Shown here: positions 1-64,000 of the stretch, piece by piece | Layout: each line of letters opens with the position of its first letter | How positions within the stretch are numbered: the first letter of the stretch is position 1 | NCBI RefSeq assembly: GCF_900638555.1 | Contig: NZ_LR134525.1 | Span: forward strand, 1,426,001-1,490,000 | DNA from: Neisseria meningitidis | Lineage (GTDB): Bacteria; Pseudomonadota; Gammaproteobacteria; Burkholderiales; Neisseriaceae | Direction of reading: 5' to 3' | Length of the DNA stretch: 64,000 bases | Notes under the pieces: generated by a model | Databases searched by the model: none | Seen by the model: only the letters and a program-made list of their open reading frames with translations | What the model was told of the DNA's origin: nothing | Made by a program: the position numbers and the translations under genes

Positions 1-152
1 TTGTCCAAAATCTGATCGCCGCGCGTGGTCATGCCCAAAATCTCGACTTCGCAATCGGGATACAGAGCCTTCAGACGGCCTTGGATATGCTTTGCCTGCC
101 ACATAGCAAGCAGGCTTTCGCGGCTGGCGATGACGAGTTTTTTCGGGTTCAT
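1..152 (-). CDS. hemC: Porphobilinogen deaminase, N-terminal part (runs off the window)
   Basis: The minus strand from 152 encodes the first 50 residues of hydroxymethylbilane synthase, the haem-pathway enzyme that joins four porphobilinogen units. The start [20 protein letters not shown] and the later [12 protein letters not shown] stretch are typical of the N-terminal domain of this family. The gene is cut by the window edge, so the cofactor cysteine and the rest cannot be seen. It is divergent from ybeY, with about 118 bp between the two starts that must hold both promoters. Confidence 0.9.
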
Positions 153-270
153 GTTCAATGCGTTCAAAGAATGGAAACGGCGTAAAGTCTATCATATTTT
201 GAACGTTTCTTCAGACGGTATGCCGTGGTCTATGTTATATTTACGCCCACAAAACACGAAACCCGCCACA

Positions 271-786
271 ATGAAACGCGCCAAAAAATACCCTTTCTTA
301 ACGTTGCAGCGGCAACGTTTCCATTTGAACTTTGAAAACGCCTCTTCCGCCGCCGACATCCCCGCCGAACGTGATTTCTACCGCTGGGCGTGGTCTGCCT
401 TGAAAAATGAATACCGCCGCGCCGACATCAGCCTGATTCTTCTGGACGAAGAAGAAGCCCGAGCCTACAACCGCGACTACCGCGGCAAAGATTACGCCAC
501 CAATGTATTGAGTTTCGCGCTCAACGAAGGCGAAATCCTGCCCTGCCAAGTTTCGGAAAAACTGTACGGCGATTTGATTATCTGCCCGCAAGTCGTTTTA
601 AAAGAAGCCGCCGAACAGGGCAAAACGCCCGAACGGCATTTTGCCCACCTGACCATACACGGTACTTTACACCTGATGGGCTACGACCACATCGAAGACA
701 ATGAAACCGAAATAATGGAAGCCGAAGAAATCCGCCTGATGCGGGCGGCAGGCTTCCCCAACCCCTACCAAGAGGACGAATATTAA
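271..786 (+). CDS. ybeY: Endoribonuclease YbeY (rRNA maturation factor)
   Basis: This 171-residue protein is YbeY, a zinc-dependent endoribonuclease needed for 16S rRNA 3'-end processing and ribosome quality control. The C-terminal half carries the family's metal site HGTLHLMGYDH (three histidines in an H-x3-H-x5-H arrangement). An open frame reaches back to 25, but the ATG at 271 gives the usual family length, and the region upstream is read by hemC on the other strand. The stop is one base from the corC start at 788, so the two are probably one operon, as in many proteobacteria. Confidence 0.93.
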   Translation: MKRAKKYPFLTLQRQRFHLNFENASSAADIPAERDFYRWAWSALKNEYRRADISLILLDEEEARAYNRDYRGKDYATNVLSFALNEGEILPCQVSEKLYGDLIICPQVVLKEAAEQGKTPERHFAHLTIHGTLHLMGYDHIEDNETEIMEAEEIRLMRAAGFPNPYQEDEY

Positions 787-787
787 A

Positions 788-1612
788 ATGGACGGTACGC
801 AGTCGAAACCCAAGTTTTTCGAACGCCTGATCTCCCGACTTGCCGGCGAGCCCGACTCCGCCGAAGACGTATTGACCCTGCTGCGCCAAGCGCACGAGCA
901 GGAAGTTTTTGATGCGGATACGCTTTTAAGGTTGGAAAAAGTCCTCGATTTTTCCGATTTGGAAGTGCGCGATGCCATGATTACGCGCAGCCGTATGAAC
1001 GTTTTAAAAGAAAACGACAGCATCGAGCGCATCACCGCCTACGTCATCGATACCGCCCATTCGCGCTTCCCCGTCATCGGCGAAGACAAAGACGAAGTTT
1101 TGGGCATTTTGCACGCCAAAGACCTGCTCAAATATATGTTCAACCCCGAGCAGTTCCACCTGAAATCCGTCTTGCGCCCTGCCGTTTTCGTTCCCGAAGG
1201 CAAATCTTTGACCGCCCTTTTAAAAGAGTTCCGCGAACAGCGCAACCACATGGCGATTGTTATCGACGAATACGGCGGCACGTCGGGTTTGGTCACCTTT
1301 GAAGACATCATCGAGCAAATCGTCGGCGAAATCGAAGATGAGTTTGACGAAGACGACAGTGCCGATAATATCCACGCCGTTTCTTCCGAACGCTGGCGCA
1401 TCCACGCGGCTACCGAAATCGAAGACATCAATACCTTCTTCGGCACAGAATACAGCAGCGAAGAAGCCGATACCATCGGCGGCCTGGTCATTCAAGAGTT
1501 AGGGCATCTGCCCGTACGCGGCGAAAAAGTCCTTATCGGCGGTTTGCAGTTCACCGTCGCCCGCGCCGACAACCGCCGCCTGCACACGCTGATGGCGACC
1601 CGCGTGAAGTAA
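788..1612 (+). CDS. corC: CorC/HlyC-type CBS-domain protein
   Basis: This 274-residue cytoplasmic protein has two CBS motifs (about residues 62-180, including the AIVIDEYGGTSGLVTFEDII segment) followed by the C-terminal CorC/HlyC domain (about 195-272). The family is linked to magnesium and cobalt efflux and, as YbeX, to ribosome-related functions beside ybeY. There are no membrane segments, so it is the short CorC type and not the membrane-bound TlyC/HCC type. Its position directly after ybeY supports the YbeX/CorC assignment. The transport role is taken from the family, not shown here. Confidence 0.9.
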   Translation: MDGTQSKPKFFERLISRLAGEPDSAEDVLTLLRQAHEQEVFDADTLLRLEKVLDFSDLEVRDAMITRSRMNVLKENDSIERITAYVIDTAHSRFPVIGEDKDEVLGILHAKDLLKYMFNPEQFHLKSVLRPAVFVPEGKSLTALLKEFREQRNHMAIVIDEYGGTSGLVTFEDIIEQIVGEIEDEFDEDDSADNIHAVSSERWRIHAATEIEDINTFFGTEYSSEEADTIGGLVIQELGHLPVRGEKVLIGGLQFTVARADNRRLHTLMATRVK

Positions 1613-1689
1613 GCACTGCCGTTTCTGCACAGTTTAGGATGACGGTACGGGCGTTTTCTGTTTCAATCCGCCCCATCCGCCAAACATAA

Positions 1690-1727
1690 AAATGCCGTCT
1701 GAAACCGTTGCAAGTTTCAGACGGCAT
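1690..1727. terminator. Bidirectional DUS-pair terminator between corC and nhaC
   Basis: Two inverted uptake sequences, ATGCCGTCTGAAAC and GTTTCAGACGGCAT, form a hairpin flanked by an A run and a T run. It lies between two convergent genes and can stop transcription from both sides. Confidence 0.85.
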
Positions 1728-1740
1728 TTCGCTTATCCGC

Positions 1741-3120
1741 TTATTTTTTGCTCAAAGTCAGCCCCGTCCAACCGAATAACAGGGTCAAAGCCAAACTCAA
1801 ATAGCAGAAAAAGGCATACGGCAGATATTCCCAAACCGGCACGCCCAGCGCGTGGCTGATGAACACGCCGCATACGCTCCACGGTACGAGCGGGTTAATC
1901 ACCGTCCCCGCATCTTCGAGCGTCCGAGACAGGTTGCGCGAATGCAGACCGAGCTTATCGTAAACGGGTTTGAACGTTTCACCCGACAACAAAATACTCA
2001 AATATTGCTCGCCAATCAGGAAATTAACCCCGACCGAAGTCATAGCAACGCTGAATGTGGCACGCCCGGCATTCGTCAAAAAGCTGCGGACGGCATCCAG
2101 CAGGGAAGGAATCGCGCCCAGCGCAAACAGCAGCCCGCCCAAACTCATCCCGAGAATCACGATGGTTTGCGTGAAAAACATACTTTCCAAACCGCCGCGC
2201 GAAATCAGTTTGACAACATCTTTAAACGCTTCGCCTTCGAGTTTGTAACCGCCGTAAAACCACGCGCCGAGCTGACGCAGATCGGGCGTGCTGTGCAGAT
2301 ACGTTACGGCAACGGCGGCAATGACGGTAAAGAGCATGGCGACCACGGCATTGACGCGCATCAATGCCAAAACGACCAACAGTGCAAACGGAATCAGCGA
2401 ATAGCCGTGCACCAATCCCGTGGCTTCAAGCTGGCTGCGGAAGGATTCGACGCTGTTCAAATCCTGCGCGGCGACGCTGGGAAGAAGCCACAGCATCAGT
2501 GCCGCACTGATGAGCCACGCGGGAATGGTGGTGTACATCATATTTTTGATGTGTTCAAACAGGTCGATACCGACAATGGACGCGGAAATGCCCGTCGTAT
2601 CGGAAAGCGGGGACATTTTGTCGCCAAAAAATGCGCCCGAAACAATCGCGCCCGCCGTCATCGCCATATCGGCCTGAAACGCCGCCGCCATACCCATAAA
2701 GGCAACGCCGACAGTGGCGCAGGTGGTCAGGCTGCTGCCGATGGACACGCCGATGACGGAACACAGCGCGAAGGCGGAAAAATAAAAATAAGTCGGGGAA
2801 ATCAGTCCGAAACCGTAATACATCAGCGTCGGAATCGCGCCGCTCATCATCAGCGCGCTGACCATCAGCCCGATGAAGAAAAACAGGTAAATCGCGCCCA
2901 TACCCTGATTCAACGCGCCTATCATGCCCTGCTGCATATCGTTGTATTTCAAACCGCGCGCCAAGCCGTACAAAATCAGCACGACGATGGCGGCAATAAT
3001 GGACATATGCGGCAGCCACTCCAATGAAATGATGGTATAGCCCATCGCGGCAATCAGAGCGACGACGACGGCAAGTGCCTCACCGCGCGGCATATCGAGT
3101 AAGGATTTGAAAGCGAACAT
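1741..3120 (-). CDS. NhaC-family Na+/H+ antiporter (first of two)
   Basis: This 459-residue protein is a polytopic inner-membrane protein of about 11-12 segments. The central stretch with GDKMSPLSDTTG, preceded by CSVIGVSIGSSLTTCATVG, is characteristic of NhaC antiporters, which extrude sodium in exchange for protons. Length matches the family. The gene stands alone on the minus strand with a DUS-pair terminator downstream. A second, more distant NhaC homologue is at 8151-9671, so the two may have different substrates or conditions; the family also contains amino-acid/proton exchangers, which cannot be excluded. Confidence 0.85.
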   Translation of the reverse strand: MFAFKSLLDMPRGEALAVVVALIAAMGYTIISLEWLPHMSIIAAIVVLILYGLARGLKYNDMQQGMIGALNQGMGAIYLFFFIGLMVSALMMSGAIPTLMYYGFGLISPTYFYFSAFALCSVIGVSIGSSLTTCATVGVAFMGMAAAFQADMAMTAGAIVSGAFFGDKMSPLSDTTGISASIVGIDLFEHIKNMMYTTIPAWLISAALMLWLLPSVAAQDLNSVESFRSQLEATGLVHGYSLIPFALLVVLALMRVNAVVAMLFTVIAAVAVTYLHSTPDLRQLGAWFYGGYKLEGEAFKDVVKLISRGGLESMFFTQTIVILGMSLGGLLFALGAIPSLLDAVRSFLTNAGRATFSVAMTSVGVNFLIGEQYLSILLSGETFKPVYDKLGLHSRNLSRTLEDAGTVINPLVPWSVCGVFISHALGVPVWEYLPYAFFCYLSLALTLLFGWTGLTLSKK

Positions 3121-3410
3121 GATTCTTTGCCCGATTTGATATAAAGTTAACGGATTCTAACACACCATACCGAATCCGCCCGACGTTTTCAGACGGCATT
3201 TTAGCGTTTTACAAAAGCCGGACAGAAACAAAACGGCAATTTTCTCAATTTAAATTAATTTTTTTGAAATATAATTTTTTATTTTTTTGTTTGTTGACAT
3301 ATAAGACTTTTATGGATTGAAGTATTAAAACCTCGGCACACACGCCGCAAACACCGGTACGCAAAAATGCCGTCTGAAAGATGTTCAGACGACATTTCTC
3401 AAGAAAAAGA
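3121..3410. other. AT-rich spacer between nhaC and gluP
   Basis: This 290-bp gap contains a single uptake sequence near 3190, a very AT-rich block at 3245-3300 containing TTGACA, and the gluP terminator at 3365-3397. No gene is seen. Confidence 0.5.
3365..3397 (-). terminator. DUS-pair terminator after gluP
   Basis: An uptake sequence is followed by an inverted copy with one mismatch (TTCAGACGACATTT) just past the gluP stop, giving a hairpin with an A/T flank. Confidence 0.75.
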
Positions 3411-4634
3411 TTATTTGTCCGCCCTATATCCGTACACCGCAAAAAACACGATATACAGATAACAGATGACGGAAACGACAAACGAAGACATCAGGGTGTA
3501 AGTATCTGCCACCCAGCCCTGCACGACAGGAACGACCGCACCGCCGACAATCGCGGTACACAGTACACCGGAAGCCGCGTTGGTAAATTTTCCCAATCCT
3601 TTGGTTGCCAAAGAGAAAATCGTCGGGAACATAATCGAGTTGAAAAAACCGATGGCAAGCAGCGACCACATCGCCACATCCGCATTGCCGCTACCCGTCG
3701 CCATCGCGACGGCAAGCAGTACGACCGCAGCCGATGCGTTAAACGCCAAATAACGGTTGGGCGCGAATTTCGCCATCACCGCCGAACCGAGGAAACGTCC
3801 GACCATCGCGCCGCCCCAATAGAACGACAGGTAATGCGCGGCAGAAGCATGATCCAGCCCTTTCAGATAACCCAATACGTTGACCATCAACGAACCGATA
3901 GACACCTCCGCGCCGACATAGCAGAAAATGCCTGCCGTACCGAACACGAGATGTTTGTATTGCCATACGCTGGTTTTGCCGTCGTGGTTGTGCGCGCTTT
4001 CCTCGGCGGCAATTTTGCGCGCGTCGGGCAGCCGGATCATTTTCACGAAAACGGCAAGGATAATCAGCAGCCCCGCCAGTCCCAAATAGGGAATCTGTAC
4101 GGAAGAAATCTGTTCCGCCTTGCTGACGGTTTGGGTTGCGTCCGCCAGAATCAGGAACGCGCCGATTTGCGGCGCAATGGTCGTACCCAAAGCGTTAAAC
4201 GCCTGAACCAGCGTCAGTGTTGCCGATTCCTTGCCGGGTTTCGCCAGCAGGGTAACATAAGGATTACCGGCGACCTGAAGCAGCGTTACGCCGGAAGCCA
4301 AAATAAACAACGCGCCCAAAAATACCGCGTAAGAATGGCTACCCGCAGCAGGATAAAACAGCAGGCATCCGACCGCCGTCAGCAGAAAGCCGCCGATAAC
4401 GCCGTTTTTGTAGCCGACTTTGCCGACAAAAGCCCCCATCGGGATGGACATCACCGCATAGGCGGTAAAGAAACAGAATTGGATCAGCATCGCCTGAACG
4501 TAAGACAGGTCGAAAATTTCTTTCAAATGAGGGATAAGGATGTCGTTCATGCAGGTAATAAAACCCATCATGAAGAACAGCGTGGTCAAGACGACCAATG
4601 GGGACGTATGATTGTTTTGTGATTGCGCAGACAT
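3411..4634 (-). CDS. gluP: Glucose/galactose MFS transporter (FucP/GluP family)
   Basis: This 407-residue protein is a major-facilitator sugar/proton symporter of the FucP-GluP branch. The N-terminal FFMMGFITCMNDILIPHLKE segment, with the conserved N and D in the first membrane helix, marks this subfamily, and about 12 hydrophobic segments follow. The ATG at 4634 was chosen because it gives the family N-terminus directly before helix 1; the frame is open further upstream but adds unrelated residues. It stands alone, with a 390-bp non-coding region (partly Correia element) upstream. Confidence 0.87.
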   Translation of the reverse strand: MSAQSQNNHTSPLVVLTTLFFMMGFITCMNDILIPHLKEIFDLSYVQAMLIQFCFFTAYAVMSIPMGAFVGKVGYKNGVIGGFLLTAVGCLLFYPAAGSHSYAVFLGALFILASGVTLLQVAGNPYVTLLAKPGKESATLTLVQAFNALGTTIAPQIGAFLILADATQTVSKAEQISSVQIPYLGLAGLLIILAVFVKMIRLPDARKIAAEESAHNHDGKTSVWQYKHLVFGTAGIFCYVGAEVSIGSLMVNVLGYLKGLDHASAAHYLSFYWGGAMVGRFLGSAVMAKFAPNRYLAFNASAAVVLLAVAMATGSGNADVAMWSLLAIGFFNSIMFPTIFSLATKGLGKFTNAASGVLCTAIVGGAVVPVVQGWVADTYTLMSSFVVSVICYLYIVFFAVYGYRADK

Positions 4635-5023
4635 GATTTGCCTTTCGTGGTGTCGGAATATTACCCGTTTCAAGAAAATAGAAATTGACATTTCTTAACG
4701 GCAATGCAAATCATACTGATATTTGAACATTTTGCAAACTTTATCGGATGCAGGCAATGCGCCGATCTGAAATTCAAGCAGCAGAAATTAATATTTTACA
4801 GTTGCTTGCATAGATTTTAATAGATTTTAAAAAATTCCGGCGGACTCGCAAAAACCGCTCCCAATAAAATGAAAATCCGCCGCCGTATCCGGAAAATTCG
4901 GAAATGCCGCATCGTGGCATCAAAACCGGAGCGGAAAGAATGTCGTATGCCCGACAAAAAAGGGGCATACGGCTGTGCCGTATTTTTTGCACCGTCCTCC
5001 GCCCTTCGGCGGGGGCGTGAAAA
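4635..5023. other. Non-coding region upstream of gluP
   Basis: No convincing gene is visible in these 389 bases. The part near gluP is AT-rich and must hold its promoter. A short GC hairpin with a CCGCCC...GGGCGG-type core lies near 4998-5018, directly before the Correia element. Confidence 0.45.
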
Positions 5024-5178
5024 TATAGTGGATTAACAAAAATCAGGACAAGGCGACGGAGCCGCAGACAGTACAAATAGTACGGAACCGATTCACTCGG
5101 TGCTTCAGCACCTTAGAGAATCGTTCTCTTTGAGCTAAGGCGAGGCAACGCCGTACTGGTTTTTGTTAATCCACTATA
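5024..5178. repeat. Correia repeat enclosed element, full-length (155 bp)
   Basis: The element starts TATAGTGGATTAACAAAAA and ends with the inverted copy TTTTTGTTAATCCACTATA. It contains the internal block with CACCTTAGAGAATCGTTCTC found in the long class. Correia elements are neisserial MITE-like repeats that insert at TA and can carry promoters and RNase III sites. This one lies between gluP and the YqaA-type gene. Confidence 0.95.
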
Positions 5179-5223
5179 CCGTACAATCCGTCGCCGATTT
5201 TTGCCTGTTTGAGACTGTTTGCA

Positions 5224-5637
5224 ATGATGCCCGCCTACGCCTACGCCGCGCTCGCCTTTTCCGCCTTCACTTCCGCCACCCTCCTGCCCGGCACATCCGA
5301 AGCCGCCTTTGCCCTGTTCGTCCACCGCTTTCCCGAACACGCATACGGCGCGTTGCTGTGCGCCGGCCTTGCCAACGGATTGGGCAGTATGGTTTCCTAT
5401 TGGATGGGGCGTTTGCTGCCCTCCCGAAAAATGCCGTCTGAAAAAACACTGAATCTGATGCGGCGTTTCGGTATTTGGCTGCTTGCGTTTGCCTGGCTGC
5501 CCGTCGTCGGCGACGCACTGCCGCTTGCCGCCGGCTGGCTGCGGTTGAATCCGTGGACAAGCGGGCTGATGCTGGTTATCGGCAAAACGGCGCGTTACGC
5601 CTTCATTCTGTGGGGAATGCAATATTACGCCGCCTGA
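5224..5637 (+). CDS. YqaA/DedA-like small inner-membrane protein
   Basis: This roughly 137-residue protein has about four hydrophobic segments and the LPGTSEAAF and GLGSMVSYWMGR motifs of the YqaA branch of the SNARE-associated/DedA superfamily. Biochemical role is unknown for this branch. The ATG at 5224 (or 5227) is preferred over a TTG at 5209. An uptake sequence lies inside the gene and is translated as MPSEK in the cytoplasmic loop, where the family normally has unrelated residues. It ends 45 bp before nth. Confidence 0.78.
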   Translation: MMPAYAYAALAFSAFTSATLLPGTSEAAFALFVHRFPEHAYGALLCAGLANGLGSMVSYWMGRLLPSRKMPSEKTLNLMRRFGIWLLAFAWLPVVGDALPLAAGWLRLNPWTSGLMLVIGKTARYAFILWGMQYYAA

Positions 5638-5682
5638 ACCATACGTTATAATGCCGAACACACAAACCCACCGTATAAAAAA

Positions 5683-6312
5683 ATGAACAGACACATCCGC
5701 CAAGAAATTTTCGAACGCTTCCGCGCCGCCAACCCCCATCCGACCACCGAGCTGAATTTCAACTCCCCTTTCGAGCTTTTAATTGCCGTTCTGCTTTCGG
5801 CGCAGGCGACCGATGTCGGCGTAAACAAGGCGACGGCGAAGCTGTTTCCGGTTGCCGATACGCCGCAGGCGATGCTGGATTTGGGTTTGGACGGCGTGAT
5901 GGAATACACGAAAACCATCGGGCTGTATAAAACCAAGTCCAAGCACATCATGCAAACCTGCCGCATCCTGCTGGAAAAATACAACGGCGAAGTGCCGGAA
6001 GACCGCGAGGCTTTGGAATCGTTGCCTGGCGTGGGGCGCAAAACGGCAAACGTGGTATTGAACACAGCGTTCGGACACCCCGTTATGGCGGTCGATACGC
6101 ATATTTTCCGCGTGTCCAACCGAACCAAAATCGCCCCCGGGAAAGATGTGCGCGAAGTCGAAGACAAACTGATGCGCTTCATTCCTAAAGAATTTCTGAT
6201 GGACGCGCACCACTGGCTGATTTTGCACGGACGCTACACCTGCAAGGCACTCAAACCGCAATGCCAAACCTGCATCATCAACGATTTGTGCGAATATCCC
6301 GCCAAAGCCTGA
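5683..6312 (+). CDS. nth: Endonuclease III (base-excision DNA glycosylase/AP lyase)
   Basis: This 209-residue enzyme removes oxidised pyrimidines from DNA. The helix-hairpin-helix LPGVGRKTANVV contains the catalytic lysine, VDTHIFRVSNR the catalytic aspartate, and the C-terminus has the C-x6-C-x2-C-x5-C cluster that binds [4Fe-4S] (CKALKPQCQTC...LC). All key residues are present and length is normal. A DUS-pair hairpin follows. Confidence 0.96.
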   Translation: MNRHIRQEIFERFRAANPHPTTELNFNSPFELLIAVLLSAQATDVGVNKATAKLFPVADTPQAMLDLGLDGVMEYTKTIGLYKTKSKHIMQTCRILLEKYNGEVPEDREALESLPGVGRKTANVVLNTAFGHPVMAVDTHIFRVSNRTKIAPGKDVREVEDKLMRFIPKEFLMDAHHWLILHGRYTCKALKPQCQTCIINDLCEYPAKA

Positions 6313-6375
6313 CCGCCGCCGCCCTTCAAAATGAAACGCTTGAAAATTCGGACGGACGTTGTAGAATTTCAACCT

Positions 6376-6414
6376 ATGCCGTCTGAAGCCGACAAAATGC
6401 GCTTCAGACGGCAT
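6376..6414 (+). terminator. DUS-pair terminator after nth
   Basis: ATGCCGTCTGAAGC and GCTTCAGACGGCAT form an inverted pair separated by a short loop, between nth and the protease gene. Confidence 0.75.
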
Positions 6415-6449
6415 TAAAGCCGGTACCGGCATCCGACAAAGGACAAAAC

Positions 6450-7949
6450 GTGTTCAAAAAATACCAATACCTCGCTTTGGCAGCACTGTGTGCCGCCTCG
6501 CTGGCAGGCTGCGACAAAGCCGGCAGCTTTTTCGGTGCGGACAAAAAAGAAGCATCTTTCGTAGAACGCATCGAACACACCAAAGACGACGGCAGCGTCA
6601 GTATGCTGCTGCCCGACTTTGTCCAACTGGTTCAAAGCGAAGGCCCGGCAGTCGTCAATATTCAGGCAGCCCCCGCCCCGCGCACCCAAAACGGCAGCGG
6701 CAATGCCGAAACCGATTCCGACCCGCTTGCCGACAGCGACCCGTTCTACGAATTTTTCAAACGCCTCGTCCCGAACATGCCCGAAATCCCCCAAGAAGAA
6801 GCAGATGACGGCGGATTGAACTTCGGTTCGGGCTTCATCATCAGCAAAGACGGCTACATCCTGACCAATACCCACGTCGTTACCGGCATGGGCAGTATCA
6901 AAGTCCTGCTCAACGACAAGCGCGAATATACCGCCAAACTCATCGGTTCGGATGTCCAATCCGATGTCGCCCTTCTGAAAATCGACGCAACGGAAGAGCT
7001 GCCCGTCGTCAAAATCGGCAATCCCAAAGATTTGAAACCGGGCGAATGGGTCGCCGCCATCGGCGCGCCCTTCGGCTTCGACAACAGCGTGACCGCCGGC
7101 ATCGTGTCCGCCAAAGGCAGAAGCCTGCCCAACGAAAGCTACACACCCTTCATCCAAACCGACGTTGCCATCAATCCGGGCAACTCCGGCGGTCCGCTGT
7201 TCAACCTGAAAGGACAGGTCGTCGGCATCAATTCGCAAATATACAGCCGCAGCGGCGGATTTATGGGCATCTCCTTTGCCATCCCCATCGACGTTGCCAT
7301 GAATGTTGCCGAACAACTGAAAAACACCGGCAAAGTCCAACGCGGGCAACTGGGCGTGATTATTCAAGAAGTATCCTACGGTTTGGCACAGTCGTTCGGT
7401 CTGGATAAAGCCGGCGGCGCATTGATTACCAAAATCCTTCCCGGCAGCCCCGCAGAACGTGCCGGCCTGCAGGCGGGCGACATCGTCCTCAGCCTCGACG
7501 GCGGAGAAATACGTTCTTCCGGCGACCTTCCCGTTATGGTCGGCGCCATTACGCCGGGAAAAGAAGTCAGCCTCGGCGTATGGCGCAAAGGCGAAGAAAT
7601 CACAATCAAAGTCAAGCTGGGCAACGCCGCCGAGCATATCGGCGCATCATCCAAAACAGATGAAGCCCCCTACACCGAACAGCAATCCGGTACGTTCTCG
7701 GTCGAATCCGCAGGCATTACCCTTCAGACACATACCGACAGCAGCGGCGGACACCTCGTCGTCGTACGGGTTTCCGACGCGGCAGAACGCGCAGGCTTGA
7801 GGCGCGGCGACGAAATTCTTGCCGTCGGGCAAGTCCCCGTCAATGACGAAGCCGGTTTCCGCAAAGCTATGGACAAGGCAGGCAAAAACGTCCCCCTGCT
7901 GATCATGCGCCGTGGCAACACGCTGTTTATCGCATTAAACCTGCAATAA
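6450..7949 (+). CDS. DegP/MucD-like periplasmic serine protease, predicted lipoprotein
   Basis: This 499-residue protein is an HtrA-family protease that degrades misfolded envelope proteins. The catalytic triad is visible: His in LTNTHVVTG, Asp in SDVALLKID, and Ser in NPGNSGGPLF. Two PDZ domains follow (about residues 300-390 and 405-498). The N-terminus ends in a lipobox, LAGC at residues 18-21, so the mature protein should be lipid-anchored, which is less common than the soluble DegP form. The start is GTG at 6450 after an AAAGGA-type ribosome site. It corresponds to the htrA/mucD gene of meningococci. Confidence 0.92.
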   Translation: MFKKYQYLALAALCAASLAGCDKAGSFFGADKKEASFVERIEHTKDDGSVSMLLPDFVQLVQSEGPAVVNIQAAPAPRTQNGSGNAETDSDPLADSDPFYEFFKRLVPNMPEIPQEEADDGGLNFGSGFIISKDGYILTNTHVVTGMGSIKVLLNDKREYTAKLIGSDVQSDVALLKIDATEELPVVKIGNPKDLKPGEWVAAIGAPFGFDNSVTAGIVSAKGRSLPNESYTPFIQTDVAINPGNSGGPLFNLKGQVVGINSQIYSRSGGFMGISFAIPIDVAMNVAEQLKNTGKVQRGQLGVIIQEVSYGLAQSFGLDKAGGALITKILPGSPAERAGLQAGDIVLSLDGGEIRSSGDLPVMVGAITPGKEVSLGVWRKGEEITIKVKLGNAAEHIGASSKTDEAPYTEQQSGTFSVESAGITLQTHTDSSGGHLVVVRVSDAAERAGLRRGDEILAVGQVPVNDEAGFRKAMDKAGKNVPLLIMRRGNTLFIALNLQ

Positions 7950-7984
7950 CACACATAATTTAACCAAAATATTTTTTAAATGAT

Positions 7985-8018
7985 AAAATGCCCGTCAATA
8001 CCGATTAACGGGCATTTT
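7985..8018 (+). terminator. Intrinsic terminator after the HtrA protease gene
   Basis: The inverted repeat AAAATGCCCGT...ACGGGCATTTT forms a strong stem with flanking A and T tracts, 35 bp past the protease stop. It is not a DUS pair. Confidence 0.85.
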
Positions 8019-8150
8019 ACAAAAATCAGTTGGTTGATTTTAAACAAATATTTTTTACGACAAAAAATATTTCCGCCCATTTTGCCAACAAAACCCAAAC
8101 CGGAGGCGGACAGATACGCTCCCATCCGGACGCTTAACACCCCCATAACC

Positions 8151-9671
8151 ATGCAGCTGATCGACTATTCACATTCATTTTTCTCGGTTGTGCCACCCTT
8201 TTTGGCACTGGCACTTGCCGTCATTACCCGCCGCGTACTGCTGTCTTTAGGCATCGGTATTCTGGTCGGCGTTGCCTTTTTGGTCGGCGGCAACCCCGTC
8301 GACGGTCTGACACACCTGAAAGACATGGTCGTCGGCTTGGCTTGGTCAGACGGCGATTGGTCGCTGGGCAAACCAAAAATCTTGGTTTTCCTGATACTTT
8401 TGGGTATTTTTACTTCCCTGCTGACCTACTCCGGCAGCAATCAGGCGTTTGCCGACTGGGCAAAACGGCACATTAAAAACCGGCGCGGCGCGAAAATGCT
8501 GACCGCCTGCCTCGTGTTCGTAACCTTTATCGACGACTATTTCCACAGTCTCGCCGTCGGTGCGATTGCCCGCCCCGTTACCGACAAGTTTAAAGTTTCC
8601 CGCGCCAAACTCGCCTACATCCTCGACTCCACTGCCGCGCCTATGTGCGTGCTGATGCCCGTTTCAAGCTGGGGCGCGTCGATTATCGCCACGCTTGCCG
8701 GACTGCTCGTTACCTACAAAATCACCGAATACACGCCGATGGGGACGTTTGTCGCCATGAGCCTGATGAACTATTACGCACTGTTTGCCCTGATTATGGT
8801 GTTCGTCGTCGCATGGTTCTCCTTCGACATCGGCTCGATGGCACGTTTCGAACAAGCCGCGTTGAACGAAGCCCACGATGAAACTGCCGTTTCAGACGGC
8901 AGCTGGGGCAGGGTTTACGCATTGATTATTCCCGTTTTGGCCTTAATCGCCTCAACGGTTTCCGCCATGATCTACACCGGTGCACAGGCAAGCGAAACCT
9001 TCAGCATTTTGGGTGCATTTGAAAATACGGACGTGAACACTTCGCTGGTATTCGGCGGCACTTGCGGCGTGCTTGCCGTCGTCCTCTGCACGCTCGGCAC
9101 GATTAAAATCGCCGATTATCCCAAAGCCGTTTGGCAGGGTGCGAAATCCATGTTCGGCGCAATCGCCATTTTAATCCTTGCCTGGCTCATCAGTACGGTT
9201 GTCGGCGAAATGCACACGGGCGACTACCTCTCCACGCTGGTTGCGGGCAACATCCATCCCGGCTTCCTGCCCGTCATCCTTTTCCTGCTCGCCAGCGTGA
9301 TGGCGTTTGCCACAGGCACAAGCTGGGGGACGTTCGGCATCATGCTGCCGATTGCCGCCGCCATGGCGGTCAAAGTCGATCCCTCACTGATTATCCCGTG
9401 TATGTCCGCCGTGATGGCGGGGGCGGTATGCGGCGACCACTGCTCGCCCATTTCCGACACGACCATCCTGTCGTCCACCGGCGCGCGCTGCAACCACATC
9501 GACCACGTTACCTCGCAACTGCCTTACGCCTTAACCGTTGCCGCCGCCGCCGCATCGGGCTACCTCGCATTGGGTCTGACAAAATCCGCGCTGTTGGGTT
9601 TTGGCACGACAGGCATTGTATTGGCGGTGCTGATTTTTCTGTTGAAAGATAAAAAACGCGCCAACGCCTGA
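8151..9671 (+). CDS. NhaC-family Na+/H+ antiporter (second of two)
   Basis: This 506-residue polytopic membrane protein carries the NhaC signature DDYFHSLAVGAIARPVTDKF, with the following LDSTAAPMCVLMPVSSWG, and a C-terminal copy GDHCSPISDTTILSSTGA. It is longer than the first NhaC copy and closer to the YqkI/YuiF-like branch. The frame extends upstream to 7980, but that stretch overlaps the terminator; the ATG at 8151 gives the normal N-terminus MQLIDYSHSFFS. It probably exchanges Na+ (or an organic substrate) for protons. Confidence 0.87.
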   Translation: MQLIDYSHSFFSVVPPFLALALAVITRRVLLSLGIGILVGVAFLVGGNPVDGLTHLKDMVVGLAWSDGDWSLGKPKILVFLILLGIFTSLLTYSGSNQAFADWAKRHIKNRRGAKMLTACLVFVTFIDDYFHSLAVGAIARPVTDKFKVSRAKLAYILDSTAAPMCVLMPVSSWGASIIATLAGLLVTYKITEYTPMGTFVAMSLMNYYALFALIMVFVVAWFSFDIGSMARFEQAALNEAHDETAVSDGSWGRVYALIIPVLALIASTVSAMIYTGAQASETFSILGAFENTDVNTSLVFGGTCGVLAVVLCTLGTIKIADYPKAVWQGAKSMFGAIAILILAWLISTVVGEMHTGDYLSTLVAGNIHPGFLPVILFLLASVMAFATGTSWGTFGIMLPIAAAMAVKVDPSLIIPCMSAVMAGAVCGDHCSPISDTTILSSTGARCNHIDHVTSQLPYALTVAAAAASGYLALGLTKSALLGFGTTGIVLAVLIFLLKDKKRANA

Positions 9672-9683
9672 CCCCTTTCCCTG

Positions 9684-9707
9684 TTCAGACGGCATATGCC
9701 GTCTGAA
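9684..9707 (+). terminator. Overlapping DUS pair between nhaC and nagZ
   Basis: TTCAGACGGCAT and ATGCCGTCTGAA lie head to head with almost no loop, 12 bp past the antiporter stop and 20 bp before nagZ. With such a small loop it may act more as an uptake signal than a terminator. Confidence 0.55.
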
Positions 9708-9727
9708 GCTTTTTGGAGCAAACCGAA

Positions 9728-10813
9728 ATGACTGTTCCCTGTATTCCGCGCGGCCCCGTCATGGCCGACATTGCCGCCTTCCGCCTGACCGAAGAGGAAA
9801 AGCAACGCCTTCTCGATCCCGCCGTCGGCGGAGTCATCCTGTTCCGCCGCAACTTCCAAAATATCGCACAGCTCAAAGAACTCACCGCCGAAATCAAAGC
9901 CCTGCGCACACCCGAACTCATTATCGCCGTCGATCACGAAGGCGGAAGGGTGCAACGTTTCATCGAAGGTTTTACCCGCCTGCCCGCAATGAACGTTTTA
10001 GGGCAAATTTGGGACAAAGACGGCGCGTCCGCCGCCGAAACCGCAGCCCGGCAGATAGGCTGGGTTTTGGCAACCGAACTTTCCGCCTGCGGCATCGACT
10101 TGTCCTTCACTCCCGTCTTGGATTTGGACTGGGGAAACTGCGCCGTCATCGGCAACCGCAGTTTCCACCGCAATCCCGAAGCGGTCGCCCGCCTTGCCCT
10201 CGCCCTTCAAAAAGGTTTGGAAAAAGGCGGTATGAAATCCTGCGGTAAACATTTTCCCGGACACGGATTTGTCGAAGGAGACAGCCATTTGGTGCTACCC
10301 GAAGACGGGCGCAGCCTGTCCGAACTCGAAGCCGCCGACCTCGCCCCCTTCCGCATTATGAGCCGCGAAGGTATGGCAGCGGTTATGCCCGCCCACGTCG
10401 TTTATCCGCAAGTGGACACAAAGCCCGCCGGGTTTTCCGAAATCTGGCTCAAACAAATTTTGCGCCGCGACATCGGGTTCAAAGGCGTGATTTTCTCGGA
10501 CGATTTAACTATGGAGGGCGCGTGCGGGGCAGGCGGCATCAAAGAACGCGCCCGCATTTCCTTTGAGGCAGGTTGCGACATCGTCCTCGTCTGCAACCGT
10601 CCCGACCTTGTGGACGAACTGCGCGATGATTTCCGCATTCCTGACAATCCCGCTTTGGCGCAACGTTGGCAATATATGGCCAACACGCTCGGCAGTGCCG
10701 CCGCGCAAGCCGTTATACAGACGGCGGATTTCCAAGCGGCGCAAGCCTTTGTTGCCGGCCTTGCCTCGCCGCAAGACACGGCGGGCGGCGTAAAAGTCGG
10801 CGAAGCCTTTTAA
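9728..10813 (+). CDS. nagZ: Beta-N-acetylhexosaminidase NagZ (muropeptide recycling)
   Basis: This 361-residue cytoplasmic glycoside hydrolase family 3 enzyme removes N-acetylglucosamine from anhydromuropeptides. It shows the family KHFPGHG motif followed by GDSHLVLP, and the nucleophile aspartate in VIFSDDLTMEG. The ATG at 9728 was chosen over an upstream in-frame ATG at 9713 because it gives the normal MTVPCIPRGPVMADIAAF start behind a GGAG site. Length is normal for the single-domain NagZ of Gram-negatives. Confidence 0.94.
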   Translation: MTVPCIPRGPVMADIAAFRLTEEEKQRLLDPAVGGVILFRRNFQNIAQLKELTAEIKALRTPELIIAVDHEGGRVQRFIEGFTRLPAMNVLGQIWDKDGASAAETAARQIGWVLATELSACGIDLSFTPVLDLDWGNCAVIGNRSFHRNPEAVARLALALQKGLEKGGMKSCGKHFPGHGFVEGDSHLVLPEDGRSLSELEAADLAPFRIMSREGMAAVMPAHVVYPQVDTKPAGFSEIWLKQILRRDIGFKGVIFSDDLTMEGACGAGGIKERARISFEAGCDIVLVCNRPDLVDELRDDFRIPDNPALAQRWQYMANTLGSAAAQAVIQTADFQAAQAFVAGLASPQDTAGGVKVGEAF

Positions 10814-10871
10814 ATCCGCCCGACACGCGGCAAAAAGGCAAAACGGTATAGGCACGCCGTATTTTTTGCGC

Positions 10872-10877
10872 TATAAT
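10872..10877 (+). promoter_or_regulatory. Probable -10 box of the tRNA-Pro gene
   Basis: A perfect TATAAT lies 17 bp before the mature tRNA 5' end, followed by a GC-rich CACGCC discriminator region typical of stable-RNA promoters. Confidence 0.6.
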
Positions 10878-10893
10878 CACGCCTTACTTAATT

Positions 10894-10970
<77 letters not shown>

Positions 10971-10980
10971 AATCCAAACC

Positions 10981-11010
10981 GCCTCGGTATCCATTGCCGA
11001 GGCAGTTTTT
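10981..11010 (+). terminator. Terminator after tRNA-Pro
   Basis: GCCTCGG and CCGAGGC form a 7-bp stem with an 8-base loop, followed by AGTTTTT, ten bases past the tRNA CCA end. Confidence 0.85.
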
Positions 11011-11049
11011 CCTTTTGACGTCAACAGAAAAATGCCGTCTGAAACAGAA

Positions 11050-11232
11050 TGAGACCTTTGCAATAACATAGGTTACTAAAATTTTATGCTCAATCTCATT
11101 TTCAAAATGCAAAACTTTTCTGATTTTTCCTACTTTTTGCTCAATATTAGGAAAGTTTTAGGCAATTGAAAATTTTTTGGCACATTTTTATGCGTCAAAT
11201 TTCGTTAACAGACTATTTTTGCAAAGGTCTCA
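11050..11232. repeat. 183-bp AT-rich repeat (ATR) with IS1106-like ends
   Basis: The element runs from TGAGACCTTTGCAA to TTGCAAAGGTCTCA, exactly 183 bp, with an AT-rich interior. Length and ends match the neisserial ATR repeat as I recall it. It has no coding capacity and looks like a MITE mobilised by an IS1106/IS5-type transposase. GAA flanks both ends. It sits in the loop of a DUS-pair hairpin (arms at about 11031-11044 and 11240-11254). Confidence 0.8.
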
Positions 11233-11490
11233 GAATGCTGTTTCAGACGGCATTTCGTTTTCCCTAACCCTGCCATTTGCGCGCACTGGCACAGAGTATC
11301 GGCAAGGTTCAAAAGACCATCGGAATTTAGGAAGCCGGGCTTGTACCCAACGGCGGCATCTTATTCAGTAAGGCTCCGCCTCAATCAGGCAGCGGAAATG
11401 TGGGCAGTTTCACGCGGAAGCGGCACACTTTTCCCATATGTCAAACATCGGTAAAACCGTACGCCGTCCCTTTGAGTTACACTGCTTAAA
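11233..11490. other. Spacer with no recognisable gene
   Basis: After the second DUS arm at about 11240-11254 come some 235 bases of ordinary base composition. An open frame in plus orientation is broken by stops and matches nothing I recognise; it could be the residue of a lost gene. Confidence 0.4.
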
Positions 11491-12129
11491 CTACTCTATT
11501 CCCGCCCATTTGTGCGTCTGCACGCTCAACTGCCAATGCACCGGCGCGTCGGGGCGACTGTTTAAAATACCGATTTGGCGGATGGTGTCGTAGATGTTCA
11601 TCGCACCGTCTTGTTCGCAGGGCGAAAGGTAGTAATGATGCGCGCGGATTTTGCGTTCCATATTTTCACAGAACGCAACGACATCGCCGTCGGCAACAAT
11701 CCGCACTTCGTCGGCTGTTTCGATACAGCTTTTTTCGTATTTGGCGGCATAGCAGGCTTTGGGGCTGGTGGCGACATAGTCGATTTGCGGCGGCGCGGGA
11801 TTGAGTCCGTTGGTTTCGATACAGAGGAAATAACCTTCCGCCTTGAGCATGTCCAGCAGCATATCGAGATGCGGCTGGATGGTCGGTTCGCCGCCGGTGA
11901 TGATGATGTTGCGGGCGGCATAGGCTTTCAGACGGCCTAAGATGTCGGACAGGCTCATCATGCCGAATGTCAAATAATCGGTATCACACCAGCCGCAGGC
12001 GAGGTTGCATTTGCCCAAGCGGACGAAAACGGCGGGCATGCCCGTGTTCCAGCCTTCGCCTTGCAGGCTTTCAAAGATTTCGACGATGCGGTATTGGGGA
12101 TTTTCGGGGGCGACGCTGATTTTTTTCAT
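11491..12129 (-). CDS. queE: 7-carboxy-7-deazaguanine synthase (radical SAM)
   Basis: This 212-residue enzyme makes 7-carboxy-7-deazaguanine from 6-carboxytetrahydropterin in queuosine synthesis. The cluster-binding motif is C-x3-C-x2-C in CNLACGWCDTD, followed by the SAM-binding ITGGEPT. The start at 12129 gives MKKISVAPENPQYRIVEIFE, the normal N-terminus; the frame stays open upstream through the overlapping DUF1304 gene. It overlaps that gene by four bases (ATGA type), which implies coupled translation. It lies downstream of queC and queD on the same strand. Confidence 0.93.
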   Translation of the reverse strand: MKKISVAPENPQYRIVEIFESLQGEGWNTGMPAVFVRLGKCNLACGWCDTDYLTFGMMSLSDILGRLKAYAARNIIITGGEPTIQPHLDMLLDMLKAEGYFLCIETNGLNPAPPQIDYVATSPKACYAAKYEKSCIETADEVRIVADGDVVAFCENMERKIRAHHYYLSPCEQDGAMNIYDTIRQIGILNSRPDAPVHWQLSVQTHKWAGIE

Positions 12130-12496
12130 ACCGCCAACACCGCCGCCGCTGCCAAAAATGCGGGCAAACCTTGTTTGACGAGTATGCCTTTGTTGCCGGA
12201 AGAGAACGCGCCCCACGCGGCGGCAATCAGGACGAAGCCGAGAAACAGTACCGTTGCGCCGTACACCGCGTTATCCGGAGCGGCAAACCGCGACCACACC
12301 AGCCCGATGCCGAGAAAGCCGTTATACAGCCCTTGGTTGCCGAACAGGGTCTGCACGCGATTTTGTTCCATAAATTCATAAGGCAGCTTGAACGTTTCCG
12401 CCGCTTTTTCGCTGGGAATCTGCGTCATTTCAAGCCAGGCGATGTAGAAATGTTCGACGGCGACGAAGAGGACTAGGGGATGAAGAGGAGTTTCAT
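12126..12496 (-). pseudogene. DUF1304-family membrane protein, frameshifted near the start
   Basis: The gene would encode a roughly 123-residue, four-helix membrane protein of the DUF1304 family (EHFYIAWLEM and the FGNQGLYNGFLG motif). The ATG at 12496 gives MKLLFIP and then a stop, because the run ATCCCCTAG has four C. One extra C would give ATC CCC CTA GTC and join MKLLFIP to LVLFVAVEHFYIAW in frame. No other good start is seen except an internal ATG at 12428, which would lose the first helix. It overlaps queE by four bases. The error could also be a short-tract length variant. Confidence 0.75.
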
Positions 12497-12764
12497 GGAT
12501 ATTCCTTTTAATGGGTGTATTTGATATGGAAGGTCGTCTGAAAAAACGGGGAATCCGTACAGGAGAAAAAACCGTTTTACGGTAAATTCAAATAAGGACG
12601 CTCTAAACCGTCCTTTCCGCGCAGGCGGGAATCCAGAGATTTGGAATTGCTGCAATTTTTAAATATTCCTGATAAATCAAGGTCTGGATTCCCGCCTGCG
12701 CGGGAATGACGCGGTTGGGCATGTCTTATTGGAATTTACTATATCGATACGTTCAAGATATTCC
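12497..12764. repeat. Intergenic repeat region with dRS3 element
   Basis: This spacer between queD and the DUF1304 remnant holds a complete dRS3 20-mer at 12688-12707 (ATTCCC...GGGAAT) and a partial partner near 12618-12635, in opposite orientation, as found at the edges of NIME repeat units. No gene is seen. Confidence 0.75.
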
Positions 12765-13187
12765 CTACTCCCCTTCATACTCCGCACACGATGTCGGCGT
12801 TTCCCACAATTTCACGCGGCACACGTTCAGCCCCGCGTTTTTCAGACGGTCGTACATTTCGACCGCCATATTTTCGGCAGTGGTGCGGCAGGGCAGGCGC
12901 AGGGTTTTCATGTTCCAGCCCTCCAAAAGCGCGGCGATTTGGCATTCGCGGCTGTTGCCGCCGTGGTAGATGAAGGCGTGGTCGAAGGGGTCGGTAATGT
13001 GTTGTTTGACAATGGCTTTCAAGTCGGTAAAGTCCATCACCATACCGTCTTTCGCGCCGCCTTTGATAATGCCGTCTGAAACGGTGATTTCGAGTTTGTA
13101 GGTATGCCCGTGCAGGTTTTGGCATTTGCCGTCATGCCCGTCGAGCATATGCGAGGAGTCGAAGGTGAAGATTTTGGTGATTTTCAT
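12765..13187 (-). CDS. queD: 6-carboxytetrahydropterin synthase
   Basis: This 140-residue enzyme converts dihydroneopterin triphosphate to 6-carboxytetrahydropterin, the second step to queuosine. The zinc histidines lie in FDSSHMLDG and in CQNLHGHTY, which also contains the catalytic cysteine of the CxxxHGH motif, and MVMDFTDLK is the conserved segment after the first strand pair. Its stop lies about 270 bp from the next gene, and its start is 6 bp after the DUF1543 stop, so the two are in one transcript. Confidence 0.93.
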   Translation of the reverse strand: MKITKIFTFDSSHMLDGHDGKCQNLHGHTYKLEITVSDGIIKGGAKDGMVMDFTDLKAIVKQHITDPFDHAFIYHGGNSRECQIAALLEGWNMKTLRLPCRTTAENMAVEMYDRLKNAGLNVCRVKLWETPTSCAEYEGE

Positions 13188-13193
13188 GGGTTC

Positions 13194-13712
13194 TCAAATG
13201 GGCAAATAGCCCTGAAAGCCGATTTCGGCGGGTTTGCCGTGCGGATTCGGGGTCAGGCGGATATGGAAATTGCCGATGCGGTCGAGCGCAAGCAGGTTGT
13301 CCACGTCTTTTAAGTTGTCTTTATGCTGCTGAACATAGCTGTCGGTCAACAGGGTTTGCAGGGCTTTTTGTTTGGCTTCGGCAGGCGTGGCGGCGGCGAA
13401 CAACCCGAAAGCGTGCGCTTCGGCGAGCTGCCCTGCGCGATAGCCGCCGACATTGGCAAAATACAGGCGCGGGGCGTTTTCAGACGGCATTTTCGTTTTG
13501 GGCGTTTCGGATACGGCGATGTCGTAACCGTCCGCCCATTCGACAACCTGCCAGCCGTCGATGTGGATTTTGTCCGCATCGCCGAACCACGCGGCTTTGA
13601 GTGCGGGGACGGCTTCACGGTAGTCGTCGCACACGGCAAATTGGATGTCGTGCACTTCGATATTCGACCTGCCGGCATTGCCGCCGAGGTAAAACATATG
13701 GAGCTTGGGCAT
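13194..13712 (-). CDS. DUF1543 family protein within the queuosine cluster
   Basis: This 172-residue soluble protein appears to be made of two related halves (LHMFYLGGNAGRSNIEVHDI... and LYFANVGGYRAGQLAEAHAF...), as in the DUF1543 family. Function is unknown. It lies between queC (27 bp upstream) and queD (6 bp downstream) on the same strand, so a role near queuosine metabolism is possible, though it may simply be a passenger. The linker between the halves contains an uptake sequence translated as MPSEN. Confidence 0.75.
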   Translation of the reverse strand: MPKLHMFYLGGNAGRSNIEVHDIQFAVCDDYREAVPALKAAWFGDADKIHIDGWQVVEWADGYDIAVSETPKTKMPSENAPRLYFANVGGYRAGQLAEAHAFGLFAAATPAEAKQKALQTLLTDSYVQQHKDNLKDVDNLLALDRIGNFHIRLTPNPHGKPAEIGFQGYLPI

Positions 13713-13739
13713 ATCGTATTCCTTATGGTTTGCGCGTGT

Positions 13740-14399
13740 TCAGACGGCCTTTTTACTTTCCAGATATTCCGCCAGCCCGCGTTCGCGCAAGATACAGCTC
13801 GGGCATTCGCGGCAGCCGCCGACGATGCCGTTATAGCAGGTGTGGGTTTGCTCGCGGATATAGTCCAGCGCGCCCATTTCGTCCGCCAACGCCCAAGTTT
13901 GCGCCTTGGTCAGATACATCAGCGGCGTGTGGATTTGAAAATCATAGTCCATCGCCAGATTAAGGGTAACGTTCATGGATTTGACAAACACGTCACGGCA
14001 GTCGGGATAGCCGGAGAAGTCGGTTTCGCACACGCCCGCGATGATGTGCCGTATCCCCTGCCCTTTGGCGTAAATCGCGGCATAGAGCAGGAAAAGCGCG
14101 TTGCGGCCGTCTACAAAGGTATTCGGAACGCCGTTTTCGGCAGTTTCGATGGCGGCGGTGTCGTCCATCAGGGCATTGTGCGTAATCTGCCGCATCAGGC
14201 TCAAGTCGAGTACGGTTTGTTTGACGCCCAAATCCTGCGCAATCCAGCGGGCACGTTCCAGCTCGACGGCATGGCGTTGCCCGTATTGGAAAGTAATGGC
14301 TTGGACGTTTTCGCGCCCGTAGGTTTGGATTGCCTGAATCAGGCAGGTGGTCGAATCCTGACCGCCCGAAAAGATGACCAAGGCTTTTTGGTTTGACAT
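13740..14399 (-). CDS. queC: 7-cyano-7-deazaguanine synthase
   Basis: This 219-residue ATP-dependent enzyme makes preQ0. The N-terminal PP-loop is [11 protein letters not shown], and four zinc cysteines lie in [16 protein letters not shown] near the C-terminus. Length is normal. It is the first gene of the minus-strand cluster queC-DUF1543-queD-(DUF1304)-queE. A preQ1-type riboswitch candidate covers its ribosome binding site, so the end product of the pathway is expected to repress translation. Confidence 0.95.
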
Positions 14400-14405
14400 A
14401 TCGAA

Positions 14406-14442
14406 TCCTAGTTTTGGTGACGCGGGAGGTTTTCGAACCGCG
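14406..14442 (-). promoter_or_regulatory. Candidate preQ1-I riboswitch in the queC leader
   Basis: Read on the minus strand, the leader has the stem CGCGG (14442-14438) pairing with CCGCG (14425-14421), a 12-base loop starting TTC, and the tail ACCAAAACTAGGA ending at the queC Shine-Dalgarno, seven bases before the ATG. This matches the layout of class I preQ1 aptamers (short stem, GGTTC loop, A-rich tail carrying the pairing bases and AGGA). The aptamer overlaps the ribosome site, so control would be translational. I recognised it by pattern only; a covariance-model search is needed. Confidence 0.7.
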
Positions 14443-14523
14443 AAGTTGGACAGTAAAGACGCGGATTATACAGGCAAACGCGTTCAGACGGCATCTGAAC
14501 GCCATGCCGTCTGAACACGCGGC

Positions 14524-14788
14524 TTATGCCGACTTGATGGCGAGTTCCGCCAAGCGTTTGCTTTGTGCGAAGGCGATATTGTTTTCTTCGGCGGTCGGGA
14601 CGGGGCCGCTGTCGGGAATATCTTTTTCGACGGCTTCGCAGACGGCGGACACTTTGGGGACGGTGCGCAATACGGCTTCGCAACCTTCAACGCTGTCGAT
14701 GCCGCGAGCGATTCGGCGGGCGGGATTGCGGGTGCTGCCGTTTTGGAAATAGTAGAGGACGAGGATTTTGAGGGGGATTTGGGTTCAT
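14524..14788 (-). pseudogene. wrbA-like NAD(P)H:quinone oxidoreductase remnant
   Basis: The minus strand reads KILVLYYFQNGSTRNPARRI, the N-terminal flavodoxin strand and FMN loop of a WrbA-like protein, continues to VPTAE, then jumps to NNIAFAQSKRLAELAIKSA, which looks like the C-terminal helix. The middle (about 110 residues) is missing. The ATG at 14788 is one base out of frame with the body, so there is a frameshift near codon 3 as well as the internal deletion. It lies between queC and yihY and cannot make a functional enzyme. Confidence 0.75.
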
Positions 14789-14942
14789 GGGCGGATTCCG
14801 TTAAAATGGTTCGGTCTTCAGACGGCATAACAGTTGTTCCGATGCCGTCTGAAACAGCCGCAGTTCAGGCATTTGTTCCTGACGGCAAAATTGGCTATAA
14901 CATCGGGCATCAATGCCCAACTTACTGACCGGGCAAGAAATT

Positions 14943-16169
14943 ATGACCTTTTTACAACGTTTGCAAGGTTTGGCAGACAATAAAATCTGTGCGTTTGCAT
15001 GGTTCGTCGTCCGCCGCTTTGATGAAGAACGCGTACCGCAGGCGGCGGCAAGCATGACGTTTACGACACTGCTGGCACTCGTCCCCGTGCTGACCGTGAT
15101 GGTGGCGGTCGCTTCGATTTTCCCCGTGTTCGACCGCTGGTCGGATTCGTTCGTCTCCTTCGTCAACCAAACCATTGTGCCGCAGGGCGCGGACATGGTG
15201 TTCGACTATATCAATGCGTTCCGCGAGCAGGCGAACCGGCTGACGGCAATCGGCAGCGTGATGCTGGTCGTTACCTCGCTGATGCTGATTCGGACGATAG
15301 ACAATACGTTCAACCGCATCTGGCGGGTCAATTCCCAGCGTCCGTGGATGATGCAGTTTCTCGTCTATTGGGCTTTACTGACGTTCGGGCCGCTGTCTTT
15401 GGGCGTGGGCATTTCCTTTATGGTCGGCTCGGTACAGGATGCCGCGCTTGCCTCAGGTGCGCCGCAGTGGTCGGGCGCGTTGCGAACGGCGGCGACGCTG
15501 ACCTTCATGACGCTTTTGCTGTGGGGGCTGTACCGCTTCGTGCCAAACCGCTTCGTTCCCGCGCGGCAGGCGTTTGTCGGGGCTTTGGCAACAGCGTTCT
15601 GTCTGGAAACCGCGCGTTCCCTCTTTACTTGGTATATGGGCAATTTCGACGGCTACCGCTCGATTTACGGCGCGTTTGCCGCCGTGCCGTTTTTTCTGTT
15701 GTGGCTGAACCTGTTGTGGACGCTGGTCTTGGGCGGCGCGGTGCTGACTTCTTCACTCTCCTACTGGCAGGGAGAAGCGTTCCGCAGGGGCTTCGACTCG
15801 CGCGGACGGTTTGACGACGTGTTGAAAATCCTGCTGCTTCTGGATGCGGCGCAAAAAGAAGGCAAAGCCTTGCCTGTTCAGGAGTTCAGACGGCATATCA
15901 ATATGGGCTACGACGAGTTGGGCGAGCTTTTGGAAAAGCTGGCGCGGCACGGCTACATTTATTCCGGCAGACAGGGTTGGGTGTTGAAAACGGGGGCGGA
16001 TTCGATTGAGTTGAACGAACTCTTCAAGCTCTTCGTTTACCGTCCGTTGCCTGTGGAAAGGGATCATGTGAACCAAGCTGTCGATGCGGTAATGATGCCG
16101 TGTTTGCAGACTTTGAACATGACGCTGGCAGAGTTTGACGCTCAGGCGAAAAAACAGCAGCAATCTTGA
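14943..16169 (+). CDS. YihY/BrkB-family inner-membrane protein
   Basis: This 408-residue protein is a YihY (formerly 'RNase BN') family membrane protein with about six hydrophobic segments between residues 35 and 275 (for example SMTFTTLLALVPVLTVMVAV). A cytoplasmic C-terminal domain of about 120 residues follows. The function is not firmly known. The ATG at 14943 is preferred to the frame start at 14913. The C-terminal stretch [11 protein letters not shown]...LFKLFVYRP recurs in a small exported protein at 41020-41313, on the other side of the accessory region. Confidence 0.88.
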   Translation: MTFLQRLQGLADNKICAFAWFVVRRFDEERVPQAAASMTFTTLLALVPVLTVMVAVASIFPVFDRWSDSFVSFVNQTIVPQGADMVFDYINAFREQANRLTAIGSVMLVVTSLMLIRTIDNTFNRIWRVNSQRPWMMQFLVYWALLTFGPLSLGVGISFMVGSVQDAALASGAPQWSGALRTAATLTFMTLLLWGLYRFVPNRFVPARQAFVGALATAFCLETARSLFTWYMGNFDGYRSIYGAFAAVPFFLLWLNLLWTLVLGGAVLTSSLSYWQGEAFRRGFDSRGRFDDVLKILLLLDAAQKEGKALPVQEFRRHINMGYDELGELLEKLARHGYIYSGRQGWVLKTGADSIELNELFKLFVYRPLPVERDHVNQAVDAVMMPCLQTLNMTLAEFDAQAKKQQQS

Positions 16170-16189
16170 GTATTTTTGAAACTGTATTT

Positions 16190-16508
16190 TTATCCTAAAG
16201 ACATTTTCCTATCTGCTGATTCCACCGTTTCCTTTCTGTGTGCCGCCATAATTTTTATGATAGACAAGCCATTCAAGTTTGCATTGACTGCTTTTTCATT
16301 GGCAATATCCAAATGGCTGGTCGCTTCATCTAAAAATAGGATTTTCGGTTCGCAATATAAGGCCCGCGCCAATACGATGCGTTGTTTTTGTCCGCCTGAC
16401 AGTGCGCTGCCCATATCGCCGATTAAGGTTTCATAGCCCATAGGCATGGCGGAGATTTCTTCGTGAATCATAGCAAGGCAGGCGCAATGTTCGATTTTTC
16501 CTCTATCC
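16190..16508 (-). pseudogene. CvaB-type bacteriocin ABC exporter, C-terminal ATPase remnant
   Basis: The minus strand encodes about the last 105 residues of an ABC ATPase: the switch region MPMGYETLIGDMG, the signature LSGGQKQR, Walker B ILFLDEATSHLD and the H-loop AAHRKET. MPMGYxTLxGDMGxALSGGQ is the form seen in CvaB-type exporters of double-glycine peptides. Walker A, the membrane domain and the peptidase are absent, because the reading is cut by an IS remnant near 16510. The matching N-terminal peptidase piece lies on the same strand at 36539-36691, so both are probably the ends of one gene split by the TPS island. Confidence 0.8.
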
Positions 16509-16518
16509 GGTTCTGTAT

Positions 16519-16690
16519 CGAAAAAACAAGGGGCTGTACTAGATTAGCCCTAAATCCCACACCAATCCCGCAGGATTTTAAGCTGTTGAGACGGTGTGCC
16601 GAAGTTAAATCGAAATTCGCATTCTTTCAAGAACAGCGGGAAAGATTTGCAATCGATTCCGTTGTATTTTCGCAAGACACGTTTAGTCTA
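16519..16690. mobile_element. Remnant of an insertion sequence
   Basis: The stretch begins GGGGCTGTACTAGATTAG, an IS-like terminal sequence, and reads without a complete transposase to about 16690, where TAGTCTAG occurs. The interior resembles the tail of a neisserial transposase gene, but I cannot name the element with certainty (an IS5-type element such as IS1301 is possible). It separates the ABC exporter remnant from the first TPS-associated gene and may mark the island edge. Confidence 0.45.
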
Positions 16691-17141
16691 GAGTCTGTAT
16701 ATTACATTTATTTTTAGGGTCTGCTAGCCAATTTCTTGTTCCCTTCATTATTTTATCTTCTGAAAGAAAATTATTTTTTTCCATGCTATTAATATTAATG
16801 ATATGATTTTTATTTAAAATAATTTTTCCATATAAAATTTCCGGTTTGTAATAGCAAGAGTCTGAAGCAAATCCTTGCCCGTCAATATAAGAAAAATAAA
16901 TGTTATCATCCTCCTTATAATATTCTAAAACCAATCCGGATATTATTTTATCAAAATTCCCTTCATTTCCATCTTTCATGACTAAAATATAATTAGCAGG
17001 CCAACCTTTATCGTAAACATATTCAAACTGATAGTTCCCGAAACTCTCGATATCCGAACTAAAAAAGAAGAAAAGCAAATTAATAGCCAACACAAAAACA
17101 AATAAGAACAAAAATAGCAAAATTTTCAACTTAGTTAACAA
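16683..17141 (-). CDS. Putative immunity protein (membrane-anchored), orphan module A
   Basis: This 152-residue AT-rich gene encodes one N-terminal membrane helix (LLFLFLFVFVLAINLLFFFF) and a polar domain with three cysteines. No family is recognised. It starts with TTG at 17141 behind an AAAGGAG site, and the start overlaps the stop of a decayed toxin-like reading frame (TAA at 17131-17133). That overlap and its place at the end of a TPS array suggest an immunity gene whose toxin has decayed. It appears intact itself. Confidence 0.6.
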   Translation of the reverse strand: MLTKLKILLFLFLFVFVLAINLLFFFFSSDIESFGNYQFEYVYDKGWPANYILVMKDGNEGNFDKIISGLVLEYYKEDDNIYFSYIDGQGFASDSCYYKPEILYGKIILNKNHIININSMEKNNFLSEDKIMKGTRNWLADPKNKCNIQTLD

Positions 17142-17362
17142 TATTTACCTCTCCTTTAAATTCAATCCTGAAAGGTACCCCTTACCCTGGGCTACCAATT
17201 ATAGTTTCCATATTTCTAAATATTGTTTTTACATTACTTTTTTCTCCCCCCAAAGGAATGCATTTTAAAATCATGCTTTTCAGGTGCTAATCGATACTTA
17301 CCATTAACATCTTTAATCACAGATATATTTCCATGTATAGCCCAACGTGAAAAATCTGAGTA
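17131..17362 (-). pseudogene. Decayed toxin C-terminal domain, orphan module A
   Basis: On the minus strand the frame reads YSDFSRWAIHGNISVIKDV and on to HDFKMHSFGG, then needs a one-base shift to continue as EKSNVKTIFRNMETIIGSPG, has an in-frame TAA, and ends GVPFRIEFKGEVNIVN with its stop overlapping the next gene. The pattern of a compact, AT-rich C-terminal domain directly before a small membrane protein fits a polymorphic toxin tip. The toxin class is not recognised. At least one frameshift and one nonsense change make it inactive. Confidence 0.6.
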
Positions 17363-17522
17363 TTATATACAGTTATACCTTACTGAAACAAAGCTAGCTG
17401 TACATATCTGTACCATATTTTTACTAAAAACAAAAAATATTTATAATTATTAAGGATAAGATAAAAACCCCCAACGCCAGATTAATTCTTAATAATTTCA
17501 AATAAAAAATATTTGAGATTTT

Positions 17523-17702
17523 TTATTTTCCAAATAATATATTGAAATATTTAAAGTTAAGGTAGCTTGATTTAATTAGAAAATCAAAAAAACCATTAAT
17601 TAATTTTTCTTCTTTAAATATTTTATATGATATTATAAAATTAAATAACATTGCGAAAACATATGAAATCATCAAAATACCAAATATATAGTGGGAATGC
17701 AT
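17523..17702 (-). CDS. 59-residue membrane protein, probable orphan immunity (module B)
   Basis: An intact frame begins ATG at 17702 (MHSHYIFGILMISYVFAMLF) and stops at 17523. It encodes one strong N-terminal membrane helix and a lysine- and phenylalanine-rich tail. It follows the stop of the preceding remnant (17705) by two bases, the spacing seen for toxin/immunity pairs in this island. Base composition is very AT-rich. No family is recognised; an immunity role is inferred from position. Confidence 0.55.
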   Translation of the reverse strand: MHSHYIFGILMISYVFAMLFNFIISYKIFKEEKLINGFFDFLIKSSYLNFKYFNILFGK

Positions 17703-17704
17703 TA

Positions 17705-18035
17705 TTATTTAGCTCCTTCTTTTGGCTTTGACAAATTGACAGTCCATTGATATCCAATGCTTGCATTTGCAATTGCTGACGCACCTGCCCCTGTTTTCCC
17801 TGTTAGTATCAATGGTTCTTTTCTTGCAAGATGTGCACCTGCACAACCACCTAATACTAAACCACCACCTATTGTAAATCCTTCCTGTTGTATCTCTAAT
17901 GATAACATTTTCTTCTCGTGCCGCCCTTAATACAGATTGTGGAATTGGATTGACCTGAGCAGGAACTTCTAAAATAAGTTTTCCTGTAAGTTTTCTTCCT
18001 CTTAGCGGAGCAGGTGTACTTGGAACATTGGAAAT
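17705..18035 (-). pseudogene. Decayed TPS/Maf-like toxin C-terminal piece, orphan module B
   Basis: One frame reads LTGKLILEVPAQVNPIPQSV through ENVIIRDTTG and a second, shifted by one base, continues FTIGGGLVLGGCAGAHLARK to NLSKPKEGAK with the stop at 17705. The shift falls near 17880. The N-terminal side is cut by an IS1106-type transposase fragment. The glycine-rich hydrophobic segment could be membrane-active, and the next gene encodes a small membrane protein. The family is not recognised. Confidence 0.5.
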
Positions 18036-18275
18036 GACAAAGTGAGTGCGCAAAGCCACCTGAAGGCGATGTGTTTGAACCTGTTGAAAGCGGCCAACAG
18101 GCTAAGTGCGCCCGCTGCCGCCTAAAAGGCGGAGCGGATGCTCTATTATGGGGTGTCCGGTGGAAAAGGGGATATTTGGTACGAAAACAGCCGAAATCCT
18201 GTGTTTGGGTTTCGGATGTCGGGGAAGGGCTTTTTTGCAAAGGTCTCAACTCATGTTATTGCAAAGATCTCATGC
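18036..18275 (+). mobile_element. IS1106/IS5-type 3' remnant plus ATR-like end
   Basis: The plus strand encodes the last residues of a neisserial IS5-family transposase (KVSAQSHLKAMCLNLLKAAN, then RLSAPAAA and stop at about 18105). Non-coding IS DNA ends in TTTTTTGCAAAGGTCTCA at about 18249. It is followed by CATGTTATTGCAAAGATCTC, which resembles the reverse of the ATR end seen at 11050. The 5' part of the IS is missing. Confidence 0.7.
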
Positions 18276-18447
18276 CTTGTTTTGCCAGCAGGTTGAGTTC
18301 TTCTCCGGCAATCAGCGTGGTAAAGCCCCGCCACAACACAGATCTATGTACTGTGGAAAGGCTTCAATTTATAGCTTTCGAAAATCTTTCAGCTTTAAGA
18401 CGGCCTAAAGTTGTAATCTATAAAACAGGAGCTCAGAGTTTTACGGC
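18276..18447 (-). pseudogene. Short tpsA fragment and spacer
   Basis: On the minus strand about 18285-18331 reads GFTTLIAGEELNLLAKQ, close to the VTLVAGEELQLLAEEG repeat in the long TpsA. The rest of this spacer shows no gene. It is a leftover of a TpsA-type coding sequence next to the IS remnant. Confidence 0.5.
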
Positions 18448-19383
18448 TCACTCTCGCTTCGCGTTACCAAATACCAGCTTATCGGTTTTGAACGTATAGT
18501 AATCTATCCAATCCTGCAGATATTCATACGGGTAAGACAAGTCATACTGTTTCATAAAATCGAAGATGTCTTGATATTCGTCTGCTGGCAGCGGATCGTA
18601 AACAATCAAATCCCTCGGTGCGATTTCGTGGTCTATGCCCAAATCGAAACCGTGCATGGATGCGATTTTGGCATAGGTAACGATTTGCGGCTGCAGGTAG
18701 AAATCGAAATAGGACAATGTTTCTTTGGCAGCCATACGCGCGGTTTTTTTATCGAAAAACGGCTCTAAGGCGGCCTTCATCGCCTCGGCATCCTGTTCGG
18801 CGAAAGCGAGGAAGAAGCGGTAATCGTACAACCGCTTTTGCAGCCATTTGCTAGGGGTGGGATGCGCCAAGACTTTCTCGCTACGTTGTTTCAACCGATC
18901 AAGCTGCTTACCTTCCACCATCAGCAGAGTATTGTAAATCATATGACGGTTGAGGTCGTAGCGGTTTACGAAGGCTTCTGTATCGTTGGCGATGTTGTCG
19001 ATATTGCGCACCAGAAACTCACGCAGCTGCGGGCTGTCGCTCATCAGCATCAGAAACATCGGATCTTGAATGTTGAGCATGTCACAGGGAAAGAAGAAGG
19101 GTTCAGGGTCTGTAGAATTTACACTCCGCAAAATACCCAGCTTTCCTGCAACATAAGCATATTGCTTGAATTTATTAAGATCATGTTCAAATAGATAGGC
19201 ATGGGAAGCCGCAGCTTCAGTATACATTAAAATATGTCTCATCGCTGCAAGCGGAACGCCTTTTCTTTCATCTACATAATCTATAGCTTCAGGGCAACCG
19301 CTATTGAAATTAGCAGTATTGCCTATGATTACATTAGTAATATGCTCATACCATTTTTGGGTGGTCATCATATTGTGCCCCAT
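18448..19383 (-). CDS. Immunity protein of cassette C1, PoNi-like (DUF1910/DUF1911)
   Basis: This 311-residue soluble protein resembles the two-part DUF1910/DUF1911 immunity proteins (PoNi) that neutralise PoNe-type DNase toxins; the C-terminal YPYEYLQDWIDYYTFK segment is the most family-like part. The start at 19383 is two bases after the stop of the C1 toxin gene (19386-19388), so translation is coupled. The toxin it follows has a PD-(D/E)xK-like tip, consistent with a PoNe/PoNi pair. The assignment is from recalled motifs only. Confidence 0.65.
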   Translation of the reverse strand: MGHNMMTTQKWYEHITNVIIGNTANFNSGCPEAIDYVDERKGVPLAAMRHILMYTEAAASHAYLFEHDLNKFKQYAYVAGKLGILRSVNSTDPEPFFFPCDMLNIQDPMFLMLMSDSPQLREFLVRNIDNIANDTEAFVNRYDLNRHMIYNTLLMVEGKQLDRLKQRSEKVLAHPTPSKWLQKRLYDYRFFLAFAEQDAEAMKAALEPFFDKKTARMAAKETLSYFDFYLQPQIVTYAKIASMHGFDLGIDHEIAPRDLIVYDPLPADEYQDIFDFMKQYDLSYPYEYLQDWIDYYTFKTDKLVFGNAKRE

Positions 19384-19385
19384 TG

Positions 19386-21920
19386 TTATCTCCTTATATT
19401 GGTTTTAGAAGGAACTTTGACAGAAAGAATAACGGCCTTACCTGTTTGACGATCAACGCCTGCTATTGCCGTTTTTAATTTGCCTTCCCGCTCCGCTTTG
19501 AAGACAGCAGCTTTAGCAGGACTACCATCAGGTAAGCTATTTGCAACTTGTTTAATCCAATCCTCACTCATTTGCGTATATCCACCCGCACCATTCGGAT
19601 TCAGCTGTACCGTACCGTTCCTAATCTGCTTACTTTCTACAATCAAAACGACACTACCATCGGCAGCCTGCCATACATGATCAAAACCGTTATTTCCGCC
19701 GTATTTGCCGCCCGAAAGCACTCTGAAGCCATTTTGTTTAGCTAAAGAGTCAAATAACTGCTCAGTCATTTTACCTGTCGTGTCCCTTCCTTCGCTAATG
19801 GTTTTCAGCAATTGTTTGTCAGTTGCTGCAGTAACCCTTAATTCAGTTTGACCGACTTTGATTTTGGTTTTACTGACATAGCCCTGTGCAGTGGCAACGG
19901 TTACTGCCTTGTCCAAGGCTTTTTTCATGCCTTGTAAATTTTTTGCCGCTTTCGCTACTTTATAGGCCTGTATCGATTCACCGATACCCGGAACCACACC
20001 CAGCAAAGCAAACAGGTGATCGGCAGCGGTCTGTGCTTGTACAAAACTCTGTATATCACCGATAATTGGAATAAATCCTGTCTGAAAAAGCAAAACTTCT
20101 CGATATTCTTCAGGATTTTCACGTATCCATTTTTGTTGTTCCTTTTGAAATTCATCACACTTTGCACCAACGCATCTAGGATACAAAGTATTATTCTCCA
20201 CCGCTATCTGTGCCGCATTCGCCGCTGTATTCACATCCCCGCCTACAACGGCAGACGCAGTGCCGGCAACCAGTTTTGAATAGGCAGTAATCTTCGCTTT
20301 AGCTTTTTCGATTTCGGTCGCACTCATACGACTGAAATCAGTATTCTTAACCAAAGCCTCACCAACAATCTCACCGACTGCAGCGCCTATCGCACCATCC
20401 TGACACTTGCCCTTATTCGCCGCCGCAGCCGCACAGCCCGCTATGGCATGGGCAATCTTGTGGACTATGTAGTGCTGATCCAACTGTTTGATTTTACTGG
20501 CTGCTTCTCCATGCGCGGTATTGACCAAAGCCGCAAGGATATTCGCTTCCAGATTGTCTTTCAGGCTGCCGCCGTTGACAGCGGTATTAATCAGTGCGGC
20601 ACTGCCCGCATTGGCCAGGTTGACGGTCAGGTTGTTGATCCACTGCTTATCGCTGACATTGTTCAGTGCCGAAGCGCCGATTTTGTCGGCTACGCCTGCG
20701 GTAGCGGCGGCAACCACCAGATTTTTCACCGTGCTGCTTCTGCCCAGCTCTTTCAGGGTTTTGCCGACATCGCCTTTGTTGTTGATGAACGATACGGAAG
20801 CCTGGCTGGCCAAAGAGGCAAATGCTGCATCGGTTGCGGCGGCGGCCGCACCGTTTAATCCCAATACGGCTCCGGTTCCTGCGCCTGAGGTGACCACGGT
20901 AACGGCCAGTGCGATAATCGCCGCACCTGCTTCGGTTAAGCCCTCCTGTTTGTAGTCCCATCTGTCGTAAGCAAGCTGCACCTGATTCCAGTTGATGTTT
21001 TTCGCAACTTGAAGTTGTTTCAAATAAGCATACTCGGGCTGTTTGGCGAGTTTTTCGATTTCGGTTTTGAGGTTGCCTTTGGGGATGTCGGCGATATAGC
21101 CGCCGGGAGCGGTCAGTACGGGCGCAACGGGACCGGTGAAACTCGGCAATTGCAAGGTTTCGATGTTACTGCCCCATCCTGCCTGTTTTTGCCATAGAGC
21201 AGATTTGCTGCTGCTCACGGTTTCTGTGTGGATGCTGCTTTTGATCCCTTCGAGGATAATCTTGGCATCTGCCCGTGCCTGCTCACCTACGCCTGCGCGT
21301 ATGGTTGCGCCACCCAGTGTGGTTTCAAACTGTGTGCCTTGCAGTTTGGTATCCCAGCCCGATTGGAGGTTGGCTGATTCTGCAACTACCCTTGAGGGCA
21401 GCGCGGTTTTCATGACTTGGGTGGTGGTGTCGTGTGCTTTGCTGTAGCTGATGCCGAGAAATCTGCGCCTTTTTTGGCTGTCTAGTTTGTCGTAGTTGAG
21501 CTCTTCTACGGCATAGAGTGTCAATTTCCGCCCGGCTTCGATGTTAATGCTGCCTTTGGGGGCATCGAATGCGGTGGCGTAGGCGTCGATGCTGCCACCA
21601 GATTTGATGTCGATGCCTTGGGATGCGCTGAGGTTTACTGCGTCGGGCTTGGCGTTTTTGTGTTCTTTGACTTCGGTAATGTGTTTGCGGTTGTACCATT
21701 TGCCAGTTTTGTAGCTGCGGCGTTCAAAGGTATAGAGTTCGCTCTGTCTCGCATAGTAATATTGGTCACCGTAAGATTGAATTTTGATTTTGCCGTTTTC
21801 CGAACTGATATCCGTGGTGCTGAGCAGGATGCGACTGTTCTCATTGGCATACGGTGCGCTAATGCTCACACCGGTTTTACCCGAAAGTTCTGCAGCAAGC
21901 GTAGGGGGTGTCTTCAGCAC
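19386..21920 (-). CDS. Leaderless tpsA C-terminal cassette C1 with nuclease-like tip
   Basis: This 844-residue frame lacks the signal peptide and TPS domain, so it cannot be exported on its own. The N-terminal half is near-identical to cassette C3, the middle (20375-21000) to the full-length tpsA, and a pretoxin VENN motif (AVENNTLYPRC) precedes the variable tip. The tip contains GGKYGGNNGFDHV...VLIVESKQI, a D...ExK pattern of PD-(D/E)xK nucleases such as PoNe. No promoter or good ribosome site is seen. It is probably a silent donor of a toxin tip, expressed only after recombination into tpsA, though internal starts are possible. Confidence 0.72.
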   Translation of the reverse strand: MLKTPPTLAAELSGKTGVSISAPYANENSRILLSTTDISSENGKIKIQSYGDQYYYARQSELYTFERRSYKTGKWYNRKHITEVKEHKNAKPDAVNLSASQGIDIKSGGSIDAYATAFDAPKGSINIEAGRKLTLYAVEELNYDKLDSQKRRRFLGISYSKAHDTTTQVMKTALPSRVVAESANLQSGWDTKLQGTQFETTLGGATIRAGVGEQARADAKIILEGIKSSIHTETVSSSKSALWQKQAGWGSNIETLQLPSFTGPVAPVLTAPGGYIADIPKGNLKTEIEKLAKQPEYAYLKQLQVAKNINWNQVQLAYDRWDYKQEGLTEAGAAIIALAVTVVTSGAGTGAVLGLNGAAAAATDAAFASLASQASVSFINNKGDVGKTLKELGRSSTVKNLVVAAATAGVADKIGASALNNVSDKQWINNLTVNLANAGSAALINTAVNGGSLKDNLEANILAALVNTAHGEAASKIKQLDQHYIVHKIAHAIAGCAAAAANKGKCQDGAIGAAVGEIVGEALVKNTDFSRMSATEIEKAKAKITAYSKLVAGTASAVVGGDVNTAANAAQIAVENNTLYPRCVGAKCDEFQKEQQKWIRENPEEYREVLLFQTGFIPIIGDIQSFVQAQTAADHLFALLGVVPGIGESIQAYKVAKAAKNLQGMKKALDKAVTVATAQGYVSKTKIKVGQTELRVTAATDKQLLKTISEGRDTTGKMTEQLFDSLAKQNGFRVLSGGKYGGNNGFDHVWQAADGSVVLIVESKQIRNGTVQLNPNGAGGYTQMSEDWIKQVANSLPDGSPAKAAVFKAEREGKLKTAIAGVDRQTGKAVILSVKVPSKTNIRR

Positions 21921-22086
21921 GCACGCGTCTGGGCAGTATATAGGGAATCTGAATATTTACTTGCATAACAAATGCCGTCTGAAAAATTGTGAGCTTTTCA
22001 GACGGCATTGAGCCGTAAATCATGGAACGCGTGCGTGCTGAAGCACACACCTTACGCATGGATTTTAGGTTTCATGCAGGCTACAG
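21921..22086. repeat. Inter-cassette repeat, copy 1
   Basis: This block contains GGGAATCTGAATATTTACTT, a DUS pair hairpin (about 21971-22007) and the sequence ATGGAACGCGTGCGTGCTGA, ending in TTTCATGCAGGCTACAG. It recurs almost unchanged at 24650-24818 and 28003-28168, each time between a cassette 5' edge and the upstream immunity gene. It provides homology for cassette exchange and a terminator. Confidence 0.85.
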
Positions 22087-22118
22087 CTTGCTTCCATAAA
22101 TCATTTTTATCAGAGCTC

Positions 22119-22283
22119 GTAGGTACGGTTAGCCGCCTTTAGCGGCGTAACCGTACGAATGAAATGCCAAGTTGCAAGGCCGTCTGAAAAAGTTGAAAAA
22201 CAGATTTCAGACGGCCTTGTTATTTTATAAAGTTTGCTGATATGCGTACGGTTACGCCGCTAAAGGCGGCTAACCATACCTAC
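22119..22283. repeat. 38-bp inverted repeat flanking a DUS-pair hairpin
   Basis: GTAGGTACGGTTAGCCGCCT... at 22119-22156 is matched in inverse orientation at 22246-22283 with one mismatch. Each arm is itself partly palindromic (GCCGCCTTTAGCGGC). Between them lies a DUS pair (GGCCGTCTGAAA...TTTCAGACGGCC). The right arm overlaps the stop codon of the immunity gene at 22280. It resembles a small mobile element or a complex terminator. Confidence 0.75.
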
Positions 22284-22654
22284 GCTTGCTCATAAATATC
22301 AATATTCGGCAAATCGGCCAAATCTATTGGACACGCAATATCCCACCAAAGCCATTCTAAGTAATACCAAGGGTCTTCAGGCCATATTGCTTGGGCATCT
22401 TCCAAAGTAGGCCATATGTCTTTCAATTTCTGCACTTGTTCTTTTGAAGTTCCAGTTAGAGGAATTCCGATACCGTCGGTATAATCATGTAAACGGATTG
22501 AACCGTCATTTAACAGTTCTTCCATAAAAGAACAGAAATTGTTTTTTAAGTTTTTATCTTGAATATTAATACCCATTTGATTTTTATAAGAGTTAAAAAT
22601 TGAGGATAAATCGATTTGAAAATCAAGAATCTTAATTTTTTGTTTCTCATCCAC
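22280..22654 (-). CDS. Immunity protein of cassette C2 (unassigned family)
   Basis: This 124-residue acidic soluble protein is rich in tryptophan near its end (WPEDPWYYLEWLWWD). It starts 18 bp after the C2 toxin stop and is AT-rich like the other immunity genes here. The family is not recognised. An immunity role is inferred from its place and size. Confidence 0.65.
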   Translation of the reverse strand: MDEKQKIKILDFQIDLSSIFNSYKNQMGINIQDKNLKNNFCSFMEELLNDGSIRLHDYTDGIGIPLTGTSKEQVQKLKDIWPTLEDAQAIWPEDPWYYLEWLWWDIACPIDLADLPNIDIYEQA

Positions 22655-22672
22655 GGTAAAATCCTTTGTAAA

Positions 22673-24781
22673 TTATTGGAATTTAAGCTCCAATTTAGTA
22701 CCTTTAATAAATGATGGAGGATTCTGCAAATCTAATGTCCATCGTGCTTGAGTTGAATTCTCTGTTTTTGAAAAATTTCTTAATGCAATTTTTGTTCCTG
22801 CCCATTCTCCAGTACTGATAATGCCATTTGCTAATCTTCCGTCAGGCAAAACTCTAAAATTCGGATTCTGGCCAGTCATCTGCCGATAAAGCGCAAAAAT
22901 CTCCTGTTCGCTTACGCCGCTGTAAACGGGTGCTCCCTTTAAGCTTATGGCTTGTACAGGTTTGATGGTTTTTCCGTTAATGGTTATCGGAATATTACTT
23001 GCATCAAGCAAGCCTGCTCCTTTCCTTACTCTATTGTTAAATCCCGTCTTCCATGCATCCAGTTGCGTATCGCGTTGGGCAATACGGAATAAAATCTGCT
23101 GTTCTGCTTTGGCTAAATTTGCCAAATTGTTTATTGTTTCTTTAGGAGCAGCTTGCTTAGTCGCCTTCGCTTTCGACAACGCTCCTACTGGAGCTTCCCA
23201 AGCGTTGCCTACCGTTACCGCACCCGTGGCGATTCCCGCGCCCGCTTCGGCAGCCTGAGTGACCATGACAGTACAACCAGAAGGATTAGCCATGCAGGTG
23301 CTGATAGCTGCTTTACCAGCTGTACCGATCAGCGGAGCTGTCCAACCTGCTGCATAAACTCCATAGCTGGTAATCACAATCGGGCCTGTGATGCCATTAC
23401 GGATATTGCTTATCCAAATGGCAGCATCCTTATCCTGCGGATTAGTCATCGCACCTGCCGCATGTGCAGGCATAATACTTTGGATGATTTTTTCCAGTGC
23501 GGTTTTGTCGGGCTTCTGCGGTTGATGCTTTTTCGCATTGGTAGGGGTGCTGTCAAAATTCAAAGCATTATTCACCACAGCTACCTCAGCCGCATTCGCC
23601 GCAGTATTCACATCGCCGCCGTTGAGTGCCGCCACGCTGCCCGCAATAATCTTCGAGTAACTGATAACTTTATGCTTTTCTGCATCGCTGAGTGTAGCAG
23701 GGTTTCTGCCGCCAAGTATGGATTCAGCTACGATTTCCCCAACTGCTGCGCCAATTGCCCCATCTTTACATTTTCCCTGTACCAGTCCGCTAACACAACC
23801 CGCCAAAGCGTGGGCGAACTGTTTGGCAACATAATCGTCGCTGAAGGTTGTTTTGATTTTGCTGGCGGCTTCCCCTTGGAAGCTATTAACCAATGCTCCC
23901 AATGCGGCATTGCCTAAGTTGTCTTTCAAGCTGCCGCCGTTAACGGCGGTATTGATACCAGCTGAGATACCTGCATTGCTGAGGTTGGTGGCCAATCTGC
24001 CTCCAAGGTTGGCAATGGTTTGATTGCCCGTACTGCTGAACAGTTCGGTTCTTACCTTGCTGTTCAATTGGGCAATATCTGCTCCCATCTGGTTTAATGC
24101 ACCCGCCGTCAGTGCGGAAGTAACAATCTGCTTGACCGTATCACTGGTGCCGAGATCTTTTAATGCTTTGCCTACATCGCCTTTATTATTGATGATGGCT
24201 ACAGCTGCTTGGCTATACAAGGAGGCTAAAGCTGCGGTTTGCATGGCAGCTGCAGTAGAAACAGTGGTAGTTGCTGCCGCTGTCGTTGTTGCAGCTGCGG
24301 CTGTACTACTTCCTGCGGCAGTTACGCTACCCGCTGCAGCCGCTCCGTATCCATAAGTTAGAGCGGTTACAATAATCACCACAATCGCTGCACCGGCTCC
24401 GGTCAAGCCTTCCTGTTTATAGTCCCATTTGTCGTACGCCAGCTGTACCTGGTTCCAGTTGACGTTTTTCGCTACTTGGAGCTGTTTCAGATAGGCATAC
24501 TCGGGCTGTTTGGACAGCTTTTCGATTTCGGTTTTCAGATTGCCTTTGGGGATGTCGACAATGTAGCCGCCGGGAGCAGAGAGCTTGGGCACAACGGGGT
24601 CGGTGAAGCTCGGCAGGAGCCGCGGAGCTTCAAACAAGGGGGGCTTAACACTCCCGCGTCTGTACAGCATACAGGGAATCTGAATATTTACTTGCATAAC
24701 AAATGCCGTCTGAAAAATTGTGAGCTTTTCAGACGGCATTGAGCCGTAAATCATGGAACGCATGCGTGCTGGCGCACACAC
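22673..24781 (-). CDS. Leaderless tpsA C-terminal cassette C2
   Basis: The frame is open for 702 residues, but the first about 40 are read through the inter-cassette repeat; TpsA homology starts at about LPSFTDPVVPKLSAPGGYIV. It then has the alanine/threonine-rich pretoxin region and a VVNN motif, shared almost base for base with cassette C3 from about 23180 to 24440. The variable tip, from about 23150 down to 22673, is unique (RVRKGAGLLDASNIPITING ... WTLDLQNPPSFIKGTKLELK). The toxin class is unknown. With no signal sequence, promoter or TPS domain it is probably a silent tip donor. Confidence 0.7.
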   Translation of the reverse strand: MCAPARMRSMIYGSMPSEKLTIFQTAFVMQVNIQIPCMLYRRGSVKPPLFEAPRLLPSFTDPVVPKLSAPGGYIVDIPKGNLKTEIEKLSKQPEYAYLKQLQVAKNVNWNQVQLAYDKWDYKQEGLTGAGAAIVVIIVTALTYGYGAAAAGSVTAAGSSTAAAATTTAAATTTVSTAAAMQTAALASLYSQAAVAIINNKGDVGKALKDLGTSDTVKQIVTSALTAGALNQMGADIAQLNSKVRTELFSSTGNQTIANLGGRLATNLSNAGISAGINTAVNGGSLKDNLGNAALGALVNSFQGEAASKIKTTFSDDYVAKQFAHALAGCVSGLVQGKCKDGAIGAAVGEIVAESILGGRNPATLSDAEKHKVISYSKIIAGSVAALNGGDVNTAANAAEVAVVNNALNFDSTPTNAKKHQPQKPDKTALEKIIQSIMPAHAAGAMTNPQDKDAAIWISNIRNGITGPIVITSYGVYAAGWTAPLIGTAGKAAISTCMANPSGCTVMVTQAAEAGAGIATGAVTVGNAWEAPVGALSKAKATKQAAPKETINNLANLAKAEQQILFRIAQRDTQLDAWKTGFNNRVRKGAGLLDASNIPITINGKTIKPVQAISLKGAPVYSGVSEQEIFALYRQMTGQNPNFRVLPDGRLANGIISTGEWAGTKIALRNFSKTENSTQARWTLDLQNPPSFIKGTKLELKFQ

Positions 24782-24818
24782 GCTACACGTGGATTTTAGG
24801 GTTCATGCAGGCTACGGC
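24650..24818. repeat. Inter-cassette repeat, copy 2
   Basis: This is the second copy of the block described at 21921-22086, with a DUS-pair hairpin at about 24701-24739. It differs by scattered substitutions, for example CATGCGTGCTGGCGCACACA in place of CGTGCGTGCTGAAGCACACA. Confidence 0.85.
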
Positions 24819-24822
24819 TTGT

Positions 24823-25332
24823 TTATTTAAATTCATCACGTTTCATTGGAATGGTTAAAGGGGTTTTTAATAAAAATTGTGAATTATCGTTATAAAAAGC
24901 ACATCCACATTGAGTACAGAGATACACCGTTTCATGCGTATTTTGTTCTTCTAATTTTTGCATTTCACCCCATTCGCAGTAAGGACAGACTCTTTCAATA
25001 TGTTCAATAAATAAATATTCTAAAATATCTCTAATATATTGTACAAAGTATTGAAATTTAAAATTTCCTGATGATATTTTACGATAAATATTGTTTTTGA
25101 GATAAATAATTTCCTCTCTATTCAATATAGATTTTTCAACCGGATAGTCATCGGGATTCATTTCGATATATTTACTAAAGTCATAACCTAAAATTTTAAA
25201 TTTATCAATGACAATATCGTTTGATAACCATGAAATCAAAACTTTCAATAAATCAAATGAGGTAGAGTTATGATTTAAATGGCTTAAAGCATCATTTAAT
25301 TCTAAAATATATTTTTTTTCAAAGTTACTCAT
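24823..25332 (-). CDS. Immunity protein of cassette C3, with a zinc-ribbon-like C-terminus
   Basis: This 169-residue AT-rich gene encodes a helical N-terminal part and a C-terminal CPYC...CTQC pair (separated by about 20 residues) that looks like a zinc ribbon. It starts 6 bp after the C3 toxin stop at 25339. The family is not recognised; the immunity role is inferred from position. Confidence 0.65.
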   Translation of the reverse strand: MSNFEKKYILELNDALSHLNHNSTSFDLLKVLISWLSNDIVIDKFKILGYDFSKYIEMNPDDYPVEKSILNREEIIYLKNNIYRKISSGNFKFQYFVQYIRDILEYLFIEHIERVCPYCEWGEMQKLEEQNTHETVYLCTQCGCAFYNDNSQFLLKTPLTIPMKRDEFK

Positions 25333-25338
25333 ATTTAG

Positions 25339-28002
25339 TTAGTTTCCTTTTACTGGGTATGTAGTAATCAAATTTCCTGACTTATCTGTAAATACTTTAA
25401 TTGTAGTTGTGGGTTGTCCACCTTCTTTAATAGAAGTAGTACCAATAACTTTTCCTACATCGACAGTCCGCATATATTGGCCATCAGGAGTCATCGATAC
25501 GGGAGAAGAAACTACTTTATTACTTTGAAGTATAACCTTCAATTCATTTGGGGAGATGGTAAAAACTGAACGGTTATTCGCAATAGGCCTATGGAAGTGC
25601 CCCTCAAGAACATGCTCAAAGCCAGCAGATACCGGTTGTCCCGTTTGTCTCATTGGTGTATATCGAGTAGTACTATTCGCTATATTAATTCGTGTATTTA
25701 CAGCACCTATATTTTTTGATTCTTGTAGTAAGCCATCAAGTTCTTTAACTGTCTGGGTTGGTATAGCCTGCTTGGCCGCCTTCGCTTTCGACAACGCCCC
25801 CACAGGCGCTTCCCAAGCGTTGCCTACCGTTACCGCACCCGTGGCGATTCCCGCGCCCGCTTCGGCAGCCTGAGTGACCATGACAGTACAACCAGAAGGA
25901 TTAGCCATGCAGGTGCTGATAGCTGCTTTACCAGCTGTACCGATCAGCGGAGCTGTCCAACCTGCTGCATAAACTCCATAGCTGGTAATCACAATCGGGC
26001 CTGTGATGCCATTACGGATATTGCTTATCCAAATGGCAGCATCCTTATCCTGCGGATTAGTCATCGCACCTGCCGCATGTGCAGGCATAATACTTTGGAT
26101 GATTTTTTCCAGTGCGGTTTTGTCGGGCTTCTGCGGTTGATGCTTTTTCGCATTGGTAGGGGTGCTGTCAAAATTCAAAGCATTATTCACCACAGCTACC
26201 TCAGCCGCATTCGCCGCAGTATTCACATCGCCGCCGTTGAGTGCCGCCACGCTGCCCGCAATAATCTTCGAGTAACTGATAACTTTATGCTTTTCTGCAT
26301 CGCTGAGTGTAGCAGGGTTTCTGCCGCCAAGTATGGATTCAGCTACGATTTCCCCAACTGCTGCGCCAATTGCCCCATCTTTACATTTTCCCTGTACCAG
26401 TCCGCTAACACAACCCGCCAAAGCGTGGGCGAACTGTTTGGCAACATAATCGTCGCTGAAGGTTGTTTTGATTTTGCTGGCGGCTTCCCCTTGGAAGCTA
26501 TTAACCAATGCTCCCAATGCGGCATTGCCTAAGTTGTCTTTCAAGCTGCCGCCGTTAACGGCGGTATTGATACCAGCTGAGATACCTGCATTGCTGAGGT
26601 TGGTGGCCAATCTGCCTCCAAGGTTGGCAATGGTTTGATTGCCCGTACTGCTGAACAGTTCGGTTCTTACCTTGCTGTTCAATTGGGCAATATCTGCTCC
26701 CATCTGGTTTAATGCACCCGCCGTCAGTGCGGAAGTAACAATCTGCTTGACCGTATCACTGGTGCCGAGATCTTTTAATGCTTTGCCTACATCGCCTTTA
26801 TTATTGATGATGGCTACAGCTGCTTGGCTATACAAGGAGGCTAAAGCTGCGGTTTGCATGGCAGCTGCAGTAGAAACAGTGGTAGTTGCTGCCGCTGTCG
26901 TTGTTGCAGCTGCGGCTGTACTACTTCCTGCGGCAGTTACGCTACCCGCTGCAGCCGCTCCGTATCCATAAGTTAGAGCGGTTACAATAATCACCACAAT
27001 CGCTGCACCGGCTCCGGTCAAGCCTTCCTGTTTATAGTCCCATTTGTCGTAGGCCAGCTGCACCTGTTTCCAATCGACGTTCTTGGCCGTCTGAAGCTGT
27101 TTCAGGTAGGCGTATTCGGGCTGTTTGGCCAGCTTTTCGATTTCGGTTTTCAGATTGCCTTTGGGAATATCGACAATGTAACCGCCGGGTGCGGACAGTA
27201 CGGGCGCAACGGGACCGGTGAAACTCGGCAATTGCAAGGTTTCGATGTTACTGCCCCGTCCTGCCTGTTTTTGCCATAGAGCAGATTTGCTGCTGCTCAC
27301 GGTTTCGTTGTGGATCGTGGTTTTGATGCCTTCGAGGATAATCTTGGCATCTGCCCGTGCCTGCTCACCTACGCCTGCGCGTATGGTTGCGCCACCCAGT
27401 GTGGTTTCAAACTGTGTGCCTTGCAGTTTGGTATCCCAGCCCGATTGGAGGTTGGCTGATTCTGCAACTACCCTTGAGGGCAGCGCGGTTTTCATGACTT
27501 GGGTGGTGGTGTCGTGTGCTTTGCTGTAGCTGATGCCGAGAAATCTGCGCCTTTTTTGGCTGTCTAGTTTGTCGTAGTTGAGCTCTTCTACGGCATAGAG
27601 TGTCAATTTCCGCCCGGCTTCGATGTTAATGCTGCCTTTGGGGGCATCGAATGCGGTGGCGTAGGCGTCGATGCTGCCACCAGATTTGATGTCGATGCCT
27701 TGGGATGCGCTGAGGTTTACTGCGTCGGGCTTGGCGTTTTTGTGTTCTTTGACTTCGGTAATGTGTTTGCGGTTGTACCATTTGCCAGTTTTGTAGCTGC
27801 GGCGTTCAAAGGTATAGAGTTCGCTCTGTCTCGCATAGTAATATTGGTCACCGTAAGATTGAATTTTGATTTTGCCGTTTTCCGAACTGATATCCGTGGT
27901 GCTGAGCAGGATGCGACTGTTCTCATTGGCATACGGTGCGCTAATGCTCACACCGGTTTTACCCGAAAGTTCTGCAGCAAGCGTAGGGGGTGTCTTCAGC
28001 AC
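25339..28002 (-). CDS. Leaderless tpsA C-terminal cassette C3
   Basis: This 887-residue frame begins with the same MLKTPPTLAAELSGKTGVSI as C1 and carries a long stretch of the TpsA shaft, then the pretoxin region shared with C2, and a VVNN motif. The unique tip contains GFEHVLEGHFHR, SVFTISPNELK and a C-terminal TTYPVKG; the pattern of late beta strands ending in a PVKG tail is reminiscent of BECR-fold RNase tips (barnase/EndoU/ColE5/RelE), which is only a guess. It lacks a signal peptide and TPS domain. Confidence 0.72.
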   Translation of the reverse strand: MLKTPPTLAAELSGKTGVSISAPYANENSRILLSTTDISSENGKIKIQSYGDQYYYARQSELYTFERRSYKTGKWYNRKHITEVKEHKNAKPDAVNLSASQGIDIKSGGSIDAYATAFDAPKGSINIEAGRKLTLYAVEELNYDKLDSQKRRRFLGISYSKAHDTTTQVMKTALPSRVVAESANLQSGWDTKLQGTQFETTLGGATIRAGVGEQARADAKIILEGIKTTIHNETVSSSKSALWQKQAGRGSNIETLQLPSFTGPVAPVLSAPGGYIVDIPKGNLKTEIEKLAKQPEYAYLKQLQTAKNVDWKQVQLAYDKWDYKQEGLTGAGAAIVVIIVTALTYGYGAAAAGSVTAAGSSTAAAATTTAAATTTVSTAAAMQTAALASLYSQAAVAIINNKGDVGKALKDLGTSDTVKQIVTSALTAGALNQMGADIAQLNSKVRTELFSSTGNQTIANLGGRLATNLSNAGISAGINTAVNGGSLKDNLGNAALGALVNSFQGEAASKIKTTFSDDYVAKQFAHALAGCVSGLVQGKCKDGAIGAAVGEIVAESILGGRNPATLSDAEKHKVISYSKIIAGSVAALNGGDVNTAANAAEVAVVNNALNFDSTPTNAKKHQPQKPDKTALEKIIQSIMPAHAAGAMTNPQDKDAAIWISNIRNGITGPIVITSYGVYAAGWTAPLIGTAGKAAISTCMANPSGCTVMVTQAAEAGAGIATGAVTVGNAWEAPVGALSKAKAAKQAIPTQTVKELDGLLQESKNIGAVNTRINIANSTTRYTPMRQTGQPVSAGFEHVLEGHFHRPIANNRSVFTISPNELKVILQSNKVVSSPVSMTPDGQYMRTVDVGKVIGTTSIKEGGQPTTTIKVFTDKSGNLITTYPVKGN

Positions 28003-28168
28003 GCACGCGTCTGGGCAGTATATAGGGAATCTGAATATTTACTTGCATAACAAATGCCGTCTGAAAAATTGTGAGCTTTTCAGACGGCATTGAGCCGTAA
28101 ATCATGGAACGCGTGCGTGCTGAAGCACACACCTTACGCATGGATTTTAGGTTTCATGCAGGCTACAG
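28003..28168. repeat. Inter-cassette repeat, copy 3
   Basis: This third copy is nearly identical to copy 1 at 21921-22086 (constant offset 6082 bp), including the DUS-pair hairpin at about 28053-28089. It overlaps the 3' end of the tpsA immunity gene. Confidence 0.85.
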
Positions 28169-28578
28169 TTTGTTTGAGAATATGTTTTTTGTATTTCTTT
28201 ACACTTTTTTTGATATTCAGGGTGAGCTATTAAGAAATCAGATATTGCAATATTAAAGTAATGATATGCTAAATTAATAGGTATAATTAATTCTTCAGGA
28301 TTGAAATCATCTCCAACTGAAAAATAAATAGAAGGAGCTTTATCAATATACTCAAATCCATTTACCTCTTCATAATCTCCAATCCATCTGGTAGCATCTA
28401 TTTTTTCATATTGAGCACCTATTACTCCAAAATGTCCGGTAGTTGTAATATTTTTAAAACACTCTAAAAGCGTATCTTTAGTTTCAAATTGGTAAATTGT
28501 TTCAAAAAAAATCGAAATAACAAAATGGTTGTTATTTATAGATTTTTTATTTAAGTTTAGAAAAATATTATTTTTCAT
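28147..28578 (-). CDS. Immunity protein of the full-length TpsA (unassigned family)
   Basis: This 143-residue AT-rich gene encodes a soluble protein with no recognised motif (MKNNIFLNLNKKSINNNHFV start). It begins 15 bp after the tpsA stop, as expected for a toxin/immunity pair. Its last residues (TNCSLHET) are encoded by the shared repeat, so the repeat boundary lies inside the gene. Confidence 0.68.
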   Translation of the reverse strand: MKNNIFLNLNKKSINNNHFVISIFFETIYQFETKDTLLECFKNITTTGHFGVIGAQYEKIDATRWIGDYEEVNGFEYIDKAPSIYFSVGDDFNPEELIIPINLAYHYFNIAISDFLIAHPEYQKKCKEIQKTYSQTNCSLHET

Positions 28579-28593
28579 AATTTTTCCTTTAAA

Positions 28594-31500
28594 TTATTCT
28601 GGGTGAATGTTTGTAATTCTTCCTGTATTTACATCAAAATATGATCTAAATTTGATTCCGTCAAAGGTTTCTGAGAATTGAATGACATTTTTTCTTTCCG
28701 ATATTGATTTAGTTCTTTCATTTTGAGCAATTTTAGAGGCTTTTGAATATCCTTGTGAAGCAGCATTTTGAGCCATTTGAAGTATTTTATCATCAGAAAA
28801 TTTTTTAGGATTATAAACAGTTTTTATACTTGAAATTTCCTTAAATCCACCATCAGGTTTACCTGTCCTGTCTAGTGTAGGAATCTCATATTTAATTCGG
28901 GTAATGCCTTCAATATCAGTTTGGGTTTCAGATTTTACGCGTCCTCCTCGTGAATTTAGTTCTGCCATAAAATTGGTGCGGTTATGGGCTCCTTTAATGC
29001 CCTGTTTTTGACTAAAACCATCAGCATTTGCCAGATGTCTTTTTAGGTTTGTATCGAAACTGATGCCTTCCGGGTATTTGACATTAGTAATAGGTGTATT
29101 TTGTTTTACAAACCCTCTTGGTATTGGAATGAATCTAGGATTAACTCCTGAAATAAGTGTATAACCTTGGTCGGACATCCATTCGGATAAAGGCTTTGTA
29201 TTGCCCGATTGAAGCCAAGATTTAGCAGCAGTATTCAAATGATAAGACTGTAAAGCCAAATCTGCTTGGGTGTAAGATTTGCTGAATAATTTATACCATT
29301 CATCATCTTTACCAATTAGACCTGCTTCCCAAGATGAATGAAGGCTTCTACTATCGATCAAATGTTGTTTTCTGATTGTTCTACATTCAGTACTACGGGA
29401 TATATCCGTACATATTGCAATCGAAGCAGCAAGTCTTTTATCAGCAACATTTTGATACTTTTTTACAGTATTTTTTCTGCACAGTTGAGGATTATTCTGT
29501 TTGGCGCATGCAGTCATTTCGTTATCAAATTCTCTACCCTCTTTGTCGCTAAGCTGATTATTTTTCACCGCTACCTCAGCCGCATTCGCCGCCGCATTTA
29601 CATCGCCGCCGACCACACCGCTTACCGTACCGGCAACCAGTTTGCTGTATGCCAAAATCTGTTCGCGTTCTTTAGCTGTCAAAGTGTCAGGATTTTTGCC
29701 GTTTGTCAAAGCCTCCCCGACTATCTCGCCCACAGCCGCACCTATCGCACCATCCTGACACTTGCCCTTATTCGCCGCCGCTGCCGCACAGCCCGCTATG
29801 GCATGGGCAATCTTGTGGACTATGTAGTGCTGATCCAACTGTTTGATTTTACTGGCTGCTTCTCCATGCGCGGTATTGACCAAAGCCGCAAGGATATTCG
29901 CTTCCAGATTGTCTTTCAGGCTGCCGCCGTTGACAGCGGTATTAATCAGTGCGGCACTGCCCGCATTGGCTAGGTTGACGGTCAGGTTGTTGATCCACTG
30001 CTTATCGCTGACATTGTTCAGTGCCGAAGCGCCGATTTTGTCGGCTACGCCTGCGGTAGCGGCGGCAACCACCAGATTTTTCACCGTGCTGCTTCTGCCC
30101 AGCTCTTTCAGGGTTTTGCCGACATCGCCTTTGTTGTTGATGAACGATACGGAAGCCTGGCTGGCCAAAGAGGCGAATGCTGCATCGGTTGCGGCGGCGG
30201 CCGCACCGTTTAATCCCAATACGGCTCCGGTTCCTGCGCCTGAGGTGACCACGGTAACGGCCAGTGCGATAATCGCCGCACCTGCTTCGGTTAAGCCCTC
30301 CTGTTTGTAGTCCCATCTGTCGTAAGCAAGCTGCACCTGATTCCAGTTGATGTTTTTCGCTACTTGGAGCTGTTTCAGATAGGCATACTCGGGCTGTTTG
30401 GACAGCTTTTCGATTTCGGTTTTCAGATTGCCTTTCGGAATGTCGACGATATAGCCGCCGGGTGCGGACAATTTGGGCGGAGTAGGGCTTTCGAAGCTGG
30501 GCAGTTTTAGCGTTTCGATAGTGCTGCCGCGTCCGGCCTGTTTCTGCCATACGGTTGAGTTGGTTTCTAATTTTTCTTCCGACTGGATACGGTTCACAAT
30601 GCCTTTGAGGATAATTTTCGCATCGACACGGGCTTTTTCGCCTACACCTGCCTGAATGTCGGCACCGGCCAGCGTGGTTTTGAATTCGGTACCTTCGAGC
30701 ACGGTATCCCAGCCTGAACGGGTGGCTGCAGTTTGGGCGACGACGCGGACAGGCAATTTGGTTTCGTTCAGTTCGTTTTTACTGTAATTGCTCTTACCTA
30801 CCTTGATGCCGATAAAGCGGCGGCTTTTTTGGACATCCAACTCGTGCTTGTGGATGCCTTCTTCTGCCAGCAGTTGCAGCTCTTCACCCGCAACCAGGGT
30901 AACTTTACCTGCAGGGGCATTGAAGCGGGTGGTATTAGCTTCGATGTTGCCGCCTGCCTGAAGCGTGATACCGTTGGCGGTCAGCTCGACGGGGGCTGGC
31001 ATAATCAGGTGGTCGCGGGTGCTGGTAAACTTGGTTTTTCTGATGATTTTGCCGCTTTTACCTTTGGTTTTTAAGAAGGTATAGGCATCGTTTTGTCCAG
31101 CCTCCAGTACAATATCACTATGGGCTTTGATGTCTATGCTGCCTGAGGGAGCTTTGATTTCGGATGCACCGATAATAATACGTGCATCATCGAGTGCCGC
31201 AGCTGCATGAATACTTACCCCCGTACGTCCGGTCAAACGTGAAGGCTTGTTCAGAGCAGCTTTGTCGTAGTGACTCTTGTAGGTGGGCTTGCCAATTTCA
31301 TATTGGTCGGTTATGCCGTCAATCAGAATAGCAGCCGCCTCTGAATCTGCTGCCTTTGGCAATACGCCTGCGGCGTGAAGGTTCAGTTTTTTGGAAGCGG
31401 TAATATCGGAACCGCTGATTTCGATGCCTTGTGCGGAAATCAAGTCAATATTTTGTGCAGAAAGCTTGGCTTGCAGGTATTCTTTGCCTTTGGGTTTTTT

Positions 31501-34500
31501 ACCTTTAACTTCCTTGTTGATGGCTTGAATATAGAAAGCGAGACGGTCGCGTTCTTCTTGCAGGGTTGGAATCAGCTTGCTTTTAGGCGAGCTTTTTTTC
31601 AACTGCGCAATCTGCTGTTCCAATTCTTTGGATTTTTGGTTGAGTTCAGCCGCTTTTTGTGTAGGAAAATAATTGCTGAATGAGTTGTTTACGGCTTCGA
31701 TATTCAACTTGCCTTTGGTGGTGGCGACAACCAAGTTTTTACCGGCTGTAATTTTAGAACCTCTTAAATCTGTTTCTCCTGTAACCAGACGGATATTGCC
31801 TTTTGCTTCCAATGAGGAAACTTGAGCACTAGGCGCACCTGCATTTCCTCCTTTTGCAGACAACAGCAATTTTCCGCCTGTTTTGATGCTCAGGTCGGTA
31901 TGCGCACTGATGCGGTTGGCAGGTTCGATGGTTAATGTGCCGCTACCTGCTTCAATATTCAGCCGTCCGGCCAATGGTTTTAATTCGGCATTATCTTCCA
32001 AAGTTTTGGTCGAAACGGTACTCCAATTGATGTTGCCGCGCTTGACTAGGGCGGTACCGGCAGTAAGGTTGATTGCACCCGCTCTCAGCGTGGTGTTGTC
32101 GGCAATTTGGGAATAGCGCGCATTGAGTGCCAATACACCGTTAGCCACCAGCTTGTTGGCAGAAGGCAGTTTGTCGTTTTGCCAAATCTGGCTGCCGGTA
32201 ATGCTTAGATGACGGTGTGCGTAGGCATCTACTTGGTTGAGCGTTACCCGCTCGTGTTGTGCATTAAGATGCGTATTATGGGTAGACTCCAGCTTGGTAT
32301 TTTCTATGCTCAATGCCCGGTCGGAATGAATGTTCAATGCCCCGCTTTTGGCATGGACGTTAAGGTTTTTTAAGTCGGCATTACCACCGTTGTTTTTGAT
32401 GCTGATGTGTTTTCCGTTGATTGAATTGCGTTGTTTTCCGTCACCAAGCTGAATACCGTTGCCGGCAACCAACGTAATATCTCCTGAAGATGAAGTGATA
32501 TTGGTATTGTCTGCTTTCAGACGGCCTTTACCAACCGATCCTGCATTGACATCGGCCTTGGCTGTCAGGGTATTGTGACCGGTAAAGTCGGCATTACCGT
32601 TGGCCAATAAGGATACATGACCGTCTGCAGAAACAGCATGAAGGCCGTCTGAAACGATATTGCCCTGCAATGCGGTGGTTTCGAGAGCCTTGGCTGCGTT
32701 CAGCTTGGTATTGCGAAGCTGAATATTGCCTTTGGCTGCCTGAATGTGCAGATTACCCGAGTTGGTACGCAGATTGGTATTGGTAACATTCAGCGAGCCT
32801 GCCTCCACACCCATGTCTTTTGAGGCAGTGAGGGTTTTACTGGTGCCGGTAATATGGGCAGCGTTATCCGATTTCAAATGGATGCTGGCGGCAGACAAAT
32901 CTTTATCAACATTCAAATTCAGATCTTTACCTGTATGAACATACAGATTGCCGGGAGTATTCAGATTGGTAGTTTTGGCAGTAATGTTATCGTCTGCCAG
33001 TAAAGCAAGCTGCTTGCCGCCCTTGATACTGCCTCCGTTTAAGCGGATATCGGAGGTAACTGTTGAAGCTTCCAAAGAAAGCGGTTTGCCTGCTTCGATG
33101 TGTGCGGTGTCTTTGGCATCTATTACGGCGGAACTGCTGATGGTGCCGTTGGATAATACGGTAACATCTGCCCCGGTAATGCGTGTGTTATTGCCTAATT
33201 CGGCGTTGCCTTTGCTGGAACTGTATACGGTAGTGCCAGTCTGAATACTGGCCTCCTTGATGACGGTACGGCCGCCGGTCGACAGATTGGTCGAACCTTT
33301 AGCATTGTTCACATTTGCTTTGCTTTCGATAACCAAATTACGGCCGGCATTTAATACCGTAGCAGCAGGGCGGTTGCCGTTGTTTTGAACGACCGCTCCG
33401 TTACGCAAACCGATGTCCTCCCCGGTATCAATAACCAATAAGCCTTTGCTCTCTATCCGGCCGCCATTGGAGATAAATGCGCCTGCTGCGCCTGTTTCGG
33501 TGGTTTCGATGGAGAGATAAGTCGGTGATGCTTCAGTGCTGTCGGCAGTGGTGGCGATGCGGCCGCTGTTTTCAATACGGCCGGAGGAAGTAACGATCAA
33601 TTGCTTGGCCGCTTCGAGTGTGCCCGCATTTTTGACACCCACGCCTTTTTCATTGGCAATCAGGGTAATGCTGTCGGCGTACATACCACCCAATGCGGCA
33701 GTATCGAGGGCAACGGTCGGTTTCGTACCTGCTGCCGTTCCTGCGCTGATTTCACCGCTGGCGTAATCTACTTTCTGTGCGCCGGTCGAAACCGCCAGGT
33801 TTTTACCCTGCAATTTCCCCTGCAAAGCAACCGCACGGGCAAGCACTTCGGTGTAATCGGCTCCGCCTTTGTCGTTCCAACCTGACGTACCGACGGTCAA
33901 TGTGCCTTGGCGCACGTCAAATCCCGTCAAGGCACCGTCTTTGCCGATTTGAGGCGTACCGGTGGTTAAGATACCGCGGCCGACGTTTTTAAAGCCGCCG
34001 CCATTAACGGTAATGCCGTTGGGGTTGGCAATAATCACGTCGGCCTTTTGACCGCCTACGGTAACGATGCCGTTGAGTTTGCTAGCCGTACCGCGTACCT
34101 CGTTCAAAATCAATTGCGCACTGCCTTTGACCAGAAACGGATTATTGTTACGGTCGTTGTTTAACACTGCCCCTTTGTTGTCAACATCAAACTGCGTATA
34201 GCGGTTGTGGCTCAATCCGCGTCCATTCGGAGTTTGGATATTCACCAAGGGGGCACCAGTGTTGGTTTTAAGGATAACGACCTGCTGGTTTTTAGGTGCT
34301 GATTTGTCGGTGGTAATTTGGGCATGGGCAGGCAATACCATACTCAGGGAAACCAAAGAGCAGACCAAGGTTTTAAGGGTGGTTTTGAGTTTGCCGCAAA
34401 GGTCGCCTGAAGTTTTCAGTGAAACAGAAACCGAACTGCCTGCCTGTTTACCTTTGCCCTGGCTGTTGGCAGTTTCGGCTACTGCAACCATGGTGCTGTG

Positions 34501-34539
34501 CTTTTTACTAAAGATAATGCGATGTAAACCTTTATTCAT
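28594..34539 (-). CDS. tpsA: TpsA/HrpA (FhaB-like) exported toxin of two-partner secretion
   Basis: This 1981-residue protein has an extended signal peptide (MNKGLHRIIFSKKHSTMVAV ... AHA, cleavage after about residue 73), a TPS domain with the ANPNGI motif (about residues 74-320), a long beta-helical shaft of repeats, a pretoxin region with a VKNN (VENN-type) motif at about 1658, and a 320-residue tip. The end of the tip (KRHLANADGF...KGAHNRTNF...RSYFDVNTGRITNIHP) resembles CdiA-type C-terminal nucleases, probably RNases; the exact class is unsettled. It follows tpsB by 109 bp on the same strand and is followed by its immunity gene. It is likely exported by TpsB and acts on neighbouring bacteria; meningococcal TpsA is also linked to adhesion. 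Confidence 0.9.
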   Translation of the reverse strand: MNKGLHRIIFSKKHSTMVAVAETANSQGKGKQAGSSVSVSLKTSGDLCGKLKTTLKTLVCSLVSLSMVLPAHAQITTDKSAPKNQQVVILKTNTGAPLVNIQTPNGRGLSHNRYTQFDVDNKGAVLNNDRNNNPFLVKGSAQLILNEVRGTASKLNGIVTVGGQKADVIIANPNGITVNGGGFKNVGRGILTTGTPQIGKDGALTGFDVRQGTLTVGTSGWNDKGGADYTEVLARAVALQGKLQGKNLAVSTGAQKVDYASGEISAGTAAGTKPTVALDTAALGGMYADSITLIANEKGVGVKNAGTLEAAKQLIVTSSGRIENSGRIATTADSTEASPTYLSIETTETGAAGAFISNGGRIESKGLLVIDTGEDIGLRNGAVVQNNGNRPAATVLNAGRNLVIESKANVNNAKGSTNLSTGGRTVIKEASIQTGTTVYSSSKGNAELGNNTRITGADVTVLSNGTISSSAVIDAKDTAHIEAGKPLSLEASTVTSDIRLNGGSIKGGKQLALLADDNITAKTTNLNTPGNLYVHTGKDLNLNVDKDLSAASIHLKSDNAAHITGTSKTLTASKDMGVEAGSLNVTNTNLRTNSGNLHIQAAKGNIQLRNTKLNAAKALETTALQGNIVSDGLHAVSADGHVSLLANGNADFTGHNTLTAKADVNAGSVGKGRLKADNTNITSSSGDITLVAGNGIQLGDGKQRNSINGKHISIKNNGGNADLKNLNVHAKSGALNIHSDRALSIENTKLESTHNTHLNAQHERVTLNQVDAYAHRHLSITGSQIWQNDKLPSANKLVANGVLALNARYSQIADNTTLRAGAINLTAGTALVKRGNINWSTVSTKTLEDNAELKPLAGRLNIEAGSGTLTIEPANRISAHTDLSIKTGGKLLLSAKGGNAGAPSAQVSSLEAKGNIRLVTGETDLRGSKITAGKNLVVATTKGKLNIEAVNNSFSNYFPTQKAAELNQKSKELEQQIAQLKKSSPKSKLIPTLQEERDRLAFYIQAINKEVKGKKPKGKEYLQAKLSAQNIDLISAQGIEISGSDITASKKLNLHAAGVLPKAADSEAAAILIDGITDQYEIGKPTYKSHYDKAALNKPSRLTGRTGVSIHAAAALDDARIIIGASEIKAPSGSIDIKAHSDIVLEAGQNDAYTFLKTKGKSGKIIRKTKFTSTRDHLIMPAPVELTANGITLQAGGNIEANTTRFNAPAGKVTLVAGEELQLLAEEGIHKHELDVQKSRRFIGIKVGKSNYSKNELNETKLPVRVVAQTAATRSGWDTVLEGTEFKTTLAGADIQAGVGEKARVDAKIILKGIVNRIQSEEKLETNSTVWQKQAGRGSTIETLKLPSFESPTPPKLSAPGGYIVDIPKGNLKTEIEKLSKQPEYAYLKQLQVAKNINWNQVQLAYDRWDYKQEGLTEAGAAIIALAVTVVTSGAGTGAVLGLNGAAAAATDAAFASLASQASVSFINNKGDVGKTLKELGRSSTVKNLVVAAATAGVADKIGASALNNVSDKQWINNLTVNLANAGSAALINTAVNGGSLKDNLEANILAALVNTAHGEAASKIKQLDQHYIVHKIAHAIAGCAAAAANKGKCQDGAIGAAVGEIVGEALTNGKNPDTLTAKEREQILAYSKLVAGTVSGVVGGDVNAAANAAEVAVKNNQLSDKEGREFDNEMTACAKQNNPQLCRKNTVKKYQNVADKRLAASIAICTDISRSTECRTIRKQHLIDSRSLHSSWEAGLIGKDDEWYKLFSKSYTQADLALQSYHLNTAAKSWLQSGNTKPLSEWMSDQGYTLISGVNPRFIPIPRGFVKQNTPITNVKYPEGISFDTNLKRHLANADGFSQKQGIKGAHNRTNFMAELNSRGGRVKSETQTDIEGITRIKYEIPTLDRTGKPDGGFKEISSIKTVYNPKKFSDDKILQMAQNAASQGYSKASKIAQNERTKSISERKNVIQFSETFDGIKFRSYFDVNTGRITNIHPE

Positions 34540-34648
34540 GTCTATTCCATTTTGAAGATGAACGTACTGCGCGCCAAGTACGTAGGTAAAGTTTGACGGT
34601 CTGAGGATAAGGAAAGACCGTCTAAATATCAGTAAAAAAATTCAGAGG

Positions 34649-36391
34649 TTAGAAACTGTAATTCAAGTTGAAGCCGTAAACGGTGTTGGCCGTCTGAAAA
34701 CCTTCGGGCTTGTGCAGCGGCTTGCCGGCAAATAAGTCATAAGCAAATATACCGCCTACTTTATGGCTGCCTCTGAAGCCGGCCACTGCACCCGCCAGCC
34801 GCTTGCCCGAGGCATATTGGGCACTTTCGCCCGATACCCGACCATAGTCCGCGCCGAGATAGAATTGATGGCGCGGATGGAAATGCCAGCCCAAAGTGTT
34901 CTGCCAGTAGAAACCACGCTCTCCGGAAAGGCTCTGTTCACCGTCAAATCCTCGAACGGTGTAGCGGCTGCCGATAGACAACTTGTCTTGGGCAACCAAA
35001 GGCGTTTTGTTCCATTGTGCATGGATAGCGGTTTCGTAGGAAAACTGCTGTTTGCCCAACATAAACGGGGCCGCTGCATCCAATCCGGCGGTTATGATTT
35101 TCATACGGGATGTGCCTGGAATAGTACCGCCGCCGTTTTCTTCCGGTGCGGGCATACTTTGGCGCATACCGGTACCCCGTTTGTAAGATAACTTGCCGTC
35201 CAGTTGCCAGCGGTTGAGGTAAGCACGGTGGCGCAATTCGGCTTCCCAGCCTGCAGAGCGGCGGCGTTGCACTTCGATTTCGGCATCGTCGATGTATTTA
35301 TAGGTTTGGCGTGTCCATAATTTCATTCCGACTGAAGTTTTATGAAACCTGTTACGCCAAAGCATGCGCTCGGCGGCCAGGCTGCTCTGATATTGTTTGC
35401 CGTTGTAATCGTAATTGACGGAATAGCCTTCGGTTGCTTCGTGGTAACGATGTCCATTGTGATTAAAAGAAAACAGCCATTTTTTTACGGGCACCGAATA
35501 ATGCACGCTGTAACTTCTGGATCCGCTTTCAGTTTCCGTACCGGTGGCATCAGTCAAGTCCGTTTTGTGCACCAAACCGCGTCCATATGAAACATAAAAC
35601 AAATCGCTTAAGCCCAAAGGGTTATCGAACGATAAAGCGACATTTCCTTGATATTTGCCGGTCGTTTTGCCGCCCGCATCATCTATACCGATACTGAACC
35701 GTATGGGTTTATTCTGCTGCCATTTGATCTGTAAATCGCTTTTGCCTTCTTCTTCGGACGGTATAATCTGAATATCTGTTTTAACACTCGACAAACGACG
35801 CAGGTTTTCCAAGCCCTGCTCTACATCGCGAAGATTGAGAATTTTGTTCCTATATAAGGGAAATTTGTTATTGAATGTACTAATACTGCCTTCGGCAGAC
35901 TTCCCATCCCGTTTTTCTTCATAGCGGATATCCCCTATTTCGCCTGCTGATACCCGTAATTTCAGAATTCCCGAATCCATATTCTGTGGTTGGATAATAG
36001 CTTGGGAAGTGAGGTAGCCACGCACGATCAGTATCTGTTGCGCAGCTTTTTGTAGCCTGCTCAAATTATTGGAACCTAAACACATCCCAGTTTTAAAAGC
36101 TGTTTCTTTCATGAGCACAGAAGGAAGAAAAGAAAATTTGCGCGCCGTCTTATCATCTAAACTAATGTAATTTACCCGAGTACACGGTGTTTCATCTTCA
36201 CTCAGGACATAATTGTTCTTCTCCAATGGTTGCTCGAAACGGACATTTGCATCAGTTAACAATTCAGCATCTATGTGCTGCTGACGCTGCATGGAACGGA
36301 TAAGTTCTGCATCGTTTTCATCGGCAGCTAAGGTTTTAAGGGGTATGACAGCCAGGATAACCAACAGACATGGAGCAGGAAAAAATTTCAT
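34649..36391 (-). CDS. tpsB: TpsB/HrpB outer-membrane transporter (FhaC/ShlB family)
   Basis: This 580-residue protein starts with a signal peptide (MKFFPAPCLLVILAVIPLKT ... AAD), followed by a POTRA-containing periplasmic part (about residues 70-220) and a C-terminal 16-strand beta-barrel. The barrel has the family GSRYTVRGFDGEQSLSGERG motif of the conserved loop/plug region and ends in an aromatic residue (NLNYSF). It exports TpsA across the outer membrane. It is the first gene of the island operon; 68 bp separate its start from an IS1106-like mini-element that could carry the promoter. Confidence 0.93.
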   Translation of the reverse strand: MKFFPAPCLLVILAVIPLKTLAADENDAELIRSMQRQQHIDAELLTDANVRFEQPLEKNNYVLSEDETPCTRVNYISLDDKTARKFSFLPSVLMKETAFKTGMCLGSNNLSRLQKAAQQILIVRGYLTSQAIIQPQNMDSGILKLRVSAGEIGDIRYEEKRDGKSAEGSISTFNNKFPLYRNKILNLRDVEQGLENLRRLSSVKTDIQIIPSEEEGKSDLQIKWQQNKPIRFSIGIDDAGGKTTGKYQGNVALSFDNPLGLSDLFYVSYGRGLVHKTDLTDATGTETESGSRSYSVHYSVPVKKWLFSFNHNGHRYHEATEGYSVNYDYNGKQYQSSLAAERMLWRNRFHKTSVGMKLWTRQTYKYIDDAEIEVQRRRSAGWEAELRHRAYLNRWQLDGKLSYKRGTGMRQSMPAPEENGGGTIPGTSRMKIITAGLDAAAPFMLGKQQFSYETAIHAQWNKTPLVAQDKLSIGSRYTVRGFDGEQSLSGERGFYWQNTLGWHFHPRHQFYLGADYGRVSGESAQYASGKRLAGAVAGFRGSHKVGGIFAYDLFAGKPLHKPEGFQTANTVYGFNLNYSF

Positions 36392-36460
36392 GACATCAAT
36401 ATTATTTTAGCAATATTTACTATTTTGTCATAAATTTAAAAGTATTTACAGTTATAGAAT

Positions 36461-36533
36461 GAGACCTTTGCAAAATTCCCCAAAATTCCCACCAAGACAT
36501 TTAGGGGATTTTGGGGAATTTTGCAAAGGTCTC
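36461..36533. mobile_element. 73-bp mini-element with IS1106-like inverted ends
   Basis: GAGACCTTTGCAAAATTCCC at one end is matched by its exact inverse at the other, leaving only a 31-bp centre. It cannot encode anything. It sits exactly where the CvaB-type exporter reading frame ends and the TPS island begins, so it marks one junction. Confidence 0.8.
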
Positions 36534-36538
36534 GGACA

Positions 36539-36691
36539 GTATTTTGAACGCAGTGCGCGTAAATCCGTATGGAAACCATGAAATCCCGCCACAGCCGCCA
36601 GACATGCCAAGCCGCATTCTGATATTTCTGTTTGCAGGATAACAGGCAGCTTTTTCTTTAAGCCCAAAGACAGGTTTTGCAGATGGGGCAT
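36539..36691 (-). pseudogene. CvaB-type bacteriocin ABC exporter, N-terminal C39 peptidase remnant
   Basis: The frame from 36691 reads MPHLQNLSLGLKKKLPVILQ then TEISECGLACLAAVAGFHG, the catalytic cysteine motif of C39 peptidases that remove double-glycine leaders during export. After about 51 residues the homology stops at the mini-element, and 28 unrelated residues follow to a stop at 36452. The ATPase end of such a gene lies at 16190-16508 on the same strand. The piece cannot be functional. Confidence 0.82.
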
Positions 36692-36789
36692 AGATTTCCT
36701 TTTTGAAAAATAGGGATTAGGAAGTTGGATGTATTTTAGAAAGGCCGCCTGAAAAGGTTTCAGACGACCTTTTGCGACTAGCTGCTATT

Positions 36790-36960
36790 TTATTTAAAGC
36801 TTTTCTCTAACAAACGAGCTAATATTTTTCCTGTAATAAAACAGATAAAAAACAGCATCCAATACGTCAGATTGGAAAAATCGGTCGTATAGAGAATCAA
36901 CATATAAAGAAGCAGCATGATGCCGAGTGCGATGAATTGATAATGTTTGGCAAACATCAT
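36790..36960 (-). CDS. 56-residue two-helix membrane protein, probable bacteriocin immunity
   Basis: An intact ATG-to-TAA frame starts MMFAKHYQFIALGIMLLLYM and has two hydrophobic helices joined by a short polar loop, then a basic tail (LARLLEKSFK). A strong GAGGAGG ribosome site precedes it. It begins 14 bp after the end of precursor peptide 2. Small two-helix proteins directly after the structural gene are typical immunity proteins of class II microcins. It seems to have stayed intact while the peptide decayed. Confidence 0.65.
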   Translation of the reverse strand: MMFAKHYQFIALGIMLLLYMLILYTTDFSNLTYWMLFFICFITGKILARLLEKSFK

Positions 36961-36974
36961 GACCTCCTCAACTA

Positions 36975-37405
36975 TTAAGGCAAACCGCCTGAATATTCTC
37001 GTTCAATCGTTTCGGCAATTTCCCTATAACGTCGATACCATGACCAGTCGAAATTTTCAATGGCATGGCTCGCAAACGTACCAAATTCAGGCATCCCTAT
37101 GCGGCTACCTGCTAAAGCTCCGATTGTAGCTCCCCAACCAGGCGGATTACTGAACGTATTGTTTGGCAATCCTAAAGATTTATCAGGATTTCCCGTATCG
37201 TTAAGCCCTGCAGATTCGCAAATTTCGCAATAATATGAGCTTTGTTACGCATTACCTGAGCCTCCGACCCAAGTCATTTCATGAACACATATAGTGGATT
37301 AAATTTAAATCAGGACAAGGCGACGAAGCCGCAGACAGTACAAATAGTACGGCAAGGCGAGGCAACGCTGTACTGGTTTTTGTTAATCCACTATAAAACT
37401 CTCAT
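36975..37405 (-). pseudogene. Double-glycine microcin precursor 2, broken by a Correia element and a stop
   Basis: The ATG at 37405, behind AAGGAG, gives MRVL and is then interrupted by a Correia element (37290-37395). Removing the element with one copy of the TA restores MRVLCVHEMTWVGG, a double-glycine leader, followed by SGNA, an in-frame TAA, and then an open frame QSSYYCEICESAGLNDTGNP through GWGATIGALAGSRIGMPEFG to the TAA at 36975. The mature peptide would be about 94 residues with a glycine/alanine-rich helix. Both lesions prevent expression. Confidence 0.7.
37290..37395. repeat. Correia element, short class (106 bp), inside a leader peptide
   Basis: The element begins TATAGTGGATTAAATTTAA and ends TTTTTGTTAATCCACTATA, without the internal block of the long class. 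It is inserted after codon 4 of microcin precursor 2, with TA duplicated. Confidence 0.92.
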
Positions 37406-37586
37406 TTTGAAACTCCTTGTATCGTTAATCAAACAATCAAAAGGGCAGATGCCCTATCCTTGCTTTTACAGACGGAGTGCCTGTAAAAGAGGATGGTTTC
37501 AGGCAGTTTTGAAGTTTGTGTTTTTTATTGTCTTCTGGTCGTCTGAAAAGGTTTCAGACAACTTCTTTATCTTTCAGCCTCAAGTC

Positions 37587-38862
37587 TTACAGTTTGCCCG
37601 ACATACTATAAATCAGCTCCAATACCCATTCGTACAGCCGCCGTTTCTCGTGCAGGATGTCTGCTTCCAACGTCATGCCGATTTGCAGCGGTTTTTCCTC
37701 ACCGTATGCAGTGATGGTTGGTTTGTCGGGTTTTATTTTCACGAGATAAACAGGTTCGTTGCTCTTCGCCAAATCGGAGGATACCATGCCCAATCCCGAC
37801 AATTCCTGTCTGCCCAGTGCCGTTTTTGCTACTGATACGACACTGCCGGAAGCAAGCCCGAATTTTTGATAGGGATATGCCTGATAACGTAGGACAACCT
37901 TGTCTTTCGGCTTGATAAAGCCTGCTGCACTGCTGGGGATATATAGATGGGCATATAGCTCGGTACGTTCGGGAACAATGCTCAAGAGCAGTTTGGAAGG
38001 ATCAACCTGCTGTCCGACTTCGACGTTCGGTATTGCTATATAACCCGACCGTCCTGCACGGATGATTTGTTCAGAGCGCATTTCAAAATCCAAAACTTCT
38101 TGAGAAATATCGGCAATGGTGCGTTCAAGCCAGCTTTGTTCTGTCTCATGCCGCTTGGGGGAGGCTGGCCAATGTCAGATTCTGCGTGCGGATTTCCTGA
38201 AGCAGCCCGACTTCTTCTCGGCGGTAGGCATCAAGTTTGGCTTTCTGCTCTAAAAGCTCTGCCTTGACATTCATCATTTCTTGTTTTGGCACTGCATCAT
38301 TGGCGGATAGGAAACGATATTTCTGCAACATTTCTTCCGCAAGTCTAATGCGCCTTTTCTGACCGTCTATCTGTTGCGAAATATGGAGTTCCTGGTTTTC
38401 CAAACGTTCGACAGTTGCTTTAAGGCTGCGCGTTTCATTCTCGTGTATCAGCTTCAGACGACCCAGTTCCTGTTCTGCCAACGTTTTCTTCAAAACTGCC
38501 TCCGTTTTCAACTGCTGCTGCACGCTACCTCCTGCGCCGAAACGTGAGGTCGAAAGCGCAAATAGCTTGTCGCCAGCCTTAACCTTTTCTCCATCTTCCA
38601 CGAATTTCGCTGTAATTGTCCCCGTATCCGGTGCATACACCCTGATTACGCCCGATGCAGGTAAAATTTGTCCCTCCACTGTTGTCTTTCGCGTATAGTT
38701 ACCAAATATCAAAAACAGGATAATCAATAACGCAGATATCGATGCAAATGTCGTCCATAGGGAAAATGACAACGGTCGTGTCAGAATCACTTTACCCGTC
38801 AGGCTGGTTTGGCGGGCAACGGCGACTTCGGGACGGAAGAAGGGTTGCTTGGGTCTATTCAT
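37587..38862 (-). pseudogene. HlyD/CvaA-type membrane fusion protein, frameshifted
   Basis: The frame from 38862 has a cytoplasmic start, one membrane helix (ALLIILFLIFGN), the lipoyl-like IRVYAPDTGTITAKFVEDGE segment and a long coiled coil, then stops after SLPQAA near 38146. A second frame continues PKRHETEQSWLERTIADISQ and the C-terminal beta part to MSGKL at 37587. The shift falls in a C run (CTCCCCCAAG) near 38155; one C fewer would restore SLPKRHETE. In colicin V systems this protein links the ABC exporter to TolC. The full protein would have about 424 residues. Confidence 0.82.
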
Positions 38863-38922
38863 AAAATTGAAGTTAAGAAAGTTTCAGACGACCCCTAGAG
38901 ATTGTCTGGACGATGAGAAATA

Positions 38923-39275
38923 TCAGCAGTAATCTGTACCGTCAGTGTAGCCGTTTCCTGATTTATCTGCTTTTGTTGCGGGAGCAGTTAATCCATGTTC
39001 AATCTCAAAGATTGGTCTTCCGTTATAAGGAGGTGCATTAACGGCATCATTTACCCAATTACGAGTCACATTGTATACACCATTTGCACCAGCAGCACCG
39101 TAAGCATTTTTCGGCAGATAATAAACTGCCGCTGCGGCAGCAGGTATTGCAACCAAATCCCCCATGTGGGACCTCCTTTGGTTGTGGCAGCATTAGCTAC
39201 ATTTCCAGCTATATTGTCTGTTACAGGACCTCCCCCTGAAACCAGCTTCAATTCATGAAGTTGAAGTTCAATCAT
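38923..39275 (-). pseudogene. Double-glycine microcin precursor 1, frameshifted
   Basis: The ATG at 39275, behind AAAAGGAG, gives the 15-residue leader MIELQLHELKLVSGG, the same length and pattern as the colicin V leader. The mature part begins GPVTDNIAGNVANAATTKGG. At CACATGGGGGATTTGG (near 39160) the run has five G; six would join GPTW to GDLVAIPAAAAAVYY and continue in frame to GNGYTDGTDYC at 38923, a 102-residue mature peptide. As it stands the frame leaves after about 37 residues. The start overlaps the stop of the preceding small membrane protein. Confidence 0.75.
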
Positions 39276-39507
39276 TTTTATACTCCTTTTCTTGGTTGGT
39301 ATTCCTAAAAATTCGGCTAACAAAAACATATGGCAGATATATTGAAAAAAAATTCAAAGTACCCTGAATAAAATTCAAATTCCAACTATATTTGTTAATG
39401 TAGTCGAGAAGAAACATATCTGATAAAAAATATAGCACTTGATAACAAGCTATTACTAATATTACGAAAAATGTAAATTGCTTCCAGTTTTTCATAGAAT
39501 CCCTCAC
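39268..39507 (-). CDS. 79-residue two-helix membrane protein, microcin locus
   Basis: This small protein has two hydrophobic segments (FTFFVILVIACYQVLYFL and FFSIYLPYVFV) and a charged C-terminus. It overlaps the end of the JmjC gene by four bases and the start of microcin precursor 1 by eight, so the three are translationally coupled. It could be the immunity protein of precursor 1 or an accessory membrane protein. The family is not recognised. Confidence 0.62.
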   Translation of the reverse strand: MRDSMKNWKQFTFFVILVIACYQVLYFLSDMFLLDYINKYSWNLNFIQGTLNFFSIYLPYVFVSRIFRNTNQEKEYKND

Positions 39508-40658
39508 AAAATTTCCAGAAAATCTAACTCTATCAACTGATAAATCAACTTCCTAACTTCTTCATATTTTCCCTGATTGAAGTTAACCAGTAGATTTTTC
39601 AACAATAACGGTTCATTCTTACCGATGTGTTCTAACACTTTTTTCCCCAACTCATCTACGCTTATCTTCATCCCATTCCCAATCAAATATCCCTTTTCCA
39701 ACGTATCCAAATTATTGGCATTTAATCTCAACCTGACGTCGTCTGAAAGCGGAGTAGCGTTGGGATTCGCGAACTGTTCGAGATGAAAAGCGGTATCGGT
39801 ACGTTCTTTGCCGAGGAAGTCTTCACTGAAGGCTTCGTAATTGACGGGGTCGGCAATCATGGCAGCAATTTGTGCGGCAGTATCGTTGATACGCGTCCTA
39901 TCTTGCTCCCAGTCTGAGAAACTGTGGCGCAGACTTTCTATGGTGGGGAATTTCTTCATTAGCCACTCGAGGTAATTATAGCCGTTGGGCGGAAAGGTAC
40001 CGACAGCGAGGTGGAAGGTTTCACAGCCGAGCGGGATAGGTCTGTGCCACCAACCGCGCGGGATGTAGAGGACATCACCTGCTTCAAGGATAATATCCAT
40101 ATCGATATGTTCAGGAATGGAAATATCAGTATCTTTAGTCTGTTGCATATACAATGGCATAGGGAAATCAGGGGCAGTAAGTTGCCAACGTTTCTTGCCG
40201 AAAAGCTGGATGGCATACACATCTCGGATGTCCCAATGGTTTTTATAAGATTCGTCGCTGCCAAAAGCAAGATATCCACTAACAATAGTATGTGCGCCGG
40301 CAAAGCGGGCGACTTGACGGGCGATATGGTCTGAAAACGGCTCGTTGTTAATATGGTTATAGACTAACGACGCACCATTCTTCATATGTTCGTAGATAAC
40401 GGATTTAATAAAACGGTAGCGAGTTTTGCCCAAATCGTCGAAACTTTCGACGTATTCTTCTTTAGGAACGATTGCGCCTTTTTTACGCAGATGAAACAGC
40501 GGTGCGGTTGGGTCTGCTCGTTGGTATATCTCGTTGATATCTTTCCAAGATGCGGATTCGAGATTCCGAACCGCTCCTTTAAAGAGCTTGGGCTTTTGAT
40601 ACAGATAAGTCTGTCGGAACGTTTTAGGACTAATGCCGAAGTCGAGATGGATGCTCAT
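39504..40658 (-). CDS. JmjC/cupin-4 oxygenase-like protein, head of the microcin operon
   Basis: This 384-residue protein has a cupin/JmjC fold with the iron site H-x-D in NHWDIRDVY and a distal histidine in PRGWWHRPIP, plus the FGKKRWQLTAP segment typical of RoxA/MINA-like 2-oxoglutarate oxygenases. A C-terminal winged-helix-like part follows (about residues 270-384). These enzymes hydroxylate protein side chains. It overlaps the next gene and heads an operon of microcin genes, so modification of the peptide, rather than of a ribosomal protein, is a reasonable hypothesis. It is intact. Confidence 0.75.
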   Translation of the reverse strand: MSIHLDFGISPKTFRQTYLYQKPKLFKGAVRNLESASWKDINEIYQRADPTAPLFHLRKKGAIVPKEEYVESFDDLGKTRYRFIKSVIYEHMKNGASLVYNHINNEPFSDHIARQVARFAGAHTIVSGYLAFGSDESYKNHWDIRDVYAIQLFGKKRWQLTAPDFPMPLYMQQTKDTDISIPEHIDMDIILEAGDVLYIPRGWWHRPIPLGCETFHLAVGTFPPNGYNYLEWLMKKFPTIESLRHSFSDWEQDRTRINDTAAQIAAMIADPVNYEAFSEDFLGKERTDTAFHLEQFANPNATPLSDDVRLRLNANNLDTLEKGYLIGNGMKISVDELGKKVLEHIGKNEPLLLKNLLVNFNQGKYEEVRKLIYQLIELDFLEIL

Positions 40659-40763
40659 TACTTCCCCTTACTCAGAAAATATTTAAAATTTATAATGTTA
40701 CATATATTTACAAATATTAAAGTTTTTTTTGTGTGTGCGTCAAGGAATTGTTGCCAATTTTGT

Positions 40764-40869
40764 TATAGTGGATTAACAAAAATCAGGAAAAGGCGACGAA
40801 ACCGCAGACAGTACAAATAGTACGGCAAGGCGAGGCAACGCTGTACTGGTTTAAATTTAATCCACTATA
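40764..40869. repeat. Correia element, short class (106 bp)
   Basis: It begins TATAGTGGATTAACAAAAA and ends TTTAAATTTAATCCACTATA, lacking the internal block. It lies upstream of the JmjC gene (start at 40658) and may supply or disturb that promoter. Confidence 0.92.
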
Positions 40870-40941
40870 AAAATTTGTTTTGTTTCCAAACGAAAAAAAG
40901 CGGTTTGTTTTTTGTTGTTAACATTTTTATTGTAATTAAAT

Positions 40942-40978
40942 AAAAGGTCGTCTGAAAACGGTTTTCAGACGACCTTTT
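40942..40978. terminator. Inverted DUS-variant hairpin before the 97-residue gene
   Basis: AAAAGGTCGTCTGAAAAC and GTTTTCAGACGACCTTTT form a perfect stem with one base changed from the uptake sequence (GGTCGTCTGAA). The variant form GTCGTCTGAA is frequent in related Neisseria species. Confidence 0.75.
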
Positions 40979-41019
40979 GCTATAATCGGGCTTCATCGCC
41001 CCGTTCGGTTTGGAACCTT

Positions 41020-41313
41020 ATGAAAACCCTCGTCCTCCTCCTGCTTTCCTTCTCCACGACCACCGCTTTCGCCGCATACGGTTTGGGTTTGGGGCAGGCA
41101 CCGAAATATCCTGCCGACTTTCGCGCCTACGGTTATGTTTATTCCGGACGGCAGGGCTGGGTTTTAAAAACAGAGGCGGATGCCATTAAATTAGACACGC
41201 TTTTCAAACGCTTTGTGTACCGTCCTTCCGCCGCCAATCAAAACCCCGTCGGACAAGCCGTCGGACAGCGTTCGGACGGCATACCCGCCAACCACACAAA
41301 GGAAAAACCATGA
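41020..41313 (+). CDS. 97-residue exported protein sharing a segment with YihY
   Basis: The protein has a signal peptide ([20 protein letters not shown], cleavage near residue 18) and a short mature part. Residues about 37-75 ([20 protein letters not shown]...LFKRFVYRP) match the cytoplasmic C-terminal domain of the YihY protein encoded at 14943-16169. A cytoplasmic segment behind a signal peptide is odd and suggests a gene fusion. Its stop overlaps the argC start by four bases (ATGA), so it is cotranslated with argC. Confidence 0.7.
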
Positions 41314-42353
41314 GTAAAAAAATCAAAGTCGGCATTGTCGGCGCGACGGGCTACACGGGCGTGGAACTGCTGCGCCTGCTTGCCGCCCATCCCGATGTCG
41401 AAGTCGCCGCCGTAACCAGCCGCAGCGAAGCGGGAACTGCAGTTGCCGATTACTTTCCGAGTTTGCGCGGCGTGTACGGCCTCGCCTTCCAAACGCCCGA
41501 CGAGGCAGGTTTGGAACAATGCGACATCGTCTTCTTCGCCACGCCCAACGGCATCGCCATGAAAGACGCGCCGCGCCTGATTGAACAGGGCGTGCGCGTC
41601 ATCGACCTTTCCGCCGACTTCCGCATACGGGACATTCCGACCTGGGAACACTGGTACGGCATGACCCACGCCGCCCCCGACCTCGTTTCCCAAGCCGTGT
41701 ACGGATTGAGCGAACTCAACCGCGAAGCCGTCGCACAGGCACGCCTCGTCGCCAACCCCGGCTGCTACCCGACCTGCGTATCCCTGCCGCTCGTGCCGCT
41801 GTTGCGGCAATGCCGTCTGAAGCCCGGTATGCCGCTGATTGCCGACTGCAAATCCGGCGTGTCCGGCGCGGGCAGGAAAGGCAATGTCGGTTCGCTGTTG
41901 TGCGAAGCCGGCGACAACTTCAAAGCCTACGGCATAGCCGGACACCGCCACCTGCCCGAAATCAGGCAGACCATCGCCGGGCTTCAGGACGGCATCGCCG
42001 AAGGATTCGTGTTCACGCCGCACCTCGCGCCGATGATACGCGGTATGCACGCCACCGTTTACCTCCACCTTTCAGACGGCATCTGCCCCGAAACCATCCT
42101 GCGCGACTATTACCGCGACAGCCTGTTCGTGGACATCCTGCCCGCCGGTTCGACACCCGAAACCCGCAGCGTGCGCGGCGCAAACCTCTGCCGCATCAGC
42201 ATCCAACAGGCGGCGCAATCCGATGTGTGGGTCGTCCTTTCCGTCATCGACAACCTCGTCAAAGGCGCGGCGGGACAGGCGGTGCAAAATATGAACATCA
42301 TGTTCGGACTGAAGGAAACACACGGCTTGGACGCAATCCCCCTGCTCCCCTGA
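41310..42353 (+). CDS. argC: N-acetyl-gamma-glutamyl-phosphate reductase
   Basis: This 347-residue enzyme catalyses the third step of arginine synthesis, reducing N-acetylglutamyl phosphate with NADPH. The N-terminal nucleotide fold is [18 protein letters not shown], the active cysteine lies in [10 protein letters not shown], and the catalytic histidine in GHRHLPEI. Length is normal. No other arg genes are near. An intrinsic terminator follows. Confidence 0.96.
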
Positions 42354-42367
42354 AACGCAAACGGCAA

Positions 42368-42395
42368 ACCGCAGGTATCGTGCCTGCGGTTTTTT
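42368..42395 (+). terminator. Intrinsic terminator after argC
   Basis: ACCGCAGG and CCTGCGGT pair around a seven-base loop and are followed by a T run, 15 bp past the argC stop. Confidence 0.9.
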
Positions 42396-42479
42396 GATGC
42401 CATCTGAAAGTGGCGGTTTTTTAGGTTCAGACGGCTTTTGGCTCATTATTCCGCGAAAACAAAAATCTAAAATACCGTC

Positions 42480-43292
42480 ATTCCCGCAAAAGCGGGAATC
42501 TATAGTGGATTAAATTTAAACCAGTACAGCGTTGCCTCGCCTTGCCGTACTATCTGTACTGTCTGCGGCTTCGTCGCCTTGTCCTGATTTAAATTTAATC
42601 CACTATAGTTTATCCGGCTTCAGCGATTTCCGACACATTTCCACACGCTTCAATTTCGTCATTTCTCCGGTTTCAGTCATTGCCGATAACACCGTGGTTT
42701 TTCATTTCTAGATTCCCGCCTGCGCGGGAATGACGGCGGAGGGCTTGCCGTTTTTCCCGGTAAATACCTGCAATTTAAAATCCCATCATTGCCGTGAAAA
42801 CAAACCAAAAACCTAAAATCCCGTCATTGCCGCGAAAACAAACCAAAAACCTAAAATCCCGTCATTCCCGCAAAAGCGGGAATCTAGTTTATCCGGCTTC
42901 AGCGATTTCCGACACATTTCCACACGCTTCGATTCCGTCATTTCTCCGGTTTCAATCATTTCCGATAACACCGTGGTTTTTCATTTCTAGATTCCCGCCT
43001 GCGCGGGAATGACGGCGGAGAGCTTGCCGTTTTTCCCGGTAAATACCTGCAATTTAAAATCCCATCATTGCCGTGAAAACAAACCAAAAACCTAAAATCC
43101 CATCATTGCCGCGAAAACAAACCAAAAACCTAAAATCCCGTCATTCCCGCAAAAGCGGGAATCTAGTTTATCCGGCTTCAGCGATTTCCGACACATTTCC
43201 GCACGCTTCAATTTCGTCATTTCTCCGGTTTCAGTCATTGCCGATAACACCGTGGTTTTTTATTTCTAGATTCCCGCCTGCGCGGGAATGAC
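42480..43292. repeat. NIME array: dRS3 elements with tandem RS units of about 279 bp
   Basis: Six dRS3 20-mers (ATTCCC, 8 variable bases, GGGAAT) occur at 42480, 42712, 42864, 42991, 43143 and 43270. The dRS3 spacing and the intervening RS sequences repeat as a 279-bp unit, almost identical between 42733-43011 and 43012-43290, with a further copy of the first part at 42480-42731. Such neisserial intergenic mosaic elements promote recombination and are targets of filamentous-phage integration. A Correia element interrupts the first unit. Small open frames here are not genes. Confidence 0.93.
42501..42607. repeat. Correia element, short class, inserted in a NIME unit
   Basis: It starts TATAGTGGATTAAATTTAA and ends TTAAATTTAATCCACTATA. 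Other copies of the same NIME unit read GGGAATCTAGTTTATCC, so the insertion site was the TA in that sequence. Confidence 0.93.
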
Positions 43293-43401
43293 GGCGGAGG
43301 GCTTGCCGTTTTCCCGATAAGTCTCTGCGGCTTCCCATTATCGGGTTTCCGTCCACTTGGGAATAACGGGATTTGAAATCATGAAAATGTGTCAAAAATA
43401 A
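43293..43401. other. Spacer between the NIME array and a Correia element
   Basis: About 110 bases hold a degenerate repeat (TCGGGTTTCCGTCCACTTGG) and no gene. Confidence 0.5.
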
Positions 43402-43556
43402 TATAGTGGATTAACAAAAACCAGTACGGCGTTACCTCGCCTTAGCTCAAAGAGAACGATTCTCTAAGGTGCTGAAGCACCAAGTGAATCGGTTCCGTAC
43501 TATTTGTACTGTCTGCGGCTTCGTCGCCTTGTCCTGATTTTTGTTAATCCACTATA
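43402..43556. repeat. Correia element, full-length (155 bp)
   Basis: The element has the ends TATAGTGGATTAACAAAAA and TTTTTGTTAATCCACTATA and the internal GAACGATTCTCTAAGGTGCT block, in reverse orientation to the copy at 5024. It lies just past the recG stop. Confidence 0.95.
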
Positions 43557-43610
43557 AAAAATCAGATTTCCGTTACACTTTTTTTTCTAATATTTCAGAC
43601 GGCATTTTGC

Positions 43611-45653
43611 TCACACGCCCAAATAACCTTCCCTGCCGGAAAGCCATCTTGCCAAATGCGCTTCGACGATTTCGGGGTTTTGCTCAATCAGCAAAGGGGC
43701 GGTTTCGCGCGCCTGTTCCAAAAGGTGCAGGTCTTCTTCGAGTTTGGCGAAACGCAGCATAGGCACGCCGCTTTGGCGCGCGCCGAGAAACTCGCCCGGG
43801 CCGCGGATATTGAGGTCTTGGCGGGCGATTTCGAAGCCGTCGGTGTGTTCGTAGATGACTTTCAGCCGCGCTTTGGCGAGTTCGCCCAAGGGTTCGGCAA
43901 ACAGGAGGACGCACACGCTTTCTGCCGCGCCGCGCCCGACCCGACCGCGTAATTGGTGCAGCTGCGCCAAGCCCATGCGCTCGGCGTGTTCGATGACCAT
44001 CAGGGCGGCATTGGGCACATCTACGCCGACTTCGATGACGGTGGTGGCGACCAAGACGTTCAGCCCCCCCGAAGAAAACCGCGCCATCACTTCGGCCTTT
44101 TCGGCGGCCTTCATGCGCCCGTGTACCAGTCCGATATTGAGTTCGGGCAATGCCGTCTGAAGCCGGGCGAGGGTTTCGGCGGCGGTTTGCAGTTGCAGGG
44201 TTTCGCTTTCTTCAATCAATGGGCAGACCCAATACGCCTGCCGCCCTTTTCGGCAAGTGCCGAGGACGAAGCCTTCGACTTCGGCGCGGCGGACGTTGTT
44301 GACGAGGCGCGTTTTAATCGGTGTGCGCCCGGGCGGCAATTCGTCGATGACGGACACGTCCAAATCGGCGAAAAAACTCATCGCAAGCGTGCGCGGGATG
44401 GGCGTGGCGGACATCATCAGCTGATGGACTTCACGCCCTTTGTTTTTGAGGGCGAGGCGTTGGGCAACGCCGAAACGGTGCTGTTCGTCCACAATGGTCA
44501 AGCCCAAATTGTGAAACGCCACGCCGTCTGAAAACAGGGCGTGCGTGCCGATGGCGATTTTGACGCTGCCGTCGGCGAGTTTGGCTTTGGCTTCGTCTTT
44601 GGCTTTTTTACGCAAACTGCCAAAAAGGCGGACAACTTCAATACCCAAAGGTTCGAGCCATTGTTTAAATTTAATAAAATGTTGTTCGGCAAGGATTTCA
44701 GTGGGCGCCATTACAGCCACCTGCGTGCCGGATTCGATGGCGGTCAGCGCGGACAAGGCGGCGACGATGGTTTTGCCGCTGCCGACATCGCCTTGCAGCA
44801 GGCGGTGCATCGGGTAGGTTTGCGCCATATCGCGGCAGATTTCGGAAACAACTTTTTCTTGTGCATCAGTCAGGGCAAACGGTAAGGCGTGGCGCAGGGC
44901 TTGGGTCAATGTGCCGTCGCCGCCCAATGCCGCCGCCGTGCCGCCGATACGCTTCTGTCGCGCCAAGCGCATCGAAAGCTGTTGCGCCAAAAGTTCATCG
45001 AATTTGAGCCGTTGCCATGCAGGCAGCGTGCCGTCTGAAAGCTGATGAATCGTGAAACTCGGCGGCGGCGAATGCAAAAGACGCAGGCTTTCGGCGAGGT
45101 GTGGCAGCTTCAGACGGCACAGCAGGGCATCGGGCAGCGTGTCGTGCAGCGGCGTAACGTCCAACGCCGTCTGAATAATACGGCGCAAAGTGGGCTGGTT
45201 CAAACCGTTTACGGTCGGGTAAACCGGCGTGAGGCTTTCCGCCAAACCGCCGCCCTCGGCATCGCGGATTTTGGGATGAATCATCTCGTCGCCGTAAAAG
45301 CCGTGTTTGATTTCGCCCACGGCGCGGATGCGTTTGCCGACCGCCGTCTGTTTCTGATGGCTGGCGTAAAAGTGGATGAAGCGCAGAAAAAGGACGCTGC
45401 CGGAACCGTCGGCGATTTGGACAATCAACTGCTTGCGCGGTTTGAACGTTACTTCCTGATGGATAACCTCGCCCTCGACCTGGCACGGCACGCCAATCGG
45501 CGCGTCCTTAATCGGCATAATGTGCGTCTCGTCCTCGTAACGCAGCGGCAGGTGCAACACCAAATCCCACGCGGTATGGAGGTTGAGTTTGTCGAGCTTC
45601 TTGGCGGAAACATCGGTGATTTTGAGCTGTTTCTGGGTTTCGGGCGACATCAT
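43611..45653 (-). CDS. recG: ATP-dependent DNA helicase RecG
   Basis: This 680-residue helicase remodels stalled forks and Holliday junctions. An N-terminal wedge/OB domain (about residues 60-160) precedes the helicase core with Walker A LLQGDVGSGKTIVA, the DEQH box IVDEQHRFGV and the late motif QLRGRVGRG. Length is normal. In several places in-gene uptake sequences are tolerated. Its downstream region is occupied by a Correia element. Confidence 0.96.
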   Translation of the reverse strand: MMSPETQKQLKITDVSAKKLDKLNLHTAWDLVLHLPLRYEDETHIMPIKDAPIGVPCQVEGEVIHQEVTFKPRKQLIVQIADGSGSVLFLRFIHFYASHQKQTAVGKRIRAVGEIKHGFYGDEMIHPKIRDAEGGGLAESLTPVYPTVNGLNQPTLRRIIQTALDVTPLHDTLPDALLCRLKLPHLAESLRLLHSPPPSFTIHQLSDGTLPAWQRLKFDELLAQQLSMRLARQKRIGGTAAALGGDGTLTQALRHALPFALTDAQEKVVSEICRDMAQTYPMHRLLQGDVGSGKTIVAALSALTAIESGTQVAVMAPTEILAEQHFIKFKQWLEPLGIEVVRLFGSLRKKAKDEAKAKLADGSVKIAIGTHALFSDGVAFHNLGLTIVDEQHRFGVAQRLALKNKGREVHQLMMSATPIPRTLAMSFFADLDVSVIDELPPGRTPIKTRLVNNVRRAEVEGFVLGTCRKGRQAYWVCPLIEESETLQLQTAAETLARLQTALPELNIGLVHGRMKAAEKAEVMARFSSGGLNVLVATTVIEVGVDVPNAALMVIEHAERMGLAQLHQLRGRVGRGAAESVCVLLFAEPLGELAKARLKVIYEHTDGFEIARQDLNIRGPGEFLGARQSGVPMLRFAKLEEDLHLLEQARETAPLLIEQNPEIVEAHLARWLSGREGYLGV

Positions 45654-45694
45654 AGGCAGATTCCTTTGGACGCGCCTATTTTATCCGAAAACAA

Positions 45695-45725
45695 AAATGC
45701 CGTCTGAAACGGATTCAGACGGCAT
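45695..45725. terminator. DUS-pair hairpin between secB and recG
   Basis: ATGCCGTCTGAA and TTCAGACGGCAT are inverted around an eight-base loop, just past the secB stop on the minus strand. Confidence 0.8.
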
Positions 45726-45738
45726 CGACAGGCAGGAA

Positions 45739-46182
45739 TCAAGCCCCGGCGGCTTCGGCTTCCTGCTGTTGTTGGTAAATCGCCTCAAAATTAATCGGCG
45801 CGAGCAGGACGGGCGGGAAGCCGGCGCGCGTTACCGTACCGGAAACCGCTTCGCGCGCGTAAGGGAAGAGGATGTTCGGACACGCCACGCCGAGCAGCAG
45901 GTCGGCATCTTCTTCGGGGATGTTTTCCAAACGGAAGATGCCGCTTTGGGTTACTTCGTTCAAAAACATCGTGCGCTCGTTATCCAGCTTGGCGGTAACG
46001 GTTACGGTAACGTCCACGTTGTAGTAGCCGTCTTCCAGCTTTTGGCTGCCGGTGGAAACGCGCATATCCACTTCGGGCTCGCCCTGTTCCAAAAAGATTT
46101 GCGGCGCGTGCGGCACTTCCAAAGACAAGTCTTTGACATACAGTCGCTCGATGCTGAATACGGGTTGCAGTTCTTCGCTCAT
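45739..46182 (-). CDS. secB: Protein-export chaperone SecB
   Basis: This 147-residue protein is SecB, which keeps preproteins unfolded and hands them to SecA. It contains [20 protein letters not shown] at the N-terminus and the [20 protein letters not shown] segment that is strongly conserved in the family. It is 20 bp downstream of a glutaredoxin gene, the usual order in beta- and gamma-proteobacteria (grxC-secB). Confidence 0.96.
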
Positions 46183-46202
46183 TTTGTTTTCCTAGTTGGG
46201 GG

Positions 46203-46460
46203 TTAAGGGTTCAGCAGTCCGTCCAGCCCGCCTTCCTGCTGGAGGCGGTAGAGGTCGGTAAATCCGCCGACGTGCGTTTCGCCGATGAAAATCTGCGGCA
46301 CGCTGCGCTGTCCGGAAAGCTGCTGCATTTCGGCAAAGGCTTCGGGACTTGCATCGACACGGATTTCGTCGATATGTCCGACACCTGCCGCGTGCAGCAG
46401 CCTTTTCGCCATCGTGCAGTAGGGGCAAAACGGACCTGTGTACATGGTAACGGTCTGCAT
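46203..46460 (-). CDS. grxC: Glutaredoxin 3
   Basis: This 85-residue protein has the dithiol active site CPYC (residues 11-14) in a GPFCPYCTMAK context, the cis-proline SVPQIFI and the glutathione-binding GGFTDL motif. The ATG at 46460 is used; the frame is open upstream to 46484 without a better ribosome site. It pairs with secB in one transcript. Confidence 0.93.
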   Translation of the reverse strand: MQTVTMYTGPFCPYCTMAKRLLHAAGVGHIDEIRVDASPEAFAEMQQLSGQRSVPQIFIGETHVGGFTDLYRLQQEGGLDGLLNP

Positions 46461-46480
46461 ATTGGGTTTCCGAAAGTTTT

Positions 46481-46497
46481 GCAATGATAATCAATAT
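46481..46497 (-). promoter_or_regulatory. Possible Fur box upstream of grxC
   Basis: GCAATGATAATCAATAT contains the core AATGATAATCA of the Fur consensus, matching about 14 of 19 positions, 21 bp before the grxC start. This is only a sequence resemblance. Confidence 0.35.
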
Positions 46498-46599
46498 AGG
46501 GGCATTTCCCCCGTTTGGCAAGTGCGGAACAGATGCACGTTCAAACGGCATGTGCGGAATGTGTCAAAGTTTCTTTTTTAAAGTATGATAGACATTGTG

Positions 46600-46652
46600 A
46601 AAAATATTTTTGCACCCGCGCTGCGCGGCGGAACGGATGCAAAAATATTTTT
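46600..46652 (+). promoter_or_regulatory. Long inverted repeat in the rng leader
   Basis: AAAAATATTTTTGCA and TGCAAAAATATTTTT are perfect 15-base inverted arms around a 23-base GC-rich centre, ending 21 bp before the rng ATG. The RNA would form a tall hairpin next to the ribosome site. Confidence 0.6.
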
Positions 46653-46673
46653 ATTACATTTTCAGGAAAAACC

Positions 46674-48167
46674 ATGTTGTCAGGACTCCCCATCCCCAAA
46701 GACATCGCGCGCCCGCCCGAAACGATATTGGTCAACATCACGCCGCAGGAAACGCGCGTAGCGGTGTTGGAGGAAAACAATATCTGCGAGCTGCACATCG
46801 AGCGCAACAGCGAACACAGCCTAGTCGGCAATATCTATTTGGGCGTGGTGCGCCGCGTGCTGCCTGGGATGCAGAGCGCGTTTATCGACATCGGCTTGGA
46901 ACGCGCGGCGTTTTTACACATCGTCGATGTCCTCGAACAACGCCGCAACCCCGAAGAAACCCAGCGCATCGAACATATGCTGTTTGAAGGGCAGTCTGTT
47001 TTGGTGCAGGTCATCAAAGACCCGATCAACACCAAAGGCGCGCGGCTTTCCACCCAAATCTCGCTGGCGGGGCGTTTCCTCGTCCATCTTCCGCAAGAAG
47101 ACCACATCGGCGTGTCCCAACGCATCGAAGACGATGCCGAACGCAGCAGCCTGCGCGAACGCCTCGACAAGCTCCTGCCGGAAAATGCCTGCCGGGGCTA
47201 CATCATCCGCACCAACGCCGAAAACGCCACCGACGAACAGCTCCAGTCCGACATCGACTACCTGACCAAAGTGTGGGAACACATCCAAGAACAGGCGAAA
47301 ATCCGGCCGCCGGAAACCCTGCTTTATCAGGATTTGCCCTTGAGTTTGCGCGTGTTGCGCGATATGGTCGGCTGCGACACGCAAAAAATCCTCGTCGATT
47401 CCACCGTAAACCACGGCCGCATGACGCGTTTTGCCGAACAATACGTCCACGGCGCATTGGGCAGGATAGAATTGTTCAAAGGCGAACGCCCGCTATTTGA
47501 AACCCACAACGTCGAGCAGGAAATCAGCCGCGCCCTGCAACCGCGCATCAACCTCAACTTCGGCAGCTACCTGATTATCGAATCCACCGAAGCGATGACC
47601 ACGATAGACGTGAACACCGGCGGCTTCGTCGGCGCACGCAATTTCGATGAAACGATTTTCCGCACCAACCTCGAAGCCTGCCACACCATCGCCCGCGAAT
47701 TGAGGCTGCGCAACCTCGGCGGCATCATCATCATCGACTTCATCGATATGGCGCAGGAAAGCCACCGCGAAGCCGTGTTGCAGGAGCTTGCCAAAGCCCT
47801 CGCCTTCGACCGTACCCGCGTTACCCTGCACGGTTTTACCAGCCTGGGACTGGTCGAGCTGACGCGCAAACGCTCGCGCGAAAACTTAAACCAAGTCCTC
47901 TGCGAACCCTGCCCTTCCTGCCAAGGCAGAGGCCGTCTGAAAACGCCGCAAACCGTATGCTACGAAATCCAGCGCGAAATCGTCCGCGAAGCGCGCCGTT
48001 ACGATGCCGAAAGTTTCCGCATCCTCGCCGCCCCCAACGTCATCGATTTGTTTTTGGACGAAGAATCGCAATCCTTGGCAATGCTGATAGATTTCATCGG
48101 CAAACCGATTTCTTTGGCAGTCGAAACCGCTTACACGCAGGAACAATACGATATAGTGCTGATGTAA
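46674..48167 (+). CDS. rng: Ribonuclease G
   Basis: This 497-residue endoribonuclease processes 16S rRNA and decays mRNA. It has an N-terminal S1 domain (NIYLGVVRRVLPGMQSAFID), the catalytic aspartates in TTIDVNTGGFVG and IIIIDFIDM, and the zinc-link CEPCPSCQGRGRLK. It lacks the long C-terminal tail of RNase E. The ATG at 46674 is used, although the frame is open to 46515. Its last codons were copied in a tandem duplication just downstream. Confidence 0.93.
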   Translation: MLSGLPIPKDIARPPETILVNITPQETRVAVLEENNICELHIERNSEHSLVGNIYLGVVRRVLPGMQSAFIDIGLERAAFLHIVDVLEQRRNPEETQRIEHMLFEGQSVLVQVIKDPINTKGARLSTQISLAGRFLVHLPQEDHIGVSQRIEDDAERSSLRERLDKLLPENACRGYIIRTNAENATDEQLQSDIDYLTKVWEHIQEQAKIRPPETLLYQDLPLSLRVLRDMVGCDTQKILVDSTVNHGRMTRFAEQYVHGALGRIELFKGERPLFETHNVEQEISRALQPRINLNFGSYLIIESTEAMTTIDVNTGGFVGARNFDETIFRTNLEACHTIARELRLRNLGGIIIIDFIDMAQESHREAVLQELAKALAFDRTRVTLHGFTSLGLVELTRKRSRENLNQVLCEPCPSCQGRGRLKTPQTVCYEIQREIVREARRYDAESFRILAAPNVIDLFLDEESQSLAMLIDFIGKPISLAVETAYTQEQYDIVLM

Positions 48168-48526
48168 AAAATGCCGTCTGAAGCCTTCAGACGGCATCTG
48201 TCTATTTCAGGGTTTCCTTGTCCAACAACGCCCGTATCAACAGACCGTGTCCGAAACGTCGGCTGTCGGTCAGTTCCAAATGTCCGCCGTATTTTTTGGC
48301 AACAGGCTTTATCGGCAACCCGATTTCTTTATTTCTCTGGCAGTCGAAACCGCCTACACGTAGGAACAATACGATATTGTGCTGATGTAAAAAAATGCCG
48401 TCTGAAGCCTTCAGACGGCATCTGTCTATTTCAGGGTTTCCTTGTCCAACAACGCCCGTATCAACAGACCGTGTCCGAAACGTCGGCTGTCGGTCAGTTC
48501 CAAATGTCCGCCGTATTTTTTGGCAA
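48097..48526. repeat. Tandem duplication of the rng/sensor-kinase 3' junction
   Basis: The 206 bp at 48097-48302 (end of rng, DUS-pair hairpin, end of the kinase gene) recur at 48311-48526 with scattered changes and a small insertion. Copy 2 carries a broken rng tail (TAG in place of CAG). Each copy has its own DUS pair (48174-48197 and 48396-48420), so there are two terminators. Confidence 0.85.
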
Positions 48527-49676
48527 GCGTGTCGGCGATGGACAGACCCAGCCCCGTCCCCTGCTGCTCCGTTCCCAAAATACGGTAAAACGGATCGAGG
48601 ACGCGGGCGCGTTCGGATTCGGGAATGCCGTTCCCGTTATCTTCCACCCACACGGCGAGATATTTCCCTTCGTCCGTGAAACCCAAATCGATCCTGCCTT
48701 CGGGCGGCGTGTAACGTACCGCGTTGTCGGCAAAGGTTTTAATCAGCGTATAGATTTCCGTTTCGTCGGCAGACACTTCGACATCGCCTCCGACCGCCAC
48801 GCCGATGTCCTGACGTTTTTCCAAAGCCAGCGGCATCAGTTCCTGCAACACTTGGCGGAAACGGCTTTGCAGACCGAATGTCGTTTTCGTCAGAGGGGTT
48901 TCATCCGACTGCGAACGCGCCAGTGCCAAAAGCTGTTCGAGCAGGTGTTTGTTGCGCCTGATGCTCTGCTGCAAAACGGCAGGCTGCCGCGCTGCATCGG
49001 GTGGGAGCGACATATTGTTGAGCCGTTCCGCCTGAAGGGAAAGGGCTGTCATCGGCGTACGCAATTCGTGTGCCGCGTCGGCGACAAACCGCTGACGGTG
49101 GCGGATGTCTTCATCCGCACGTTTCAAAAGCAGGTTGATGGCGGTTACGAACCCTCTGATTTCACTGGGAATATTGTCCACACTCAAAGCAGACAGGTCA
49201 TTGATTCGGCGTTGTTCGAGACTTTGCGACAATTTGCGGACGGGGCGCATGGCTTTGTGCGTAATCCACACGGTCAGCAGTATCATCAGCGGCAGTGCCG
49301 CCAGCAGGGGCAACACGCTTTGCCGTGCCGCATCCGCCGCCAAATCTTCACGGTATTCGTTTTCCTGCATAACGGCAATCCGTCCCTGTTCGGTCGTGCG
49401 GATATAGACGCGGTAATAATCGTCGTCCCCGTCCGCCTGAAGCGTGTGCAGACCGTCCGCCAGATGCGCAGGCAGGCTGACAACAGGGTCTTCCTGCTGC
49501 GGCATCTGCACGAAAATGCGCGTATCGCCGTCGCCCTCGGGCAAAGTTTCGGGTTTGGAATCGGGTGCGACGTACAATGCCGCCTGACGGAGCAGGTCGT
49601 CCTGCAACGCTTCCGTTTCGTGGAAGGTTTCGTAGTAGGAAAACATACCTGCAAGCATTGCCAGCGGAACAAACAT
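48426..49676 (-). pseudogene. Sensor histidine kinase (QseC/PmrB-like), N-terminally truncated
   Basis: The frame keeps a membrane segment, a periplasmic sensor region, a second membrane helix (VLPLLAALPLMILLTVWI), a HAMP-like linker, the H-box VADAAHELRTPMTALSLQ, the N-box NAVRYTPPEGRIDLGF and the G-box GTGLGLSIADTLAKKYGG. The presumed start, MFVPLAMLAGMFSYYETFHE, lies inside the first helix: the cytoplasmic start is missing because a deletion joins it directly to a response-regulator fragment. The kinase core is intact, but there is no partner and no normal start, so it is probably a pseudogene. Confidence 0.75.
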
Positions 49677-49847
49677 CCAAACCGTCCCGCCCCAGCAAAC
49701 CCAAATCCAGCAGCATCAAGTCATAAGGCTGGGCAGCGGCAGCCGCGCGCCGTTTTTGACCCAATCCACCGCATAGCCGCCGTCTTTCAAACTTGCCGAC
49801 ACCGCCTCCGCAATCATCGCATCGTCTTCCACCAGCAAAACACGCAT
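49677..49847 (-). pseudogene. OmpR-type response regulator remnant
   Basis: From ATG 49847 the frame reads MRVLLVEDDAMIAEAVSASL to VDWVKNGA, then shifts by one base into AAAAAQPYDLMLLDLGLLGR (with the phospho-acceptor aspartate in MLLDLG) and ends at DGLDV, where kinase sequence begins. The rest of the receiver and the whole DNA-binding domain are lost, so one frameshift and one deletion inactivate it. Confidence 0.78.
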
Positions 49848-50064
49848 CAACTTTCCCTTCAAAATAAACCGTGCCTATTCTAACACCCCAAAATTAGCCG
49901 CAATTTAGCGGCCTTTACGCTTGCCGGTATTTTTCAAAACTGCGGCACAAAAAACCGCGCCGGCAACTGCCTTCAGACGGCATTGGGGCGCGATTGCAAC
50001 ACACGGGCAGGCAGAGCCTGCGACAGACCACAGGAACGATTCAGGCTTCAGACGGCTTCGCCGT
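49848..50064. other. Spacer upstream of the two-component remnant
   Basis: The 217 bases hold one DUS near 49973 and another at 50048, and a small palindrome GCCGCAATTTAGCGGC near 49894. No gene is visible. Confidence 0.45.
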
Positions 50065-51381
50065 TTACGGCAGAGGCACGATTCCTGCCGCTATCGAACT
50101 GGCCAATATCGCCAGCGACAAACCCCACGCCCAGAAAAACGAATAACGGATGTGTTTGCCCATCGACAATTTCGCCAAACCCAAGCCCATCCACAAAGCC
50201 GGCGAAAGCGGCGTAACAAAAGTGCCGACGATACTGCCGATCAACATCGCATAACCTGCTGCTTCGGGCGCCACGCCCGCCTGCGAGGTAATCTGCTCCA
50301 CAATCGGAAACAGTCCGAAATAATAAGCGTCCGTACTCAAAACCAACTCAAGCGGAATGCCCAACACACCGATGGCAATATGCAGATAAGGCAGCAGCGC
50401 GTCCGACAGGATATGCACAATGTCTTTGGAAATCGCGTCCAACATCCCCGCACCCTTCAAAATCCCCAAAAACGTACCTGCCGCCAAAATAATGGACGCC
50501 ATCATCACCGCGCCGCCGGCGTGGGCATAAATCCGCTCCATCTGTTCCTGCGGGCTGCGGTAATTCAAAAGCAACGCCGCCGTTGCAGCCAGCATAAATA
50601 CATAACCCGGCGGGAAGATGCCCGAAAAAAGCAGGCTCATCGCCGCCAAAAACAGCAGGACATTCCACCAAAACAGTTTCGGACGCGCCAATTTTTGTTC
50701 TTCTTCCGACAAAGGCACCGGCTTTATCAAATCCGCCACGGCGGGCAACGCGCCCAACTCCCGGACAATCCGCCTTTTTTCACGCACACCCAAAAGCAGG
50801 GACAGCGCAAGGATAAACACTACACCGATAATTTGCACCGTCAACAAAGGTTTATACAATTCGCCCACATCTGCGCCCAACACGCTTGCAACCCGCCCAG
50901 TCGGCCCGCCCCACGGCAGAAGGTTAATCAATCCCGCACTGGAAGTTAGCAGCAAAAACAGCAGGTAAGGATTCATATGCAGACGCTTGTAAAGCGGCAA
51001 AAGGGCGGGGACGACCAATAAAAACGTCGTCGCACCCGCCCCGTCCAACTGCGCCACCACCGACACCAAGACCGTCCCCACACTCACTGCCACGATATTA
51101 CCCCGAGTCAGCTTAATCAAACCGCCTATCATCGGACGAAACAGCCCCACATCGTTCATGATTCCAAAAAACAAAATGGAAAACATAAACATAATCACAA
51201 TCTGCATCACCGATTTGGTGCCGCCCGAATAAAATTCTTTTAATTGGGATACATCAAACCCCGCCAGCAACGCCCCAAACAGCGGCACCAAGATTAATGC
51301 GATGATGGGCGACACTTTTTCCGTCAGCAGCAACCATACGATGACCCCGATAATCAGCAGTCCGATAAACGTCAGCATCAT
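50065..51381 (-). CDS. CitMHS-family citrate/metal-citrate transporter
   Basis: This 438-residue inner-membrane protein has about 11-12 hydrophobic segments. The GAGATTFLLVVPALLPLYKR and NLLPWGGPTGRVAS segments are typical of the CitMHS family, which takes up citrate complexed with Mg2+ or Ca2+ together with protons. Length is normal. It stands alone; no citrate-using genes are adjacent. Confidence 0.87.
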   Translation of the reverse strand: MMLTFIGLLIIGVIVWLLLTEKVSPIIALILVPLFGALLAGFDVSQLKEFYSGGTKSVMQIVIMFMFSILFFGIMNDVGLFRPMIGGLIKLTRGNIVAVSVGTVLVSVVAQLDGAGATTFLLVVPALLPLYKRLHMNPYLLFLLLTSSAGLINLLPWGGPTGRVASVLGADVGELYKPLLTVQIIGVVFILALSLLLGVREKRRIVRELGALPAVADLIKPVPLSEEEQKLARPKLFWWNVLLFLAAMSLLFSGIFPPGYVFMLAATAALLLNYRSPQEQMERIYAHAGGAVMMASIILAAGTFLGILKGAGMLDAISKDIVHILSDALLPYLHIAIGVLGIPLELVLSTDAYYFGLFPIVEQITSQAGVAPEAAGYAMLIGSIVGTFVTPLSPALWMGLGLAKLSMGKHIRYSFFWAWGLSLAILASSIAAGIVPLP

Positions 51382-51676
51382 TTCTCCTTTATTTTATTTT
51401 AAACAGAAAACCGACCGTGCAGGCAAAACCGCCCACAGACGCGGGATAAGCCCTGCATTCTACTTTTTTATTTTGAAACAAGTCAATCGGTCATTTCCTC
51501 CCATTCACGCCTGCCGCCATTCCTGCATCCGTCCGTCATTTCACGGCGGCAACCGATACGGAACAACCGGCAAATCGGTATCGGGACGGCGCGGGGGCAT
51601 TCATCCCGGTGCGCCGATTCAAACGAAACCGCCCCTATCATTGCGGAGCGCGGGGCGTGCCGTACACGCGGGATTT
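51382..51676. other. Spacer upstream of the citrate transporter
   Basis: About 295 bases with no convincing gene. It must contain the transporter promoter, as the gene reads to the left from 51381. Confidence 0.45.
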
Positions 51677-51830
51677 TATAGTGGATTAACAAAAATCAGG
51701 ACAAGGCGGCGAGCCGCAGACAGTACAAATAGTACGGAACCGATTCACTTGGTGCTTCAGCACCTTAGAGAATCGTTCTCTTTGAGCTAAGGCGAGGCAA
51801 CGCCGTACTGGTTTTTGTTAATCCGCTATA
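51677..51830. repeat. Correia element, full-length (154 bp)
   Basis: It begins TATAGTGGATTAACAAAAA and ends TTTTTGTTAATCCGCTATA, with one substitution in the right terminal repeat, and contains the internal CACCTTAGAGAATCGTTCTC block. Confidence 0.95.
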
Positions 51831-51902
51831 AACACGCCGGTCATTTGCCGCGCATTATCCGGCAAACGGCAAACCTTGACGCTGCCCAGCCCATATAAAA
51901 AA

Positions 51903-51930
51903 GCCGCAAAACCCGAACCGGTTTTGCGGC
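51903..51930 (-). terminator. Terminator after the FMN reductase gene
   Basis: GCCGCAAAACC and GGTTTTGCGGC form an 11-bp stem with a six-base loop and, on the minus strand, a following T run. Confidence 0.88.
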
Positions 51931-51946
51931 CTTTCGACTTGTTTGT

Positions 51947-52513
51947 TTATTTGGCATTTCTTTCAATCAAACCGACAAACTGATTAATATATGACTGAAC
52001 AAAATCCCTTGCCGAGTCGATCAATTTGCCGTTTTCATCAAACAGTGTCGGCGAATTGCCCAAAAACACTTCCGGCTGTCCGGTTACGGGCATATCGAAA
52101 TAAGACAGCGCAAGGCGCAGGTTTTTTTGCGAACTGTAACCGCCCATCTTGCCGACGGAATGGCTGATGATGCCGGCCGGTTTGTTTTTCCACGCCACGT
52201 CGGCATTCGGTTTCGAGCCGATGTCCACCGCATTTTTCAAACAGGCGGGAATGGTGCGGTTATTTTCGGACGTAACGAACAAAATGCCGTCCGAAGCCTT
52301 AATCGTTTCGCGGAAAACCGTGTAGCTTTCGGGCAGCGGCACATCTTCCACCGCAGGGTCGTCATAATCGAAATTGTAAAGCGGCAGATGTCCGATTTCG
52401 ACGATTTCCGCCTGCCAGCCTTCGGGGAACATCTCCGCCGCATTCAATGCCACTTTGCGCGCAAAAGAAGCACGGCGCAGGCTGCCCACCAAAATACTGA
52501 TTTTCTTAGCCAT
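51947..52513 (-). CDS. NAD(P)H-dependent FMN reductase family flavoprotein
   Basis: This 188-residue flavodoxin-fold protein has the FMN loop LVGSLRRASFARKVA and the second loop VTSENNRTIPACLKNAVD typical of the NADPH-dependent FMN reductase/azoreductase family. The ATG at 52513 was chosen because AGGAGG lies seven bases before it, whereas the ATG at 52519 is too close. Its substrate in the cell is not known. Confidence 0.88.
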   Translation of the reverse strand: MAKKISILVGSLRRASFARKVALNAAEMFPEGWQAEIVEIGHLPLYNFDYDDPAVEDVPLPESYTVFRETIKASDGILFVTSENNRTIPACLKNAVDIGSKPNADVAWKNKPAGIISHSVGKMGGYSSQKNLRLALSYFDMPVTGQPEVFLGNSPTLFDENGKLIDSARDFVQSYINQFVGLIERNAK

Positions 52514-52677
52514 AATCATTCCTCCTGAATATTAAGTTTGTGCGTCTCAATCATTTCATAATGATAGCGATTATTATATATGTGATTTCCCCTGCAAACA
52601 AGCCGGCCCGCCGCCACAGCGTTCCCACTTATCCGGCTTTGCCTTATAATTGCTTTTTTTATGTAACAGATTTACCT

Positions 52678-54087
52678 ATGAATTTCCCCAAAACAGCGGC
52701 CTCCCTGCTGCTGCTTCTCGCCTCCCTCGCCGCACACGCGCTCGATACAGGTCGCATTCCGCAAAACGAAATCGCCGTATATGTCCAAGAGCTTGACAGC
52801 GGAAAAGTCATCATTGACCACCGCTCGGATGTCCCCGTCAACCCCGCCTCCACAATGAAACTCGTTACCGCGTTTGCCGCCTTCAAAACCTTCGGCAGCA
52901 ATTACCGCTGGGCGACCGAGTTTAAAAGCAACGGTACGGTAAACGACGGCACGCTTGACGGAAACCTGTATTGGGCGGGCAGCGGCGACCCCGTTTTCAA
53001 TCAGGAAAACCTGCTTGCCGTCCAACGCCAGTTGCGCGAACAAGGCATACGCAATATCACGGGACACCTGATGCTCGACCACAGCCTGTGGGGCGAAGTC
53101 GGCAGCCCCGACGATTTCGAAGCCGACAGCGGTTCGCCGTTTATGACGCCCCCCAATCCAACTATGCTGTCTGCCGGTATGGTTATGGTGCGCGCCGAAC
53201 GCAATGCCGCCGACAGTACCGACATCCTCACCGATCCGCCTTTGCCGCATATTTTCGCCCAAAACAACTTAAAAATTACCGCCTCCCAAGCTGCCTGCCC
53301 TTCGATCAAAAAACTGATGCGTGCATCTTTTTCGGACAATACGCTGAAATTGCGCGGCAATATTCCCGAGAGCTGTTTGGGCAAGCCTGTCGGTGTCCGG
53401 ATGTTCGCGCTTGACGAACTGATCCGGCAAAGTTTTACCAACCACTGGCTGCTCGGCGGCGGACGGATTTCAGACGGCATCGGCATATCCGACACGCCGG
53501 AAGGCGCGCAGACGCTTGCCGTTGCACACTCAAAGCCGATGAAGGAAATTTTGACGGACATGAACAAGCGTTCGGACAATCTAATTGCGCGTTCCGTCTT
53601 CCTCAAACTCGGCGGCGACGGCAAACTGCCCGCCGTTTCCGAACAGGCAGCGTCTGCCGTCCGGCGTGAACTTGCCGTGTCGGGCATCGATGTTGCGGAT
53701 TTGGTTTTGGAAAACGGTTCAGGTCTGTCCAGAAAAGAAAGGGTAACGGCGAGAATGATGGCGCAAATGTTGGAAACGGCTTATTTCAGCCCGTTTGCAC
53801 AAGATTTCATCGATACGCTGCCCATCGCCGGCACAGACGGGACTTTACGCAACCGCTTCAAACAAAGCGGCGGGCTGTTGCGCTTAAAAACCGGCACGCT
53901 CAACAATGTCCGCGCCCTTGCAGGTTATTGGCTGGGCGACAAACCGATGGCGGTGGTCGTCATCATCAACAGCGGCCGCGCCGTTTCCCTGCTGCCCGAC
54001 TTGGACAACTTCGTTGCCAACAACATCATCTCCGGCGGCGATGGCTGGCTGGATGCGAAACTGATGTGCAAAGAACGCCGAGCCTGA
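52678..54087 (+). CDS. dacB: D-alanyl-D-alanine carboxypeptidase/endopeptidase (PBP3, DacB family)
   Basis: This 469-residue periplasmic penicillin-binding protein trims peptidoglycan. A signal peptide (LLLLLASLAAHAL) precedes the three active-site motifs: SxxK in PASTMKLV, SxN in KRSDNLIA, and KTG in RLKTGTLNN. The long insert between the first two motifs is typical of the PBP4-type (class C) enzymes; meningococcal PBP3 belongs here. The ATG at 52678 gives the signal peptide; the upstream open frame does not. Confidence 0.93.
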   Translation: MNFPKTAASLLLLLASLAAHALDTGRIPQNEIAVYVQELDSGKVIIDHRSDVPVNPASTMKLVTAFAAFKTFGSNYRWATEFKSNGTVNDGTLDGNLYWAGSGDPVFNQENLLAVQRQLREQGIRNITGHLMLDHSLWGEVGSPDDFEADSGSPFMTPPNPTMLSAGMVMVRAERNAADSTDILTDPPLPHIFAQNNLKITASQAACPSIKKLMRASFSDNTLKLRGNIPESCLGKPVGVRMFALDELIRQSFTNHWLLGGGRISDGIGISDTPEGAQTLAVAHSKPMKEILTDMNKRSDNLIARSVFLKLGGDGKLPAVSEQAASAVRRELAVSGIDVADLVLENGSGLSRKERVTARMMAQMLETAYFSPFAQDFIDTLPIAGTDGTLRNRFKQSGGLLRLKTGTLNNVRALAGYWLGDKPMAVVVIINSGRAVSLLPDLDNFVANNIISGGDGWLDAKLMCKERRA

Positions 54088-54116
54088 AACAGGAAAATAT
54101 AGTGGATTAAATTTAA

Positions 54117-54856
54117 GGGGCTGTCCTAGATAACTAGGACAAACTCGATTTTACTAATTGTTTTAAAATGGAACAAGAACTTTTATCTCACTGTTGTTAA
54201 AACGCCATTCGCACTCCTTTAAATACAGCTCAAAATGCGCTTTGGGAATGCCGTTAAACTTGCGTAAATGACGTTTTGCCTGGTTCCAAAAGTTCTCAAT
54301 TCCATTAATATGGTTTTGTCGTTCGGCAAAATGTGTGCTGTGATTGATACGAAAACGAAGTTTCAGCGAAGCTAAAATGGCTAAATTCGCGCACATCTAA
54401 TACATCATAGCTACGATAACAATCCGTATAAACAATGCTGTCAGGTTTCACTTGTTCACGGATAATAGGAAATAAAGTAGCGGTTTGAGTATTCGGTACT
54501 GTAACCGTATAAACCTTACCATTTCGCTTCAAAAGACCGAATACGGCGACTTTACCGGCAGCACCGCCACCGCGTTTGCCTTTGCGTTGTCCGCCAAAAT
54601 AACTTTCATCTGCTTCTACTTCGCCATCAAACATTTCCAAATGCGGACTGTTTTGATAAATAAGTAATCGTAAACGATGAAAATAATAGGCTGCGGTATT
54701 TTTATTAACGCCTACTAACTCTGCTGCCGTTCTTGCAGTTACACCTGCGACAAATAGCTCAATGAGTTTATTTTGTTTATACCGGCTTAGACGACTTTTT
54801 CTCATAGGGATAATTCTAACTTAATTTGAATTTCCCTAGTTATCTAGGACAGCCCC
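54117..54856. mobile_element. IS1016 (IS1595 family), 740 bp
   Basis: Perfect 22-bp terminal inverted repeats start GGGGCTGTCCTAGATAAC at both ends. The element is flanked by AAATTTAA at 54109-54116 and 54857-54864, an 8-bp target duplication as expected for the IS1595 family. The transposase gene is on the minus strand and frameshifted. Confidence 0.93.
54163..54805 (-). pseudogene. IS1016 transposase, frameshifted
   Basis: From 54805 the frame reads MRKSRLSRYKQNKLIELFVA, a helix-turn-helix region, then EVEADESYFGG and YTDCYRSYDV with the first two catalytic aspartates. Near 54375 it leaves the frame; the third motif HINGIENFWNQAKRHLRKFN continues in another frame to the stop at 54163. One small indel separates the two halves, so the copy is inactive unless programmed frameshifting occurs. 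Confidence 0.88.
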
Positions 54857-55002
54857 AAATTTAAACCAGTACGGCGTTGCCTCGCCTTAGCTCAAAGAGA
54901 ACGATTCTCTAAGGTGCTGAAGCACCAAGTGAATCGGTTCCGTACTATCTGTACTGTCTGCGGCTTCGTCGCCTTGTCCTGATTTTTGTTAATCCACTAT
55001 AT

Positions 55003-55037
55003 AAAAATGCCGTCTGAACTGTTCAGACGGCATTTTT
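55003..55037. terminator. DUS-pair terminator after metK
   Basis: AAAAATGCCGTCTGAAC and GTTCAGACGGCATTTTT form a hairpin with A and T flanks, 17 bp past the metK stop on the minus strand. Confidence 0.88.
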
Positions 55038-55053
55038 GATTTTCAAACCGGAA

Positions 55054-56223
55054 TTACAGCCCCGCTGCCGCCCTCAATGCAGCAGCTTTGTCGGTGCGCT
55101 CCCAAGTGAACTCAGGTTCTTCGCGGCCGAAATGTCCGTAAGCGGCGGATTTACTGTAAATCGGGCGCAAGAGATCGAGCATTTGGACGATGCCTTTGGG
55201 GCGCAGGTCGAAATGTTCGCGAACTAAGGTAATCAGTTTTTCTTCGCTGATTTTGCCTGTGCCGAAAGTATCGATGGAAATCGAAGTCGGTTCGGCAACG
55301 CCGATGGCGTAGGAAACTTGAATTTGGCATTGGGTTGCCAAGCCTGCGGCGACGATGTTTTTCGCCACATAACGGCAGGCGTAAGCGGCGGAACGGTCAA
55401 CCTTGGACGGGTCTTTGCCGGAGAATGCGCCGCCGCCGTGCGGAGCCGCGCCGCCGTAGGTGTCAACAATGATTTTACGGCCGGTCAAACCGCAGTCGCC
55501 TTGCGGGCCACCGATAACGAAGCGGCCGGTCGGGTTGATCAGGTATTTGGTTTCGTCAGTCAGCAGTTCAGACGGCAGGACGGGCTTGATAATCTGCTCG
55601 ATGACGGCGTTTTTCAGCTCTTCGTAACCGACAGACGGATCGTGCTGGGTGGACAGGACGACGGTGTCGATGCGTTTTACTTTGCCGGTTTCGCTGTCGT
55701 AAACCACGGTCAGTTGCGCTTTAGCATCAGGGCGCAGCCACGGCAGGCGGCCGTCTTTGCGCAATTCGCTTTGACGCTGCATCAGGCGGTGGCTGTAATA
55801 GATGGCAAACGGCATCAGGGTCGGGGTTTCGTCACAGGCATAGCCGAACATCAAACCTTGGTCGCCCGCGCCTTGGTTCAGATCGATGCCTTCGCCTTCG
55901 TTCACGCCTTGGGCGATGTCCGGAGATTGTTGGTCGTAGTACACGCCGACTGCGCAGCCGTTGGCGTCAAAGCCCAGCTCGGAGGAGTTGTAGCCGATGC
56001 GTTTGATGGTTTCGCGTGCGACTTTGATGTAGTCCACTTGGGCGGTGGTAGTGATTTCGCCTGCCAATACGCACAAGCCTGTGTTGACCAAAGTTTCTGC
56101 GGCGACACGCGCTTTGGGGTCTTGCGCCAGAATCGCATCCAAAATCGCATCGGACACTTGGTCGGCCACTTTATCCGGATGGCCTTCGGATACCGATTCG
56201 GAAGTAAACAGATATTCGCTCAT
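55054..56223 (-). CDS. metK: S-adenosylmethionine synthetase
   Basis: This 389-residue enzyme makes S-adenosylmethionine from methionine and ATP. Family motifs are [16 protein letters not shown] near the start, [16 protein letters not shown] in the middle, and the P-loop-like [19 protein letters not shown]. The ATG at 56223 gives the normal [10 protein letters not shown] start; the frame is open to 56250 but adds residues not found in the family. No SAM riboswitch is seen upstream. Confidence 0.97.
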
Positions 56224-56568
56224 TGAGATTTTCCTTGAAAAACAAACCATCTTCTTCAGACGGCATGTTGTATGAACATAATGTCGACAGCGGGAAATAT
56301 AGCAAAATTTCCCTATTCATACCATTCAGTTGAGAAATATTCCCATTTGAATGGCACTTTGAAATCTCTGCCCGTACGTTTCTTACAGGCAAAAAAATTC
56401 CCGCATCAAGCGGGTTTGGATTGCTCTGGTGAGCCACATCGGTTTTTCAACCGTCCACCTTACCTTTCCATTTGAAAAGCAGGTTGGCATGGAATTCCCA
56501 ACTCTTAATGCAGCACGCATCGTAGCAGAAAAGGCATATTGCCGCAATACTTCCCTTTTTCAGACGGC
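56224..56568. other. Divergent intergenic region metK/lpxL2
   Basis: About 345 bases hold the promoters of two divergent genes, one DUS near 56259 and another whose last bases form the lpxL2 start codon (TTCAGACGGCATG). No gene is visible; short plus-strand frames here have no recognisable content. Confidence 0.5.
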
Positions 56569-57465
56569 ATGTTTCGTTTACAATTCAGGCTGTTTCCCCC
56601 TTTGCGAACCGCCATGCACATCCTGTTGACCGCCCTGCTCAAATGCCTCTCCCTGCTGCCGCTTTCCTGTCTGCACACGCTGGGAAACCGGCTCGGACAT
56701 CTGGCGTTTTACCTTTTAAAGGAAGACCGCGCGCGCATCGTCGCCAATATGCGTCAGGCAGGCATGAATCCCGACCCCAAAACAGTCAAAGCCGTTTTTG
56801 CGGAAACGGCAAAAGGCGGTTTGGAACTTGCCCCCGCGTTTTTCAGAAAACCGGAAGACATAGAAACAATGTTCAAAGCGGTACACGGCTGGGAACATGT
56901 GCAGCAGGCTTTGGACAAACACGAAGGGCTGCTATTCATCACGCCGCACATCGGCAGCTACGATTTGGGCGGACGCTACATCAGCCAGCAGCTTCCGTTC
57001 CCGCTGACCGCCATGTACAAACCGCCGAAAATCAAAGCGATAGACAAAATCATGCAGGCGGGCAGGGTTCGCGGCAAAGGAAAAACCGCGCCTACCAGCA
57101 TACAAGGGGTCAAACAAATCATCAAAGCCCTGCGTTCGGGCGAAGCAACCATCGTCCTGCCCGACCACGTCCCCTCCCCTCAAGAAGGCGGGGAAGGCGT
57201 ATGGGTGGATTTCTTCGGCAAACCTGCCTATACCATGACGCTGGCGGCAAAATTGGCACACGTCAAAGGCGTGAAAACCCTGTTTTTCTGCTGCGAACGC
57301 CTGCCTGGCGGACAAGGTTTCGATTTGCACATCCGCCCCGTCCAAGGGGAATTGAACGGCGACAAAGCCCATGATGCCGCCGTGTTCAACCGCAATGCCG
57401 AATATTGGATACGCCGTTTTCCGACGCAGTATCTGTTTATGTACAACCGCTACAAAATGCCGTAA
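56569..57465 (+). CDS. lpxL2: Lipid A acyltransferase LpxL2 (HtrB-type)
   Basis: This 298-residue inner-membrane enzyme adds a secondary lauroyl chain to lipid A. It has one N-terminal hydrophobic segment, the HX4D catalytic motif in TPHIGSYD, and the VLPDHVPSPQEGGEGVWVDF region with the typical acceptor-site residues. The sequence matches the second neisserial homologue (LpxL2) rather than LpxL1. The ATG at 56569 overlaps an uptake sequence; an ATG at 56614 (MHILLTALL) is an alternative start. The enzyme matters for endotoxin potency. Confidence 0.9.
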   Translation: MFRLQFRLFPPLRTAMHILLTALLKCLSLLPLSCLHTLGNRLGHLAFYLLKEDRARIVANMRQAGMNPDPKTVKAVFAETAKGGLELAPAFFRKPEDIETMFKAVHGWEHVQQALDKHEGLLFITPHIGSYDLGGRYISQQLPFPLTAMYKPPKIKAIDKIMQAGRVRGKGKTAPTSIQGVKQIIKALRSGEATIVLPDHVPSPQEGGEGVWVDFFGKPAYTMTLAAKLAHVKGVKTLFFCCERLPGGQGFDLHIRPVQGELNGDKAHDAAVFNRNAEYWIRRFPTQYLFMYNRYKMP

Positions 57466-57473
57466 CGAAAATA

Positions 57474-57507
57474 AAAATGCCGTCTGAACAATTTCAGACG
57501 GCATTTT
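57474..57507. terminator. DUS-pair terminator between lpxL2 and tsaD
   Basis: AAAATGCCGTCTGAAC and TTTCAGACGGCATTTT form a hairpin between convergent genes, usable from both sides. Confidence 0.88.
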
Positions 57508-57508
57508 G

Positions 57509-58573
57509 TCATCTGACGATTTCCGACAGCGGCCAGCGCGGACGGACATTGAACGCACCGACCTCCCTGCCCTTGCCCAGGTGCATCGCACCGGCAAAGG
57601 CAATCATGGCACCGTTGTCCGTGCAATATGCCGTCGGCGGGAAAAACACGCTGACTTTTTCGGACGGATGTTTCGGCTTGCCTTTGGGGGTCGGGATTTG
57701 CACCGTCATGTTGCCGAAAGTTTCGCGGAGTTTGCGGTTTGCACCGACCCCGCCGGCAACCACTACGGTTCTGAACCCTGTCTGCAACAGGGCTTTTTTC
57801 ACTTTCGCCGCCAACACATCGACCACCGCATCTTGAAACGCACGGCAGATGTCGTTGCGTGTCTGCTCAGGAATGTCATCCGCCCCGTTTTCCGCGCGCA
57901 CTTTCTCAACGGCGGTCAATACGGCGGTTTTCAAACCTGAAAAACTCATCTGCAAATCGTCGGAATGAATCATCGGGCGCGGAAAAACAAACGCTTCGGG
58001 CCTGCCCGATTCCGCAAGTTCCGACAGTTTCGCACCGCCCGGATACGGCAAGCCCAGCAGTTTCGCCGTTTTGTCGAATGCCTCGCCCGCCGCATCATCG
58101 ACGCTCTCGCCCAAAAGCGCGTAGTCGCCTATGCCCCTGACCGCCATAATCTGCGTATGCCCGCCCGAAACCAGCAGCGCGACAAAAGGAAAGTCGGGTT
58201 TTTCCTCCGCCAACAGCGGCGACAGCAGATGTCCTTCCAAATGATGGACGGGAATAACAGGCTTGTCCAACGCTAAAGCCAGCGCGTTGGCGTAGCTCGA
58301 ACCCGCCAGCAGCGCACCGCCCAAACCGGGCCCCTGCGTAAAGGCAACCGCGTCAATGTCGCCATACGATGCGCCCGCCTGCGCCAAACAGCCTTCAGTC
58401 AACGGAACAAGGCGGCGGATATGGTCGCGGCTTGCCAATTCCGGCACAACCCCGCCGTATTCGGCGTGCATTGCCATTTGAGTGTGCAGGCAGTGCGCCC
58501 GCAATCCACGTTCCGTATCGTAAAGCGCAACACCGGTTTCGTCGCAAGAAGACTCGATTCCTAATACCAACAT
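57509..58573 (-). CDS. tsaD: tRNA N6-threonylcarbamoyladenosine transferase subunit TsaD
   Basis: This 354-residue ASKHA-fold protein (formerly Gcp) transfers threonylcarbamoyl to A37 of ANN-decoding tRNAs, with TsaB and TsaE. It contains the start [17 protein letters not shown], the [14 protein letters not shown] segment and the metal-binding [12 protein letters not shown]. Length is normal. The neighbouring lpxL2 and ccsB genes are unrelated. Confidence 0.96.
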
Positions 58574-58648
58574 GGTCTGATGCCGTTAAAAACTGAAAAA
58601 CGTATTTTAGCGGATTTCGGCACGACTGCCGTATCCCAAAAACGGAAC

Positions 58649-58677
58649 ATGCCGTCTGAAGACCGTTCAGACGGCAT
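58649..58677. terminator. DUS-pair terminator after ccsB
   Basis: ATGCCGTCTGAA and TTCAGACGGCAT are inverted around a short loop, 12 bp past the ccsB stop on the minus strand. Confidence 0.8.
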
Positions 58678-58689
58678 CGTCGCACCGTA

Positions 58690-59877
58690 TCAAAGCGTTC
58701 CGTAAGAATGCAGCCCGCTCAAAAACATATTCACGCCGATAAAGGCAAATGCGGTTACGAACAAACCGATAATCGCCCACCACGCCAGCACTTTGCCGCG
58801 CCAACCGGCAACCAGCCGCAAGTGCAGCCAAACGGCGTAATTGAGCCAGACGATGAACGCCCACGTCTCTTTCGGATCCCAACTCCAATAGCGTCCCCAA
58901 GCATCTGCCGCCCACAGCGCACCCAAAATGGTGGCAATGGTAAAGAACAGAAAGCCGACGGCAATCGCCTTATACATCACCTCGTCGATCAATGCCGACG
59001 GCGGCAGCCACAGTTTTCCGCCTTTTCCTTCCGCACGCAGGGAAACCAGTTCGGCAATACCGAGCATCGCGGAAATGCAAAACGCGCCGTAACCGATAAA
59101 GTTTGCCGGAACGTGGATTTTCATCCACCAGGACTGGAGCGCGGGAATCAGCGGCTGGATGGTATGCGCCTCGCGGGACACGCTGTACCACAAGACAAAT
59201 CCAACCACGACCGCCATAAAGCCGAACACGAAGCCGCCCAATTTCTGTATGGCGAACTTACCTTCATAATAAAGATACATCAGCGCGGTAATCACCAAAA
59301 ACAGGATGAACACTTCATACAGGTTGGAAACCGGAATATGCCCCGCATCGGGACGGAGCAGATAGCTTTCGTGCCAACGTACCAGCAGACCGGTAAAGCC
59401 TGCTACGGCAGACACCCATGCAAACACGGTTCCCATACCCAACAGCGTGTTGGTCGGCACATTTTTTACGCTTGCCAAAACCGCGCCCGAAATATAGGCG
59501 AACAGGGCGAAGAAGACAAAGGCGCACTGCCACATGATCGCCGACTGGCTGCTGAGGAAATACCGCAACAGGAAAATCTCTGCCGATTTGATGTTGCCGC
59601 CATACAAACCGACGGCGGCATAGGCAAGCAATACGCTTAAAGGAACAAACCAGCGCATCGGTTTGAAAAACCAACCCAAAAACACGGCAATACCGGCACT
59701 TGCCCACAACATGACCGTTTCGTAAATGTCCATATGCATACCGGAACGGGTCTGTACGAAAACCGTAGCCGCAAAAACCAGCACGGCAAATACCCAATCC
59801 CAAAGATTCAGATTGCTGATCAAAGACTTCTGAATCAGCAGCTCGTGTTCCGGAAGGGTTTTATAGTGTTCAGTCAT
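58690..59877 (-). CDS. ccsB: System II cytochrome c biogenesis protein (CcsA-type, annotated CcsB)
   Basis: This 395-residue membrane protein has about eight helices and the haem-handling WWD-type motif WGRYWSWDPKETWAFIVWL. Together with ResB it carries haem across the membrane and attaches it to apocytochromes c. It overlaps the end of resB by eight bases, so the two are translated together. Cytochrome c4 follows upstream on the same strand. Confidence 0.92.
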   Translation of the reverse strand: MTEHYKTLPEHELLIQKSLISNLNLWDWVFAVLVFAATVFVQTRSGMHMDIYETVMLWASAGIAVFLGWFFKPMRWFVPLSVLLAYAAVGLYGGNIKSAEIFLLRYFLSSQSAIMWQCAFVFFALFAYISGAVLASVKNVPTNTLLGMGTVFAWVSAVAGFTGLLVRWHESYLLRPDAGHIPVSNLYEVFILFLVITALMYLYYEGKFAIQKLGGFVFGFMAVVVGFVLWYSVSREAHTIQPLIPALQSWWMKIHVPANFIGYGAFCISAMLGIAELVSLRAEGKGGKLWLPPSALIDEVMYKAIAVGFLFFTIATILGALWAADAWGRYWSWDPKETWAFIVWLNYAVWLHLRLVAGWRGKVLAWWAIIGLFVTAFAFIGVNMFLSGLHSYGTL

Positions 59878-61885
59878 GATTCAAGTCCTTGCCGAGCCGT
59901 TGCAGACTCTCGACGTGTTTTGGAAATTCCTTCTGCAAATCCCGTTCGCTGCGGGCCGAAGACATGGCAAAACGGATTTTGCCGTCTGAAAACAATACCC
60001 ACGCCCGTTTTTCGCGCACATAAAACATCAATACCGTACCCAATACCAACAGCACCGAGCCGAGATAGACCAAAAGCGCACCCGGGGAACGGGTCATCTG
60101 CAAACCCGACGAACGCACCTCGGAAAACCCATCAAGTTGCAGCAGCATAGGCGCGGGATATTCGGTCAAACCCGTGTACGCATCCATACTGTGCAGCAGG
60201 AAACGATTCCGCGCTTCATCCTGCTGCCATTCGGGCAAGCCGTACCGGCGTATGGTTTCATCCAAAGCAGCGTTCATCACGCCGTAAAGCATTTCGTAGA
60301 AATAGCCCTGCATCTTATCCTGCTGCTCTTTCGGGATATTGGACGTAATAAATTCGTCCAATCCCAAATAGCCTTTTTGTGCAAAGATGTTCAGCGTGTT
60401 TTCCGCAGCCAGCATGAATTGTTCGCGGATTTCGGCAGGTGCGCCTTTGGTTGCGTCGGCAACCAGACGTTTGCGCCCTTCCCCATCTTTCAAAAACTCA
60501 CGCAATGCCATAAAGGTGTCCGCTTTCAACTGCTTGTCCAAGGGGATACGCAGCCAGCGGTATTGCTGCTGCAAGCCGCTGCGCGTGCCGGTAATCCAAA
60601 AATAATCCTGTTCCTGCAAAACCGGCAGCATATAGTTTTTATATTCGACCGCCTGCCCTGCCGCATCACGGATACGGTAAACAATGGAAGGGCCGATATT
60701 GGTGTATTTTTTACCTTCCTGAGTAACGGCGCGGACATCGTTCAGCGTGGATTTCAGGCTTTTTTCCCGTTCCGCGCCCTCGCTCATGTCCTCCACATTC
60801 ATAGAAGTAAACTGATCGAACTCAAGACGATATTTGTGTTTGCCAATTTCCAACGGAAACTGGTGTATGGATGTTGCCTTCAACACGACAGGCTCGCGCG
60901 AAGCATCACCCAAATTCCACGCCTTGAATGTCAAATCCGAACCGCCGTCGGCAAAACTCGCCTGATAAATCGTGATGCCGTGCAAGGTCAAAGGATGGTT
61001 CACGCGGATGGTGCGCTCGAGTTTCTCACCGGTTGCCTTATCCGTTACTTCAATATCACTGGCAAAATCGCGCGGCATACCCGTATTGTAAAAATCGATA
61101 TGGAATTTTTTCAGTTTGACTTCAAAAGGCAAGTCCTGAACCAATATCCCGTTGTCGGCATTCAGGAAAACCACATCCGCACTCTGCCCCTCGGAAATAT
61201 TGACGTTGCCCCTAAATGAGAGATTGGACGCACCCAAAATACTTTCGGGCTTGAAATCCTTGGCATAAACCGCCTGATTGTCCGGAACAATCCGACCGGT
61301 CAGCATACCCAGTTTCAACAGCAGGTTACTGTCTATCAACCCGCCCAGGCAAATGACAATCAAAGCAACATGGGCAAAGATATAGCCCCATTTGTTCATT
61401 GTGCCTTTTTTGGCGGCAATCAGAACCGACCCGTCTTCACGGTTAATGGTTTTTCCCTGAAAACCTTGTACTTCCAGATAACGTTTGGCAACCTCGGGCG
61501 CAATTTTTACATCCAACAGCGAAGAATGGCGCATCGCCGCCAGAGATTTTTCTTTAACCTTTTCCCGAAAAGACTTCATTTCGCGCCAGAACGGCGGCAC
61601 ATTGCGAATCAGGCACAAACTGGTAGAAACCACCAAAAACATCATGATAACGACAAACCATGCCGAAGCATAGACGTCATACAGTCCCAGAAAACCAAAA
61701 ATCTGCGCCCAAAACGATCCGAATTTGACCAAATAATCCGTCTGCGGCTGGTTTTGCTGCAACACCGTACCGATAACCGATGCAATACCCAGCAGACTGA
61801 GCAAAGCGACCGCAAAGCGCATGGAGCTGAAAAAAGCGAACCACGGACGGGAAAGAAGTGGGGGAGATCTACGGGATTTACTCAT
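59870..61885 (-). CDS. resB: System II cytochrome c biogenesis protein ResB (Ccs1)
   Basis: This 671-residue protein has three membrane helices near the N-terminus (for example MRFAVALLSLLGIASVIGTV), a large periplasmic domain (about residues 230-590) and a C-terminal helix (LLVYLGSVLLVLGTVLMFYV). That is the layout of ResB/Ccs1. It forms the haem lyase with the CcsA-type protein encoded just downstream, with overlapping reading frames. Confidence 0.93.
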   Translation of the reverse strand: MSKSRRSPPLLSRPWFAFFSSMRFAVALLSLLGIASVIGTVLQQNQPQTDYLVKFGSFWAQIFGFLGLYDVYASAWFVVIMMFLVVSTSLCLIRNVPPFWREMKSFREKVKEKSLAAMRHSSLLDVKIAPEVAKRYLEVQGFQGKTINREDGSVLIAAKKGTMNKWGYIFAHVALIVICLGGLIDSNLLLKLGMLTGRIVPDNQAVYAKDFKPESILGASNLSFRGNVNISEGQSADVVFLNADNGILVQDLPFEVKLKKFHIDFYNTGMPRDFASDIEVTDKATGEKLERTIRVNHPLTLHGITIYQASFADGGSDLTFKAWNLGDASREPVVLKATSIHQFPLEIGKHKYRLEFDQFTSMNVEDMSEGAEREKSLKSTLNDVRAVTQEGKKYTNIGPSIVYRIRDAAGQAVEYKNYMLPVLQEQDYFWITGTRSGLQQQYRWLRIPLDKQLKADTFMALREFLKDGEGRKRLVADATKGAPAEIREQFMLAAENTLNIFAQKGYLGLDEFITSNIPKEQQDKMQGYFYEMLYGVMNAALDETIRRYGLPEWQQDEARNRFLLHSMDAYTGLTEYPAPMLLQLDGFSEVRSSGLQMTRSPGALLVYLGSVLLVLGTVLMFYVREKRAWVLFSDGKIRFAMSSARSERDLQKEFPKHVESLQRLGKDLNHD

Positions 61886-62050
61886 TGTGTGTTTATTCCG
61901 CCATCAGGAATATGGGAAAGCAGAATTGGGCAAACAGAAAACAACGTCCCGATTCTACTGTCTTGATGCTTTTTATTTCAAGACAATGAAGACAGCCTGC
62001 ATCGATTCCAACGGTTGCGATTGAAAAAACTTATCGCAGAATTGCCTGAA

Positions 62051-62076
62051 GCCGTCTGAAAACTTTTCAGACGGCC
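62051..62076. terminator. DUS-pair terminator after the cytochrome c4 gene
   Basis: GCCGTCTGAAAA and TTTTCAGACGGC pair around a tiny loop, 22 bp past the cytochrome stop on the minus strand. The AT of the 12-mer form is missing. Confidence 0.75.
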
Positions 62077-62098
62077 TCTAAAACAGACTATTGCGGAA

Positions 62099-62722
62099 TT
62101 AACGCAAACCTTGGATAAAGTTGGCGACCGCTTTCAAATCTTCTTCAGACATACGGTTTGCAATATCTTCCATGATGGTATTTTTACGCTGACCGGACTT
62201 GTAGGCATTCATCTGTTCAACAATATATGCCTGATGCTGACCGCCCAAACGCGGATAAGCCTGAATTTCGCTTCCGCCTCCCGGCATACCCGCACCGCTC
62301 GGACCGTGGCAGGACATACACGCCGGCACTTTTTTATCGCTCAAACCGCCGCGATAGATTTTCGCACCCAATTCGGGATTTTCCTTAGGATTGGCTTCAC
62401 CGGATTTGGGCTGCTGTTTGGCATAGAATGCGGATACGTTCAAAATATCCTGATCGCTCAAATTCATTACCACCGGTTTCATCACAGCTGCCGAACCGTG
62501 GGTGCGTTTACCGTCGCGGATGCCGATGGTTTGATGATAGATGTAAGCAGTATGCTGTGCCGCCAAACGCGGATACATCGCAATGCCGCTGTTACCGTCT
62601 GCTGCATGGCAAGCCGCACAAACCGTTGCGGCAACCTGTTTGCCTTTTTCCACGTCTGCTTTGGGAGATGCGGAAACCGCACCGGCAGCCAAAACAAAGG
62701 CCAATAAAGTCAATCGTTTCAT
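62099..62722 (-). CDS. Dihaem cytochrome c4
   Basis: This 207-residue periplasmic protein has a signal peptide (MKRLTLLAFVLAAGAVSA) and two haem-binding CxxCH motifs, CAACH and CMSCH, about 100 residues apart, each with a later methionine ligand. That is the two-domain c4 architecture. It carries electrons to terminal oxidases in Neisseria. It is upstream of, and in line with, the System II maturation genes. Confidence 0.93.
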   Translation of the reverse strand: MKRLTLLAFVLAAGAVSASPKADVEKGKQVAATVCAACHAADGNSGIAMYPRLAAQHTAYIYHQTIGIRDGKRTHGSAAVMKPVVMNLSDQDILNVSAFYAKQQPKSGEANPKENPELGAKIYRGGLSDKKVPACMSCHGPSGAGMPGGGSEIQAYPRLGGQHQAYIVEQMNAYKSGQRKNTIMEDIANRMSEEDLKAVANFIQGLR

Positions 62723-62927
62723 GGAGTGCTCCTGATTACAGCATTGGATAACGCAACAATGCTCTTTTTATATTCAAATACGGGATTTTTGACCCGATTA
62801 AAACCGATGATTCTGCAAACGTGTTATTCTATACTAAATTTACATTAAATTACCACTGTGTTTCACATAAAACCAACCGCATATTTTTGCTGTCGGACAA
62901 ACGGCGGCGGAAAACAAGGATATGCCC

Positions 62928-63557
62928 ATGAACCTTTTTCAAAACGCCAAATTCTTCACGACGGTAAACCACCTTAAAGACCTGCCGGACACACCGCTCG
63001 AAATTGCCTTTGTCGGCAGGAGCAATGCCGGAAAATCCAGTGCCATCAATACCCTGACCAACCATGTCCGTCTTGCCTACGTTTCAAAAACACCCGGACG
63101 GACGCAGCATATCAACTTCTTCGAGCTGCAGAACGGCAATTTTATGGTCGATTTGCCCGGCTACGGTTATGCCCAAGTCCCCGAAGCAGTACGCGCACAT
63201 TGGGTCAATCTGCTCGGCGACTATCTGCAACAGCGCAAACAGCTTATCGGGCTGGTTTTGATTATGGATGCCCGCCATCCTTTAAAAGAACTCGACATCC
63301 GTATGCTGGACTTTTTCCACACGACCGGCAGACCGGTTCACATCCTGCTGTCAAAAGCCGACAAATTATCCAAAAACGAACAGATAAAAACCCTGTCCCA
63401 AGTCAAAAAACTGCTCAAACCTTATTCCGACAGGCAAAACATCAGCGTACAGCTGTTTTCCAGCCTGAAAAAACAAGGTATTGACGAGGCCAACCGAACT
63501 GTCGGAAGCTGGTTTGACGCAGCAGATGCCGCCGCTTCCTCTCCAAAGGAAAACTGA
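62928..63557 (+). CDS. engB: Ribosome-biogenesis GTPase EngB/YsxC
   Basis: This 209-residue GTPase acts in 50S subunit assembly. The G motifs are visible: GRSNAGKSS (G1), TPGRTQ (G2), DLPGYG (G3) and SKADK (G4). The start at 62928 was chosen because AAGGA ends seven bases before it, while the ATG at 62922 is too close to that site. It is divergent from cytochrome c4. Confidence 0.95.
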
Positions 63558-63632
63558 CCCCAATTATACGGAAACCGTATTCCCCCCACTTGACCGACCG
63601 CAAACATTTAAAAAATTGCCACTGCCAAATCT

Positions 63633-63668
63633 AAAATGCCGTCTGAAAGACTTTTCAGACGGCATTTT
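63633..63668. terminator. DUS-pair terminator between engB and ponA
   Basis: AAAATGCCGTCTGAAAG and CTTTTCAGACGGCATTTT form a hairpin between convergent genes. Confidence 0.88.
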
Positions 63669-63677
63669 GCGGAGTCT

Positions 63678-64000
63678 TTAAAACAGAGAATCCAACTGCT
63701 GCTGTTTGGAACCAGTATTACTCGGAAGCACCGGCGTTTCCTGCATATCTTGGCGGACTTCGTCATCCGCCGCCTGCCGTCCGCCTTCTGCCGCGCCCCC
63801 GTCATCTTCTTTTGCCCGTCGGGAAGGTTGCGGCGCAATACCGCTGTTGTCCAGCGTCAAGCCCGGATCGGTTACCATACGTTCCTTCATATAGTATTCG
63901 CCATTGCTGCTGACCACACCTTCAGGCATTTTCATCCCCTTGCCCTGCTTTCCTTTCAACGCAAAACGCATATAGTCCACCCAAACCGGCACCGCAATCG
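63678..64000 (-). CDS. ponA: Penicillin-binding protein 1A, C-terminal part (runs off the window)
   Basis: The last 107 codons of a class A PBP are visible: PVWVDYMRFALKGKQGKGMK is the end of the transpeptidase domain, followed by a disordered acidic/basic tail ending QQLDSLF. The active-site motifs lie outside the window. The long polar tail is typical of neisserial PonA. The gene reads to the left and converges with engB. Confidence 0.88.
   Translation of the reverse strand, partial: IAVPVWVDYMRFALKGKQGKGMKMPEGVVSSNGEYYMKERMVTDPGLTLDNSGIAPQPSRRAKEDDGGAAEGGRQAADDEVRQDMQETPVLPSNTGSKQQQLDSLF

What the first reader, a model, noticed from the sequence alone, without database searches (positions are those of the whole stretch)
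36539..40658. A decayed colicin V-like microcin operon with an oxygenase gene
On the minus strand, seven co-directed pieces follow each other with overlaps or short gaps: JmjC oxygenase, 79-residue membrane protein, double-glycine precursor 1, HlyD/CvaA-type protein, double-glycine precursor 2, 56-residue membrane protein, and the C39 peptidase end of a CvaB-type exporter. That is a full class II microcin gene set plus a modifying enzyme. Five of the parts are readable only after repairing single lesions, so an intact version may exist in other Neisseria.
Basis: partly seen in the sequence, partly recalled or inferred. Interest (0 to 1): 0.92.

Follow-up and report, generated by a model that had tools for sequence, protein, structure and literature searches.

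The report
Decayed oxygenase-linked microcin operon in Neisseria
This stretch of a meningococcus-like genome holds the wreck of an operon for small secreted antibacterial peptides; in relatives the peptides next to a dedicated oxygenase gene share a C-terminal tag, which suggests that the oxygenase chemically modifies the peptides or protects their producer.

Summary
Three of seven pieces are intact (JmjC oxygenase, 79- and 56-residue membrane proteins); four are broken (two precursors, HlyD, C39 exporter). Complete open operons exist in 5 of 46 Neisseria genomes. The new result is a pairing. JmjC_2 genes above cut-off occur in 8 of 46 genomes, all beside this operon. In all eight loci a precursor ends in a shared tag (about D-x-x-G-N-x-Y..DG-x-[DN]-Y) behind unrelated cores; in eight JmjC-less sister loci no leader-bearing precursor does. 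Acinetobacter Mcc17978, a published antibacterial microcin using iron-catecholate receptors, and one Burkholderiales locus share the pairing; other distant loci do so only partly or not. I think the JmjC enzyme hydroxylates the tag (inferred). The main rival, from published Acinetobacter genetics, is that it is an immunity factor. New variant of a known kind.

The parts
39504..40658 (-). JmjC oxygenase gene, intact, 384 aa, RoxA/YcfD-like fold; metal ligands H141, D143, H205 kept
39268..39507 (-). 79-aa membrane protein, intact, overlaps JmjC stop; candidate immunity protein for precursor 1
   Evidence: matches in 7 of 46 genomes, own included, two of them only 31% identical; dN/dS 0.13 against G007
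39159..39275 (-). precursor 1, piece with double-glycine leader (..LVSGG)
   Evidence: relative in frame in L025 4488-4841
38926..39162 (-). precursor 1, piece in a second frame ending in the C-terminal tag DKSGNGYTDGTDYC
38146..38862 (-). HlyD/McbA-type membrane-fusion protein, N-terminal piece
37590..38174 (-). HlyD/McbA-type membrane-fusion protein, C-terminal piece in another frame
   Evidence: PF13437 E=2.6e-10; 98% to gonococcal HlyD 235-424
37295..37405 (.). Correia-type repeat lying in precursor 2 (label recalled); a second copy lies upstream of JmjC at about 40766-40870
   Evidence: the alignment with gonococcal DNA breaks at 37399 and at 40765-40879
36978..37298 (-). precursor 2 pieces: GG motif piece (37298-37248) and body (37244-36978), no tag
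   Evidence: body 47.5% over 40 aa to an ORF at the same operon position in L027, E=1e-5
36790..36960 (-). 56-aa membrane ORF in the place where relatives have small membrane ORFs; no homologue found in the loci held
36536..36691 (-). first 52 codons of the C39 peptidase-ABC exporter
   Evidence: PF03412; 86.5% to gonococcal exporter
36461..36533 (.). inverted repeat (30-nt arms, 97%) at the island border; related sequences elsewhere in the genome
16529..36534 (.). inserted two-partner-secretion island replacing the middle of the exporter gene; includes TpsB 34649-36391 and TpsA 28594-34539 (EndoU tip)
16193..16528 (-). last 112 codons of the C39-ABC exporter
   Evidence: 98% to gonococcal exporter 425-536; PF00005
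14913..16169 (+). yihY-like gene that flanks the exporter in gonococcus too, marking the original downstream border
   Evidence: 95%

Best explanation
The locus is the remains of a class II microcin operon whose precursors are made with a double-glycine leader, cut and exported by a C39-ABC exporter with an HlyD adaptor, and whose first gene encodes a dedicated JmjC (2-oxoglutarate/Fe(II)) oxygenase. In intact relatives one oxygenase serves several precursors with unrelated cores that share a C-terminal tag. The most likely job of the oxygenase is to hydroxylate conserved Asp, Asn or Tyr residues of that tag before export. The small membrane proteins beside the precursors would give immunity. 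In this genome the weapon is dead: both precursors and HlyD are broken and the exporter is cut in two by a TpsAB island. The oxygenase and the 79-residue membrane protein remain intact. Shown by sequence: gene content, decay, island position, conservation, the oxygenase-tag pairing in Neisseria. Inferred: hydroxylation, its site, the immunity role of the membrane proteins, antibacterial action of the Neisseria peptides.
For: Operon pieces and homology. Open complete operons in 5 of 46 Neisseria genomes. PF08007 above cut-off in 8 of 46 genomes, each within about 6 kb upstream of this HlyD, so the enzyme is no housekeeping gene here. Tag in 8 of 8 JmjC-bearing loci (six with leader and tag in one frame, two in broken frames) against 0 of 8 JmjC-less loci (Fisher one-sided 8e-5, ignoring kinship). 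In 93 of 93 precursor pairs with cores under 35% identical (of 105 pairs) the tags are more alike than the cores: mean 61% against 23% (leaders 49%). Seen after the tag was defined: the Acinetobacter plasmid microcin ends AGNDYCEDGGNY and a Burkholderiales precursor beside JmjC-HlyD-C39 ends DDKSGANYQDGSNYQK. Metal ligands invariant in 116 of 116 rows. JmjC enzymes do tailor ribosomal peptides: BipG is described as an ornithine hydroxylase of a precursor peptide (PMC12707348, passages), and bacterial PF08007 homologues were noted in RiPP-like contexts (PMC12710340, passages). [quoted passage not shown]
Against: No modification has been seen in any of these peptides. In Acinetobacter, mcaB (its JmjC homologue is 45% identical to the window's) alone protected a deletion mutant, so the authors call it immunity (PMC10333792, section 25). 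Some precursors in JmjC-bearing loci lack the tag (gonococcal p2, L025 7828, window p2). Outside Neisseria the tag is clear in 2 kinds of place (Acinetobacter plasmids, G176); of 5 Burkholderiales loci read, G181 and G247 show only an Asp/Gly-rich end, G221 and G319 none. The tag was found on the same Neisseria loci used for the count. The strict pattern also ends one leaderless frame each in the JmjC-less loci L026, L032, L033, L034, L035; the one in L033 (..DGNDYD) looks like the tag.
Confidence: 0.6

Rival explanations
1. The JmjC protein is the immunity factor: it modifies a target in the producer, for instance a ribosomal protein, so that tag-bearing microcins cannot harm it, and it stays in decayed operons because immunity still pays.
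For: mcaB alone protected an Acinetobacter mutant (PMC10333792). The fold is that of ribosomal oxygenases. The gene is intact here although the weapon is dead, dN/dS 0.36 against gonococcus.
Against: In G009 and G007 the JmjC gene is in fragments while the 79-aa membrane gene is kept, which fits the membrane protein better as immunity. One JmjC serves several different cores. The dN/dS value is close to that of argC (0.30) and of the broken HlyD pieces (0.21-0.24), so it says little. An unannotated 76-aa membrane ORF upstream of the Acinetobacter microcin (L052 4290) may be the real immunity gene there.
Confidence: 0.3
2. The JmjC gene is an ordinary ribosomal oxygenase (RoxA) that happens to sit beside the operon.
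For: JmjC_2 and RoxA winged-helix domains; fold matches to YcfD. In the order, 218 of 399 genomes have some JmjC match at E up to 1e-3, most of those listed weak and presumably RoxA-like.
Against: 8 of 8 Neisseria JmjC_2 genes above cut-off are in this operon and 38 of 46 genomes have none above cut-off; the same neighbour in Acinetobacter and two Burkholderiales loci; only 13-18% identical to YcfD and NO66 structures.
Confidence: 0.05
3. The peptides are not bacteriocins but autolysis or signalling peptides, like the gonococcal Nap peptides.
For: Nap peptides also have GG motifs and a C39 peptidase, show no antibacterial activity and promote autolysis (PMC11798529).
Against: The nap island has a stand-alone C39 peptidase and a FapF homologue, not HlyD plus C39-ABC. 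The nearest studied operons, Mcc17978 and McbC, do kill or inhibit competitors.
Confidence: 0.1

Closest known systems
Acinetobacter baumannii Mcc17978 locus mcaABCD (PMC10333792)
   Same: Same four gene kinds: GG/GA-leader microcin, cupin/JmjC protein (45% to the window's in the plasmid copy), HlyD, C39-ABC exporter; the plasmid copy in L052, whose peptide fits the described leader (GA at 15-16), carries the C-terminal tag
   Different: Microcin gene lies upstream of the JmjC gene, not downstream; one short microcin (61 aa) instead of several of about 100-130 aa; authors assign the JmjC protein to immunity and the main text has no hit for 'C-terminal'. That L052 is the same microcin as in strain ATCC 17978 is inferred from gene order and leader
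Moraxella catarrhalis mcbABCI (PMC2761928; pLQ510)
   Same: McbA (HlyD) and McbB (C39-ABC) are homologous to the gonococcal proteins (41% and 54-56%); a JmjC homologue lies upstream of mcbA (60% over 265 aa)
   Different: In pLQ510 that JmjC gene is broken in two frames, McbC has no tag, and only a tag-like remnant (DNQDKSDNNYSD) lies upstream of mcbA
Class IIb siderophore microcins (MccE492, MccH47; recalled)
   Same: Unrelated toxic cores with a shared modified C-terminal end; uptake by catecholate receptors as reported for Mcc17978
   Different: Recalled: serine-rich end and several glucosyl-catechol enzymes. Here Asp/Asn/Tyr/Gly-rich end and no further long enzyme ORF
BipG / PbsQ JmjC tailoring enzymes of biphenomycin-type RiPPs (PMC12707348, PMC12257519; passages)
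   Same: JmjC protein in a ribosomal-peptide operon; BipG hydroxylates a peptide residue
   Different: Radical-SAM/MNIO pathway; other machinery and substrates
Neisseria nap island (PMC11798529) and the NMB0097/NMB0098 meningocin exporter (PMC9263626)
   Same: Double-glycine peptides of the same genus; a second gonococcal locus (L091) has HlyD 62% and C39-ABC 65-71% identical
   Different: No JmjC gene and no tag in L091; nap uses a stand-alone C39 peptidase. That L091 corresponds to NMB0097/0098 is recalled, not tested

Membership tests
class II (double-glycine) microcin operon | precursor with double-glycine leader | tested here: met
   window leader piece MIELQLHELKLVSGG; in-frame relatives L025, L027, L028, L030, L031
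class II (double-glycine) microcin operon | C39 peptidase-ABC exporter in the operon | tested here: met
   two pieces of one gene split by an island; whole in L025, PF03412+PF00664+PF00005
class II (double-glycine) microcin operon | HlyD-type membrane-fusion protein | tested here: met
class II (double-glycine) microcin operon | antibacterial activity and cognate immunity | not testable with these tools
   known only for relatives in Acinetobacter and Moraxella
Mcc17978-type (mcaABCD) system | JmjC/cupin gene next to microcin, HlyD, C39-ABC | tested here: met
Mcc17978-type (mcaABCD) system | uptake by Fiu/PiuA and iron-regulated expression | tested here: inconclusive
   receptor not testable; no clear Fur box upstream of JmjC, best match 12 of 19 to a recalled consensus, against a plus-strand window maximum of 14; the Acinetobacter upstream region also gave only 12
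class IIb siderophore microcin | serine-rich C-terminus with glycosyl/catechol modification genes in the cluster (recalled) | tested here: not met
   end is D/N/Y/G-rich; in 8 loci checked the open stretches of 150 or more codons are JmjC, HlyD, exporter, JmjC fragments (L025), precursor frames (L027, L028) and one frame within the exporter (L028)
RoxA/YcfD ribosomal oxygenase | JmjC_2 plus RoxA-like winged helix, HxD...H ligands | tested here: met
RoxA/YcfD ribosomal oxygenase | hydroxylates ribosomal protein uL16 | not testable with these tools
   needs enzymology; distribution (8 of 46 genomes, all in the operon) argues against
nap island | stand-alone C39 peptidase with FapF-like porin | tested here: not met
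   this locus has HlyD and C39-ABC; stand-alone C39 frames occur elsewhere in the genome
RiPP with JmjC tailoring | precursor modified by the JmjC enzyme | not testable with these tools
   only co-occurrence with the tag was tested

The most novel reading that the evidence does not exclude
The JmjC enzyme hydroxylates Asp, Asn or Tyr residues in the D-x-x-G-N-x-Y..DG-x-[DN]-Y tag so that the ribosomal peptide itself becomes an iron ligand: a genetically encoded siderophore mimic that carries many unrelated toxic cores through iron-siderophore receptors. That would be a second, independent solution to what class IIb microcins do by attaching a catechol siderophore, shared by Neisseria, Moraxellaceae and some Burkholderiales, and the tag would mark the missing toxins of these operons in genomes.
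Probability: 0.2. Interest if true: 0.87.

Novelty: new variant of a known kind. Interest (0 to 1): 0.7.

Why it matters
[quoted passage not shown] This work gives concrete, in-frame precursor genes with exporter, candidate immunity genes and a dedicated oxygenase in 5 of 46 Neisseria genomes. It also offers a simple sequence tag that predicts which small ORFs are cargo, and a one-step enzyme test (+16 Da on the tag). It reopens the role of McaB in Acinetobacter, and it shows one competition system (a TpsAB island with an EndoU-tipped TpsA) sitting inside another.

Tried and rejected
Nap island: abstract and sections 5, 9 and 24 (part 1) read and set aside, a different locus and machinery. Phage origin: no match of the HlyD piece at E up to 1e-5 in 50,697 phage records. 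A link to NMB1786 was considered from memory only; passages naming it were looked at but the correspondence was not tested and is not used. Fur box upstream of JmjC: nothing above background. Looser tag pattern (G[NAT]x[YF] in the last 24 residues): it hits one ORF in L037 and one in L091, and more ORFs than the strict pattern in L024, L025 and L031, so the counts use the stricter GN[NDGSTA][YF] pattern on leader-bearing ORFs, or on the broken frames in the window and gonococcus; L091 was not and was judged from the ORFs printed. Rows left out of the 8-against-8 count: remnant loci G014, G036, G009, G007, G016, G023, G002, G045. Of these G014, G036 and G009 hold a tag beside JmjC fragments; G007, G002 and G045 gave no strict tag in a precursor; G016 and G023 were not read further. 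G004 is counted as JmjC-bearing although no exporter was found in the 18 kb read and its HlyD frame is 327 codons. Wider sampling added little: operon-type JmjC at E up to 1e-20 in 10 of 83 family genomes, all ten in the genus; in 3 of 398 phylum-sample genomes (own, G009, and G176 already known); and in 1 of 369 class-sample genomes, the own one (query a Moraxella homologue). Of 10 Acinetobacter plasmid records with a JmjC match, 4 were read: L052 intact; L103 has the same tagged peptide with ISAba10 behind a partial JmjC; L104 and L053 are partial. A Janthinobacterium plasmid locus (L102) has HlyD, C39-ABC and a GG peptide without JmjC and without tag; it is not counted. The Paraburkholderia record (L101) ends inside HlyD and shows neither. 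Hairpin fold of the Correia-type repeat: weak, z -1.15. The McbI-like reading of the second gonococcal lipoprotein is weak (E 0.011).
Full report
What is there. The window is position 1426001-1490000 of a 2.19-Mb single-contig genome; its close match to gonococcus and its gene content point to a meningococcus (species name inferred, not given). On the minus strand from 40658 to 36536 lie a 384-aa JmjC oxygenase, a 79-aa membrane ORF, a precursor in two frames, an HlyD-type adaptor in two frames, a second precursor cut by a Correia-type repeat (name recalled) and a stop, a 56-aa membrane ORF, and the first 52 codons of a C39 peptidase-ABC exporter. The JmjC, 79-aa and 56-aa frames are intact. 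The other four are broken.

The exporter is split, not merely truncated. Its last 112 codons lie at 16528-16193 (98% identical to the gonococcal exporter), followed by yihY as in gonococcus. Gonococcal DNA (L023, N. gonorrhoeae DSM 9188) matches the window on both sides, and its 8295-9883 is replaced by window 16529-36534. That segment carries a TpsB (ShlB, POTRA), a TpsA with TPS, DUF637, PT-VENN and EndoU domains, and further TpsA-like ORFs (by eye). One border carries a 172-bp sequence of which 8 other places in this genome hold 139 to 156 bases at 91-99% identity, with a shorter partial match at one further place (it looks like an IS end, recalled). The other border is a 73-bp inverted repeat with relatives at many places. 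So a two-partner-secretion island sits inside the microcin exporter.

Decay is recent and partly independent in sister species. Between window and gonococcus the HlyD pieces have dN/dS 0.21-0.24, JmjC 0.36, argC 0.30. Precursor 1 is broken in both, at different places. The gonococcal exporter has a stop after the C39 part. Another genome (G009) keeps the 79-aa gene, a tagged precursor piece and the exporter end with a fragmented JmjC; G007 keeps the 79-aa gene beside a JmjC fragment.

Intact versions exist. The HlyD piece finds matches in 16 of 46 Neisseria genomes, the own one included; two of these are 24-residue remnants. For the other 15 genomes, 16 stretches were fetched and scanned. Five genomes have an open JmjC stretch of at least 384 codons, leader-plus-tag precursors, an open HlyD stretch of at least 428 and an open C39-ABC stretch of at least 694: G043, G028, G012, G038, G034. 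An in-frame 117-aa relative of the window's precursor 1 is in the protein database as uncultured Neisseria sp. (P0132).

The pairing. JmjC_2 matches above the family cut-off occur in 8 of 46 genomes (five more are below it); all eight lie within about 6 kb upstream of this HlyD. In these loci precursors with unrelated cores end alike, for example DKSGNGYTDGTDYC (window and gonococcus, in broken frames), DKSGNNYDGTNY, SRDGNNYDGTDY, DPAGNNYCDDGTDY, DKTGNGYSDGCDYC. Among 105 pairs of 15 tagged precursors, 93 have cores under 35% identical; in all 93 the tags are more alike than the cores, mean 61% against 23%, leaders 49%. Fourteen of 15 carry GN[NDGSTA][YF] in the last 24 residues, against 0.12 expected by shuffling. 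These 15 were picked because they have the tag, so this measures how sharp it is, not how common. Seven JmjC-less Neisseria loci with HlyD and C39-ABC (L026, L032-L037) and a second gonococcal locus (L091) have GG precursors without the strict tag. Against this: the strict pattern ends one leaderless frame each in five of those JmjC-less loci, and the one in L033 (..DGNDYD) resembles the tag. Some precursors in JmjC-bearing loci lack the tag, so two kinds of cargo share the operon.

Outside the genus, seen after the tag had been noticed: an Acinetobacter conjugative plasmid has a 61-aa precursor ending AGNDYCEDGGNY, then JmjC, HlyD, C39-ABC. In the order, 218 of 399 genomes have some JmjC match, four outside the genus at E below 1e-40. 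I read those four and one weaker. G176 has JmjC, HlyD, C39-ABC and a precursor ending DDKSGANYQDGSNYQK. G181 has JmjC, HlyD and C39-ABC with only an Asp/Gly-rich end. G247 has JmjC and HlyD, no exporter in the 17 kb read, and a similar weak end. G221 has a 37% identical JmjC with HlyD and ABC matches 4 to 8 kb away and no such precursor; G319 (the weaker one) has none either. Moraxella pLQ510, source of the studied mcbABCI operon, has a JmjC gene broken in two frames upstream of mcbA, a tag-like remnant, and a tagless McbC.

How it probably works. The JmjC enzyme binds the precursor, perhaps through its winged-helix domain, and hydroxylates tag residues; the C39 domain removes the leader during export; the small membrane proteins protect the producer. 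The rival comes from Bisaro et al. (PMC10333792; abstract, passages and section 25 read). Mcc17978 acts on Acinetobacter and E. coli through PiuA and Fiu, is induced by low iron, and the cupin-like McaB alone protected a mutant. The plasmid-borne McaB homologue is 45% identical to the window's JmjC. I rate tailoring above immunity because one enzyme faces many cores with one tag, because the JmjC gene is broken in two genomes that keep the 79-aa gene, and because JmjC tailoring of ribosomal peptides is known (BipG). The published protection result remains the strongest evidence against me. The uptake by catecholate receptors makes an iron-binding tag an attractive but untested idea.

What is not in print, as far as searched: 'jmjc ripp bacteriocin' gave 0 papers; 'jmjc, ribosomally synthesized, hydroxylation, precursor peptide' gave 3; 'microcin jmjc' gave 3, none on these operons as far as the passages show; 'microcin cupin hlyd double-glycine leader' (three of four) gave 11, Mcc17978 first; 'neisseria microcin double-glycine' gave 5, among them nap and Moraxella; 'class ii microcin, genome mining, neisseria' gave one review. 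Subscription papers are mostly not in that library.

Noticed in passing
L091 7542-7775 and 7772-7999 (N. gonorrhoeae NZ_CP119140.1, second locus): Beside an intact HlyD (421 aa) and C39-ABC (695 aa) lies a 78-aa GG peptide resembling Moraxella McbC (25%, E 3e-6, same KKW end) and an overlapping small lipoprotein-like ORF in the place of McbI (E 0.011): candidates for the unidentified gonocin/meningocin and its immunity gene.
   Followed up: partly
window 16529-36534: TpsAB island (EndoU-tipped TpsA) inserted in the microcin exporter gene, so one competition system has displaced another.
   Followed up: partly
proteins among P0040-P0103: Many N. meningitidis sequences carry a second JmjC protein about 53% identical to the window's; this genome has one JmjC_2 gene only. 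Their neighbours could not be read here.
   Followed up: no
L052 4290-4520 (A. baumannii pMC23.1): A 76-aa membrane ORF, not annotated, sits just upstream of the Mcc17978-type microcin gene and could be its immunity gene.
   Followed up: no
L025 3712-5762: The C-terminal part of the JmjC gene occurs twice more, each time followed by precursor-like cassettes, as if JmjC ends serve as homology arms for cassette exchange.
   Followed up: no
L054 39-1420 (pLQ510): A broken JmjC/cupin gene upstream of mcbA and a tag-like remnant at 1322; the Moraxella paper has no hit for 'jmjc' and none for 'cupin'.
   Followed up: partly
L001, L002, L003: Three stand-alone C39 peptidase frames elsewhere in this genome; L001 also has a long GG-type peptide frame nearby.
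   Followed up: no
L023 7460-7807 against window 37298-36978: Gonococcus and the window carry second precursors and neighbouring small membrane ORFs without detectable similarity at the same operon position, as if the cargo had been swapped.
   Followed up: partly
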